A DNA stretch of 56,449 nt from Tieghemostelium lacteum (lineage: Eukaryota > Evosea > Eumycetozoa > Dictyosteliales > Raperosteliaceae), in the NCBI GenBank assembly GCA_001606155.1, contig LODT01000019.1, positions 1-56,449 on the forward strand, given 5' to 3'. This document shows positions 1 to 56,449 of this stretch, piece by piece. The translations under genes and the position numbers were made by a program. The notes beneath the pieces were generated by a model. It was not told where the DNA came from. It did no database searches and saw nothing but the letters and a program-made list of their open reading frames with translations. Positions within the stretch are counted from its first letter, which is position 1; each line of letters starts with the position of its first letter.

Positions 1-418
1 AACCTTCAACAACCTTCATTAACCTTCATCAACCTTCATTAACCCTCATCAACCTTCATTTACCTTCATTTACCTTCATTTACCTTCATTAACCTTTATT
101 AACCTTCATTAACCTTTATTAACCTTCAATAACCTTTATTAACCTTCAATAACCTTAATTAACCTTCAATAACCTTAATTAACCTTCAATAACCTTAATT
201 AACCTTCAATAACCTTCAATAACCTTCAATAACCTTCAATAACCTTCAATAACCTTCAATAACCTTCAATAACCTTCAATAACCTTCAATAACCTTCAAT
301 AACCTTCATTAACCTTCATTAACCTTCATTAACCTTCATTAACCTTCATTAACCTTCATTAACCTTCAATAACCTTAATTAACCTTCAATAACCTTAATT
401 AACCTTCAATAACCTTCC
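1..418. repeat. 10-bp tandem repeat array (AACCTTCAAT family)
   Basis: About 41 consecutive 10-base units, in register from base 1. The main variants are AACCTTCAAT, AACCTTCATT, AACCTTAATT, AACCTTTATT and TACCTTCATT. There is higher-order order: near 201-300 one unit repeats ten times, 301-360 is six copies of AACCTTCATT, and 121-200 and 361-410 alternate two variants as 20-base dimers. The + strand has no G until base 489. The array is cut by the window edge, so its full length is unknown. It may be telomere-associated or satellite DNA; the sequence alone does not decide. Confidence 0.95.
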
Positions 419-1395
419 AATAACCTCTAAAACTTTCCAACATTCTCCAATACCATTTTCCAAAACCCTCCAACAATATCCAATACCTGTTAACAATCTT
501 CAATACCTTCAAAAATTACTACACTGCAATTAATTACAATCAGATTCAACCTAACCAAACCAACATTATCCAAGCTCATCAAAATATATTTGAAATCCTG
601 ATACTGTTTCCTAAAATAATATCACTGTTATTAAATATCAGTTAATATTAATGAAAATATTTCAATATTCATTAATATTAAATCATACTATAATTCCAAT
701 AGCATTGGAACCTTGAGAAGTAAATGATAGCATCACCACCAACATTTTTAGATCTTGAGTATTATGAAACTCATTGATTTGATAATCATATAATTTAGTG
801 AGATTGCAACAATATTAGAGATCGAATGTGTTTCTAGTTGAGTTGTTGAATTCAATCTCTGCTGTATTCTACTGATGGTTCCATAATTCCAAGATCGAAG
901 ATAATGAGAAATTGATAGCCTATTCTATCAAATCCAATAATTTTTAACACAATTCCAATGTAATCTTTCAACCAACATTCTATTGATGATAGATGAAATA
1001 TAATGTAAGGTTATTTAAATGCCTTTCAAACACACCACCATCATAACATGATCATTTGCAAATGATACGTTGCTTTCAATTTAAAGACTACTGAGTTGAT
1101 ATTAAACTCAACCTATAGTGTATATCCCAGCTATCTATCTAAATTGAATGAAAAATGGGTAATACAAGTATAGATGAAATATACCAAACCCAGCAGTTCA
1201 GTGATAATTGAACAAACCTACTGAATTTAACCTGGATGTTGTACCCTTTGGATTTATTTAATTTACAAAGTGTTATCAATGATATTCCACACTTCTAAAA
1301 TAAATAATATTTTCATATTTAGTGTTCGCTCTGTTGAATCAGAATAAAAAACAATTTTTTAGATTAAAATAAAACCAAATCCACAATTTTCAAAA
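419..1395. other. gene-free stretch next to the repeat array
   Basis: Up to about 580 the sequence keeps a degenerate CCAA/CCTT-rich character, like decayed copies of the array. Beyond that it is ordinary A/T-rich DNA with stops in all frames. I see small inverted repeats near 1090-1113 and 1197-1226 but nothing that looks like a known RNA. The last ~80 bases should hold the promoter of the gene starting at 1396. Confidence 0.6.
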
Positions 1396-2201
1396 ATGAA
1401 TTCATGTAGAATATTACAACTTTATCAAAGAACTAATATAAAAAGAATATTAAATATAAATAAATATGAAAATGCTATAATTCAAAATAATAATATCATA
1501 AAGAGAATAATTTTACAGCAACAAAACATAGATAAACAACATCAACATCAACAACAATACGAAGAAAAAAGATATTATGGATCACGTAGTTTTGACCCAC
1601 AACAAGAATATAAAAGTAGAAGAATAATTGATAGTTTTGGATCAACTATTGGATTACTTGCAGGAGGTACAGGTCTAATAGCATGTATATATTTTTTCTA
1701 TAATGAAATAATCATTCATCAAATGATCTATTCAGAAGCAGTTGATGAATTGAGAAAGAATGAAAAAACATTAAAGTTGTTTGGAAACAATTTCATAGCA
1801 ACTGGAATGGGTTTAAGAAGTGAAACAAAATACAAAAGTACTGAAACTATAGAAAATGATAAAATTATTTTAAATGTATGTTACATATATTTGCCACTCC
1901 ATAATTATGCCAATAAGATTATTCTAACCTAACTATTCAGATTTCATTTCTAATTCTTGGTGAAAATGGAAAAAATGGAACAGTAGATTGTAAAGTTCAT
2001 AAAATATCAACATTTAAATTCAAAATTCTATCATTACGTGTAAGCAGTGGCTCATATATTAGATATAATGTAATTGGTGGTAAAAAAGAAGCAGTACCTA
2101 AAAAAATAATGAATTCAATATTTAAATATTTTGGATTAGGAGGTAGTGATGACAAACCACCAACAACATCAAATGCAGATAATAGTAATAAAACTAAATA
2201 G
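1396..2201 (+). CDS. Tim21/Coa1-like mitochondrial inner-membrane protein
   Basis: Two exons, 1396-1875 and 1941-2201, with a GTATGT-TTCAG intron, give 246 residues. The N-terminus is basic and Gln/Asn/Ile-rich, as in mitochondrial presequences. One membrane helix lies at about residues 84-104. After it comes a segment with the Tim21/Coa1 pattern: a Y-x-x-A-V helix, then LFG, a Gly-containing strand, and in exon 2 a LxGENGKNGTV hairpin followed by LSLRV and Y-I-R-Y. Tim21 links the TIM23 presequence translocase to respiratory complexes; Coa1 acts in cytochrome oxidase assembly. The two families share this fold and I cannot separate them here. It ends 47 bases before the convergent channel gene. 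Confidence 0.6.
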
Positions 2202-2248
2202 GTATTGGCAAGACAATATATATGGCATTAATCAATCCTATGATAATT

Positions 2249-4554
2249 TTATTTTTTATGAATGTCATTAGAATTTTGTATAATATTTTGAATATTATCC
2301 TCCATGAATGGATTTAAATCGATAACCTCCTCTTCTAATTGTTGGAGTTCTTTACCAAACAAATGGCTTTCCAGTTGATTAGATTCTAATGCTTGAGTTG
2401 CTATATCTTTTTGTAAGAGTTTAGTTGCAGCTCTATTCTGTCGTTGGTGGTTATTATCATTATCTGTATCATCAGTTTCTGTTGCAGTTGCAGTACCACT
2501 AATAAAATCCTCAGTTGAGGTTTGTGGATGTTGACCGCTGTTTAATTGCATATCAGAGGTGCTCATACCGCCATCTGAAATTATATCATCAACCTCTCTA
2601 ATTGATGTGATTTGAGAAGATCTTGATTTCCTTGATCGATGTGATGTATGACTAAGATTATCCATTTCAACCTCATCTTGACTAGATCTTCCTCTGGAGG
2701 TTGAACGTAAATAATCATTTTCATAATCAGAAAGAATATTGTGAATGTTTGATCTACTTGATGATTTACTCATACCTGTTGATTTCATTAACATTGTAGG
2801 TGATAAATGTTTTAATAGGTTACCATTTTCATTTCTTAATGTTGATTCATTATTATTGTCATTGCTATTATTATTTGTATTGTTATTATTATGATGTTGA
2901 ATAGTTGTATTAGTTGAAGGTGGACGTTGATTTTCATTTAGTTGTTCTAATTGTCTTATTAGATAATCTTGAGGTCTTTCAATTTTATATGGGAATTTTG
3001 GTTCAACCATTGGTTCAGAAGATTTAGCTGCAAAACTTTCTTTAATCGAGTGAGAACTAATATTACTAAATGGCTTTGAACTGATTGGTAAATTTGGAGA
3101 ATCCTCTGAATTTAATGCTGATAGTGGTGTTGGTTTTGATGTTGGTTTTGTTCCGTAATCATCTTGATTTTCATTCTCATTATAGTATATAGTGTTTGGT
3201 TGAGATGTTGGTTGAGAAGATGGTTTGGAATGTCTATGTCTATTTTTTAAATGTTTATGATGGTGATGATGCTTTTGTTTATGATGTGTTCTCTTTTTAT
3301 AATAAAAGTTATTGGTGTAATTTACAGCCTCAATGAGGAAAGCAACAACGAGATTGAGTACACAAATTACAGTTACAAAATAGAATGAACAAAAATATAG
3401 GAGTGCCCATGCATCAGTGACAGCAATAGCAGCATGTAGAGTAACTAACCAATTATTTACAACCATTAAATGAAATAGTGTAAAAAATACCATTGCAAAG
3501 TCACTAAAGGTAGAGAAACCATAGTAATTACCCTGATCATATAATGTACCTTGAAGATCTGGATTACCCAAATAAAATTTACCATTGAATGCCCAACAGC
3601 CAATGACAGCATAAAAAAAATAAATGATGAATATAATGGATATAAAATTGAGGAATATAAAGATCAATTGGAAAACGGATTGGACAAAATGTCTCATTCC
3701 TCTTGTTGATGATAACAGACGTAGTAGACGAATATATCTTAATGCACAAGCAACTCGTAACATATCAATACTTGATTTTGTTACACTCATGAGAGCATAT
3801 TCAATTACAATCTTTCCAAGAAATGATATTGAAACAATGACTACATTAAACCATATCCAAAATCCAAGTTTATCACGAAAAGCCACTACTCGTAATATAA
3901 CTTCTAGAATTGATATTCCCAAAAGTATTTCATCAACTATTATTGTCCAAACTGGATGATATAGATTTCTGTAGTGAACCATAACCAATGTGATGATAAT
4001 TGCATTTGCATAGAGTAACAATGAGACAATGACTTCAAAAAGCCAATGTTTCACAATTTTCTTTGGTGTTAGATTTCTAAATGAATCTTTAAATGAATTA
4101 ACAGCAGATCTCCATTTGTTTTTTAAATGTTTATCTGGTATTGGTTTGATTGATATTCTTCTCTCTGATGAGATAGATGGTGAATTTTGATTTGATAGTG
4201 CAGTATTAGTACTAGTTGGTGACACTTCATTTCCTGTCATATCACCATCCAGATGTTTAGTATCATAACCTTCCAAATCTGTTACCCTTGGCATGTGAGG
4301 AATTTGTTTTAAGGAATGTGGTGTGTAATTACCGTTATTATTTTCTTCATTTGATAGTTTTTGTGTTGGTATTTCAATTGATACATTTTCGCTTTTATCA
4401 TTATTATTACTATTATCACTATCAGCATTTGAGTTTGTGTTTTTTGAAGGTCTTGCAGTAGGTGATGGTAAATGTATATCATCACTCATTCTACTTGGAC
4501 TTTGATTATTATTTTCATTATTATTATAATTATCGTTATTATTTTCAACATTAA

Positions 4555-4609
<55 letters not shown>

Positions 4610-6266
4610 ATTATTTTTTTTGATTTTAATAATTTTCTTTGAGCAATTTTTCTAACAGTTGATTTACCAGTTACAAATATATCACACATGGCAAAGTATT
4701 CACTGATATTTAAAAAACCATTTTGATCAGTATCAATGAGATCAAAAGCAACATCAGCTTCAGTTTTTGTAGACTTTGGGATAATATTTTTATAGAGTTT
4801 CTGCCATTGATCAATACCAATATTACCAGATTTATTATGATCCAAAATGATAAAACTTGCCAGCAGAGCAGTTCTTCTAGTTCTGAAGTTATTTTTAGTT
4901 TCTCTGAGTACAGCCTCTCTAAAGATTTTATAGACTTTGGCAATGATAAAATTGATACCCAAATACAAACCCAAAGCTAAATAGAGTACAAATAAGATAC
5001 CATACCAGTGATTAGTATAGTAGGCTGGGAACATTACATCTGGAAAATTGGCAGTGGTAATCAATACCATCAAATTCAAAAATGAACCCAATGTCGAGTT
5101 GAAATAATCAGGGTCAGCAGTAGCACCATTAGAGAAAACTATTGAAAAGAGTATACTGGACAAGAATATATAGGTAAAGAAAACTACACCTACAGGTATC
5201 ATATGAAACAGTGTATAGGCAACCTGAATGCATAGATCCCTAGTGAGTCTATCATAATCTATAATGTAATAGATACGAATAATTCTACTGATTCTTACTG
5301 ATCTAATATCGTTGGAAGTTAAAATAAAAGCTACTAATAAATCAATGAGATTGAGTGTCAAACAAATGAGTTTAGCAATATTCCAAAAATTTCGTTGTGC
5401 CTCTTTTCCATAGATATAGTGCCTACTGGCTAGATCCACACATAAAACCAAAACTATAAATAATTCTATGAATTCTGTGCAATAAGGTGGTGCCAAATGA
5501 TTAGATGGATATTCAAAGAATGCCAGAACTAAATCTCCAAATATCAGTAAAAATAATATTGCTCTGGTTAATTTATGAAAATAGATATTATAGCAACGTA
5601 ATCTATCTTCAGATAACAAATGATTTGGGTTTCTATAAAATACAGCATCTTTAATCAATATACAGGCAATATTCATTCTACGTTCAATCTCTTCCTTATT
5701 AAATGAAATGGTTTTACCAGTAGCTTGTTGAATAGCTGATGGTGGATTTGGTGTTGATTGTTGTGATTGAATAAATCGTCTATCTTGTTGAATTGATGTT
5801 ATATTTTCAACTTTATCTCTAAAACGTACAATAGTATTACGTCTCTTATACTTTGGAACAATTGGTAATACGTATTTTTCTGCAGTTGGTGATTGTGGAC
5901 TATAAATAATATTACTATTGGTTGGCTTTGTTATTGTATTGGTATGTTCTGATGTTGGTTTAACTTCGTCTGTCTTTGTCGTCGATGGTGTTTGAGGTGG
6001 AAGTGGAGGTGGAGGAGGTGGTGGGTTAAATACAATCTCATTATCAGAAGAGGATGATGATGATGATGAATATTCATCATTATCTTGATTCTCTTCTTCT
6101 TCAAAGAAACTTGCTATATGAGGTTCATCATCATCCATTTCTTCATTAGCATATTCTTCAATTTCGTCGTCATCTTCTTCATCATCATCCTCATAATCTC
6201 TCATGTGTTTCATATCTCTACGTAAGAAATGGAACTTTCTATCACTATCAGTATCGCTGTCACTGC

Positions 6267-6312
<46 letters not shown>

Positions 6313-6384
6313 TGTATTCCCACTATTATTATTGTTATTAATCAAGACAGATCTTGAAAACCTCTTTATCGTTTCGTCATTCAT
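2249..6384 (-). CDS. two-pore (TPC-type) cation channel with EF hands, frame broken once
   Basis: Two abutting reading frames (6384-4486 and 4489-2249, overlapping by 4 bases) together make one two-pore channel of about 1378 residues. Part one has an Asn/acidic/Pro-rich N-tail, six membrane helices and a pore with TTANFPDVMFPAYY near residue 445, the TPC domain-I filter, then two EF-hand loops (D-H-N-K-S-G near 515, D-T-D-Q-N-G near 553). Part two has domain II with an Arg-rich S4 and the TPC filter LMVVNNW, then a long His/Ser/Asn-rich tail. Frame is lost at an A8 run (4613-4620) beside an AAT repeat; one more A would keep it open and read the repeat as poly-Asn. No good intron restores it. 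TPCs conduct Ca2+ or Na+ from endolysosomes or vacuoles; EF hands between the domains are known from plant TPC1. Confidence 0.85.
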
Positions 6385-6602
6385 ATTTTCTTAATTAATT
6401 TCATAGTAATTTCAGTGAATACTATCAATAGGTTAATAATATCACTGAGAAAATACTATAAAAGTTTTTAAATTATTCTATAAATATATCAAAGATATTG
6501 TGTGATAAAATTAAAAAAAAAATCGAAAAACAAACAAATTTAAATTAATTGGTAATTTACAAATTATTTAACTTATTATAGTATTTTGACTATAGTAAAA
6601 TT

Positions 6603-7973
6603 TTAAATTTCATTTGATAATATTTTATTCCTATAATGGTTCATTATTAAATGCATTTTTCTAAGATTATGTATAGTTGCCAGAGTGTAATAAATTTGTT
6701 CATTTGATTTAAAGAGGTGATGGAGATAAGCACGAGAATAATTCAAACAGGTAGAACAATCACATTGCTTATCCAAAGGAACATCATGTTGATATTTATA
6801 TTCAGTTTTTTTAATTTGTATTTTGTCAATGTGGTGATCAATATTGGGATATCCCACCAATAGGGAACCATGTCTAGCTGATCTAGTTGGATAACTACTG
6901 TCAAAACTATCAATTCCCAATGGTATGGATTGGGATATAGATTCAATATCACCTATACCTAATAAATGATTTGGTTTATCTCTTGGTAAATTTGGCATTA
7001 TTGCATTAGATAGTAAATGATTGAGTTCCTGTCTGTTCTTTCCTAATGAGCCACCAATGGCATGACCATCAAATGGAAGTGTAGATAGATATTCTATTGA
7101 TTTCTTTCTTAGATTATGATCAACACCACCATGAATGACAGAGAACATTACTTGTTTTCTTTGGTCTTTAATATGTGTTAATAAGGATTCAGATTCCCAA
7201 TGATGTGTTCTGTCGAGAGATTGTATTAATTTATCATTATCCATATAGTAGGGTAAAAGTTCATCGAATGGTATAATGATATCAGCAGCCAATTTCTTTT
7301 GATAGGCAACCGATGTTTTTGCAGATAAATGTATAGATTCTTGTGTGCGATAAGATTTAAATACCACACCTCCATCTGTTATGGAATCAATTGAACCTGG
7401 GTAATTTTTACCAGACATTCCTTTTAACTCTCTTTTTGTTAAAAGATCTTCTTTATCTGTATCAGACTTCAGAAGGTCTTGACCATTTTGGTCTTTACCC
7501 AATAACGAGAACACTTGAAAACCACCACTATCAGTGATAAGTGGACCATTATAATTCATAAATTTATGTAAACCACCTTGACCCTCAATTTGATTGAGAT
7601 CAGCATTTACAATCATATGATAACTATTAACAAACATTAGTTGAGTGCCTAATGATAATGTGCTTATTGGGTCTAGAAATTTAATAGATCCAACTGTTGC
7701 AACTGGTACAAAATTTGGTGTCATTATAATTCCATTAGGTGTTGTAATCTTTGTAACTCTAGCATTAGATTTACTAGATTGATGAATAATCTCAAATTGA
7801 AAATATTGACTACTATCATAACTAGGAAATTCATATTCTAACTTTTTCTTGTATAAATTATTACTATATATAAAATTTGAAGCTGTAGTAGCATTATTAG
7901 TAACACTACTATTACTTCCTTTATAATTAATTTTAAAATTTTTAAAAAGTTGATCAATAAACCTTTGTGCCAT
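6603..7973 (-). CDS. bacterial-type tRNA-guanine (queuine) transglycosylase
   Basis: Single exon, 456 residues. The enzyme family swaps guanine-34 in GUN-anticodon tRNAs for queuine (eukaryotes) or preQ1 (bacteria). Visible motifs: TDSGGFQVFS near residue 143, DGGVVFKS near 200, and GIDSFDSSYPTRSARHG near 350, whose first Asp aligns with the catalytic nucleophile. A complete zinc site, CDCSTC plus His 26 residues after the third Cys, begins near 401. The specificity loop reads AIGGSLGKN rather than the GGLSxGE form of the usual eukaryotic catalytic subunit. The ~40-residue N-terminal extension may target mitochondria. It lies head to head with the glycosyltransferase at 8035; their ATGs are 61 bases apart. 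Confidence 0.9.
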   Translation of the reverse strand: MAQRFIDQLFKNFKINYKGSNSSVTNNATTASNFIYSNNLYKKKLEYEFPSYDSSQYFQFEIIHQSSKSNARVTKITTPNGIIMTPNFVPVATVGSIKFLDPISTLSLGTQLMFVNSYHMIVNADLNQIEGQGGLHKFMNYNGPLITDSGGFQVFSLLGKDQNGQDLLKSDTDKEDLLTKRELKGMSGKNYPGSIDSITDGGVVFKSYRTQESIHLSAKTSVAYQKKLAADIIIPFDELLPYYMDNDKLIQSLDRTHHWESESLLTHIKDQRKQVMFSVIHGGVDHNLRKKSIEYLSTLPFDGHAIGGSLGKNRQELNHLLSNAIMPNLPRDKPNHLLGIGDIESISQSIPLGIDSFDSSYPTRSARHGSLLVGYPNIDHHIDKIQIKKTEYKYQHDVPLDKQCDCSTCLNYSRAYLHHLFKSNEQIYYTLATIHNLRKMHLIMNHYRNKILSNEI

Positions 7974-8034
7974 TTTCAGGGTTTGATTGGGACCAAAACA
8001 ACAAGATTTATTTTTTTTTTCAAAAATTTTTCAA

Positions 8035-9125
8035 ATGACTTCAACAACAACAATTGATACTAACACAATTTTTGTATCTATTGCATCTTATAGAGATCCT
8101 GGTAAGTTCCATTATTCAAAACAATTTTTAATTCTAATATTGACTGATATGTCAAAGAATGTCAATGGACAATTAAAAACCTATTTGAACAAGCAAATAA
8201 TCCAGAATTAATAACAGTTGGAGTTTGTTGGCAATATGATAACTCAGAAAGTAATTTAGATGCCAATTGTTTTATTTATGAATTTCCAAAAGAGATTAAA
8301 GATAGAATTAAGATTATTACAATGCACTATAGTGAAGCTAAAGGACCCTGTTTAGCAAGATCACTTACACAAACACTATTTGATAATGAAAAATACTTTT
8401 TACAAATTGATAGTCATATGAGATTTATAAAGAATTGGGACACTGAACTGATTAGACAACTTTCTCAATGTCCAAATCCATCCAAATCCATATTGACATG
8501 TTATCCAATGGGATATACACTACCAAATGAGATACCAACATACAAGTATCCAATGTTATTAGTAGCTACACATTTCTCAGATAAAGATAGTATACTTAGA
8601 TTTAGTGGTAAAATTGTACAAAATTGTAATTATAAACAACCAATTCTCAGTAGGTTTTGGGTTAGTGGCTTTAGTTTTAGTCATTCTTCTGTAATTAAAG
8701 ATACACCATATGATCCATCTCTAGATTATCTATTCTTTGGTGAGGAGATTTCAATGACTGTAAGACTTTGGACTAATGGTTATGATTTTTATTCTCCAAC
8801 TCAATCTATTGTATTTCATCTTTGGAAGAGAGATTATAGACCAAATTTTAGAGAAAATCAAAAAGAAATTGATCAACTTAAACTAAAAGAACAGCTAGAA
8901 AAACAATCACAATTAAAAGTATTAAATCTATTAGAAGGTGCATTATCAAGTGATTGTAAATATGGAAATGGAGAACAAAGAACATTAGAAGAATATCAAA
9001 AGTTTTCAGGTATTAATTTTAAAAGTAAAATTATTGATTCATCTGCAAAACTTGGTGGTTATTCTGAAAGTTTCTTTATGAATGAAATTATGGAACTTGT
9101 AATAAAATCAAAAGTTGGTTTATAA
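8035..9125 (+). CDS. GT60-type N-acetylglucosaminyltransferase
   Basis: Exons 8035-8101 and 8158-9125 (intron GTAAGT-CAAAG) give 344 residues. The splice restores SIASYRDPECQWTIKNLF, the family N-terminal signature. A DxHxRF motif (DSHMRF, near residue 107) and a later FGEEISM...HLWKRDYRP block match the cytosolic GlcNAc transferases that modify hydroxyproline on Skp1 in Dictyostelium (Pfam GlcNAc family, CAZy GT60). There is no signal peptide, which fits a cytosolic enzyme. It is shorter than typical Skp1 GnT1, so it may be a paralogue rather than the orthologue. Its initiator ATG was chosen because it directly precedes the conserved exon and follows a T-run. Confidence 0.82.
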
Positions 9126-9225
9126 AGACTCAACTTGAGTTGAAAGAAGATAAAAAAAAATAACAAAATATTTTGTTTAGTTGAATGTCAACAATTCATT
9201 GGGTAGTGGAGGGAGCTAAATAAAT

Positions 9226-10230
9226 TTATTGAGCAATACCAGAGGCGATTTTGTAGACACGGATGACGTTATCAGTGTAACCTGCATAGAGTACTTGACC
9301 ATCAGCAGACCAGGCAAGGGAGAGACAAGATGGAATCTTGACTTTTGGTTCCTTTTTGGTTTTCTTTTGGTTAACGTTTTGAGTTTGAGTTTGGACTTTA
9401 ATCTCTGGGACAATGGAGAGGATTTCCATTTTGGTGAGGAGATCCCAGACAATGATACGGTCATTGGTGGCGGCACATAACCAATATTTGTTTGGAGAGA
9501 AGGCCAAAGCATTGATGACGTTTCTGGCATCTAATTTGTACAATGGTTTACCAGAGGACAATTCCCAGAGACAGGCATAGTGATCCTTACCACCAGAAGC
9601 ACAGAGAGAACCATCTGGAGAAATGGTAACAGTGTTAATGTACTCAGAGTGTTCAGAGAGAGTGTGGGTACATTTGAAAGTTTTGATATCCCAAATCTTA
9701 ACTTTGTTATCCCAACCACCAGATACAATAGTTGGAGTGTTTGGTGAGAATCTAACACAACTGACCCATTCAGTGTGACCCTGGTCATCCAAAGTGTATT
9801 TGCATTCACCAATGGTGTTCCAGACTTTGATGGTGTTATCTCTTGAACCAGAGATAATTTGTCTGTTGTCACCAGAGAAAGCAACAGAGGTAACATCTTG
9901 TTTGTGACCTTTGAAGAGACGAGTGCTTTCACCACGAGTGATATCCCAAAGACGGAGAGTAGTATCCCATGAACCAGAGAGAGCAAATTGACCATCGTGT
10001 GAGATGACAACATCTTGGACATAGTGGTTGTGACCGTGTAATGATCTTAAGGCTTTACCAACTTCCAATGGGTTGGTTGGGTCTAATTTCCAGACCATAA
10101 CAGTCTTATCTCTGGATGAGGATAAGATGACGGTTGGGTCTTGTGGTGAAACTGCAATTGCAGTGACAAAACCTTTGTGTCCTTTTAATTCTCCATTTTG
10201 AACAAAATGTACTTGATTATTTTCGGCCAT
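9226..10230 (-). CDS. gpbB: RACK1, G-protein beta-like ribosomal scaffold
   Basis: Intronless, 334 residues, seven WD40 blades filling the whole length ([73 protein letters not shown]). RACK1 sits on the 40S ribosomal subunit near the mRNA exit and anchors signalling kinases. The conserved DxR-type residues of blade 1 that contact the ribosome are present. Codons are strikingly C-rich at third positions (GTC, ACC, TTC), unlike the neighbours, as expected for a very highly expressed gene. Upstream is a long A/T-only promoter with an 18-plus-base A/T run just before the ATG. Confidence 0.97.
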
Positions 10231-11071
10231 TGTGAATAATGATAATCTTTGAGTATACTAAAGAAGAAAAAAAAAAAAAAAAAAAACGAAGAATCTCTTC
10301 TCATCAAAAAAAAAATTGATTTATGTAAAAATTTTGTAATTAATTTACGACAAAAGATATGACTCTCAGCCAAGTTTAAATTTAATCCATTTGAATTTGT
10401 AATGAAACTAACGTGTATTATTAGTAAGGTTAAATGATGGATTGACTAACATAATTTGCAATGATTTAAGAATTATATATTTATAAAAGTAAGATCGTGA
10501 ATAATAATAATAAACGACCTGTGTTTAGATTATAGCTAAAATTTAAGATGAAGTTTTAATGTTTATAGATTAATTAAAATAAACAATTTTTAAAAAATTA
10601 CATCAAACTGTTTTTTTTGAAAATTAAAATTTAAAAAAAAAATCAACTGTCTTGTCCACCAAACTAGTTTAGTTTTTTTTCTGTTTTCTCCCCACACATT
10701 AAAATATTTGATTGTAAATTATATATCTAAAAATTATACATTTTTAATTAACTACCCCCGCATACACCAAAATTTAAACATATTTTTTGATTCTAATAAT
10801 AACAACAATTGTGATCACTTTTTTTTTTTTTTTTGTTTCAGAGCGTAAAGTAAATCAATAGTATCCACCAATAACAAAAAAAAAAACTCATCCAAACCAA
10901 TTTATACAATTAATTTGTAAAACCTAAACTTTAGATTTTTTTTATATTTATTTGTTTTTCTTTATTATTATTATATTATATTATTTTTATTGTTACTACT
11001 ATTATTATTATATTGTAAAAAATTTTATTTATTATTATATCTTGTTGTTATACTAGTATTGTAAATAAATA
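10231..11071. promoter_or_regulatory. divergent promoter region, RACK1 (-) and RhoGAP (+)
   Basis: About 840 bases separate the two start codons. The stretch is A/T homopolymers with several T8-T14 runs and a few C-rich islets (CTCCCCACAC near 10687, CTACCCCCGC near 10752). Dictyostelid promoters usually carry oligo-dT next to a TATA-like element, and several candidates fit, so no single start site can be named. No RNA gene or open frame was recognised. Confidence 0.5.
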
Positions 11072-12765
11072 ATGAAGTCATTGAGGAAAAAGAATATCTC
11101 TTCATTAGAGCATGAAGAAGTTTATAATGTAGGTTAAATTATAATTAAATATTAAAACAAACAAGCAAACAAACAAACAGAAAAGAAATGAAAATTAATT
11201 AAGAATATATATTTCTATAGAAAATTGAACAGAATGCACAACATATGGATGATATTCAAAAGAATATTGAAAAGCAGTTACAAACATTTTTATCTATAAA
11301 CCAAAATACTCAATCAATTACAGAATCATTAAAGAAATATTCAGTGGAAGCAGGTACATTTAATTCCAAAATACCATTAGCAGATTGTCTACAGAGATCA
11401 TCTGAATGGCAAAATACTATTGGTGATATTTTTAAACATTTGGGAAATTCATTGTATGATCGTACTACTCAACCACTAAAAGAAACTATAAAAATTCAAG
11501 TTGATATTGCCAAGGACAGTAAAAAGAAATTAAAGGGTAGTCCAGGTAGTAATAGTCCAACTGCCCCAAATAATGGTAGTGGTGGTAGTTCATCAAATTC
11601 AAATAGTACTTCAACAGCAGGTGTTAGTGGCAGTGGAACTACTACTAAAAAAGATCAAATTGAATATGAAAAGCTATCAAAAGACACACTTCAGCTATTT
11701 AAAGACTCTGAATTGGCAATGGAAACTAGTGCCATTCAATCAGTATTGGCAGCATTTGAAAGTTATTATGACTTTTTCCAAAAGGGTGCTTTTCAAATGA
11801 ACAAGATAAAGACTGAGATTGACAATTATAAAAAAATTGTTCTAGAGACTAATAAGGCTGCTGCAAAATTGAGAAATTATATACCAAGAAAGACTTTTGG
11901 TGTAAGATTAGAAGAGATATTTGCCAGAGAATCCAATAGAGCATTACCACAATTTTTAGAGGATATGTTCAAGTATCTAGAAAAAACAGCACCACAAACA
12001 GAGGGTATTTTTAGAATATCTGCTGGTAAATCAGCTATTGAATCTCTTCAAAAGAAAATTGAAGATTCACAACCATTGGAATTGGAACAGGTTTTGGATG
12101 CTCATGTAGTTAGTTCAGTTTTGAAATTATTCTTTAGAAAACTACCAGAACCATTGATTCACCATAATTCCTACAAGAGTTATTTGAATTTGGTCAGTAT
12201 GAAACCAGAAACTCACCAAGTGATACAAGAGTTAAAAAGACTCATTAGCTCACTAAAAGTCTGCAATCAAGTAGTATTAAAACACATTTTGCAAATATGT
12301 TCACTTGTGAATTTGAATAAAGATCTTACAAAGATGGATCTATCTAATCTGGCTGTTGTCATTGGTCCAAATCTATTAGAACCTATACCAGGTCTAAAAG
12401 CTGAGGATCTTCAGAATCCAGAGACATTTAAAGAGTTTAATGGTCTATTTATACTCTTGGTTGAACATTGTCAATCTATTTTCCCACAGGTTAGTCAAAC
12501 TGAATTTGGTCGTCTTAGATCTCAAACTGAACCAGCTATTAGTCCAATTAAATCAACATCATCACCAACTATGAACTTTTCACCACTCAACAATAACAAT
12601 AACAATAATAGTAAATCCAATTTATCAACTTCAGATTTTGTAATGATTAGTGCTGATAATAATAGTAAACCAAATTCACCACAATCACTCTCTGGTGGTA
12701 CATCACCAACATTATCAAGTGCTAATAAAACTGGTTCTTCAGCTCAACTAGTTAACAATAATAAT

Positions 12766-12808
<43 letters not shown>

Positions 12809-13341
12809 GTAGTGGAAGTCCATCGCCAAAACCAAATGTTAGTATTCAAAAAAAACTAAAGAATGATGCTGATCTATTGAAACCAATTGATGTACAAATT
12901 AATTTTATCAATCTAACATGTAATCTTGGATCACTAAAATCTAAACTTGATGAGATTCAAACAGTTCAAGATGGTATCCATCTCATAAAGATTTTCAAAA
13001 AGATTGGTGATGATTACATTACACCTCTACAGAAACTATTATCCTATCAATACACAAAAGAGAAACCAAACTATGATAATCAACCAACTGATGATAAAAT
13101 TATAAGAATTCAGAGAACTCTATCATTTACCTATGATGTTGCTATTGATACTCTCCTTACTGCAAATAACAAATTTGAAAGTAGTTCTATTGATCATGAT
13201 CTAGATGATTCAGTTTTAGAGCAAATAAGTACAACATTTTCATCTCTAAATGATTATATTCAATCTGAATTACAAAATTCTGTTAACAAACAATCAACTA
13301 ATGATATTCAATCAAGTACTTCATCTTTACCTCCGATTTAA
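11072..13341 (+). CDS. RhoGAP protein with N-terminal BAR-like helical region
   Basis: Exons 11072-11128 and 11221-13341 (intron GTAGGT-CTATAG) give 725 residues; the tiny first exon encodes MKSLRKKNISSLEHEEVYN and continues in frame. Residues ~20-220 are helical with Gln/Lys-rich heptads, like BAR or F-BAR modules, split by a Ser/Gly/Asn loop. The RhoGAP domain runs about 225-410: FGVRLEEIFARE, the arginine finger in EGIFRISAG (~282), KLFFRKLPEPLI and LAVVIGPNLL. It should turn off Rac/Rho GTPases at membranes. The C-terminal third has Asn runs and a last helical section. The BAR assignment is by pattern only. Confidence 0.82.
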
Positions 13342-13471
13342 ATACTTTAATGCTGCAGCTAGCCACAAATAAACTATTATAATCAATATGAAAAATTATT
13401 ATTTGTTTTTTTTTTTTTTTTTTTGGCAGGTTTTTACGATTTTGTCTTATCCACACAAATATACATATAAA

Positions 13472-14025
13472 ATGATTAGATTACTCAATAATCTAAGTAA
13501 AAATGATGTATCCACACTAAAATCTACAATGAATCTCTTTAATCCTTTAATATATACTAAAAATGCATATAGTTCAAGTAATAATGCAACATTGAACAAT
13601 AGTAACGTTATTTCTGAAGCAATCAGCAATAATAGTGAAATTGAAAAAGTACAAAATTATAATAACAAGAATCAATTTAAAACACTTGACAACGCCTTTG
13701 CAGTTGTTCACGTTAGTGGAAAGCAATATAAAGTAATCAAAGGTGATGTTATTATGACAGATAAATTACATGTAGCGGCTGGTGAACATATAGTATTAGA
13801 TAAAGTATTATTATTGGGCAGTAAAGATTCAACTGCTATTGGTACACCAATACTTGATGGTGTTAAAGTACATGCCTTTTTAGAAGAACAAACTAAAGCT
13901 GAACATGTTACAATTTTTAAACACAAAAGAAGAAAGAATTATAAAAGAACCACTGGTTTTACACCTCTAGCAACTTATTTACGTATTGGTGATATCATTG
14001 TAAAGAATGATACTCAAATAATAAA

Positions 14026-14066
<41 letters not shown>

Positions 14067-14077
14067 GAATAGAATAG
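13472..14077 (+). CDS. mitochondrial ribosomal protein bL21m
   Basis: 201 residues from the ATG at 13472. An in-frame ATG exists at 13388, but it would add a poly-Phe stretch from a T18 run, so I prefer the second, which starts a typical presequence (MIRLLNNLSKNDV). The bL21 core begins near residue 75: FAVVHVSGKQYKVIKGDVI, then DKVLLLGSKD, IGTPILDGVKV and FKHKRRKNYKRTTGF, the conserved basic rRNA-binding segment. It is part of the large mitoribosomal subunit. The C-terminus ends in about a dozen consecutive Ile residues because an ATA/AAT microsatellite is read in the ATA frame, an unusual tail. Confidence 0.9.
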
Positions 14078-14299
14078 TAATGAAAATCAAAATAATATAG
14101 GATTATAGTTATTTATTTATTTAAAACAATTGTATATAACATAATTATCGAGAAAATATCATTTAAATAGTATAAATAATATCATTTTATCATGCTTTGA
14201 AATTATTAATGAATAAATGTTGATTCTACATTGACGATTGATAATCAGAGAAATTAAAGTAGAGGAATAACCATATGTGTCATTGTTGAAGATTTTATT

Positions 14300-15617
14300 T
14301 TATCTTCTTCTTTTTGAACGATCATCATCCGCATCTTCAAGTTTTCTTTTATAATCAGAGGAAGATCGTGAATCTCTTGGATCTCTATCACGTTCTCTTT
14401 CTCTTCTATCATCACCACCTCTTCTATCTCTTTCATCGCTACCTCTTGAATCTCTTGGATCTCTATCACGTTCTCTTTCTCTTCTATCATCTCTTTCACG
14501 TTCTCTAGTATCAGTACTACTTCTTGAATCTCTATGATAATCGCTTCCACTACCTCCTCTATTTGAACTATTTCTTCTGTCACCATCTTCATCATTATTT
14601 TGATATGGTTTTCTATAATCTTGACCACCCACACTATTTCTACCTTGGTAGCCACCACCACCACCACCACCACCACCACCACCACCACTACCACTACCAT
14701 TACCACTAACATTTGGATTATTAGCATATTGATTACCACCTCTACCACCACCACCACCACCTTGATGGTGATGATGAGATCTATCTTGTGAATCTTGATC
14801 ATGTGGATTAAAATTTTGTCTTTGATCAGGTGGACCTTTTTTAAGTAAATATGGTGGTACTCTTTTAGGTATATGACCTTGCATTTGATGTTGTTGTTGC
14901 TGTTGTTGTTGTTGCTGTTGTTGCTGCTGTTCAACACCCAAAAGTTCAGGTGGTAAATCTGATTTTGAATCAACAGATTTACTCTCATAACCTTTAATTT
15001 TACCTTGATTTGTTAATTCAAGTCTCATTTGATTTTGTCTTTCACAATAGGCTTTCCAAGTTTCTTCTGTGAAATTATAATTAAAATAATCTGATAAATC
15101 AGCACCTAATAAAAGATGACATTAGTATTTAATAAATTGGTTAGTTTAAAATGAATATATACATACCAGGTTTTAACCAAGGTTTCTCTTCAAAATTATC
15201 CAAATCCACCTCATAGATTGATTTTTGCATTCTATTTGAAGAGAAGGTTGTACCACCAGCTTGTTTTACTATATTATATTTATTGAGACCAGGTGTCATT
15301 GAAGTTGGTGCTCTATAGAATCCAGATTTACCATTTTGACCAGTTTTAAAAGATCTAGCGGTGCCACCAGCCTCCACACTCTCACTATTGAGTACTAAAA
15401 CTACATCATCTTCGTCGTCATCATCATCATCATCATCATCATCTTCTTCATCATCTTCGTCTTCATTATTATTTTCATCCCCATCATTTGTATTATTTTC
15501 ATCAATATTACTTTCTTGCTTATCTGTATTTTGTTCATTGCTTTCATCTTGAAGATTACTATTATCTGTATTCATTACAACATCTTGTTCATTTTCTACC
15601 TCACTGTTTAACAACAT
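14300..15617 (-). CDS. fip1: Fip1, pre-mRNA cleavage and polyadenylation factor subunit
   Basis: Exons 15617-15167 and 15105-14300 (intron GTATGT-ATTAG, 61 bases) give 418 residues. The splice rebuilds the Fip1 motif: [18 protein letters not shown], then [12 protein letters not shown]. Fip1 tethers poly(A) polymerase to CPSF and binds U-rich RNA. An acidic Asp/Glu run precedes the motif. After it come a Gln tract, a Gly tract and an RD/RS-rich tail in which a 27-residue block ([18 protein letters not shown]...) is tandemly duplicated, mirrored by an 81-base DNA repeat near 14371-14494. An alternative first exon, ATGAG at about 15726-15722 spliced to 15604, would start the protein MSEVENEQ instead. 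Confidence 0.92.
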
Positions 15618-16015
15618 TAATTATACAATAAAGAAAAAAAGAATTAGATTAAATGTTTGATGTTTATTTTAATTTTATTTAGGAGTGTAGTATTCAATAA
15701 TAAATTGTGTAAAAAACTAACCTCATTATTTCTTTATTTTTGTTTGTTGATGGATAGAAAAAATTAAAAATAAAAAAAAAAAAAAATATTTTTTTTTATT
15801 ATTATTAGTATTTTTAATTATTAAAACAAACAAATATCCAAACTATTCAATTGGAATAAAAATCAATAAAATGTTTATCTACTCTTCAATTAAATTTGAT
15901 AAATGTGAAATTCAATGTTAAAAAAAAATGTGTTGTGACTCATTGTTTAAATTTTAAAAAAATTTTTTTATTTAGCATTCAAACTTTAACTGAAGAACAA
16001 TCAACATTAATAATA
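15618..16015. promoter_or_regulatory. divergent promoter region, Fip1 (-) and derlin (+)
   Basis: 398 bases of A/T-rich DNA with A15 and T10 runs near 15770-15800. It may contain a non-coding or five-base coding first exon of the Fip1 gene (see that entry). Nothing else recognisable. Confidence 0.45.
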
Positions 16016-16893
16016 ATGGATAATGCAGTTACCAATTTTATAAGATCTATGCCATTGGTGACTAGATTTCTTTTTGTTGGATGTGGACTTACTACACTAT
16101 TAGTTAATTTTGGACTCATACCATTTGCATCAATATACTTTTCACCATCATTAATATTTAAAAGCTTTGAAATATGGAGATTAGTTACACCTTTTCTCTT
16201 TATGGGTAAATTAGGTTTAGATTTTCTATTTCTCTTATACTTTTTGTATGTTTTATTAGTAGTTCCAAGATACATGATGAGATCAAGGGATACAAACAAT
16301 ATTAATAATAATATACATTATTGAATTATAGGTATAAATATTCAACAATGTTAGAAACAGGTACATTTATAAATAGACAAGCAGATTATTTTTATTTGGT
16401 ATTAGTAAATTCAATATTATTATTGGTTTTTGGATTAGTAATACCATCATTTATATTTATGACTAAAGGACTTATAATGTCAATAATGTATATATGGTCA
16501 AGATATTATCCAGAAATGGATGTTACCTTCTTTTTTGGTATGAAATTTAAATCAATATATCTACCATGGGTGTTTATGGGTTTCAATATTTTAATGGGTG
16601 GTCTACCAATAATGGAGTTTTGTGGTGTAATTTGTGGACATGTTTATTATTATATCTCTGAAATCTATCCAGAAGCTTATCGTAAACCAAATTATTTAGC
16701 AACTCCCTCTTTCATGTAAGTATTAATTTATAGTTAGATTTTTTTCATTATTAATTAATATTAAAAACTCTATAGCAAAGGTTTATTTAACCAACCTGAT
16801 CAAGTAGTTGCAGCTGGAGGTGTTAGAGGAGGAGCACAACCTCCTCAAAGAGCCCAAGGTCATCAATGGGGTGGTGGTAACAGATTAGGTTAA
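16016..16893 (+). CDS. derlin, ER-associated degradation channel protein
   Basis: Exons 16016-16245, 16332-16715 and 16776-16893 give 243 residues. The first splice, within a Leu codon, restores FLFLLYFLYKYSTMLETG, which matches the family sequence FLYRYCRMLEEG. Derlins are inactive rhomboids that move misfolded proteins from the ER to the cytosol. The N-terminus has the usual IRSMPLVTRFLFVG; WRLVTPFLF and F-F-G-M-K-F...LPWV follow. The C-terminus ends in HQWGGGNRLG, matching the SHP box that recruits the p97/CDC48 ATPase. Start chosen at MDNAVTNF, which aligns with the family N-terminus; the open frame upstream is not needed. Confidence 0.95.
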
Positions 16894-16894
16894 T

Positions 16895-16895
16895 A

Positions 16896-16955
<60 letters not shown>
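16895..16955. repeat. (AAT)n microsatellite in derlin 3' flank
   Basis: About 20 uninterrupted AAT units just after the derlin stop codon, outside coding sequence. Likely length-polymorphic. Confidence 0.9.
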
Positions 16956-16957
<2 letters not shown>

Positions 16958-17008
16958 TTTATTCTATATAACCATAATATTTAATAGGGATAGTATAGTA
17001 TAATTATA

Positions 17009-17530
17009 TTAATATTTATTGATTCCAAATATTCTTACTCTGTCCAATGATGGCATTTTTGAGATAATAACAATGAATGATGAAATTGCATTCAAATAAA
17101 ATGGAATGCCTTTATAACCACTTGAATGTAAGGTTATCATAAATCTAATTATACAAAAGTGAGAGAATGTTAATATTTGAGGAAAAATGTTAAAAAAAAA
17201 GCAAGGTAGTGTGCAAACTTACAAAACAATTGGAACAATAGTAAAAAACTTTCTAGTTGAGGTATATTGTTGACCATGATCAATTTGCTCCCATAGGGTT
17301 AATCTGTTATATTTTCCTTGGTCACCGGGGTAGAAAAAGGGTATACCCTTTTGCCAATGTAAACCAAACCATGTTGAGACATTGTGTACTACAGTTACTA
17401 GTAACCATCCATACTCAAAGTCTGGTAACAATATAGAAACACATAATTTAATTGCAAGAATTCCGAGAATATAAATTACCCAAAAGGTTCTGGAGTGCAT
17501 CCAGGATTGATTTCTGTTGATATGATCCAT
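17009..17530 (-). CDS. ORMDL, negative regulator of serine palmitoyltransferase
   Basis: Exons 17530-17223 and 17144-17009 (intron GTAAGT-AATTAG) give 147 residues, the family length being about 153. The protein opens with NRNQSWMHSRTFWVIYILGI, then WTVVHN-type VTVVHNVSTW, GLHWQKGIPF, and LTLWEQIDHGQQYTSTRKF, all conserved. Exon 2 supplies the last helices and the invariant end VRIFGINKY. ORMDL proteins are ER membrane subunits that restrain sphingoid-base synthesis according to ceramide level. No start alternatives are needed. Confidence 0.96.
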
Positions 17531-17847
17531 TTATGCTATGTTGTGTGTGTGTTTTTAATCTTTGTACTTGTTTTTTTTTTTTTTGTTGATTGTGTATTGG
17601 GGGGTGATATTTATGTATATATAGTTAAAATAGGTTATATAGTAAATTAAAAATAAGTTTAATAATTAAATAATGACATGTATGTACAATAATAATGAAG
17701 AAAATAAAATTAAAAAAAAAAAACAAAAATTTGAAATCTCATTTTTTAAAAAAATTGGCACTGAGTTCACCACAATTTGTTGACAAAATGTCCTCACTGA
17801 TGGCAATTTTTAAATTAAATGAAAATACATCAATTAAATTAACTTTA
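17531..17847. other. intergenic stretch between ORMDL and Ero1 (both -)
   Basis: 317 bases: ORMDL promoter (T-run and TG repeat next to its ATG) and Ero1 3' flank. A G6 run near 17600 and a less A/T-rich patch at 17758-17805 stand out weakly; no gene seen. Confidence 0.5.
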
Positions 17848-19468
17848 TTATTTTGATTTCTTATTCTTTGCATTATTTGGTATTTTGTTTTTCAAATGTG
17901 TTGAAAGTAATTTTGATTTGGTTTTTTTGAATAAATAAACACTCGATATTAATATAAAAACTAATGAAATTATTATTAAAACCACAGTTTGTCGAGATTG
18001 TGATTTCTTATTATTAATTGAAAATGGTGAACTATTATTATTATCATCAATATTATTATTATTATTATTACTATTATTAATATAGTATAAAAGTTTTTGA
18101 TATAAATTTAAGAGGAGTGATTTTAATAGATAGGTTAATTTATATTCCTTGTGATATGGTGTCTTTAGTTTTTCAATACCATGTATACTATTTGATAGTT
18201 GACGAAGAGTGTTTATAAGTGCTATAATTTCATTTCTCTGAAGAGATTGCACTTGATCTTGTTCGAATAGAATCTTTAATGCTGTACCTAGACCAAGAGT
18301 TTGCATCTTTCCATATAGTTTACATTTCTCACATGTGACACAATTTAGAATTAAACTAATATTTTGAAAATGCTCTTTAAATTGATTGACCAATGAGACT
18401 CTATCCGAATAAGAGTCCTTAAATAATAAGGATTCATCGAAATTTGGAGAGCACATTAGTTTTGATTGAAGTAATTGTTGGACTAATTGATAAGTTTCAT
18501 GATCCTCTTGTGCATTCCCAGTATTGAATTGATAGTCGGTTAAAAGATTTGAAATCTTACCGACAGATCTGAGTAAAAATAAAAATGTAAAATATAGGTT
18601 TTCAATACGATCTGGATGATTTTCAAAACGTTGTTTAAACAGTTGGCTGTTGTGTTCCCATTCCATAGTTTTCTTATCTTGATGATAATACAATGCAATA
18701 TGAGTACTAATGGAACTATGTAAACCACTAATTAGACGATAAAATACTCTTTCTTCAAAACACATTTGATCCAGTGGTCTTGTAAAACAATTCTCGTGAT
18801 ATATTGATCTCCAAACACTGTTTCCATCATAACCACTATTTGATTCCTGTGACATTTGTAAATTAACATAAGACATATCAGAATCAGCACCAGCAACCAC
18901 AACCCACATATCATCTCTCTTATCTTTCCATTTTGTGAATCCAGGTGGTGGTGGTGATAAATCTACCTTATCACTTGAATCCTCTTGTCTCCATGGTAAT
19001 GGAATCTCATTATCATCACATTCACAAACACCACATCCCTCTAATCCACATAATTGACTAACTACCCAAAATGGGCATTCAGCTTGTAAATTAACTCTAA
19101 AATATCTAAAAAATCTAGTTTTCTATATATTGTATAACATGTTAAATCAATGTTCTAATATTAAATGTTATCTCATAATGAGTCATCACTATAATCTACA
19201 TACTACAATTTGATTTAAAATATTATTGATTTCTTTTTCATTTGAGTTATCTATTGTTGATTTCTTACAACAACAATCATCAATAATATCCTTTGGTTTA
19301 ATTAACTATTTATAAAAACAATGAAGATGAAAATGTTAAGATGGGGTACACAAGATTTTTTTTTTTTTGTTGTTAATAATTAATACTTACTGTGTCACTT
19401 GCAATAAATGAAAAATATATAAAAAGTATTGATAATGATAGATATAATGTTACTTTTAAGGAATTCAT
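17848..19468 (-). CDS. ero1: Ero1, ER thiol oxidase with C-terminal membrane anchor
   Basis: Exons 19468-19391, 19305-19207 and 19122-17848 give 483 residues. Exon 1 is a signal peptide. Exon 2 carries a Cys triplet (DDCCCKK), matching the start of mature Ero1. Exon 3 has YFRVNLQAECPFW, the regulatory Cys cluster CGLEGCGVCEC (~85-95), PWRQ, and the FAD-proximal active site CVTCEKCKLYGKMQTLGLGTALK (short CxxCxxC from ~319). Ero1 passes electrons from protein disulfide isomerase to oxygen. Unlike the usual soluble enzyme, it continues through an Asn linker into a hydrophobic helix (~438-460) and a Lys-rich tail ending K-K-S-K, a KKxx ER-retrieval signal. This implies a type I-anchored luminal enzyme. 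Confidence 0.94.
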
Positions 19469-19702
19469 TTCTATTTCATAATATTACCGATAAAAACGAA
19501 AACCCACACTACTTGGACAATAGGTTTTTGTTAATGACTTGAGGCGTTTGAAAATTTACAATAAAAAATGAAAATTTTCAAATTTTACTAAATATCATTT
19601 TTTCCACAATTTTTTTTATTACCATTCTCGAAATACAAACTTCAAGATAGACAAAAACCACCACTAATAATTATATAGACTAATAAATTAAAAAAAAACA
19701 AA

Positions 19703-20656
19703 ATGTCTTCAAAAGATGTAAAGTTAGGTTGGGCAAAATATTCAAGATCCCCAATATGGCCTTGTAGGGTTAGTATAAATTAATTTGTTAAAGATTTAAA
19801 GATATAAAGGTCTAACTCCAAATATTATAAAGACTGCAAAAGAATCAGAGATTGATTTTGAACTAAAAAAAGCAGGAAAGAATCAAATTTTAATTTACTT
19901 TTTTGGAAGTAATGATTAGTATGTGTAAAATGAATGTTCATTTATTAGATTGATATTCTAATACTTTTCGAAATCTATAGTGCATATGTCTCAGAGAGTA
20001 ACTTTTTTGATTTTGATAGTAATTTTGAAAAATATTGTAAACCAAAATCAAAGTTACATGATAAAGCTATTCAAGAGGCTATAAAATGGAAAAATAGTCC
20101 ACCACAACCCCTACCTTCAAAATCACCTTTAAAAAGTAATAGTATGATCGATCAAGTAGATGAGGATGAAGAAGAGGAAGAAGAAGAAGAAATAGAAGTA
20201 AATGATATTAAAAAAGATTTAAAAAAAGATTTAAAAAAAGATTTAAAAAAGGAATTTAAAAATAATAATGACGATGGAGATGAAGCAAATTCAGATTCTA
20301 GTAAAAGTAGTTGTAATACTAGTGAATGTAGTTGCTGTGATCACACTAGAACATGTAGTGATTGTGATTGTAGTGGTAATGAAAATAAACCTACAAATGG
20401 TAATAAAAAACCACAAATCACTAAAGCAAGTACATCTCCACCAGTTAATGGTAAATCAGAATCTAAAAAGAATATAGATTCACCACCTCCAAAAGCCACA
20501 GTAAAAAGAGAAAAAAAATTAAAAGAAGAACCACCTGTTGTTCCGAAAACTGTATTACCAAAAAAGATTTTAGGTAAAAGAGAACAGAGAAAGAAAGATT
20601 TTAGAGTAAAAATGATGAAAAAATTAGGTTTAATTTCACCAATTATCGATTCATAG
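19703..20656 (+). CDS. PWWP-domain chromatin protein with Cys cluster
   Basis: Three exons. Exon 1 starts MSSKDVKLGWAKYSRSPIWPCR, a PWWP start. Exon 2 gives KNQILIYFFGSND, and exon 3 begins at 19981 with AYVSESNFFDF. PWWP domains bind methylated histone tails and DNA. The first intron is uncertain: either 19773-19809 (37 bases, giving WPCRVSLTPN and 284 residues) or 19769-19832 (64 bases, ordinary length, removing that stretch). The second intron is 19919-19980. Past the domain are an acidic run, a KKDLKKDLKKDLKKEFK repeat, and a Cys-rich patch of seven Cys in about 20 residues. The basic C-terminus may be nuclear-localising. Confidence 0.75.
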
Positions 20657-20866
20657 ATATAATTGATTTTTAGTATAACTCCAAATATATTCCCTACTTA
20701 TAATAATAATAAAAGTAAAATGTTATTTATTATTAAATCAACTATTTACACTTTGGTATTCATTCAACAACAGTGTAATCAATTTCAAATCTATCTTATC
20801 TAAAAAAAAAAATTTTTTTAATATTTTTTTTAGAGGGCACAAAGGAGACAACTATTTGATGTGAAT

Positions 20867-20945
20867 ATGAAAAATGATGATGATTCATTAAATCAAAAAG
20901 ATGAAAAAGAAGAGGAAGACTTATTATCAAAAGGGATTATTTTAG

Positions 20946-20976
<31 letters not shown>

Positions 20977-22318
20977 AGAAGATTCAAATAAACACATTAA
21001 TATAAATAGTTTTGAAGATAGTTTACCTATACTTTCAGAATCGGAAAACTCAACCATAGGCAATATAAATACAGTAGATTTAGTAGATGATAAATCTAAA
21101 AGCGTTAGAAAACATATTATTGGGTTCATTTGTATTCTAGTAGTTGTATTTCTATGGGTATTCTCAGGAATCATTACACAAGTAATCTTTACTGAAGAGG
21201 ATTTTAACAAACCTTTCTTTTTGACTTATTTTTCAACTTCAATTTTCTCATTATATCTCTTTGGTTTTACATTTAAATGGAAAGAATGGACATCTATACC
21301 ATTTGATTCCTATTCAAAAAGAAGATCAAAAATGTTATTATCTTCTTCTTCTATTGATGGTAGTATTGATTCATCACAACCAAGTAAGTGTTTTTTAAAA
21401 AATTCCAATATATAAATATTAACATTTAAATCAAAAAAAAAAGAATATAAATTTACTATAAAACAGATACTTAGAATTAGTTTATCATTAGCATTTATAT
21501 GGTTTTTAGCAAATTATACTTATAATTTAAGTCTTGCTAGAACTAGTGTTGCAACTAATACTATTCTATCAACACTCTCTGGTATTTTTGCATTATTTTT
21601 ATCTGTCTTCTTTAAAGTTGATAAATTTACATTTGAGAAATTAATTGCAACACTATTTACGTAAGTTTCAATGAAGAAATATCCTTAATTTTCTCGTTTA
21701 AATACTAATTTTTGAGAAATTTATCATACTAACAGATTGGTAGGAGTAATTTTAGTAAGTTATTCAGATATAAAAGATAATAATGGGCAAGATTCAATAC
21801 TTGGTGATATTGAAGCTGTAGTTGGAGCTTTTCTATATGGACTATATGGAGTATTTTTAAAGAAATTAATTGTATCTGAAGATAATCTACCAATGCCAAT
21901 GATGTTTGGTTTTCTTGGACTATTTAATTTCCTTTTCCTATGGCCAATATTTTTAATATTGAATCTATTGAAATTTGAATATTTTGAACTTCCAAGTCTA
22001 AGAGTATTTTTATATCTACTGTTTAATGGAATATTTGGTAGTTTTATATCTGATCTTTTGGACTCTTATTCTGTAGTAATGACAAGTCCTGTTATAAATT
22101 CAGTAGGACTTTCATTATCCATACCATTTGCAATGATTAGTGATTTTGTACTAAACAAGGAGGGTTTCAGTCTAATGTATATTGCTGGTAGTATTATGGT
22201 CATTTTTGGTTTCATTCTATCCAATTTAGCACATCAAACTTTTGAAGCTAAACTTAAGCATATTGAATCCAAACTATATCAAAAGTTTGTAAATATTAAA
22301 AATACTATTTGTAAATAA
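20867..22318 (+). CDS. SLC35F-like multi-pass transporter (drug/metabolite superfamily)
   Basis: Exons 20867-21383, 21444-21660 and 21736-22318 give 438 residues. The first splice uses an AAAAG acceptor after an A-run and restores FTIKQILRISLSLAFIWFLA, then NYTYNLSL, a match to SLC35F5 (IWFLANYxYxxxL). About ten membrane helices follow an acidic cytosolic N-tail. GALLYG-type text (GAFLYGLYGVFLKKL), MMFGFLGLFNFLFLWP and GSFISDLLDSYSV fit the family. The substrate is unknown. The frame stays open upstream from an AG at 20832 to the ATG, so an unseen first exon is possible. Confidence 0.82.
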
Positions 22319-22354
22319 ACAAACAACTCAAAATATAATTATAATTTTTATACA

Positions 22355-23062
22355 TTAGTTATATGAGTTATTTTTATTTACAAAAAAAGAATTTATCTTT
22401 TTATATATTTTTATGATTTTTTTCGTTGGACTACTAAAAGGAGAGGATAAAGGTATATAGGAATATGAACTTGTTGGTGAAGCCATAGAGGCATTTAATT
22501 GGTTATCAGATAAACCAGATTTCAGTAAAAGTCTTTCAAGATAGTTTAGACGATTCTTTAATTCAAGATTTTCCTTTTCCAGTATTTGTATTCTGTCATG
22601 GAGTGATTCAGGTGGATCTATTGATTTTATTCTAGGTAGTTGAATTTCAATTTCCAAAACAATAATTTTAATAATAAACAATAGTCCATCAGGATTAGTT
22701 TCAATACGTGATACATCAAAACTATTGCAATTCATTTCAAATGTTCTCTTTAGACATCCTATAAATGTATCTGGTGTATTAAATATATTGCTACCAAGTG
22801 TCTCAATATCACCAAGTGTAAATAATTTACCATAGTTTAAATGTGGTGTTTGTGTATCATTAAATTCTATATATAATGATGTCTCTTCTATAACTTGACA
22901 TTGTATCTTATATCTTTGATAAAATAATGTATTCATTTTACTACTGCTGTTTCCGCTATTGTATGTTTTGTTATTTGGACTGTTGTGGGCCACAATGTTT
23001 TTTGAAAATTTGTTGCAAGGTGAGCTATTGTTGTAAATTTTGATTTCACTTGATGATAACAT
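22355..23062 (-). CDS. uncharacterised coiled-coil protein
   Basis: Single exon, 235 residues, no family recognised. Residues ~1-45 are Ser/Asn-rich. Residues ~46-150 look like a compact beta-rich domain (YKIQCQVIEETSLYIEF, LFIIKIIVLEIEIQ). A short strong coiled coil follows (~157-188, LHDRIQILEKENLELKNRL), then a Ser-rich tail with basic end. A globular head followed by a coiled coil resembles the XRCC4/SAS-6 plan, but I see no diagnostic residue and do not claim it. Confidence 0.6.
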   Translation of the reverse strand: MLSSSEIKIYNNSSPCNKFSKNIVAHNSPNNKTYNSGNSSSKMNTLFYQRYKIQCQVIEETSLYIEFNDTQTPHLNYGKLFTLGDIETLGSNIFNTPDTFIGCLKRTFEMNCNSFDVSRIETNPDGLLFIIKIIVLEIEIQLPRIKSIDPPESLHDRIQILEKENLELKNRLNYLERLLLKSGLSDNQLNASMASPTSSYSYIPLSSPFSSPTKKIIKIYKKINSFFVNKNNSYN

Positions 23063-23253
23063 TTTGGTTTTTTTTTTTTGTTTCTTAGATTTTATTTGAA
23101 ATTAATTAATTTGGAGAAGAAAATAAAATAAAAATCTGATTAATTTTTTAACTTTTTAATTGTTGTGTTGATTAGTTTTATAATTGTAATTTTTACAACC
23201 CCACACTGGTTTTTTGTTATTAAATATTTTAATATTGTTAACATCACCACCAG

Positions 23254-24001
23254 TTAATTATTATTATTATTATTATTATTTAGGCTATATAATTCTACTT
23301 GGTAATTATATGTTTGGGAAGTATTGGGACTATTACTATTTGGACTATTACTATTTGAACTATAAAGAGTAGAGTAAGAAGAAGCAGCTTTAAAACTAAA
23401 AAGCTTAGGTTTTTCATCCATTTCTTGAAATACATCTAAACAAAATTTAATACTTATAAACTACAAAGTAAAAAGGTCAGGTTTCAAAGAATGAGTATTT
23501 GTTGGAGAACAAAACGTTTCAATACATATTAAGAAATTAAATACATACAATTAAAATACTCCAAAGTATAAAAGAAATTACCATTATAGATTTAATCCAT
23601 ACTTTCAATTCAAAGTTTATAGTATTTTCATTTCTAAGTAAATCACAAATATTATAAGTAGAAAGAAAGAAATCAATCTCTGCCAATGTACAATACTAGT
23701 TTATGAGTTGAATATCAGTATATATAAACCAACAATAGTTGTCTATTATTAACATTTATCAACATACTATTACCAAACATGCCTTATTAATATAAATGAC
23801 ACCTACAAAACCAATGAGTAAAATGATTAGTTCAAGTGCAGCTGTAAATATGGCCAATACTGAATAAAAACTATTTGGTATTATTAGCATAGCCATTAGC
23901 AAAAAGAGAATCTTTAATTTCAATTGGGTGCATTCCAATCTAGTTAAGAGTTGGTATTCATCTAAAATTGATGAAAATGAACAACATAAATATTGCTCCA
24001 T
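23254..24001 (-). CDS. small orphan multi-pass membrane protein
   Basis: Exons 24001-23768, 23695-23549 and 23460-23254 give 195 residues; both introns are GTATGT to TAG and phase 0. The protein starts MEQYLCCSFSSI, has two close hydrophobic helices (~28-50 and ~54-72), then a luminal or cytosolic segment YCTLAEIDFFL..., a third helix (IMVISFILWSILIFISIKF), and a Ser/Asn/Pro tail ending in eight Asn from an AAT repeat. No family recognised. The splice model rests on frame and border quality only. Confidence 0.55.
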
Positions 24002-24326
24002 TATTTAAATATATATCAATTAGTCTCTTTCAGATTTAAACTTTATGTACTAAATTTAATTGGGGTGTAAAATGAAAATCATTCTATTCTTTAGAATTTG
24101 CAATAGAAAAAAAAAAACCCTATTGTAAAACAAAAAATATTTAAATATGGTTTTGTAGATCACTAGATTTCATGATATATAAGTAACAACTATTTAAAAA
24201 AAAAATAAATAAATAATGATAATTAATTTGCAATTTTGCCTAAACTAAAAAAAAAACTTTCGTTCGTTTTTGTATTTAATTTTTTTTAATCATTTTTTTT
24301 TTGAAAATATAATATCGAAAACAACA
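24002..24326. promoter_or_regulatory. divergent promoter region, orphan membrane gene (-) and DDX56 (+)
   Basis: 325 bases between the two ATGs, with A8-A10 and T8 runs. No other gene seen. An ATG-less open frame from 24270 joins the helicase in frame but adds a poly-Phe start and is not used. Confidence 0.45.
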
Positions 24327-25618
24327 ATGGATTTACGAACAACCAAATCAAAAAATGATATAAGTGAATCATTGATTGATTTAGAATGTACATTTGAATC
24401 AATGGGGTTAGATATAAAGATTCTGAAAGCAGTAAAAAAGATGGGTTTTCAAAATCCAACATTAGTTCAATCCAAATCTATACCTCTATCCTTACAAGGA
24501 AAGGATATTTTAGCAAAAGCTAGAACTGGTTCTGGTAAAACTGCTGCCTATTCCATTCCAATTATTCAAAAGATTTTAATTTCCAAAGAGGTAAGAGGAT
24601 TATTTAATTCATTCATTATTATTATTATTATTGAAGAAAAGCAGTATATTAATAATTTTATATAGAAATCTAATCAAAAAGGTATCAAAGCAGTTGTATT
24701 AGTACCAACAAGAGAATTATGTGAACAAGTTAAAAATCATTTTGTTCAGGTATCATATTATGCTAGTAACTTAATTAATATCATTCAATTAGGTAGTGAT
24801 AAATCTGTTGATGAACAAAGAGGTTTATTAAGAGATATTCCAGATATTGTTATATCAACACCAACACGTTTAGTACAACATCTACAGAGTAAAGCCATTC
24901 AATTACAGAATACATTGGAAATGTTAGTAATTGATGAAGCAGATTTAGTGTTATCATATGGTCACAAAGAGGATATTAACCAAATTAAGAGTTATCTACC
25001 AAAAGTTTGTCAATGTTTCCTCATGTCAGCTACATTGACTGCACAAGTTGAAGAATTAAAAAAATTGGTTTTACACACACCTGCCATTTTGAAACTGGAA
25101 GAGGATTCAGTTCAACAGAGTAATCTTTCAGAATACTCTATTAAATGTGCTGAAGTTGATAAATTCCTTTTGGTATTCTCACTTCTAAAACTACGTTTAA
25201 TGCAAGGTAAAATTCTATTCTTTGTCAATGACACTGATAATTGTTATAAATTGAAATTGTTCTTAGAGAGATTCCATATCAAATCTGCTGTAATCAACAG
25301 TGAATTACCAATCAACTCTAGACATGATATTATTTTACAATTTAATAAGGGTCTATTTGATTATCTCATTGCCACTGATGAATCCTTTAAATCATCTTCA
25401 TCCATGGAAATTAAAGATGAAGAAATTAAAAAAGAGTCTAATGATAGTGATGATGAGGATCCTCAAGACAGTGATGAAGAAGATCAGGAGTTTGATATTA
25501 AAAGAAAATCTGATAATAGTGATAACGAAGAAGAAGAAGAAGATGATAATGATGATGAAAATGAAAATGAAAATGATGAAGAGGAAGATCAAGAATTTGA
25601 TATTAAAGAAGAGATCAG

Positions 25619-25655
<37 letters not shown>

Positions 25656-26622
25656 GAAGAAGACAATGAAAAAATAGATGATGATAGTGATGAAGAAAAC
25701 AATGACTTTGATAACAATAATGAGGATGATGATATTGAAATTAAAGATGAACCAATTTCTGATGAGGAAAATGAAAATGTTAAAGAGAATACTGCTAAAA
25801 AGATGAAAAATAGTAAAGTTGATACTGAATATGGTGTAGCTAGAGGTATTGATTTCAAAAATGTTGATATTAGTATGTATAAAAAACAAATAACACAATA
25901 GAATGTAGAATTTATAAATTATTAATATGTATATGTATATAGTTGTAAACTTTGATTTCCCAAGAACCATAAAGAATTATATTCATAGAATTGGTAGAAC
26001 TGCAAGAGGTACCAATAAAGGTATTGCATTATCATTTGTAACACATTCTAATGAAGAATTGTTAGAGATGGTACATAAAAAGAGAAGTGAATCTGGATAC
26101 AATTTGAAACCATTTGAGTTCAAAATGGGTGCAATTGAAGGTTTTAGATATCGTGTTGAAGATGTACTACAAACTGTCAGTAAAAGTGCAATTAAAGAAG
26201 CTAGAAAAGTTGAAATTAAAAATGAAATATTTAATTCAGAGAAATTAAAGAGCCATTTTTCAGAGAACCCTCAAGATCTTTTAGCCTTGAAACACGACAC
26301 TACATTGATAAAGAAAAAAGTTAGTAACCATCTTAGACATCTACCTGATTATTTATTACCAAACCAATTCAAACAGACTGCCAATAATAAACTACAAGTC
26401 ATTCAATCCAACATAAAGAAAAATGCCAACGATCAAACTCAAAAACCACAAAAGAAGAAGAAAGATGTCTTAAAGACATTTAATTATACCAACGCCAAAA
26501 AGAATCTCTCTCCAGAAGAATTTGAAAAGGAAAGAGATAAATCTCTCATTAGAAAATACAAATTAACTGAAGATGATATTCATAAAAGTGGTGGTTTAAA
26601 AAAGAAATTTAAATCAAAATAA
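24327..26622 (+). CDS. ddx56: DEAD-box RNA helicase DDX56/Dbp9
   Basis: Exons 24327-24590, 24666-25872 and 25943-26622 give 716 residues. Helicase motifs in order: Q motif (FESMGLDIKILKAVKKMGFQ), I ARTGSGKT (~66), Ia VPTREL, II DEAD (~178), III SAT (~209), V GVARGIDF, VI YIHRIGRTARG (~505). The Dbp9/DDX56 subgroup acts in nucleolar 60S subunit assembly. Between motifs IV and V is an insert of about 135 very acidic residues (Asp/Glu runs, VKEN), longer than usual but at a site where this subgroup carries insertions. The second splice rebuilds FKNVDIIVNFDFPRTIKNY. The C-tail is Lys-rich. Confidence 0.94.
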
Positions 26623-26889
26623 ATATACATCGTCATTTTTTAATCTATTATATATACATTTAATTAATATTGATTTTCATCAAAAGTTTAAATACTTTTT
26701 CATCTTTTATCTATTGCAAAAATTGCGCTCTATGTGATTGTAAAAAAAAAAAAAATTATTGCGATGAATCAAGATTTCAATCAATAAATAAAAAGAATAT
26801 TATTTATTAGGGGGTTAATCAAGATTATAAAAAATTATTATCAACACTTGAAGTCGATTATAAAAATATTTTTGATCAAGATGAGAGAT

Positions 26890-27957
26890 TTAGTTTTTTT
26901 CTACTTTACGGGCTAAAATGAAGAACATTGGACTGAAAATTTCCTTTGAACCACCTTCAACGAGATAAGTAGCAGCATTTTGTAACCAAACATTGGTATT
27001 GTAAGAACCAGCTGGAGCTAATTTAACTAATTCCAATAACTGGGTGAATTTACCAGTGAGGTAACGACCAACACCAGTGTGGAGGAAACCAGAGATGGAG
27101 AAGGTACCTGATAATGGTAAGTACCATGGGAGATCTGAAGTTTCAGCCAAATCAAAAGCAGTGATAACTTCAAAACCAGCATCTTTAAGACATTGAACAA
27201 TTTCAGCTGGTTGAACGAGATCTGGTAAACCATTACCTAATTCAATTTCTTTTTTGCATTTGACGTGGGTTGGGTCATTTGGATTGTATTTGTTGGTCAT
27301 GATCCATTCGTAACCACCAAAGAGACCACCTGGTTTCAAGATACGGTAGATTTCTTTGTAACAGTTGGTGAGATTTGGAGCGTGACAGGTAGCTTCAATT
27401 TGGTAAGCACAGTCAAAGGATTCATCTTCACATGGAATGTTCATGAAATCAGCTTTCAAGAATGAACAGAGATGGGAGAGACCAACTTGTTCATTGATTC
27501 TTTTACCTCTTTGGATTTGGTAATCATTGTTGTTTAGACCTACAACATGGGAACCAGAGAAACGAGCAATAGTTCTCATTGGACCACCAACACCACAACC
27601 AATATCAAGAACTTTCATTCCTGGGAAGAGACCTAATTGATGTGCAAGGTACATTTCATGACGGGCAATGGAGGCTTCAAAGGATTCCAACTTGTGTCTG
27701 GTGGCAAAATGGAAGGATTGACCCCAACCAAATTCGTAGAAATCAGTGGCTAAATCGTAGAATTGGTTAACCATGGTAGTGTAATGTTTCTTACGGGATT
27801 CAATGGCTTTTTTGTCATCACCTTTGAAGAGATCTTTGTAAGTGTTCAAGGTATCATCTACTTTATCGTCACGATTAACGGCATCTTTTTCTTTACGGGT
27901 AATGGCAATAATTCTGGAAAGATCACCTTCCATAGCTCTATGTGATTGATTGGACAT
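26890..27957 (-). CDS. smt1: sterol 24-C-methyltransferase
   Basis: Intronless, 355 residues. The enzyme transfers methyl from SAM to C-24 of the sterol side chain; dictyostelids make C-24-alkylated sterols. Motifs: sterol-binding [19 protein letters not shown] (~67-85), SAM motif [11 protein letters not shown] (~117-126), [22 protein letters not shown] and [12 protein letters not shown]. The C-terminus carries the SMT C-domain. Codons are C/G-richer at third positions than in neighbours, indicating high expression. The start [11 protein letters not shown] is the only in-frame option near the T/A-rich leader. Confidence 0.97.
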
Positions 27958-28423
27958 ATTTAGTTTTTGTTGTTTTGTTTGTTTTTGTTGTTTAAGAAAC
28001 TGTTTTTTAAATTATAATATTATTAAATAATTAAATATCTTGATAAAAGAAAAGTTGAATTTAGTTTAAATAAAGGAAGGGATTTGTCTCGACACGTTAA
28101 GTGATAATGAAAATAAATCCTGGTTATTATTAGATTAAAATAAAACTTTCGAATAAATAATTATTTGAGTTATTTGTATTTAAAATAGTTTTGGGTATAA
28201 AGAAAATGAAAAAAAAAAAAAAAGAATGATCAAAAAGAATCTTCAAAAAAAAAAAAATCATGGTTCGTTACTCGGTTGTTTTTTGTAAGATATTTTTTTC
28301 ATAAGAAAAGAAATCATCAACAAAACCAAATTGGTAAAAGTTATGTTGTGATCATATATATATATTCATAATTTTACCACCTCTTCTTTTATTTACACTT
28401 TATAATTAATATTTTATCTCTAA
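27958..28423. promoter_or_regulatory. smt1 upstream region
   Basis: 466 bases between the smt1 ATG and the COX19 stop. It holds A13-A16 runs and TATA-like tracts. A 14-codon frame at 28261 (MVRYS...) looks like the start of a ribosomal protein but goes nowhere. No gene supported. Confidence 0.45.
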
Positions 28424-28817
28424 CTAATTATTTGTTCCTCTTTTTCTTAAACCTGCAATTATAGGTTCGTTTGGATTAATTTTTGGAGCATCAACAATAG
28501 TTGCTTTCTTAATTTCATCAAATCCAAAATTTTCCATTTCTTCTTTTGCCATTAATCCACTAATTCATTATTATTGATTAGTTCATATAATATTTGATAT
28601 TTTGTTGAAATTCAAAGATTAAGACATACTTATCCATTCTACATTTTAGATAAGCTTTAGTGAACTCAACACAATATCTAGATTGTGAATTATTTTGTTG
28701 TAAACATTTTAAATAATCTCCCATTGCATCATTACATTCTTTATCATGATCTAAAGGGAAACTACCCTTATCAGGTGGGGTTGGGGCTTTAATTGAAGAA
28801 TTATGAGCAAAATTCAT
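28424..28817 (-). CDS. cox19: COX19, cytochrome c oxidase assembly copper factor
   Basis: Exons 28817-28630 and 28559-28424 (intron GTATGT-AATTAG) give 107 residues. A twin CX9C CHCH domain is intact: C-x9-C in CNDAMGDYLKC and CVEFTKAYLKC. It is flanked by the COX19 signatures PPDKGSFPLDHDKEC and, after the splice, CRMDNGLMAKEEMENFGF. COX19 is imported into the mitochondrial intermembrane space by the Mia40 disulfide relay and helps copper delivery to complex IV. The last residues (GLRKRGTNN) are not conserved. Confidence 0.95.
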
Positions 28818-29048
28818 ATTCCGGTCTTCTCAAAAAATGAAAATTAAAAAAAAAAAAATTCACTTGACTTTGAGTTTTCTATTAGTAAATCTTCAGATTT
28901 TATATGATTTTTAAACTAAATTAAATTATCTTTGATTATATTGTTTAATAAAACAGTATTAACTGAAACATTTTTTTAAAGTTTTTTTAATTTTTAATTT
29001 TTGAATATACCTCAAAGATTTTGACAAAACAACAAAACATTAGATAGA

Positions 29049-29500
29049 ATGGATGATAGTAGTGTATTTTTATTAGATGAAGAGTTAAAGAAAATTAATG
29101 ATAAATTTGAAAGTGGTAGAATGAAGGCATTTGGGGTTGAACAACAAAAGATATTAAAGGATTTTCAAGAGATTAGAAAACTTCAAGCCCAACTATCAAT
29201 GAAACAGGTATCTATAGGTTCTGAAAGAATTAAAGTACATGATGTTGATTCAATAGGTAAAGAGAATCAAGATGTTAACCTATATGAAAATGTTAAAGAT
29301 AGAGAAGAGGATCTTACAAAACTTACACAAAGTTTAATATCAATTTGTAAAAATATGTATGTTATAACATCCATAATAAGAAATAATTGTTTCTCTCAGA
29401 TATTAATTATTTATTTATACAAAAAAGTGAAAATACAAATAAGTTAGCAAATCAAAGTACAGCTAATAGTAATAATAATAATAATAATAATCAACTTTAA
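29049..29500 (+). CDS. CCDC28-like small coiled-coil protein
   Basis: Exons 29049-29356 and 29428-29500 (intron GTATGT-AAAAAG) give 126 residues. The line LKKINDKFESGRMKAFG followed by IRKLQAQL resembles CCDC28 proteins (NDFHSGRLQAFG...VREMQEKLARL), and the end LTKLTQSLISICKNIENTN also fits. CCDC28B modifies BBSome and ciliary phenotypes in vertebrates; dictyostelids lack cilia, so the shared role would be something else, such as TORC2 or centrosome work. An Asn run ends the protein. Its stop overlaps that of the convergent LRR gene. Confidence 0.6.
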
Positions 29501-30240
29501 TATAGAAAAGTTTGTAATTTTGTTAAATTTCTTTCTGAAATTTCATGTTCTTGAATATAGGTTTCATAAGATATATAATCTTTTGAAGTCTTATATTCTG
29601 GGGAATAGAATTCATGTCTTTTCTCTCTGGTGGCCTTTAATGAAAATATTAAGAAATCATTTTGATATTTTTTGTTTAATACATCAGAAAGTTTACTACC
29701 AAGTTCATTAGCAGATATATCTAAATGAAATAACCACTTTTTACAATAATACAATGTATGAAATAGAATCTTTCCAGTAGATTCACCAAAATAATTACCA
29801 GCTATATTTAAATCCATTAATAAACCACTGTGATAGGGTAGAAATGTAGCAATCTCTTTACCAATATCGTCGCTGAACCAGTTATAGGAGATATCTAATA
29901 TCACTAGATTCTTATTCTCTAATAATAGTTTACTCATTACTTTATGAGTTTTGGCATAGTCAGAATACTCACCCATATAATTACTTCTAAGATTTAATGA
30001 GTACAATGTAGGATGGTTTCGGCAACTCTTTAGAATCTCCAATCCAGATTTAGCAAGATGGTTACCATACAATTTTAGTTTTCTTAGAATACTATCAAAT
30101 TTTAAATAATCAGATATATTATTACCATCACGTTCGTTAAGATTATTTAATGATAAATCTAAATCTGTTATTGTTTCATTCAATTTTAATGATTTAATTA
30201 CAACTGAACATGTTATTTCTTCATCAATTTTATCATTATC

Positions 30241-30296
<56 letters not shown>

Positions 30297-31881
30297 CATC
30301 ACCATTATCATTATAAATTGTTTTCTTTGATAGGAACTTTTTATATTTATTATTATTATTGTTATTTTTTAAATCTTTTTGTACTTTTAAAGAACCAACT
30401 AGAGATAGAGATCTTCTAGTATTTTTTGGTAAATTTATAAAAGTAGCTAAAGCCTCAAATGTCATAATTTGAGATTGAAATACCATATTATTTAAATTTA
30501 TAGATAGAATAGTGGCATTTTTTTGACCTAGATAACGTATTACTTCATCAGCGTGATGAGAGAAAAAATTACCAGATAAATCAACTTGTCTAAGATTTAT
30601 TCTAGTGGATAGATATTGTCCCATTAGTTCAGTAAATGGTACATGTTTACTAGTTATACATGACATTTGTAAATTAGTAATAGTGTCATTTGACATTAGT
30701 GATAATATTAGATTATCAATCATATCACTTGTAAATGCATTTACACCTATATCTAATATTTGTAATTTACATTGTCTAGATTCTAATAGTGATTTTAGTG
30801 ATTGTGATAACTCAATTTCATTTGTCAATTGTGTATCTGATAGATTTAGTTCTCTAATGACCATTTCTGATAAATGTTCAATTATCAAACAAAGTGAACT
30901 ATTCAATGGATTATGTGATAGATTTAGATATTCTAGTAAATGTTTACCATCTGACATTAATTGTGCAAGTTTTCTACCACCATCACTCGATATATTATTA
31001 CCAGATAGATTTAGGTGACTTAATGATAGTGATTTTGTAAATAGTGGTGCTAGATAGGGTACCAATGCATCTCCATAGAATTGTGATGATATATCAACTC
31101 TTTGTAAATAATGGTATGCGGGTATAGCTTCTAAATCATTCTCTAAAATTTTTATATCTACTAGAAATCTATTGGATTGCATTCTAACCTCTTCAAATTT
31201 TGAAATACTCAATAGTCTCTGAAGATTACTATCCAATTGATCAATGGATTTTGTACATTCCAAAACTAAAATAGTATTTCTATTTTGGTAAGGTCTATAT
31301 CTATTCTCTTGATTATCTAAAAATAGTTTTTCACTCTTTTCATATTCAATCAATTGATGTTTTTTAGTGAGTGATTGTGTACTTATATACACTGATGAAA
31401 ATTGAATTGGTGTCTTATAGATACCAACACTTGTCAATTTTAAATAGAATGCAAAATCTCTCGGTGACAATGTCTCTACTATACCATAATTTAAGAATGG
31501 TATTACAGAACATTCCCATTCTTTACAAACTAGTGATAATGTGAGAAATTGATGAAAATCAAATTGGTTTCTTTTGGAAATCTCTCTATTACGTAGTAGA
31601 GTTTTAATTATTTGTTGAAATCCATATCTATAAATATACCAATTCATTATATATCTAATGATATATGTTGGTAAATTTGGTAATACTAAAGTCGTTTCTT
31701 TATCATTATTACTACTACTAATATTAACTTTATATTCATTATAGTCTGGTAATTCACAATATTTATCAAATATTTTTAATGATGAATAGTAGTTAATTAA
31801 TCCATCGTAGCTTGATAAATCTTCATTTTCCTTATTTGTTATAAAATAACTTTGAAAGAGTGTTTTTAGATTTGAAAACAT
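29497..31881 (-). CDS. F-box-like leucine-rich-repeat protein
   Basis: Single exon, 794 residues. An F-box-like stretch (LPNLPTYIIRYIM...LSLVCKEW, ~68-135) precedes about fifteen RNI/NOD-type LRRs (LSHLNLSGNNISSDGGRKLA, LLEYLNLSHNPLN, LDLSLNNLNERDGNNI). An Asn run from an ATT repeat (30241-30297) interrupts the array near residue 540. Such proteins usually choose substrates for SCF ubiquitin ligases or act as scaffolds. The F-box match is weak. It converges on the CCDC28-like gene with a 4-base stop overlap. Confidence 0.7.
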
Positions 31882-32016
31882 TCTAATTGATTAGTTTTTT
31901 TTACAAAAATCTTATGGTGATGAGAAATTTCAAATGTGTATGACAATAAAGGTTTTTTATTATTAAATTATGAATAGAATTAAACTAAAAGTAATAATTT
32001 TAATTTTACAGATTTA

Positions 32017-33796
32017 TTACTTTTTCTTTAAACTATCAAAATAGGGGTGATTCATTGCCTCTTTAGCAGTTAATCTTTCTTGTGGATCAAATTTTAAAAG
32101 TTTATCTAAAAAGTCAATTGCTAATGGATGTGCAATATCATCATTTTCATATGGAATATATCTATCCCAATTCTTTTTAGAATATCTTATTATAAAATTT
32201 AAAAGAATATTAGTATTATGATAAATAATAATAATAGGTAATATTTATAAAAAAACATACTGTTTAATCATTGATTCTTGTTCTTCATTTAATTCTAAAC
32301 CATATTTATCCAAATAACGAAGTAATTCATCAGTTCCCAAAACTTTTGTAATTTGTAATAATTGATCATTATTATCCTGACCATTAAAGAAAGGGTCACG
32401 ATCCAAAATCATACCGGCAAAAAAGCAACCTAAACTCCACATGTCCAAACTATAATCATAATCAAACATGTTTACAAGAAGTTCAGGTGGTTTATAGTGT
32501 CTTGAAGCCACTTTTACGTTGTAGTTCTTTGTTGGATGATAATACTCTGCTAAACCCCAATCCAAAAGATACAATTTTCTATTTACATGATCAATGGCAA
32601 TATTTTGTGGTTTAATATCTCTGTGCATTACACCTCTAGAATGAGTATATTCAATGGCACGTAATAATTCATACATATAATACTTTAGATCGTCATCAGT
32701 TAGATAGTTTATCAGTTCTCTCACATCTGTCTTATTTACAAATGGAAATACTAAACTACAAATCTTTGAATCTGGATCTCTAATGGTATCTAATAATGTA
32801 ATTACATTGGGTCCATCTTTAATTGTCTCTAAAATTTTAATTTCTCTTTGCATTTTAAATTTCTGTATTGGTTTTAGTATCTTTATCACTACATCATCTT
32901 CTGTATCTGCGTTTATACCAAAAAATACTTCTGAATATTTTCCTCTACCAATTTTATTTATAATTTCATATCTATCAACAGGACTAAAATTTTAAAAAAC
33001 AAAAAAAATAAATGGGTGGGGATAGTTAGTAAAAGAGGGTACAATAAAATATTAATTAATCAATCTATACATACTTCCAAGTAATTTTATAACTTTCATA
33101 ATCAGAATATTCTAATGGTTGATTTGAATTTACATCAGCATAGACTTTTGCTTGATTTCTTAGAACTCTCTTGGAGGGAAATTCCTTTTCCAATTTTGGT
33201 GAATATATATTTAGAAGATTTGGATCAGGATTTTGAGCTTGGTCTATTTGATTTTTATATCTTTTATGCGCAGCTGACTGTTGTGACGGTGTGAGGAATC
33301 TATGTTGAGGTCCATACATTTCCAAGTCTTCTTGTTTACGTCTATCTTCAGGGGACAATTCAAGAAATTCTGGAATTTCTTTATCTTCATGATCACTTTG
33401 AATTAGAGTACCACCAATACCAGAACTAATGGATTCATAATGGTCATCAGAGTTTATAGTTTTTGGATGTTTATGTGTACAATTGTAACAACCCAATTCA
33501 TTATTGATATCATCTAGATTTAATTCATTATCACTGTGTGATTGTAGTTCAGCTGCAACATCACCTTTACTTGCTGAACCAACACCTCCAGAACGGTGAC
33601 CATGACCTCCTCTACTATGACGATGTGTTTGTCCACCATTTGATCTAACTGCAATTCCACCTATATATCCAATAATTGGTGGTAATGCAAATAGATAATT
33701 ACTTCCATAGTAATATGGTGGTGAATAACCATATGCAATTGCAAAATATACACAAATTAAATATACCAAAAATATAATTTGAAATGAATTTGCCAT
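32017..33796 (-). CDS. CK2-alpha-like kinase with signal-peptide-bearing N-terminal extension
   Basis: Exons 33796-33075, 32983-32261 and 32185-32017 give 537 residues. Residues ~215-537 are CK2 catalytic subunit: AKVYADVNSNQPLEYSDYES, GRGKYSEVFFG, VVIKILKP, HRDIKPQN (~360), the CK2-specific LDWGLAEYYHP in place of DFG, and ASRHYKPPELL. Catalytic residues are present. The basic cluster KKKKIKR of standard CK2-alpha is PIQKFKMQR here. Residues 1-214 are foreign to CK2: a hydrophobic signal-like start (ANSFQIIFLVYLICVYFAIA), a second hydrophobic stretch, a His/Gly-rich region and a CxxC. The extension is in the same uninterrupted exon as the CK2 N-terminus. A downstream Met near 160 could give a cytosolic form. 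Confidence 0.88.
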
Positions 33797-34209
33797 TACC
33801 CAAACCTATTTCTGTTTTTCTTTTTTTCTTTTTTTTTACTTAAATATTATTATTATATTATAATTAAATTCTACACTACTTTTTTTAAATATTAAAAATT
33901 ATTTGTTAATGATCAGTCTTAATATTAAAAAATTTTTTAAAAAAAATATAATATTGTTGTTGTTAATTGTTCCCACTCATATGATTTATAATATTTGAGG
34001 GTTTTGTGGTAAAATTCAAATAGTGTGGGGAACTAAACGTACAGGTTTTTAAATTTAAAAAAAAAAAAAATAAATAAATTATAAAAATGTTATATTTCCC
34101 AAGGTGAGGATTGGTAAAATGAAATTGAAAATTAAAAAAAAAAAATAAAAAAAAAATATGTCAATTACAAACGAATCTATTTCAGATATTTTGAAAATTT
34201 TGAAATATC
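33797..34209. other. intergenic stretch between kinase and HAM1-like genes (both -)
   Basis: 413 bases, with T-runs directly upstream of the kinase ATG and A13 runs near 34056 and 34137. It contains the kinase promoter and the 3' end of the HAM1-like gene. No gene seen. Confidence 0.45.
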
Positions 34210-35946
34210 TTAGTTATTATCATCTTTTATCTCCAGATTTTTAAAATTATTTTCACTAACTAAAGTAGGTGAATTATTGTTAGTCTCACTATTAACAGTA
34301 AGAGGAGTAGAAGGAGTAGGAGGAGGAGGAGGAGGAGGAGGGGAAGTTGAATTCTTTAACTTTGAAATCAATTTTGACCAATATTGATCAACTAGATTAT
34401 TAATTTTAGCAGTTAGAGAGGTCAAATGAGTTGTAATGGTACCTTTAATTTTATTCTCCACAGTCTCTTTTATGGAGTCAGAAAACTTTGAAATGAGGTA
34501 ATTGTACAACCACAATGCTTTACCCTTCTCTACAATGACATCCAATTGATTGATTTTAAAGACAATTTCAGTAATTTTAATCTCTGGATGTGATTGTAAT
34601 GTATTTTCATCTATACGTGACTCAATATCAAAAGAGATACTAGTGAAACCATTCTTACAATCAGCACTTGCATTACCTTGATCTTTTAAATAAGGAAATC
34701 CCTCCTGTCTATAAGACCACAAAAAGTTTTTTAATTGTGCTTTGAAATCTTGCACACTGACAGTGATGGTATTACTCTCTGAAAAATCAACATTTACACC
34801 CTCAGGTGGTATGGAAAGACCCGCAAATACCAATTGTGAAATTTCATAATTGAAACCTTTACTAATACCTTTTACCACTGGAATTTGTACTTTTAATAGT
34901 TGATCAGTTATAAATGGTACAATGGTATTCTTTATCTCTTTAATGAAATCCTTGTTTTGTTTAAGGAATCCAATCAGTTGTTCTTTACTCTTTACTTCAT
35001 AGATGAATTTGTTTCCCTTCTCTAGAAACTCTTTTACATCCTGTCTCTGTGAATATTCCTCTACCAATTTATTCTGTTTTAATGTGGTTTTTACAGTTTC
35101 AGCAACTTTACCACTTCTCTCAATAAGTGACATTATCATTTCTGGTGAGGTTGTAGTTGATGCTGAACCATCACTATTATTATCACCACCACCACCACCA
35201 CTATCTAAACTATTATGACTACTAGTGGGTGACATTATATCATTAAGAATCTTCTTTCCATCACTGACAATCTCATTTACACCCTGATCATTTTTCAATT
35301 GATTGAAAATACTTTCACCTTGTTCAATTATATTTCTATATTCAGGATCTTTTTCCTTCAGAGAATCAACCCAACGTTTGGCATCTTGAATACCATTCAT
35401 TATTGTTATTCTAGTGGTCTCTGCTTCCTTTAGGTCAAAAAACATTTTTTTCATTCTCTCTAAGTGTACACTAGACTGTTGATTATCTCTAAAGTGTTGA
35501 AATACTTTACTACCCTGACTAAACAATTGTTCAATCTGCTCCCTCTCCACTGGTTTTGAATCTTTAGATTTAATCTGACCGATAACCTCTTTACACTGTT
35601 CAATTATATCTTGAACTTTTTCTTCTGATTTTATAAAAGTTACAATATCTTTACATTCTGATAATAATTCTTTAGTTTCTTTATTCTGTTTGACCTCAGC
35701 TATCATTGACATTCCCTTCTCCATAAGTTCCTTTGCCTCTTGTCTCTTTAACAATGTATCAACCATTGATTTACCATGTTCTATAAACTCTTTGCTAGCT
35801 TCAATATCTTTAATCTCTTGAAATATCTTATTTGACTCTTTAATTAATTCTCTACCACTTGATATTATTTCAATTTCATCTTCATTTTGTATTGATTCTT
35901 CATCACTACTATTATTAGTATTATCACTATCACTATTTTTACTCAT
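34210..35946 (-). CDS. HAM1-like protein with helical repeats and TULIP-type lipid-binding domain
   Basis: Single exon, 578 residues. The N-terminal half repeats a ~20-residue amphipathic helix, clearest at ~48-130 (AKELMEKGMSMIAEVKQNKE, TKELLSECKDIVTFIKSEEK, VQDIIEQCKEVIGQIKSKDS) and again later. Residues ~375-535 resemble the C-terminal domain of fungal HAM1-like proteins and BPI-like TULIP barrels: a FLWSYRQEGFPYLKDQGNAS segment, beta strands, then LYNYL...I-K-E-T-V. TULIP proteins hold lipids and often move them at membrane contacts. A poly-Pro and Ser/Asn tail ends it. No signal peptide, so cytosolic. Confidence 0.6.
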   Translation of the reverse strand: MSKNSDSDNTNNSSDEESIQNEDEIEIISSGRELIKESNKIFQEIKDIEASKEFIEHGKSMVDTLLKRQEAKELMEKGMSMIAEVKQNKETKELLSECKDIVTFIKSEEKVQDIIEQCKEVIGQIKSKDSKPVEREQIEQLFSQGSKVFQHFRDNQQSSVHLERMKKMFFDLKEAETTRITIMNGIQDAKRWVDSLKEKDPEYRNIIEQGESIFNQLKNDQGVNEIVSDGKKILNDIMSPTSSHNSLDSGGGGGDNNSDGSASTTTSPEMIMSLIERSGKVAETVKTTLKQNKLVEEYSQRQDVKEFLEKGNKFIYEVKSKEQLIGFLKQNKDFIKEIKNTIVPFITDQLLKVQIPVVKGISKGFNYEISQLVFAGLSIPPEGVNVDFSESNTITVSVQDFKAQLKNFLWSYRQEGFPYLKDQGNASADCKNGFTSISFDIESRIDENTLQSHPEIKITEIVFKINQLDVIVEKGKALWLYNYLISKFSDSIKETVENKIKGTITTHLTSLTAKINNLVDQYWSKLISKLKNSTSPPPPPPPPTPSTPLTVNSETNNNSPTLVSENNFKNLEIKDDNN

Positions 35947-36161
35947 ATTTTAAACCCCAACAATATTTATAATGAATAAAAAAAAGTATACTTTTTATAA
36001 AAATTTTGTAAATTATATTCAATTTTAAAGATTTTATAATTATATATTTAAATATTGTTGAAAATATATCTAGATATATAAAAATTTTAAATCTAGATCT
36101 TGTAATATATATATTGTTTTCTTTTCGAAAAAAAAAAAAAACTTGAGGAATTATTTTGTTG

Positions 36162-37619
36162 TTAATCATCCATATCATCAACATATTGATTATAAACAAA
36201 ATTTTGTTCATCATCACTACCATAACTTTCATAAAAGTCATCCTTTTCTTCTTCATAAGCAGAGAGATCATATTCCTCTTCAATTTCATAATCGGATTCA
36301 TCACCAGATGGATATTCTTTATAGAAATTCTGAGAATCATCAGAAGATTCATCATCAGAACACACATTGGAGAAATCCAATAGATCGTCATCATCAGCCT
36401 CTAATGTGATACGTGGTGCATTAATTATTGGGTTATCATTATCTTCCAACATTCTCTCTAAATGATCTCTTTGTGATATATAATAATAATCATATACATA
36501 TTTATCTTGTTGGATAGTAGTTGGTTTTTGATTTCTATCATTTGGTGTATTTAAATTCTCCATAATCATTGATTTATAATTACAGAGCATTTGTTCTTCT
36601 TCTGATGTTAAATTATTAAATTTATCAATTGGATTGTCTATTACTGTTTGTTCTAATTCAATAACATCATGATCTTTAAAGAATTCTCTATCTTGTTCAC
36701 TCATATTCTTTCTCTTGATTGCTATTTGTTTATATCTAATTTCTTTTCTTTGTTTCTTTTTTTTTTTTGTTTAAAATATAATATATTATATTAGAGAATA
36801 TTACTAATCTACATACATATAAATATTTATACATACTACAAGCTTTTCTCTTTTCTTTTGTATCAATTTTGGTGAATTTACAGTAGCTCTAAGTTCTTCA
36901 AGTCTTTCTTGAAGTTTTGTATCAATTTTATTATAATTTTCTATAATAGGTTCATTTAATGTTGTAATTAATGTAAAGAAATGAACCTCTTTTTCTGCTT
37001 CCTTAGTTTTTGTTAATTTATTCTGTTGATTATTAAACAGTGAAGTGTTATTATTATTGTTATTATTTGAAACATGTTGTTGTTGCTGTTGTTTACTAAT
37101 GTTATTATCTAAAATACCATTATTATTATTATTATTATTATTATTCTTAAAGTCGTTATCTATAAAATTATCATGGAATTTATGTTTTTTTAAATTTACA
37201 TAGTTTTCATTGTCGTCTTGTTCATTATCATCACTTTCATTATCGTTCTCATCTGTACCAGAAGATATGTTAAAGTTTTTAAAGGTATCGATAAAAGCTC
37301 TCTTTTTAGGTCTTTCAATTACAATTGCTGGTACTGGTTCATCTTCAATCTTTCTCTTTATCTTTACAATTATTTGTTTTTGTGGTTGGTGTTGCTGTTG
37401 ATACTGTTGTAATTGCAGTTTTAAATCAATAGCATTTAAATTCAACTTATTCTCATTTGCATTACTGTTATGATTGTTGTTATTATTGTTTTTTAGATTC
37501 TTTTGTTCATTTAAATAATAGGCAGTAGGTGAAATTATACTTTTTTCCTCTTGTGATTGTTTAAATTGATGTTTTATAATGTTTGGTATAAATATTTTCT
37601 TTGGCGTTTTAGTGTTCAT
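36162..37619 (-). CDS. Iwr1/SLC7A6OS, RNA polymerase II nuclear-import factor
   Basis: Exons 37619-36837 and 36755-36162 (intron GTATGT-AAAAG, phase 0) give 458 residues. The N-terminal signature IIVKIKRKIEDEPVPAIVIE followed by RPKKR matches Iwr1. Exon 2 holds the second half: RYKQIAIKRKN, KYVYDYYY, then LEADDDDLLDFSNVCSDDES and the acidic DYPDE-like end. Iwr1 binds assembled Pol II and brings it into the nucleus using a bipartite signal. Asn and Gln runs swell the first exon. Start MNTKTPKKIF is the first ATG after a T/A-rich leader. Confidence 0.85.
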
Positions 37620-38157
37620 TACAAAGAAAATAATTATAAAATTAAAAAAAATTCAAATTTTTTTCTTCTTATTTAAAATTTGAACATGATAAGACATTTT
37701 CCTCCGACCTCAATTTCATATTTCATCTTAAATTTAAATTAAATTTTTTATAGAATTGTTATTTTGAATAAATAGATTTAAATTCTCACATTTAATAAAC
37801 AAACTCACCACAATAAGAAAAATCAAGATAGTTATCGAATGATGGGCTTTGATTTCTTTTAAAATCAAAACAGTGAAATTTATTACCATTTTAAATCAAC
37901 TTTATATCAAAATTAAAGTTCATTTCAAATTGATATAAGTTTTATAACACACAACCACCCACTTATATCCTATCACTAATATTAAACACTAAAAAAAATA
38001 ATAGATTTATTTATTTTTAGAATAACACAATGGTGGTTGACTACATATGTTTATTTGTTTGTGATCAATTCTTTTAAATCTATTCAGTTGAGGTTGATTT
38101 AAATCAAATATTTTTAAAAATATTTGTATTAAAGTGTAGACATCTACTATTCTATAA
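37620..38157. promoter_or_regulatory. divergent promoter region, Iwr1 (-) and ComC-like gene (+)
   Basis: 538 bases of A/T-rich DNA with some C-containing patches (CACACAACCACCCAC near 37950). Partial direct and inverted copies of ATTTAAATC-type motifs occur at 37720-38110. No gene seen. Confidence 0.45.
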
Positions 38158-41100
38158 ATGTTAAAATATACCTTAGTTTTATGTGTACTGATATTAATAT
38201 TAAATATAAAAAATATAGAATCAATTAATTCACAAGAATGTAAGTTTTTTTATAATTTCTTTCAAATTAAGTACTAACAACTAGGAATTAAATTTTGAAA
38301 GTGAATGCATTGACAAAATTAAATATTCAATATGGTTATGATTGGGATTTATCGGATCCTTGTATAAATACAAATTTAGGTGCATTTAAATGTGATGACA
38401 GCAATCAAACAATTACAGAATTAATATTAAATGAATCATTAAATCCTTCAGAATTACCATCTGATATATCTAGTTTTAAATCATTACAAACTTTGTATGT
38501 AAATTAAATACTTTATTAATGTATATATACTAATAGTTTTTATAAATAGTACGATAAATAAGGGTATTTTAATACCAAACAATATTAATACAATATTAAT
38601 ATTAAATGGATTCGATAGCAAATTTGTAATTAATGATTACAAAAATATTTTACCTGAAAATCTATTTTATGTAAATGCATTGCGATTGGAAATTACACAT
38701 AATAATCCTTTTCCATCTGGTTACAATATTCCAACCATTTCAAATAATATAACTTCTGTAGTTTCAATTTTGTATGTTATTCTTAATCATCTCCATTTTA
38801 TTTTAATATTAATATTTTAATTATAATAGAACTATATCAGTATTAAATACATTTCCAATTTCATTAGCAAAAATACTTGGAAAATTAACAGTATTGGAGT
38901 TTCATATATATGGAGAAGATTTTTTATTTACTGATTTTACAGCTTTGAATTTAAATACATTGTAAGTTGGTTAATGGTAATTATAGAATATTTTAAAGAT
39001 ATATTAATGAATATTTAATTATATATTATAGACATTATAGAAATAGAGTGCCAACAAATAGATTTAATCTAGAACAGATTAATAGAGATTTTGGATTTAC
39101 AACTAATTTGGTATTGTTTGTTAGTAGTACTTTATTAAATGTACCTGTGGATGGTGTATATGATCTTAGAAACCTTTCATCAAGTTCATTGATTTTGGGT
39201 ACATCTTCAATGGATTATAATAATATAACGTATCCTGGTATTAAAATAACTCCAGGTTCAATTAATACAGTTAGATTAGGTAGTTGGGATAGAGAGCAAA
39301 TGGGAATTTCACATATACTCTTAAAGAATTTAGATATATTTCAATTTAGAACATTTATACCAATGGATAATACATTTAATTCTGAAATGCCATCAGGTAA
39401 CTACAGTAAAGTTACTAGATTAACATTTGATAATAGTGCCATTTTAGGAATTCTACCAAATGATACATGTCTAATTAGAAATCCATCATTGTTATCGTTT
39501 ATTGGTAACTCAATATCAGATATACCAACTTGTTTTAGATGTAGATGGGATACTCTTTATGAACAATTCGCTGGAAATGAAGAATTAAATAGCCATGAAT
39601 ATATTCAAGATTGTCCTGAATTTAAAATTACAACCAATCTGTCTGAAGTTGTTTTGGTACCTACTAATGGAGGTTTTATTACCATTTCTGGTAATGATCT
39701 TGGTTGGGATATAGATTTAGAAGGTTACCAAATGGTTATACCAAATCATCAATTCCTTATTCCAATTTCACCCGGTACTGGTGTAAACAAAAGTCAATTT
39801 ATTAGATTCCATTATCCAACCTATAATACCACTCAATTCCAACCAGAATTAATATATTCCTATTATCCACCAGATGTCTCTACATTAATTTCAGCAAGTA
39901 ATATTACAACAACACTTTTAGGTCAGAATTTTGGTAATGATATTAGAGTTATAAATGTAACTATAAATGGTGAGAATGTAAATGTAATATCTGCCAATCA
40001 CACTGTTCTTCTAGTTGAATATCAATTAAAAAAGACAATTGATAATCTATTTAATGTTAAGGTTATTATAGATGGTCAATTAAAAGAAATTTTATTTAAT
40101 ACATTAACTGATTTACCCACACTATTAGTATATCCAAGACTTAATCCAAGTGGTGGTATTGGTGTATTTTATGGTCATCATTTGACTATTGATCAATCAT
40201 TAGTTAAACTATATATTAACAATCACCCATGTGAAATTAAATCAACTAATGAAACACATATTATATTTCTATATCCATCTGCTACTATTGGTTATACTGA
40301 TTTTAAATTAAATATTGCATCTTATACTATTCAAGGTGGTATCAGATATCTATATATCAATGAACTTGTAGATCCACTAGATAAATTTATATTTAATAAT
40401 ACTTGTGAAAATGGTTATTTTGGTACACAATGTAAGGATAAGGTTATTGATATCTCTAAACCAATAATATCACCAAAGAAACCTGATGTAGTTATAAAAG
40501 AAAATGTACCAAGGAATATAAGTGAAACACCAATTGAAGCATATATATCGCTGGTAGAATTAAGAGAACTTGATATTGACAAAGATGTTGTTAATAGCTA
40601 TTCTCTAAGTAAAAGTGACATTTGGAAATATAAACAAATCAATGATGGTACATTTGAATACCAAACAATTATATCTATAAATACAACTATAGTTGTTAGA
40701 TTACTATGGTTTGATAATTCAACATCAGTGAGTTTTGGTGATAGATTGATAAATATGAATTCAAATACTCTAAAATATCAAGTAGAGATTGACCAATACC
40801 CATTTGAATCCAAACTCAATTCATTACAATTAGTAATGTCTACCATGTTATCAGCATTAACTGAACCATCAACATGTTCTTCAAGAACCTATGGTGAATA
40901 TGATGAATATGAATATGCAATCATTCGTATAAATTCTGTAAAAATGTTGAGTAAATTCATTAGATATGGTATAGTAGATCAACAAGTTAGATTAATTTCC
41001 AATTCCATTTTGGATAAAGATTATAAAGCTGAATCTTATGCAGATGAAATTCAATCCTATGTTGGTATTAATATACCATATTACTATACCAATGTAAATT

Positions 41101-41312
41101 TAGATCCTGATTTTAGTTTACTAGTTGATTTAGATCCTTCTGATGACCCTGAAAAACAAATATGTGCCACTCACACACTTTCAAAAGCTCAAATTGCTGG
41201 TATTGTTATTGGTGTAGTACTAACAATAGTTTTAATATCATCTATTGTAATCTACACTCTATATATTAAAAGTCTCAAGTTTAGAATATTTTTATTAAAA
41301 TTTAAACCTTAA
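38158..41312 (+). CDS. ComC-like cell-surface protein (LRR, IPT/TIG, EGF, TM)
   Basis: Exons 38158-38239, 38302-38494, 38550-38771, 38830-38961 and 39032-41312 give 969 residues. Signal peptide, then an LRR-type N-terminal region (YGYDWDLSDPCIN, SDISSFKSLQTL). Middle part has IPT/TIG-like strands (ITTNLSEVVLVPTNGGFITI, then SNITTTLLGQNFGND). An EGF-like CENGYFGTQC lies near 668. The C-terminal ComC domain (WKYKQINDGTFEYQ, DQYPFESKLNSLQLVM, DPDFSLLVDLDPS) precedes one membrane helix (~927-950) and a short basic tail. ComC proteins are developmental adhesion or communication receptors in Dictyostelium. Four introns share phase in the LRR part. Confidence 0.85.
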
Positions 41313-41419
41313 TAATAACAAGTTGATTATTCATTAATAAATAACAAAGAAATATCCCATATTTTAAAAATAAAAAAAAAAATTAAACTATTTTTAATAA
41401 TAGATATATTGTTTAATAG

Positions 41420-41600
41420 ATTGGGTGGTGCACAGGAATTCTGTTACTTCGCAATAAATAACAAATTTATAATACTTTTGATTTGGGTTCAAAAACATTA
41501 AGATTAATAATGTGTATAAATTGATTTTCAGACGCACTCTGAAAGGTCGGAGCTCGACTCTGTTAATCAATCCTCACGGATACCACAACCACTACCTTTT
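41420..41600 (+). ncRNA. candidate Pol III-transcribed structured small RNA
   Basis: A patch of ~50% GC between A/T-rich flanks. 41424-41430 (GGTGGTG) pairs with 41590-41596 (CACTACC), one G-U, and the pairing is followed at once by T4. Inside: hairpin TTTTCAGA/TCTGAAAG (41525-41545), hairpin GTCG/CGAC (41546-41558), hairpin ATCC/GGAT (41570-41581). A box-A-like TGGTGCACAGG (41426-41436) and box-B-like GGTTCAAAAAC (41486-41496) lie 49 bases apart, as in type 2 Pol III genes. GTTACTTCGC (41443-41452) matches ten bases found after box A in vertebrate vault RNA. No open reading frame fits. Family not established. Confidence 0.45.
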
Positions 41601-41621
41601 GTTATATTAAAAAAAAAGAAT

Positions 41622-42539
41622 TTATTTATTACCAAAACCAAGTAAGACCTTAGATTTAAGAGAAAATCCTTTTTCAGATTGATCCTTTGGATACATTGAA
41701 AAGAATACTCTAATAAGACCAGGAACAAATTGTGTTTGTTGTTCTACATTTAAATCTCTCATTACATTTAACATGATTGGATTTTTTTCAAACATTTTAA
41801 TAGTTTGTTCTAATGGGATATTTGGAAGTGGGATATCCTTTTCAATTGGTACTATACGTACATCTTTAAAACCAGCTTGAAGAAGTTCAGATTCAAATAA
41901 TACAGGATCTCTTAATGCACTAAATGGTATATACTTTTTATAATCTAAACCCATTTCAGTTAAAATTACCCTGAAACCAATATTCCAAAATGAATCTTCA
42001 GTCCAAGTAGATATCATTACTTGACCACCTGGTTTCAAAACTCTATGTATCTCTTTCATTCCTTGTACTCTATCAGAGAACAAATTTAATCCAAAAAATG
42101 ATAAACCATAATCAAATGTATTATCATCCAGTTTTAAATCCTATAATATTGTGATATTTCAATTAATACTGAAATCAATAAGCCAAATTCAGTTTTTAAA
42201 TATACATACCAAACCATCCATTACAGCTGTTTGAATATTATTTATATTTTGATTTTTAATATTTAAATCTAATTGCTCAATCATTTTTGATGAAAAATCA
42301 ATTGCAGTTATTGAACTTTCAGGATTAAATTGTGATATATATTTTGAAGCTGCAATAGCAACTGGACCAGTACCTGTTGCGACATCCAGTAATTTAATTG
42401 GAAGAGTTGGTTTTTCTTTACCAATAGTCATTTCCATTGCCATTATTGAATAAAATAAAGAGAATTTAGTTGATTCAACATAATTATTATAACTCTCTGC
42501 ATTTTCATCCCAATAGTTTTTATCCAAATAATATGACAT
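41622..42539 (-). CDS. class I SAM-dependent methyltransferase (UbiE/COQ5-like)
   Basis: Exons 42539-42210 and 42140-41622 (intron GTATGT-TATAG, phase 0) give 282 residues. SAM motif I is LLDVATGTGPVAIAAS (~50); AIDFSSKMIEQ, AVMDGLDLKLDDNTFDYGLS (splice junction inside) and RVLKPGGQVMISTW follow. The substrate is not apparent; similar proteins methylate small molecules or quinones. No targeting sequence is visible. It ends 20 bases from the T-run of the candidate small RNA. Confidence 0.85.
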
Positions 42540-42769
42540 TTTTAATATTCTATTAATATATTTAAATATACTAATTAAATTTATAATTTATTGTATTTAT
42601 AGGAAAAGTTTAAATTCATATTAATTTATTAGTAATTCTGTTCTCATACTAATCATCTTTCAGATTTATGTTAAAATTAATTTTTATTAATTTTTTAAAA
42701 ACACAAAAACTGTGTTGAGTGTAGACAGTTTTGTCAATTTGTCATATCTTAATAATTGATCTAAACAGC

Positions 42770-44113
42770 ATGTTTAATAGGTTTATTACAAGTCCACTAT
42801 TAAAAAATTCAATAAAACTATTAAATGATAAAAAACAATTAATAATCAAGAGATCATACAGTTGTACTACATTTCAAAACAAAAACGAAACTACAGATAA
42901 AATTACAAATGATAGTAGTACAACAAAATTTGGAAATGTTATAACCTACCCACAAATGGATGTGGTACCAAAGAAACCAAAGATTTGTATAGGGTTATCA
43001 GGTGGAGTTGATAGTACAGTTGCAGCACACTTACTTAAACAACAGGGATTTGATGTCACTGGTGTCTTTATAAAGAGTTGGGATGAAAAAGAGGAAACTG
43101 GATATTGTACTGGTGAAAAGGATTTTCAAGATGCACAAAAGGTAGCAAAATGGTTAGATATACCACTATATCACGCAGATTTTGTAAAAGACTATTGGAA
43201 TAGAGTTTTTGTTCAGTTTTTAGATGACTACAGGAATGGTATCACACCGAATCCCGATGTATTTTGTAATAGAGAGATTAAATTTGATCTATTTATTGAT
43301 TTTGCTCAAAATCTAGGTGCTGATTATATTGCAACTGGTCATTATTCCAATCTACGATATCAACAGGACGGTTCTGTTAGACTTTATCGTGGATTAGATA
43401 AAAACAAGGATCAAACTTATTTTTTATGTATGACTAAAGGTGAAAAACTGGCAAAATCTTTATTCCCACTTGGTAATTTAGAGAAAAAGGATATAATCAA
43501 CTATGCACTATCATTAGGATTTAATGATATTGCTTCTAAAAAGTCAAGTAGAGGTATATGTTTTATTGGAAAAAGACCATTACCTGAATTTCTATCACAA
43601 TACATGCCAGTGGAACCTGGTAGATTTATTGATATTTCGAGAACTTATGAAATATTACAACAACATAAAGGTGCAATTGCATACACTATAGGTCAGAAAG
43701 CAAATATACATTCAGTTCATGGAAAATATTATGTAGTTTCTGTGGACTATAAGAAGAATATTGTATATGTTTGTCCAGTACATTTAGCCTCACATTATTT
43801 AGAAACCTCAACTTTAACACTTAGAAATTTCAATTGGATTAATGAAATTCCATCTACATTAAAAAGAGAAAATGTTAAATTAGAAGCAAGATGTCAATAT
43901 AGACATAGAGCTGACGTGGTTCCATGTCAAATTGAATTTATTACCTCAGAAACACCAGATGTCGAAAAGGGATTAACCTATAAAATTACATTCCCAGAAA
44001 AACAAAAATCAATAGCATCAGGTCAAATAGTTTGTCTATTTGATAAGTATTCTGATAAATGTTATGGTGGTGGTATAATAGATACTGTAGAAACGAATAA
44101 ATTACCAATATAA
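42770..44113 (+). CDS. mitochondrial tRNA 2-thiouridylase (MnmA/TRMU)
   Basis: Single exon, 447 residues from ATG 42770; the ~70-residue presequence fits mitochondria. PP-loop SGGVDS (~76). FIKSWDEKEETGYCTGEKD and two catalytic Cys: PNPDVFCNREIKF (~166) and SSRGICFIGKRP (~264). GDYIATGHY-type text (ADYIATGHY) is present. The C-terminal beta barrel (KYYVVSVD, ARCQYRHRADVVPC) is complete. The enzyme adds the 2-thio group to wobble U of mitochondrial Lys, Glu and Gln tRNAs, taking sulfur from a persulfide relay. Confidence 0.96.
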   Translation: MFNRFITSPLLKNSIKLLNDKKQLIIKRSYSCTTFQNKNETTDKITNDSSTTKFGNVITYPQMDVVPKKPKICIGLSGGVDSTVAAHLLKQQGFDVTGVFIKSWDEKEETGYCTGEKDFQDAQKVAKWLDIPLYHADFVKDYWNRVFVQFLDDYRNGITPNPDVFCNREIKFDLFIDFAQNLGADYIATGHYSNLRYQQDGSVRLYRGLDKNKDQTYFLCMTKGEKLAKSLFPLGNLEKKDIINYALSLGFNDIASKKSSRGICFIGKRPLPEFLSQYMPVEPGRFIDISRTYEILQQHKGAIAYTIGQKANIHSVHGKYYVVSVDYKKNIVYVCPVHLASHYLETSTLTLRNFNWINEIPSTLKRENVKLEARCQYRHRADVVPCQIEFITSETPDVEKGLTYKITFPEKQKSIASGQIVCLFDKYSDKCYGGGIIDTVETNKLPI

Positions 44114-44195
44114 TAAATTTGTCTATTTCACAATTAATTATTTATTATATATTATATTATTACTTAAATTTCTTTTTTTATTTTTAATTTTATAT

Positions 44196-47100
44196 TTAAT
44201 ATTGAATTGATATTTGACACAATCTTTTTACATTTTCGGCAATACCAATTTTAATTTGTGGTGTTAGATTGGTAACTAGATTTTCAGTGATATTTAATTG
44301 ATTAATGGCAACAGATGTATGAAGTTTTCTAAAGAATTCAAGAATATCTTTAGCAGTTACATTTATATTTCTTAGAGTCATAACTTCAATACTGGTATTT
44401 ATATTCAATAGTTGAGCAATATATGAAATACCTTTCTTTGTAATTGGGTTAACATCTAAAAATATCTTTTTAACATGATTGTTACTTTCTAAACCTGCCA
44501 AAAGTACACCAATTTCTTTGAAACCAATTTGACATTGTGTCAAATATACTTCTTCAATTGAGGTATTTTTGGAAAATGCTACACCTAATGATATACATAT
44601 TGCTTTCTGTAAATTTGGATATTCTATATTAGTATTTAAGGAATATTATTAGTTTTCGATGTAGTTAGATACTAACATTTAATTTATTCATTGAAAGATC
44701 AATGACAGTTAGAGTTGAATTGAGTTCCATCATTTTTGCAATTCTTAAGATGGATTTTGAACCAAGATCACAATATCTAAGATAGAGTTTATTACAAGCT
44801 GGCTGAGTTTCCATGCGATCACAAAGTTCATTAATAGAAGAACTACTAATTTTGTTGGCACATAATGAGAATTCTTGAATATTATGATTGTTATTGAAAC
44901 CTTTAATTACATGTTTAGAACCACCACTACCAAGATTATTATAAGATACATCAAAGTTTACTAGATGACAACCACTACTAACCAATAGTTTTTGTAGCTC
45001 TTGACCTGATGAAGAATTTAAACTTGTAGATGCAATATTTAGTTTAGTGATATTGGTAGTACTAGCTGTTAGCCATTTAATGAACTTGTTCATTAGATTA
45101 GTTTGAATTGGGTTGCCACTGATATTTAAATCTTGTAAATTTGGATTCTTTTTAATACCATCAAATATCAATTTAAAACCACTCTCAGTAATCTTATTCT
45201 TACTAATGTTCAGTGATGTCAATGTCTTGTTATTAGTTAATAACTTTTCAATGATATAACATCCTGAATCTGTAAGATTAGTTTCTTCAATACCTAAACT
45301 CTTCAATGCAACATTATGATGTTTAATAGCCTTGAGAGTTGATCTAATACCAGATTCTGATAATCTATTTTTACCAATTTGTAATGTTTCTAAATTTTGA
45401 TATTTTTCAATTATTGTTATTAATAACTAGATTTTATTTCAACACATTAATAAATATTAGTATTATAAAGAAATATATTATTATTATATTTAAATTTACA
45501 TACCAAACTTCCCTTATTGGTTAAGCCAATATTTTTTAAATTTAAATGGAGTATAGTGTTACAGGATAATAATGTTTTTAATGCCTCAACAGCATCAGTA
45601 GCCAATAGGGGATTATTTGATAAATCCAATATTGTCAAATGTAAATTTTCAACAATATTTTCATTTTCTTCAGTTCTATAAGTTTTATAGAATCATTAAT
45701 ATATATATATATATTAAATTATAAATAATAATATTAAGTATACATACTTTAGATTTAAAGTATCTTTTAATGCATCAGCAATAAATGATAAATCAGAACC
45801 TTTAAGATTTAGATTATTTAATTCTAATTTATCAAAAATTAGATTATTTCTAAATGAACCTTCTTTATCGAGTACTTTATCAATTTGATCGAGGAATTTA
45901 TAAATTGGCTGAGTTTTAAAATTATTACAAAATGATAGGTAGTTAAGTTTGAATAACTCCAATCTTGAACGTAGTGGATCAATTTTTGATCTGGGTTTTG
46001 GTGATTGGAATAGTGGTACTAATAGTGAAATGTTTGGATCGATTGGTGGTGTTGGACATAGACCTTTCAATGAGTCATCATATTGAATGAAATATTTATA
46101 TCCATTAATCAATTCAATAATATTCATTGATTGCTCATGTGATGATGTATCAAAATTCATAATTTCAGTGCTGTTTTGTGTGATGGAGGTGTGAGGGATT
46201 GTGATTTGAATACCTCTGGTTGTAATGATGTAGCTTATGAGTTCTTTGTAACTAAAGACATCGTATCCAGGTCGATCTTTTCTTGAGATTAATATACCAT
46301 TTTCAGCAACACATAAATGACGTTTATGTCTAGTAAATGAACTCTCTTTAATACCATCATAGACATAGAATGAAGTGACACCAAAAGTTGGAATCTTATT
46401 GGCAAGATCTAAATATCTTAATTTAGCTTCAATATTAGATCCACATTGAATCTGACCATAGAGATTGAATAGACGCTTTTGAATATACTCATCAGGTAGA
46501 TCGAAAAAGTACTGTGATGGAATGAATTCAGAGAGATCACCATGATCTAGAAAGCCAGCAATATGCTTCTCCTTATTAAATGCACCAAAAGTCACAAAGA
46601 ATTGTAAAGCACTGAGACGGAATGACATTGCTTCTGAACATGGATAGAAACCGTTAACTACCGAATTCTGAACCTGTAGATAAAATAAATGTACAGCTTT
46701 TGCATCATTTAATTTTTTTGGTTGTTTGAAAAATTTGATTTTGAAAACCAATTTGGAGAGATTTACAATGCCAGCATCTTTTACTAGCTTCTTTGGATCT
46801 AACCAACGATCACAACCATCCATTGTAATCTCAGCCAATGAAAAGAATTCAGTTTGAGACAGACCAAGTTTCTCAGCAAATAGTAGTATAACATCTTGTA
46901 CATAGAAATCTTCAGTTATACATATAACCTTATGAGAAAGATCAACTAGTGAGATGTGAATTAACATCTTCTCAAGTGACTCGTTTGGTTTCTTTGCCAG
47001 TACTCTTTGTACAGAGAAATCGTCACCAACTCTTTGAATATTCAGTGACATTGATCTTCTTGGTTCTTTTCTGCCTATATCCCATCTATCGGCAATAGAC

Positions 47101-49031
47101 TCTTTTCTTAATCTATTGTTATTATTATTATTGCTACTGGTACCACCATTTATCAGATGATTAATCATTTTATTCTTTATAGCTGGTATAGAAGATGTAC
47201 CTGACAATAATACAGTTTCTTGAATTTCTTCAAATTTTACTTTTTGTGTACCACTACCTCCTAATGTAGGTACTGATGATGATGTAATTAAAGGAATTGG
47301 TAAATCTCTCTTATAACCATATTCTTCATCCTCCTCTTCAGAAAGCTCTTGTTGTTGTTGTTGAGTTGGAATTTGAAGATTTTCATAATCTTTTGGTTTT
47401 TCAACTATAACCTCTTCTGCTAAAATCTCGCCCAATTCATCAGAAATTAAATCACCAAGTTCTTTCTGTGTATCAGGTGATTGTATTACAATTTGAGGTA
47501 CTTCCTCTTCGTGTTGTTTTTGTACCTCTTGTTGTTGTTGTTGTTCTTTTAGTTTTTGTTGTTTATCATATTCTTTAATATCATCCATTAGATCAAATTC
47601 CAATTGTGATAACATAGTACTCTTTAATCTTTCAATTCTTTCAATATCCTCTCTAGATCTATGAATTTCACTTTCATTATTATTCTGAAGATGAGACGGA
47701 ATATTATTTGGTGGGAACTGAACTCTAGATACTGATAATGAATTTTCTTCTTGTGCTATTTCTTCTTCCTCTTCTTGTTGTTGTTGAGGTTGTTGTTTAT
47801 CATCAACTTCATCAATAGTTGGCATTGGAATTACAACATTAGTTGAAGAATTTCTATTTGATCTTGATGACGGTGAATTTGAAGATGGTGGTGGTAATGT
47901 GAATAGATGATTTCCGCTTGATCCTAATATTGAATTAGTTGCCATTTGTATAGTTTTTGGACTTGGCATTATAATTTCAACATCAGATGAATCATATGAT
48001 TCAGTTTCAGATTTTTCATCCATCATGTTTAGTTCATGTAACTGTTGTGAAATTAAAATTGAATTTCTACGTGACTGAATTTCAAATTCATTTGCCAATC
48101 GGATATCTTCTTCTTGCATTGTACTATTTCTAATACGAATAGAACCAATTCTCTGATTTGGTGGTAATCTAGATGAACTATTAAGTAGACTCTCAGTTGA
48201 CAATACACGTAATCTAGATTTCAATTGTTCATGAAACTCCTTTTCCTCTTTTTCTTCATCTTCAGTTAGAACTCTAGGATCATTACTTAAATTCAAAGCA
48301 GTTGACAGATCATCCACTTCATCTTCAGTTGAAGTACTATCACTAGTAGTACTATCACTATCGCTATCAGAATGATCAATTAGTTTTGGAAGATCACTAA
48401 TTAACATTGATAATGGTCTACCAGAACTCTTATGAAGTGGTGAATTCTCACTAGTTGGTGATAATGCATCCAATGATAATTCAGTCTCCAATTTTCGTTT
48501 TGCCAAATTTGCATTTTCATTATTATTATTATTATTATTATTAATATTATTATTATTTTTTGATGAAGAAGGGTTATTGGTTACTGTAGTAGTAGTTGTT
48601 GTAGTTGTTGTTGTAATATTTATATCAGGTATTATTTCATGACTATTTGATTTATTAAATACTCTATTTACACTTTCATAGGATAAAGTTTTTGAAAATT
48701 GTTCTAAACCCTCTGTAGTGATTACGTTTAAATTGAGATTATTCATACTATTAAAAGGTGTTTTGACAGATACTCTATTTGAGTTTGATGATATTTTACT
48801 AATACTATTACCTAAAATAATAGTTTCTTTTTCATCTTCTTTTCCATTTTTACTATTGGATGATGATGATGACGATGATGATGATGATAATGATTTTCTT
48901 TCATCTTCATCATCTACTTTTACTTGCTGATCATTTTGAAATATAATTTTACTAGTGGGGAATATTGGTGATGATAACTCATCTAATAGCTGTGTTAATT
49001 CTGCCTCTGTTGGTATGTGATTTATAGACAT
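44196..49031 (-). CDS. large FERM-domain and leucine-rich-repeat protein
   Basis: Exons 49031-45748, 45675-45504, 45426-44673 and 44623-44196 give 1545 residues. Introns are GTATGT-TATAG, GTATGT-TCTAG and GTATCT-TATAG. Residues 1-~680 are low complexity (Ser, Glu, Gln, Asn). A FERM-type triad follows: F1 (~683-770), F2 (~777-885, AVHLFYLQVQNSVVNGFYPC), PH-like F3 (~887-980, RHLCVAENGILIS). From ~1060 to the end are NOD/RNI-type LRRs (LTILDLSNNPLL, LNISKNKITESGFKLI). FERM proteins bind phosphoinositides and membrane-protein tails; a PH-like fold leading into LRRs is also the plan of CARMIL actin regulators. Likely a cortical scaffold. Overall assignment by pattern. Confidence 0.78.
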
Positions 49032-50095
49032 TATTTTTATTTATCTCTGCTGTGTGTCATCACTCCACAAAAAAAGCTAGTCTTTCTCGAATAAAATAAA
49101 ATAGTAAATAACACTAATTGTAAAAATAAATATCTAAAACTTGATCAAAAAAATAAAAAACTAAATTTTTTTTCATTAAATGCGGTTTATTTTTATAATA
49201 ATAAAATCAATTCCACATTATTATTTTTATCTTTTTTCACACATGTGCCTTAGTGTTTTATTTACTAGTATTTTCAATTTATGTTTAATCAAAACAAATT
49301 TCAATGCCCATCTGCATTGTGTAAGAAAAATAAAATTTTGATATTTTATATTCTCCACCCCGTTAGAGAAAACCCCAAAGTATTATTTTTTCAACATTGA
49401 TCTAATCTAAAACAATTTATTGTTTTTACTTCATCTATTGTATAAATATCTAAAAATAGAATTTATTTAAATTTAATCATTACAACATAAATTTCAAATA
49501 AAATAATGTAATAGTTCATAGTTTGTGTTGTACAAAAAACACTCACTTTATTTATAACTTGATTGATTTTAAATTTCTTTATAGAACATGATATAATGTT
49601 GAGAGTGACAACATGCTATTATACTTTTAAATATTGTGAAAATTGATACTCAAGCTGAAACGTATCTAATGATTTTAAAGATAATTTGAATGATAAGAGA
49701 CTACAAGAACAAATTCAGACAATCATTGGAAACTATTGTTGCACCAACAGAATCATTGAGGCACTCTACTTCCTAAAACACAAATTAAAAGTTATTTTTA
49801 CATCAAATGATCCCTCTTATTCTTTATCTAGTTTCAAATGTAAAACAATTCTAAAGTATCTTTCAAAATAAATAAGCGGAAGAGATTCTTATTTAAAATA
49901 GTTCTATCTTTTTTTTTTGTTTTGGCGAAGAACCCTGAAAATTAAAAGAAATTTTCAATATCAGTTGACTCGGTTAAGATTTTTAATAAAAAAAAAAAAA
50001 AAAGAAAAAAGGAATTTACCCTTTTATCACAGAATACTAAACAACCCTGGTTAGACCTTATTTATATATAAATATTTTGCATATTATATTATAAA
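49032..50095. promoter_or_regulatory. divergent intergenic region, FERM-LRR (-) and HTTM (+)
   Basis: About 1060 bases. Mostly A/T-rich, but there are a CCACCCCG patch near 49355 and the orphan coding-like fragment listed at 49644-49871. A15 run at 49989. No tRNA or known RNA seen. Confidence 0.5.
49644..49871 (+). pseudogene. orphan coding-like fragment
   Basis: A frame open from about 49664 to the TAA at 49869-49871, without a good start, encodes a 61-residue stretch rich in ordinary residues (EQIQTIIGNYCCTNRIIEAL, then YFLKHKLKVIFTS). It has a less A/T-extreme composition than the surroundings, so it may be a decayed gene piece or an exon of an unrecognised gene. No family recognised. Confidence 0.25.
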
Positions 50096-52272
50096 ATGGC
50101 TACAGTAAATTTATATCAAAAGCTTAAATCATGTTTTTACTTGGATCTTAGAAGTCTGTCGTTGTATAGAGTATTGATTGCATTTGCAATGATTGTAGAT
50201 CTGATAAAGAGATCACAATTTATAGAACTACATTATACAACACATGGAGCTTATCCACCATCTCTTGGTGATCAAAGTGGTAGATTTTCCTTACATTGGA
50301 TATCTGGAAATACACCATTTCTAATAATGATGTTTCTGTTGGCAGCATTAATTAATTTCAGTATGATGATTGGATATAAAACTAGAATATGCTCAGTGTT
50401 ATCTTATATAATGTTGGTATCACTACAGAATAGAAATCATTATGTTATGGATGGTTCTGATGATTATACTAGAGTAATGATGTTTTGGACTATGTTCCTA
50501 CCTATTGGTAAACATTATTCTGTTGATTCTGTTTTAAAGAAATATTATAGTACAAAAAAATATAATAGTAATAATAATGAAAATAGCAGTAATACTACTA
50601 CTACTACTACTACTACATCTGTAATATTAAGAACTGAACCAGATGGTGCAGATGAAGGTATTGAAATTATATCAAATTTCACAAATGAACCAAAACATCA
50701 TCAATATGACTTAAATGGAAGTAATAATGAATTAAAACAATCTAATGAAAAGAAAGGAGAAAAAAAAATAGTAATTTCTATTTTTCAATTGCTACAATGG
50801 GTGCTATTTTACAGTTTTTTTATATTTACTATTTCACTGCTCAACTAAAGAGTGGTGATTCATGGCACAAGGATTACACTGCTGTATACTATGCACTGGA
50901 ACTAAAAGAATTTAGACATGGTTTATCAGTATTTTTATTACAGTTTCCAAATTTACTAAAATCATTGACTATACTCACATTGATTTTTGAATATGCTGGG
51001 CCAATTATGATATTCAGTCCTATTCTAAATAGTCTATGTCGTTTAATATCTATACTTGGTTTCATTGGTCTACATTTAGGTTTTGGTGTATGTTTAGATC
51101 TCTACCAATTCATTTATGTCCCAATGTTTGTGGTAATGATGTTTCTACCATCAGTTTTCTGGGAGAGACTTTCTGACTATCTCTATAATACCTCAAATTC
51201 TAGTGCATCTACTAGTAGTAGATTTTGGTCAAGATATAAAAAGAAAGAGCCAATGGAGATTACCATACATTTATATCAACCTACTAAATGTACTAGACTA
51301 GAATTTGCTTTAAGAGTCTTTAAAGCATTACAATTGGAACCTTTTAAAAGAGTTAAAGAAGTATCACATAATTACCATCCCAATAACGGTGGTCAAATGA
51401 ATATTGATAAATCTACATTAGCCAAAACTCACTATGCCGTACAAATAGGTAATGAAATTCTATATGATCAATATGACTCATTTAGAGCTCTACTATTACA
51501 ATCATTCTTATTCTTCCCATTTGGTAGTAACATTATCTATTGTAATAGATTATCAAGATATCTAGTAACTTCAGTCCTATTTAAATATTTAAATCAAAAT
51601 ACCAATGAACACAGTAACTCAATTGACAGTATAAATAGTATTGATAAAGATCAACAGGTATTTTCAATTGGTAAATCAACTAAAAAACAATTAAAATCCA
51701 TAGTCAATTGGATAAAAGTAATATTTTGTAGTGTTGCTATCATCTATGTATTCTATTACAATCATCATTTAGTACCAAAGAATCAAGATGATGTACCAAC
51801 ATCACCACATTTTACCAATATTGCCAATCTATTTAAAATTGATCAATACTGGGGAATGTTTGCTCCTGATCCACCACCTGTATCCAGATGGACTGTTGTA
51901 TCTGGTACCTTTGAAAACAAATCCTATCAGGATATTGATTTATTGGATTTAGATTCATTTAATAATACATTAGATTTTCAAGTATTACCAAAATACATTC
52001 ATTCCTACGGTCAAAGATACAGAAACTATCTTTTAAATACTGCATTTTTTGATGGTTTAAAACTAAATTATGGTAGATATCTCTGTAGAAAACATAATTA
52101 TTATTATCCAATTGGTGATGGTAGAGGTAGATTAGTTGGTTTGAAAATGTATACTGTTTCTACAACTACACCAAATCCACTGATACCAAAAGATTTACCC
52201 AATACATTAAATATCAATATCAATCAACCACCAATTAATCATGCAGAATTAGTTTGGGATCATGTTTGTTAA
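50096..52272 (+). CDS. HTTM membrane protein with degenerate DCC1-like domain, frame broken once
   Basis: Two overlapping frames (50096-50848 and 50797-52272) form one protein of about 725 residues. The first half has LDLRSLSLYRVLIAFAMIVD, GRFSLHWISG, the HTTM pattern related to vitamin K-dependent gamma-carboxylase; helices continue across the join (FQLLQWVLFYSFF / YIYYFTAQLKSGDSW). One extra T in the T7 run at 50815-50821 restores frame. A 44-base GTAATT-ACAG intron (50771-50814) would also, but removes most of a helix. After the helices, TIHLYQPTKCTRLEFALRVF and LYDQYDSFRALL...FPFG look like a DCC1 (DUF393) domain without its CxxC. A last helix and WGMFAPDPPP end it. Enzymatic role unknown. 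Confidence 0.78.
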
Positions 52273-52411
52273 ACTCTTATATTTAAATATTTAAAATTAA
52301 TAAAAATAAGAAATAGTCTATATATAGGAAAAGAAAGAGGGGTATGTTTTTGGTATTATTATAATATTATTTATTTGAATGGTTTTTTTTTTTTTTGTTA
52401 AAGTTAAAGTT

Positions 52412-53592
52412 TTATTTCTTTACAATTTGAACAATATCTTCATCATTTAAAACATGATCTTTACCAACTCTTTGTGGATTATGTTTAACAGAAGAACCCC
52501 AAACCATACCATATTTAAATTGTTTAATGATTGAATTGTGAATGTGATTACAGAAGGCCTCAACAGAAGCCTCTTCACCACCTCTAATGACAACAGGTTC
52601 ATTGTAATCTGGAATTTGACCCTTTGGTTTAGTATATACACGAATAAGACCTAGATATTCCCAGATTTTCTCTAAAAGACTATCAAGATTCCATTCTAAA
52701 TGACCAGAAATGGGTACATAGTGAGGTATTTTATCGAGAAGATCCAACTCTTCAATAGAGATGGCATCAATTTTGTTTAATACATATATGCAAGGTACAT
52801 AGATTCTGTTACCTTCAATAACATCAATGAGATCATCGACGGTGGCATTACAACGCAAAATGACATCTGCATTGTGAATTTTATATTCTGAACAGATTGC
52901 CTTTACAGTTTCTGCATCGAGATGAGATGGATTTGGAATGGTATGACTGAAATTAATACCACCTTTCTCTTTTCTTCTAAATGTGATATTGGGTGGTTTT
53001 CTGTTGATTCTCAGACCAAAACCTTCCAACTCCTTCTCAATAATCTTTTTGTGTACTAGTGGTTTCATTGCATCCAATACAATGAGAATAAGATTACATG
53101 TTCTACCTACTGCAATAACTTGACGACCTCTACCTTTACCATCTTTAGCACCTTCAATGATACCTGGTAAATCGAGTAACTGAATCTTGGCACCCTTGTA
53201 ATTGATTACACCTGGAATACAGGTAAGTGTTGTGAATTCATAATTGGCAACCTCTGATGATGTACCTGTAAGTTTTGTAAGTAATGTTGATTTACCAACT
53301 GATGGAAATCCAATAAGACCAACTCTGGCATCTCCAGATTTACTGACATCAAAACCTTCTCCTGCTCCACCACCACCTCCTTTAGTAGGTCCTAAAAGCA
53401 ATTCTCTTTTATATTTTGCCAATTTAGCTTTTAAAACACCTAAATGAAATGATGTGGCTTTATTCTTCTGAGTTTTGGCCATCTATATGTGTTTTCATTG
53501 TTTTACAGTTAATATACTACTTTCCTATCACCATTTCCTAAATTCTCACCTACCTCATCTTCAATTTCTTTAATCTTTTGTACTAAACTCAT
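52412..53592 (-). CDS. drg1: DRG1, developmentally regulated GTP-binding protein 1
   Basis: Exons 53592-53554 and 53482-52412 (intron GTAGGT-TATAG) give 369 residues. Exon 1 supplies [13 protein letters not shown], matching the family N-terminus before [11 protein letters not shown]1 GFPSVGKST (~70), G3 DLPG (~115), a helix-turn-helix-like S5D2L insert with [18 protein letters not shown]4 NKID (~250), and a TGS domain from ~290 ([18 protein letters not shown]). The GTPase associates with translating ribosomes and needs a DFRP partner (ZC3H15-type). Very well conserved; intron position close to the second Met. Confidence 0.97.
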
Positions 53593-54642
53593 TTTTCAAA
53601 AATTCGATTAGAAATATGATATTATTTCAATCAAAGCTTGGGTCTTCGTCTTTTATGTTTCAAAAAAAAAAAAAAAAAAAAAAAAAAATAAGAAAAAATA
53701 AAAAATCAACATCACAGATACAAAGCTTTCAATAGAGATTTATAAATAATAAATAGATAAGTTATTTACAACAAATTTGTTGGGACTTGATTATGTGTCT
53801 TTTAGATTCACCTCCTCACTGTTGGAAACCTTTAGGGGGTGGGGTGAAAAATTTCACAGAAATAATTCATTATAGGGAGGTTTGATGGTAAAAGAAGAAA
53901 TCTTAAGTGAAGAGTGAAGGAGTTTGTTCTCCATCAAAAGATACTATGGAATCTAAATATCCAACCAAAGACAATATGAAAATATGAAAAAAAAAATTTT
54001 TTAATATGATATTGAAATTGAAAAATATCACGATTAAATTCACTTTAATCTTTGTATTAGTATTAGGTTTTCAAATAAAAAGGTTTTTCTTTTTTTGATT
54101 TTTTGTTTTTTTTCATATTTTCTTTAAATATCACTTTACCAATGAACAGATCAATTCCAATATTGTTCAAAAGCAATGAAAAATATCTTTTAGAAAATAA
54201 AAAAAAAAATTAAATATGTTCGCATTCATCTTTTTTTTTTATAAATCTGCCAATCATTTTCATTATCCACCTGTTAAATCGATGTACCTAAATTGATAAA
54301 CTATTGTATTTGGTTTTCTTTTTTTAATTTATTATTAAATAATTTTTAGCTTTAGTATTAATATTGTTTTGTTTTTTTTGTTTGGTTGTAATTCATAAAT
54401 TATTGTAAATTGTAAATATACACACAATAATCATTTAATTGAAATTAAATTAATTAATTTGATTTTTTTGTTACATAAAGAGTTTTTGTTTTTTTATTCT
54501 AAATATTTGAAAAATCAACATTAAAAATCACACTTCACTTGCAAAAAAAAAACAGGCCCAATAATTTTTAGATTAGATATAACTAGAGATATATATACTG
54601 ATCAGAGATATAAAATACATTAAAACCAACTCTAGGTAAAAT
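53593..54642. promoter_or_regulatory. divergent intergenic region, DRG1 (-) and carnosine methyltransferase (+)
   Basis: About 1050 bases. It holds an A27 run (53662-53688), a G-rich patch (AGGGGGTGGGGTG near 53830), many T8-T10 runs and no open frame. The G-rich patch stands out against the A/T background but I see no RNA structure around it. Confidence 0.5.
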
Positions 54643-56387
54643 ATGAATATTTTCGAAAATGAAATTAAAACATATTTTAAATCCTATGAAAGAAATGCAA
54701 CAGTTTGGTTAGAGGAATGGAAATTCAGATATAACGAATTAGATAGTAAATATAAAGTATGTATAAAAAAAAAACAAAAAAAAGTAGTTTCTTTTTCAAA
54801 ATAACTTCTATCTCTTTGCAATTCGAAAAAAAAAAATCGAAAATGATGATGCACAAGAAGATATTTCATCGTGATTAAATATTTATATTTTCATAATTGT
54901 TTATAAAATTACCTATAGGAAATGATACCAAATTATGAAAACAAATTTCAAGATTTACAAAATAGAATTAGATATAATCAACAATTCTTTGATGAAGTTT
55001 TGGAAAATCTCAATAGGAATTCTGATCACCAATTATTTATTAAAGAATTAAATATTCAATATGATAGTAATATGGCTTCTATAACTTCCACTGCAATTTC
55101 ACCAACTCTCAGTAGAATTAATAATTATTTATTTCATAATATAAATAATAATAATAATAATAATAATAGTCAAGCAGTATTGCCAATGTTAATGTCACCT
55201 GACAATACTGAAAATGATACTTCTGAAATGTGTTTATCTTCAATGTATTCATCATCATCAGAAGATGAGAATAGTAGTGGAGGTGGTTCAAGTACTTCTA
55301 TATCATATATTAAATTATCTTCAAATCAAATTGTAGATAAATTCAAAAATCTAATGTACCATTTAGTTAGAGATTGGAGCAGTGAAGTAAGTGATTATAC
55401 TCCAAAAACATTGGTAATTTTAGGGTGTATAGACTAATCAAAAAACAATTAAAAATTTGATATTATTAGGGTGAAGCTGAAAGATTACAATGCTATACAC
55501 CAATCATTAATGAACTAAATGAAATATATAAAAATACAATTGATAAAAAATCAATTAAGGTATTATGTCCAGGTTCTGGATTAGGTAGATTAGCATATGA
55601 GATATCATCTCTAGGTTATCATACTGATCTCAACGAAGAAACTCTATTTTTAATTTTCCCACTATATAAAATATTTAAATTGTATGTCCTATTATCAAAA
55701 TGCATTCAATAATCATAAAATTGATTTATTAACATTTCAAATATGGGTTAATGACAGAGAATCAAGTTGTCAAAAAATTGAAATTTACCCCTTTATACAC
55801 CAAACAAAAAATATAGAAAAACTTGAAGATCAACTAAGGCCAATATATATACCTGACCTTATACCCGATAGAAATATAACAAAAAAGGATGGCGGTAGAT
55901 TATTTATTGCTCCTGGTGATTTTTTTGATTATTATAAAAATGATATTGGTATGTTTAAACTATTCATTATTAAATACTATAAATATTTCTATTAACAGTA
56001 TTGAGCTTTTCTTATATAGAAACTTATGATTCAATATGTACATGCTTTTTTATAGATTCAACCAATGACATTTTTCAATTGGTTGAATTTATTTATAAAT
56101 TATTAAAGCCTGGCGGTAATTGGATAAACTTGGGTCCTCTCCATTATCACCAGTCTCCAAATTTATCTTTGCATTTAACCAAAGATGAATTATTACCAAT
56201 TTTAAATTCAATTGGGTTTAAAATAATTGTATGTAACTTCAATTTAAATTTTATAAACTCATCATTAAAACTAATATTTTTATATAGAAGGAAGATATAG
56301 TTAAAAGTACATATAATGATAATATTAAATCATTATTTAAATTAACATATAATTCCTTATTTTTTGTATCATATAAACCTTTAATTC

Positions 56388-56448
<61 letters not shown>

Positions 56449-56449
56449 G
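54643..56449 (+). CDS. carnosine N-methyltransferase (CARNMT1/N2227 family), 3' partial
   Basis: Exons 54643-54756, 54919-55386, 55470-55681, 55758-55948, 56020-56228 and 56288 to past the window end. The splices rebuild family text: VRDWSSEGEAERLQCYTPII, VLCPGSGLGRLAYEISSLGY (SAM motif I), NEETLF, IYPFIHQTKN, DQLRPIYIPD, CTCFFIDSTND and LLKPGGNWINLGPLHYH. The enzyme methylates carnosine-type His dipeptides to anserine. Low-complexity Asn/Ser text lies in exon 2. An apparent frame break near 55680 disappears when the GTATGT-GACAG intron 55682-55757 is used. The known coding sequence ends in an AAT repeat read as poly-Asn. Confidence 0.88.
56388..56449. repeat. (AAT)n microsatellite at window end
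   Basis: Uninterrupted AAT units to the last base, read as poly-Asn in the carnosine methyltransferase exon. The window may have ended here because of the repeat. Confidence 0.9.

Follow-up and report, generated by a model that had tools for sequence, protein, structure and literature searches.

The window, a stretch of 56,449 nucleotides from Tieghemostelium lacteum, is one whole contig (C16) of a genome comprising 23.33 Mb in 43 contigs; the D. lacteum genome report gives 23.4 Mb, 54 contigs and normal chromosome telomeres (PMC4931340). The candidate sits in a gap of ~310 bases that separates two convergent genes, and the stop codon of the downstream, methyltransferase-like gene (41622) is ~22 bases from the 3' end of the candidate RNA. 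No long open frame crosses the candidate; the frames present are at most 60 codons from stop to stop, which ruled out a coding exon. The genes and features of the locus are as follows.

39210-41312, + strand: upstream gene encoding TIG and ComC domains; its end is 110 bases 5' of the predicted RNA start
41353-41361, + strand: DUSE-like element TATCCCATA, its CCA 66 bases before 41423
41423-41600, + strand: predicted RNA, about 174-178 nt long, with putative ends placed from the DUSE spacing and the closing helix
41423-41430, + strand: 5' arm of the closing helix, pairing with 41590-41597 (probability 0.70-0.93)
41426-41436, + strand: weak box A-like element TGGTGCACAGG, 5.5 bits vs 9.0-16.7 for 11 tRNAs
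41432-41444, + strand: small 5' hairpin, moderate (pair probability 0.53-0.61)
41443-41452, + strand: proposed ten-base vault RNA match GTTACTTCGC, occurring once in the contig
41478-41492, + strand: hairpin, moderate (pair probability about 0.5-0.75)
41486-41496, + strand: weak box B-like element GGTTCAAAAAC, 8.9 bits vs 9.6-21.0 for 11 tRNAs
41522-41569, + strand: main 3' hairpin of 48 nt with internal loops, the firmest element (pair probabilities mostly 0.8-0.99)
41570-41581, + strand: short hairpin preceding the 3' closing arm (pair probability 0.56-0.75)
41590-41597, + strand: 3' arm of the closing helix, 8 bp with 41423-41430
41597-41600, + strand: T4 run that may act as a weak terminator; the next T5 is near 41670
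41622-42539, - strand: convergent methyltransferase-like gene in two frames (41622-42059 and 42189-42539)

The strongest evidence for an RNA gene was the DUSE-like element TATCCCATA, which had not been noticed in the earlier, sequence-only reading of this DNA. Published dictyostelid work places the DUSE about 60-63 bases upstream of ncRNA genes (PMC7919456, PMC3188802), and the candidate CCA was located at -66, counted from the start that the closing helix predicts. In the same genome, we found DUSE-like elements at -66 in the SRP RNA gene (TATCCCACA), at -68 in the U6 gene (TTCCATAA) and at -58 in the U2a gene (ATCCCATAA). The U2b element was at -77, U2d had weak ones at -63 and -100, and that of RNase P was at -101 from the model start, where the true 5' end may be further upstream; no clear DUSE at such spacing was found for the U2c and MRP genes. 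Over both strands of the contig (112,898 positions), the strict form, [AT]TCCCA[CT]A, occurred three times with the candidate site included and the loose form 33 times, so that 0.0003 to 0.003 occurrences would be expected by chance in an 11-base slot. The candidate element has three Cs, as do the SRP and U2a elements here, and most DUSEs of the D. lacteum Class I genes have two Cs (PMC7919456). That paper also describes the DUSE as used by Pol II and Pol III genes alike, so the element does not tell which polymerase would transcribe the candidate.

The sequence-only reading had described paired ends followed by T4, and this arrangement was recovered as an 8-bp helix, the last paired base of which is the first T of the run. 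It had also described three consecutive hairpins, and hairpins were found, the one at 41522-41569 being firm and those at 41432-41444, 41478-41492 and 41570-41581 moderate. The 41519-41585 region showed a fold z of -2.97, with 5 of 600 shuffles equally good, and the whole candidate showed z values of -3.10 (+ strand) and -3.12 (- strand), or -2.87 and -2.61, respectively, with 600 shuffles. When 626 windows of the contig were scanned with 40 shuffles each, the candidate z of -2.17 was equalled by 38 of them, and 16 of the 626 had z <= -3. Since the fold was near-equal on both strands and many contig windows were as good, folding fixes neither the place nor the strand of a gene; it is supportive only and modestly unusual. 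More telling than the fold was the GC content, which reached 0.47 across 41525-41599. Among 1901 windows of 75 bp outside long frames, 16 had a GC content of at least 0.44; four of these were the candidate block itself, and the other 12 lay at 16771-16900. This second block is GC-rich, folds well and lacks a long frame, and it was considered as a sister RNA and rejected once it proved to be the final coding exon of a gene of the Der1 family. The GC contrast claimed for the candidate was thus borne out, and its GC block is without equal in the non-coding DNA of the contig. The derlin-like exon (16777-16893) is itself short, GC-rich and well folded, and it could pass for an RNA gene.

The candidate was present as a single copy in the genome; searches with the whole RNA (E up to 0.001) and with its 3' part (E up to 10) returned the self-match alone. 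A single-sequence model revealed no paralogs or relatives in 15 sequence sources (101,499 bases), and its best non-self match was the candidate's own reverse strand (11.2 bits, E 0.33). No Rfam family was found in the window at gathering, and at E up to 10 the locus gave weak matches only. The best, to the plant-type snoRNA model RF00300, lay on the - strand, opposite to the candidate (18.6 bits vs a gathering score of 44, E 0.11-0.19); the + strand matched RF00336 with 16.5 bits vs gathering 50 (E 3.3). As a control, four of five known RNAs of the genome were recovered at gathering and SRP failed, so a diverged family member could escape the Rfam test. The SRP RNA is nevertheless clear (C21:836406-836697, DUSE at -66), scoring 63.7 bits, below the metazoan-model gathering value of 70, and it matched no Rfam family at gathering.

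A covariance search of the locus with the SRP, RNase P and MRP models, which had been suggested together with the original call, gave no match. SRP, RNase P, MRP and U6 were rejected as identities since none matched the locus, their genes being situated on contigs C21, C30, C17 and C24, respectively, and U2 was rejected because its four genes lie elsewhere in the genome. Local alignment of the candidate to SRP, RNase P, MRP, U6 and one U2 was at best equalled by 65 of 500 shuffles. A tRNA was rejected as well, as neither the tRNA model nor ARAGORN gave a match. For Class I RNA, the 11-nt motif (CCTTACAGC...) is absent from 41423-41600, and the candidate measures about 175 nt vs about 60 nt, so this identity was also rejected. 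A pattern search for TCCCA, a gap and TTACAGC gave 44 matches vs 11 for the reversed control, and none was a clear Class I gene when judged by eye; the TCCCA pattern was perhaps ill-chosen, given the two-C element of most D. lacteum Class I genes.

Telomerase RNA was considered because of the candidate size and the closing helix and was rejected because there is no telomere-repeat template, the longest match in the candidate being 5 nt (CTACC). PMC6592521 states the existence of a telomerase RNA in D. discoideum as unknown. Among the contig termini examined, 7 of 40 starts and 4 of 20 ends carried TAGGG telomere repeats (43 contigs in the genome), and with a repeat of 5 nt a telomerase template would be searchable. 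Additionally, 8 of 40 contigs (the window at 1-600, C2, C4, C9, C12, C19, C20 and C29) had 20-36 copies of AACC(T/C)TCA repeats within their first 600 bases; five of the eight also carry or adjoin TAGGG arrays. These repeats look subtelomeric, and the window contig may therefore begin near a chromosome end.

The box A- and box B-like elements reported 49 bases apart were found at 41426-41436 (TGGTGCACAGG) and 41486-41496 (GGTTCAAAAAC). They were scored with profiles built from 11 tRNA genes of the same genome; of 13 distinct tRNA sequences, L123 (mis-cut near a contig end) was dropped from both box scoring and the T-run count, and L137, a near-copy of L117, was omitted from box scoring but counted for T runs. 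Of 1000 shuffles, 19 reached the score of the box pair, 83 that of box A alone and 85 that of box B alone; of 1126 contig windows, 15 reached the pair score. With respect to termination, the first downstream T run was at least T5 in 10 of 12 tRNAs and also in SRP and U6, and T4 occurs inside four of the 12 tRNAs and inside SRP without stopping their transcription. Two T4 runs are internal to the candidate RNA, and each strand has 12 T runs of at least four per kb. Transcription by Pol III from internal boxes, as proposed, was not established, as both boxes score below those of all 11 tRNAs and T4, a poor terminator, is also found internally. As a separate observation on the tRNA loci, a 25-base word, CTCTGAATTTTTGGTGTTTTGCTCC, was common to 8 of 30 (L109, L111, L117, L121, L125, L130, L134 and L135) and lies at most 60 bases from the tRNA 3' end in several of them; we take it to be probably the end of a tRNA-targeting retroelement of the TRE type.

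The same reading had called the candidate vault-RNA-like. Its ten-base match, GTTACTTCGC, is present, and with one mismatch allowed it remains the sole match in the contig, where shuffles average 0.51; its resemblance to vertebrate vault RNA is as given in the sequence-only reading. The match was chosen after the fact; its presence and uniqueness held up, and the vault reading drawn from it was not supported. At E up to 10, the vault model RF00006 matched nothing at the locus and gave 0 matches genome-wide (49 of 1207 candidates scored), although this model may not reach amoebae. In vertebrate vault RNAs, box B is near the 3' end, whereas the box B-like element here is about 100 nt from the candidate 3' end. 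Frames with MVP (vault) repeats were found on three contigs (C35, C14 and C29), and C30:454966-455996 encodes a protein with TROVE, DUF4062 and DUF5920 domains, which we take to be TEP1-like by its domain order. These genes make an RNA partner plausible, and a vault RNA may exist in this genome. The earlier remark that the candidate is longer than known vault RNAs was correct: its predicted length is 174-178 nt vs the 88-140 nt given in PMC7904556, and PMC550661 lists 86-99 for human and 141 for rat. No described Dictyostelium vault RNA was found in the searched portion of the literature, which is mostly open-access (PMC13100048, PMC12547018, PMC7904556, PMC550661). Taken with the weak boxes, the late choice of the 10-mer and the excess length, the silence of the vault model at the locus and in the genome leaves the vault reading weak.

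On balance, we consider it probable that the locus is a single-copy, DUSE-driven non-coding RNA gene of about 175 nt without a known family. The DNA directly gives a promoter-like element at a known spacing, a predicted fold, a single copy and no known family. The reading follows from the DUSE spacing, the non-coding GC block, the closed ends with the firm 3' hairpin and a convergent-gene gap with no long frame; it is weakened by a fold that is equal on the two strands, by the short and degenerate nature of the DUSE, which some RNA genes lack at this spacing, by its three Cs in place of the two usual in D. lacteum Class I genes, and by the weak T4. The original call of a structured RNA gene thus survives mainly through the DUSE-like element at known-gene spacing, its Pol III part not being established and its vault part not supported. 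The chief competitor, which we regard as unlikely but of some weight, is that the locus holds no gene and is either a spacer that is GC-rich and foldable by accident or the overlapping 3' untranslated tails of the two convergent genes, with the DUSE match due to chance. The ~310 bases between convergent genes must accommodate the mRNA tails, folding is alike on both strands and matched by many contig windows, and T runs of four or more are common, all of which would fit such a spacer; it would leave as coincidences the position of the DUSE-like element, the unusual GC block and the agreement between the promoter-predicted start and the start of the closing helix.

Two readings that assign the RNA a class fared worse. 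It is improbable that the RNA is a snoRNA, or a guide RNA of another kind, that has diverged beyond the reach of Rfam: both model matches that hint at it, RF00300 and RF00336, are far under gathering, the better one lies on the strand opposite the promoter, and by eye the 5' end has no C box nearby and no ACA lies three bases short of the 3' end. Many D. discoideum ncRNA genes have a DUSE (PMC7919456), which would accommodate this reading. It is about as improbable that the candidate is the amoeba's vault RNA, which the TEP1-like protein would bind within vaults; the MVP-repeat and TEP1-like genes, paired ends, weak boxes and 10-mer favour it, and the absence of an RF00006 match at E up to 10, the remote box B-like element and a length beyond the 88-140 nt range given in PMC7904556 speak against it. 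We likewise give little credence to its being an enlarged amoebozoan vault RNA in which an external DUSE promoter replaced strong internal boxes.

For the preferred reading, a DUSE-driven RNA of no known family, we infer the transcription, polymerase, exact ends and ribonucleoprotein function. Transcription would proceed rightwards from a DUSE-type promoter, and the product, about 175 nt long, would be clamped at its termini by the 8-bp helix; it would have a small hairpin on the 5' side, a loose middle rich in AT and a strong hairpin on the 3' side. Such an RNA may serve as the scaffold of a small ribonucleoprotein, in which the closing helix and the 3' hairpin would bind protein and confer stability, with the AT-rich middle as a variable or contact part. 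RNA sequencing of D. lacteum at the growing, mound and finger stages is described in PMC7919456. If expressed, this orphan structured RNA would join the short list of dictyostelid ncRNAs, and it would show that RNA genes overlooked by Rfam can be found from promoter spacing. How abundant it is and what it binds would be measurable in an easily grown amoeba. If it were found in vaults, the RNA of a group used as a model for vaults would become testable, and a dictyostelid vault RNA partner would be identified.

Compared with vault RNA (RF00006), the candidate shares paired ends, a T run, weak boxes and the ten-base match, in a genome with MVP-repeat and TEP1-like genes; it differs in having no model match, greater length, boxes that are weak, and promoter evidence that is external rather than internal. 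With Class I RNA, it shares a stem joining the 5' and 3' ends and a DUSE about 60 bases upstream. However, the D. discoideum Class I RNAs covered in PMC7919456 are 42-65 nt long with the 11-nt motif beside the 5' stem, and they start with AAG and end with CUGU; none of these traits is found in the candidate. Compared with the dictyostelid DUSE-driven ncRNA genes as a whole (spliceosomal, SRP and Class I), the candidate differs in matching no Rfam sequence or model, in exceeding Class I in length and in lacking the Class I motif, but it shares their element type, their spacing and their short, structured, stand-alone form.
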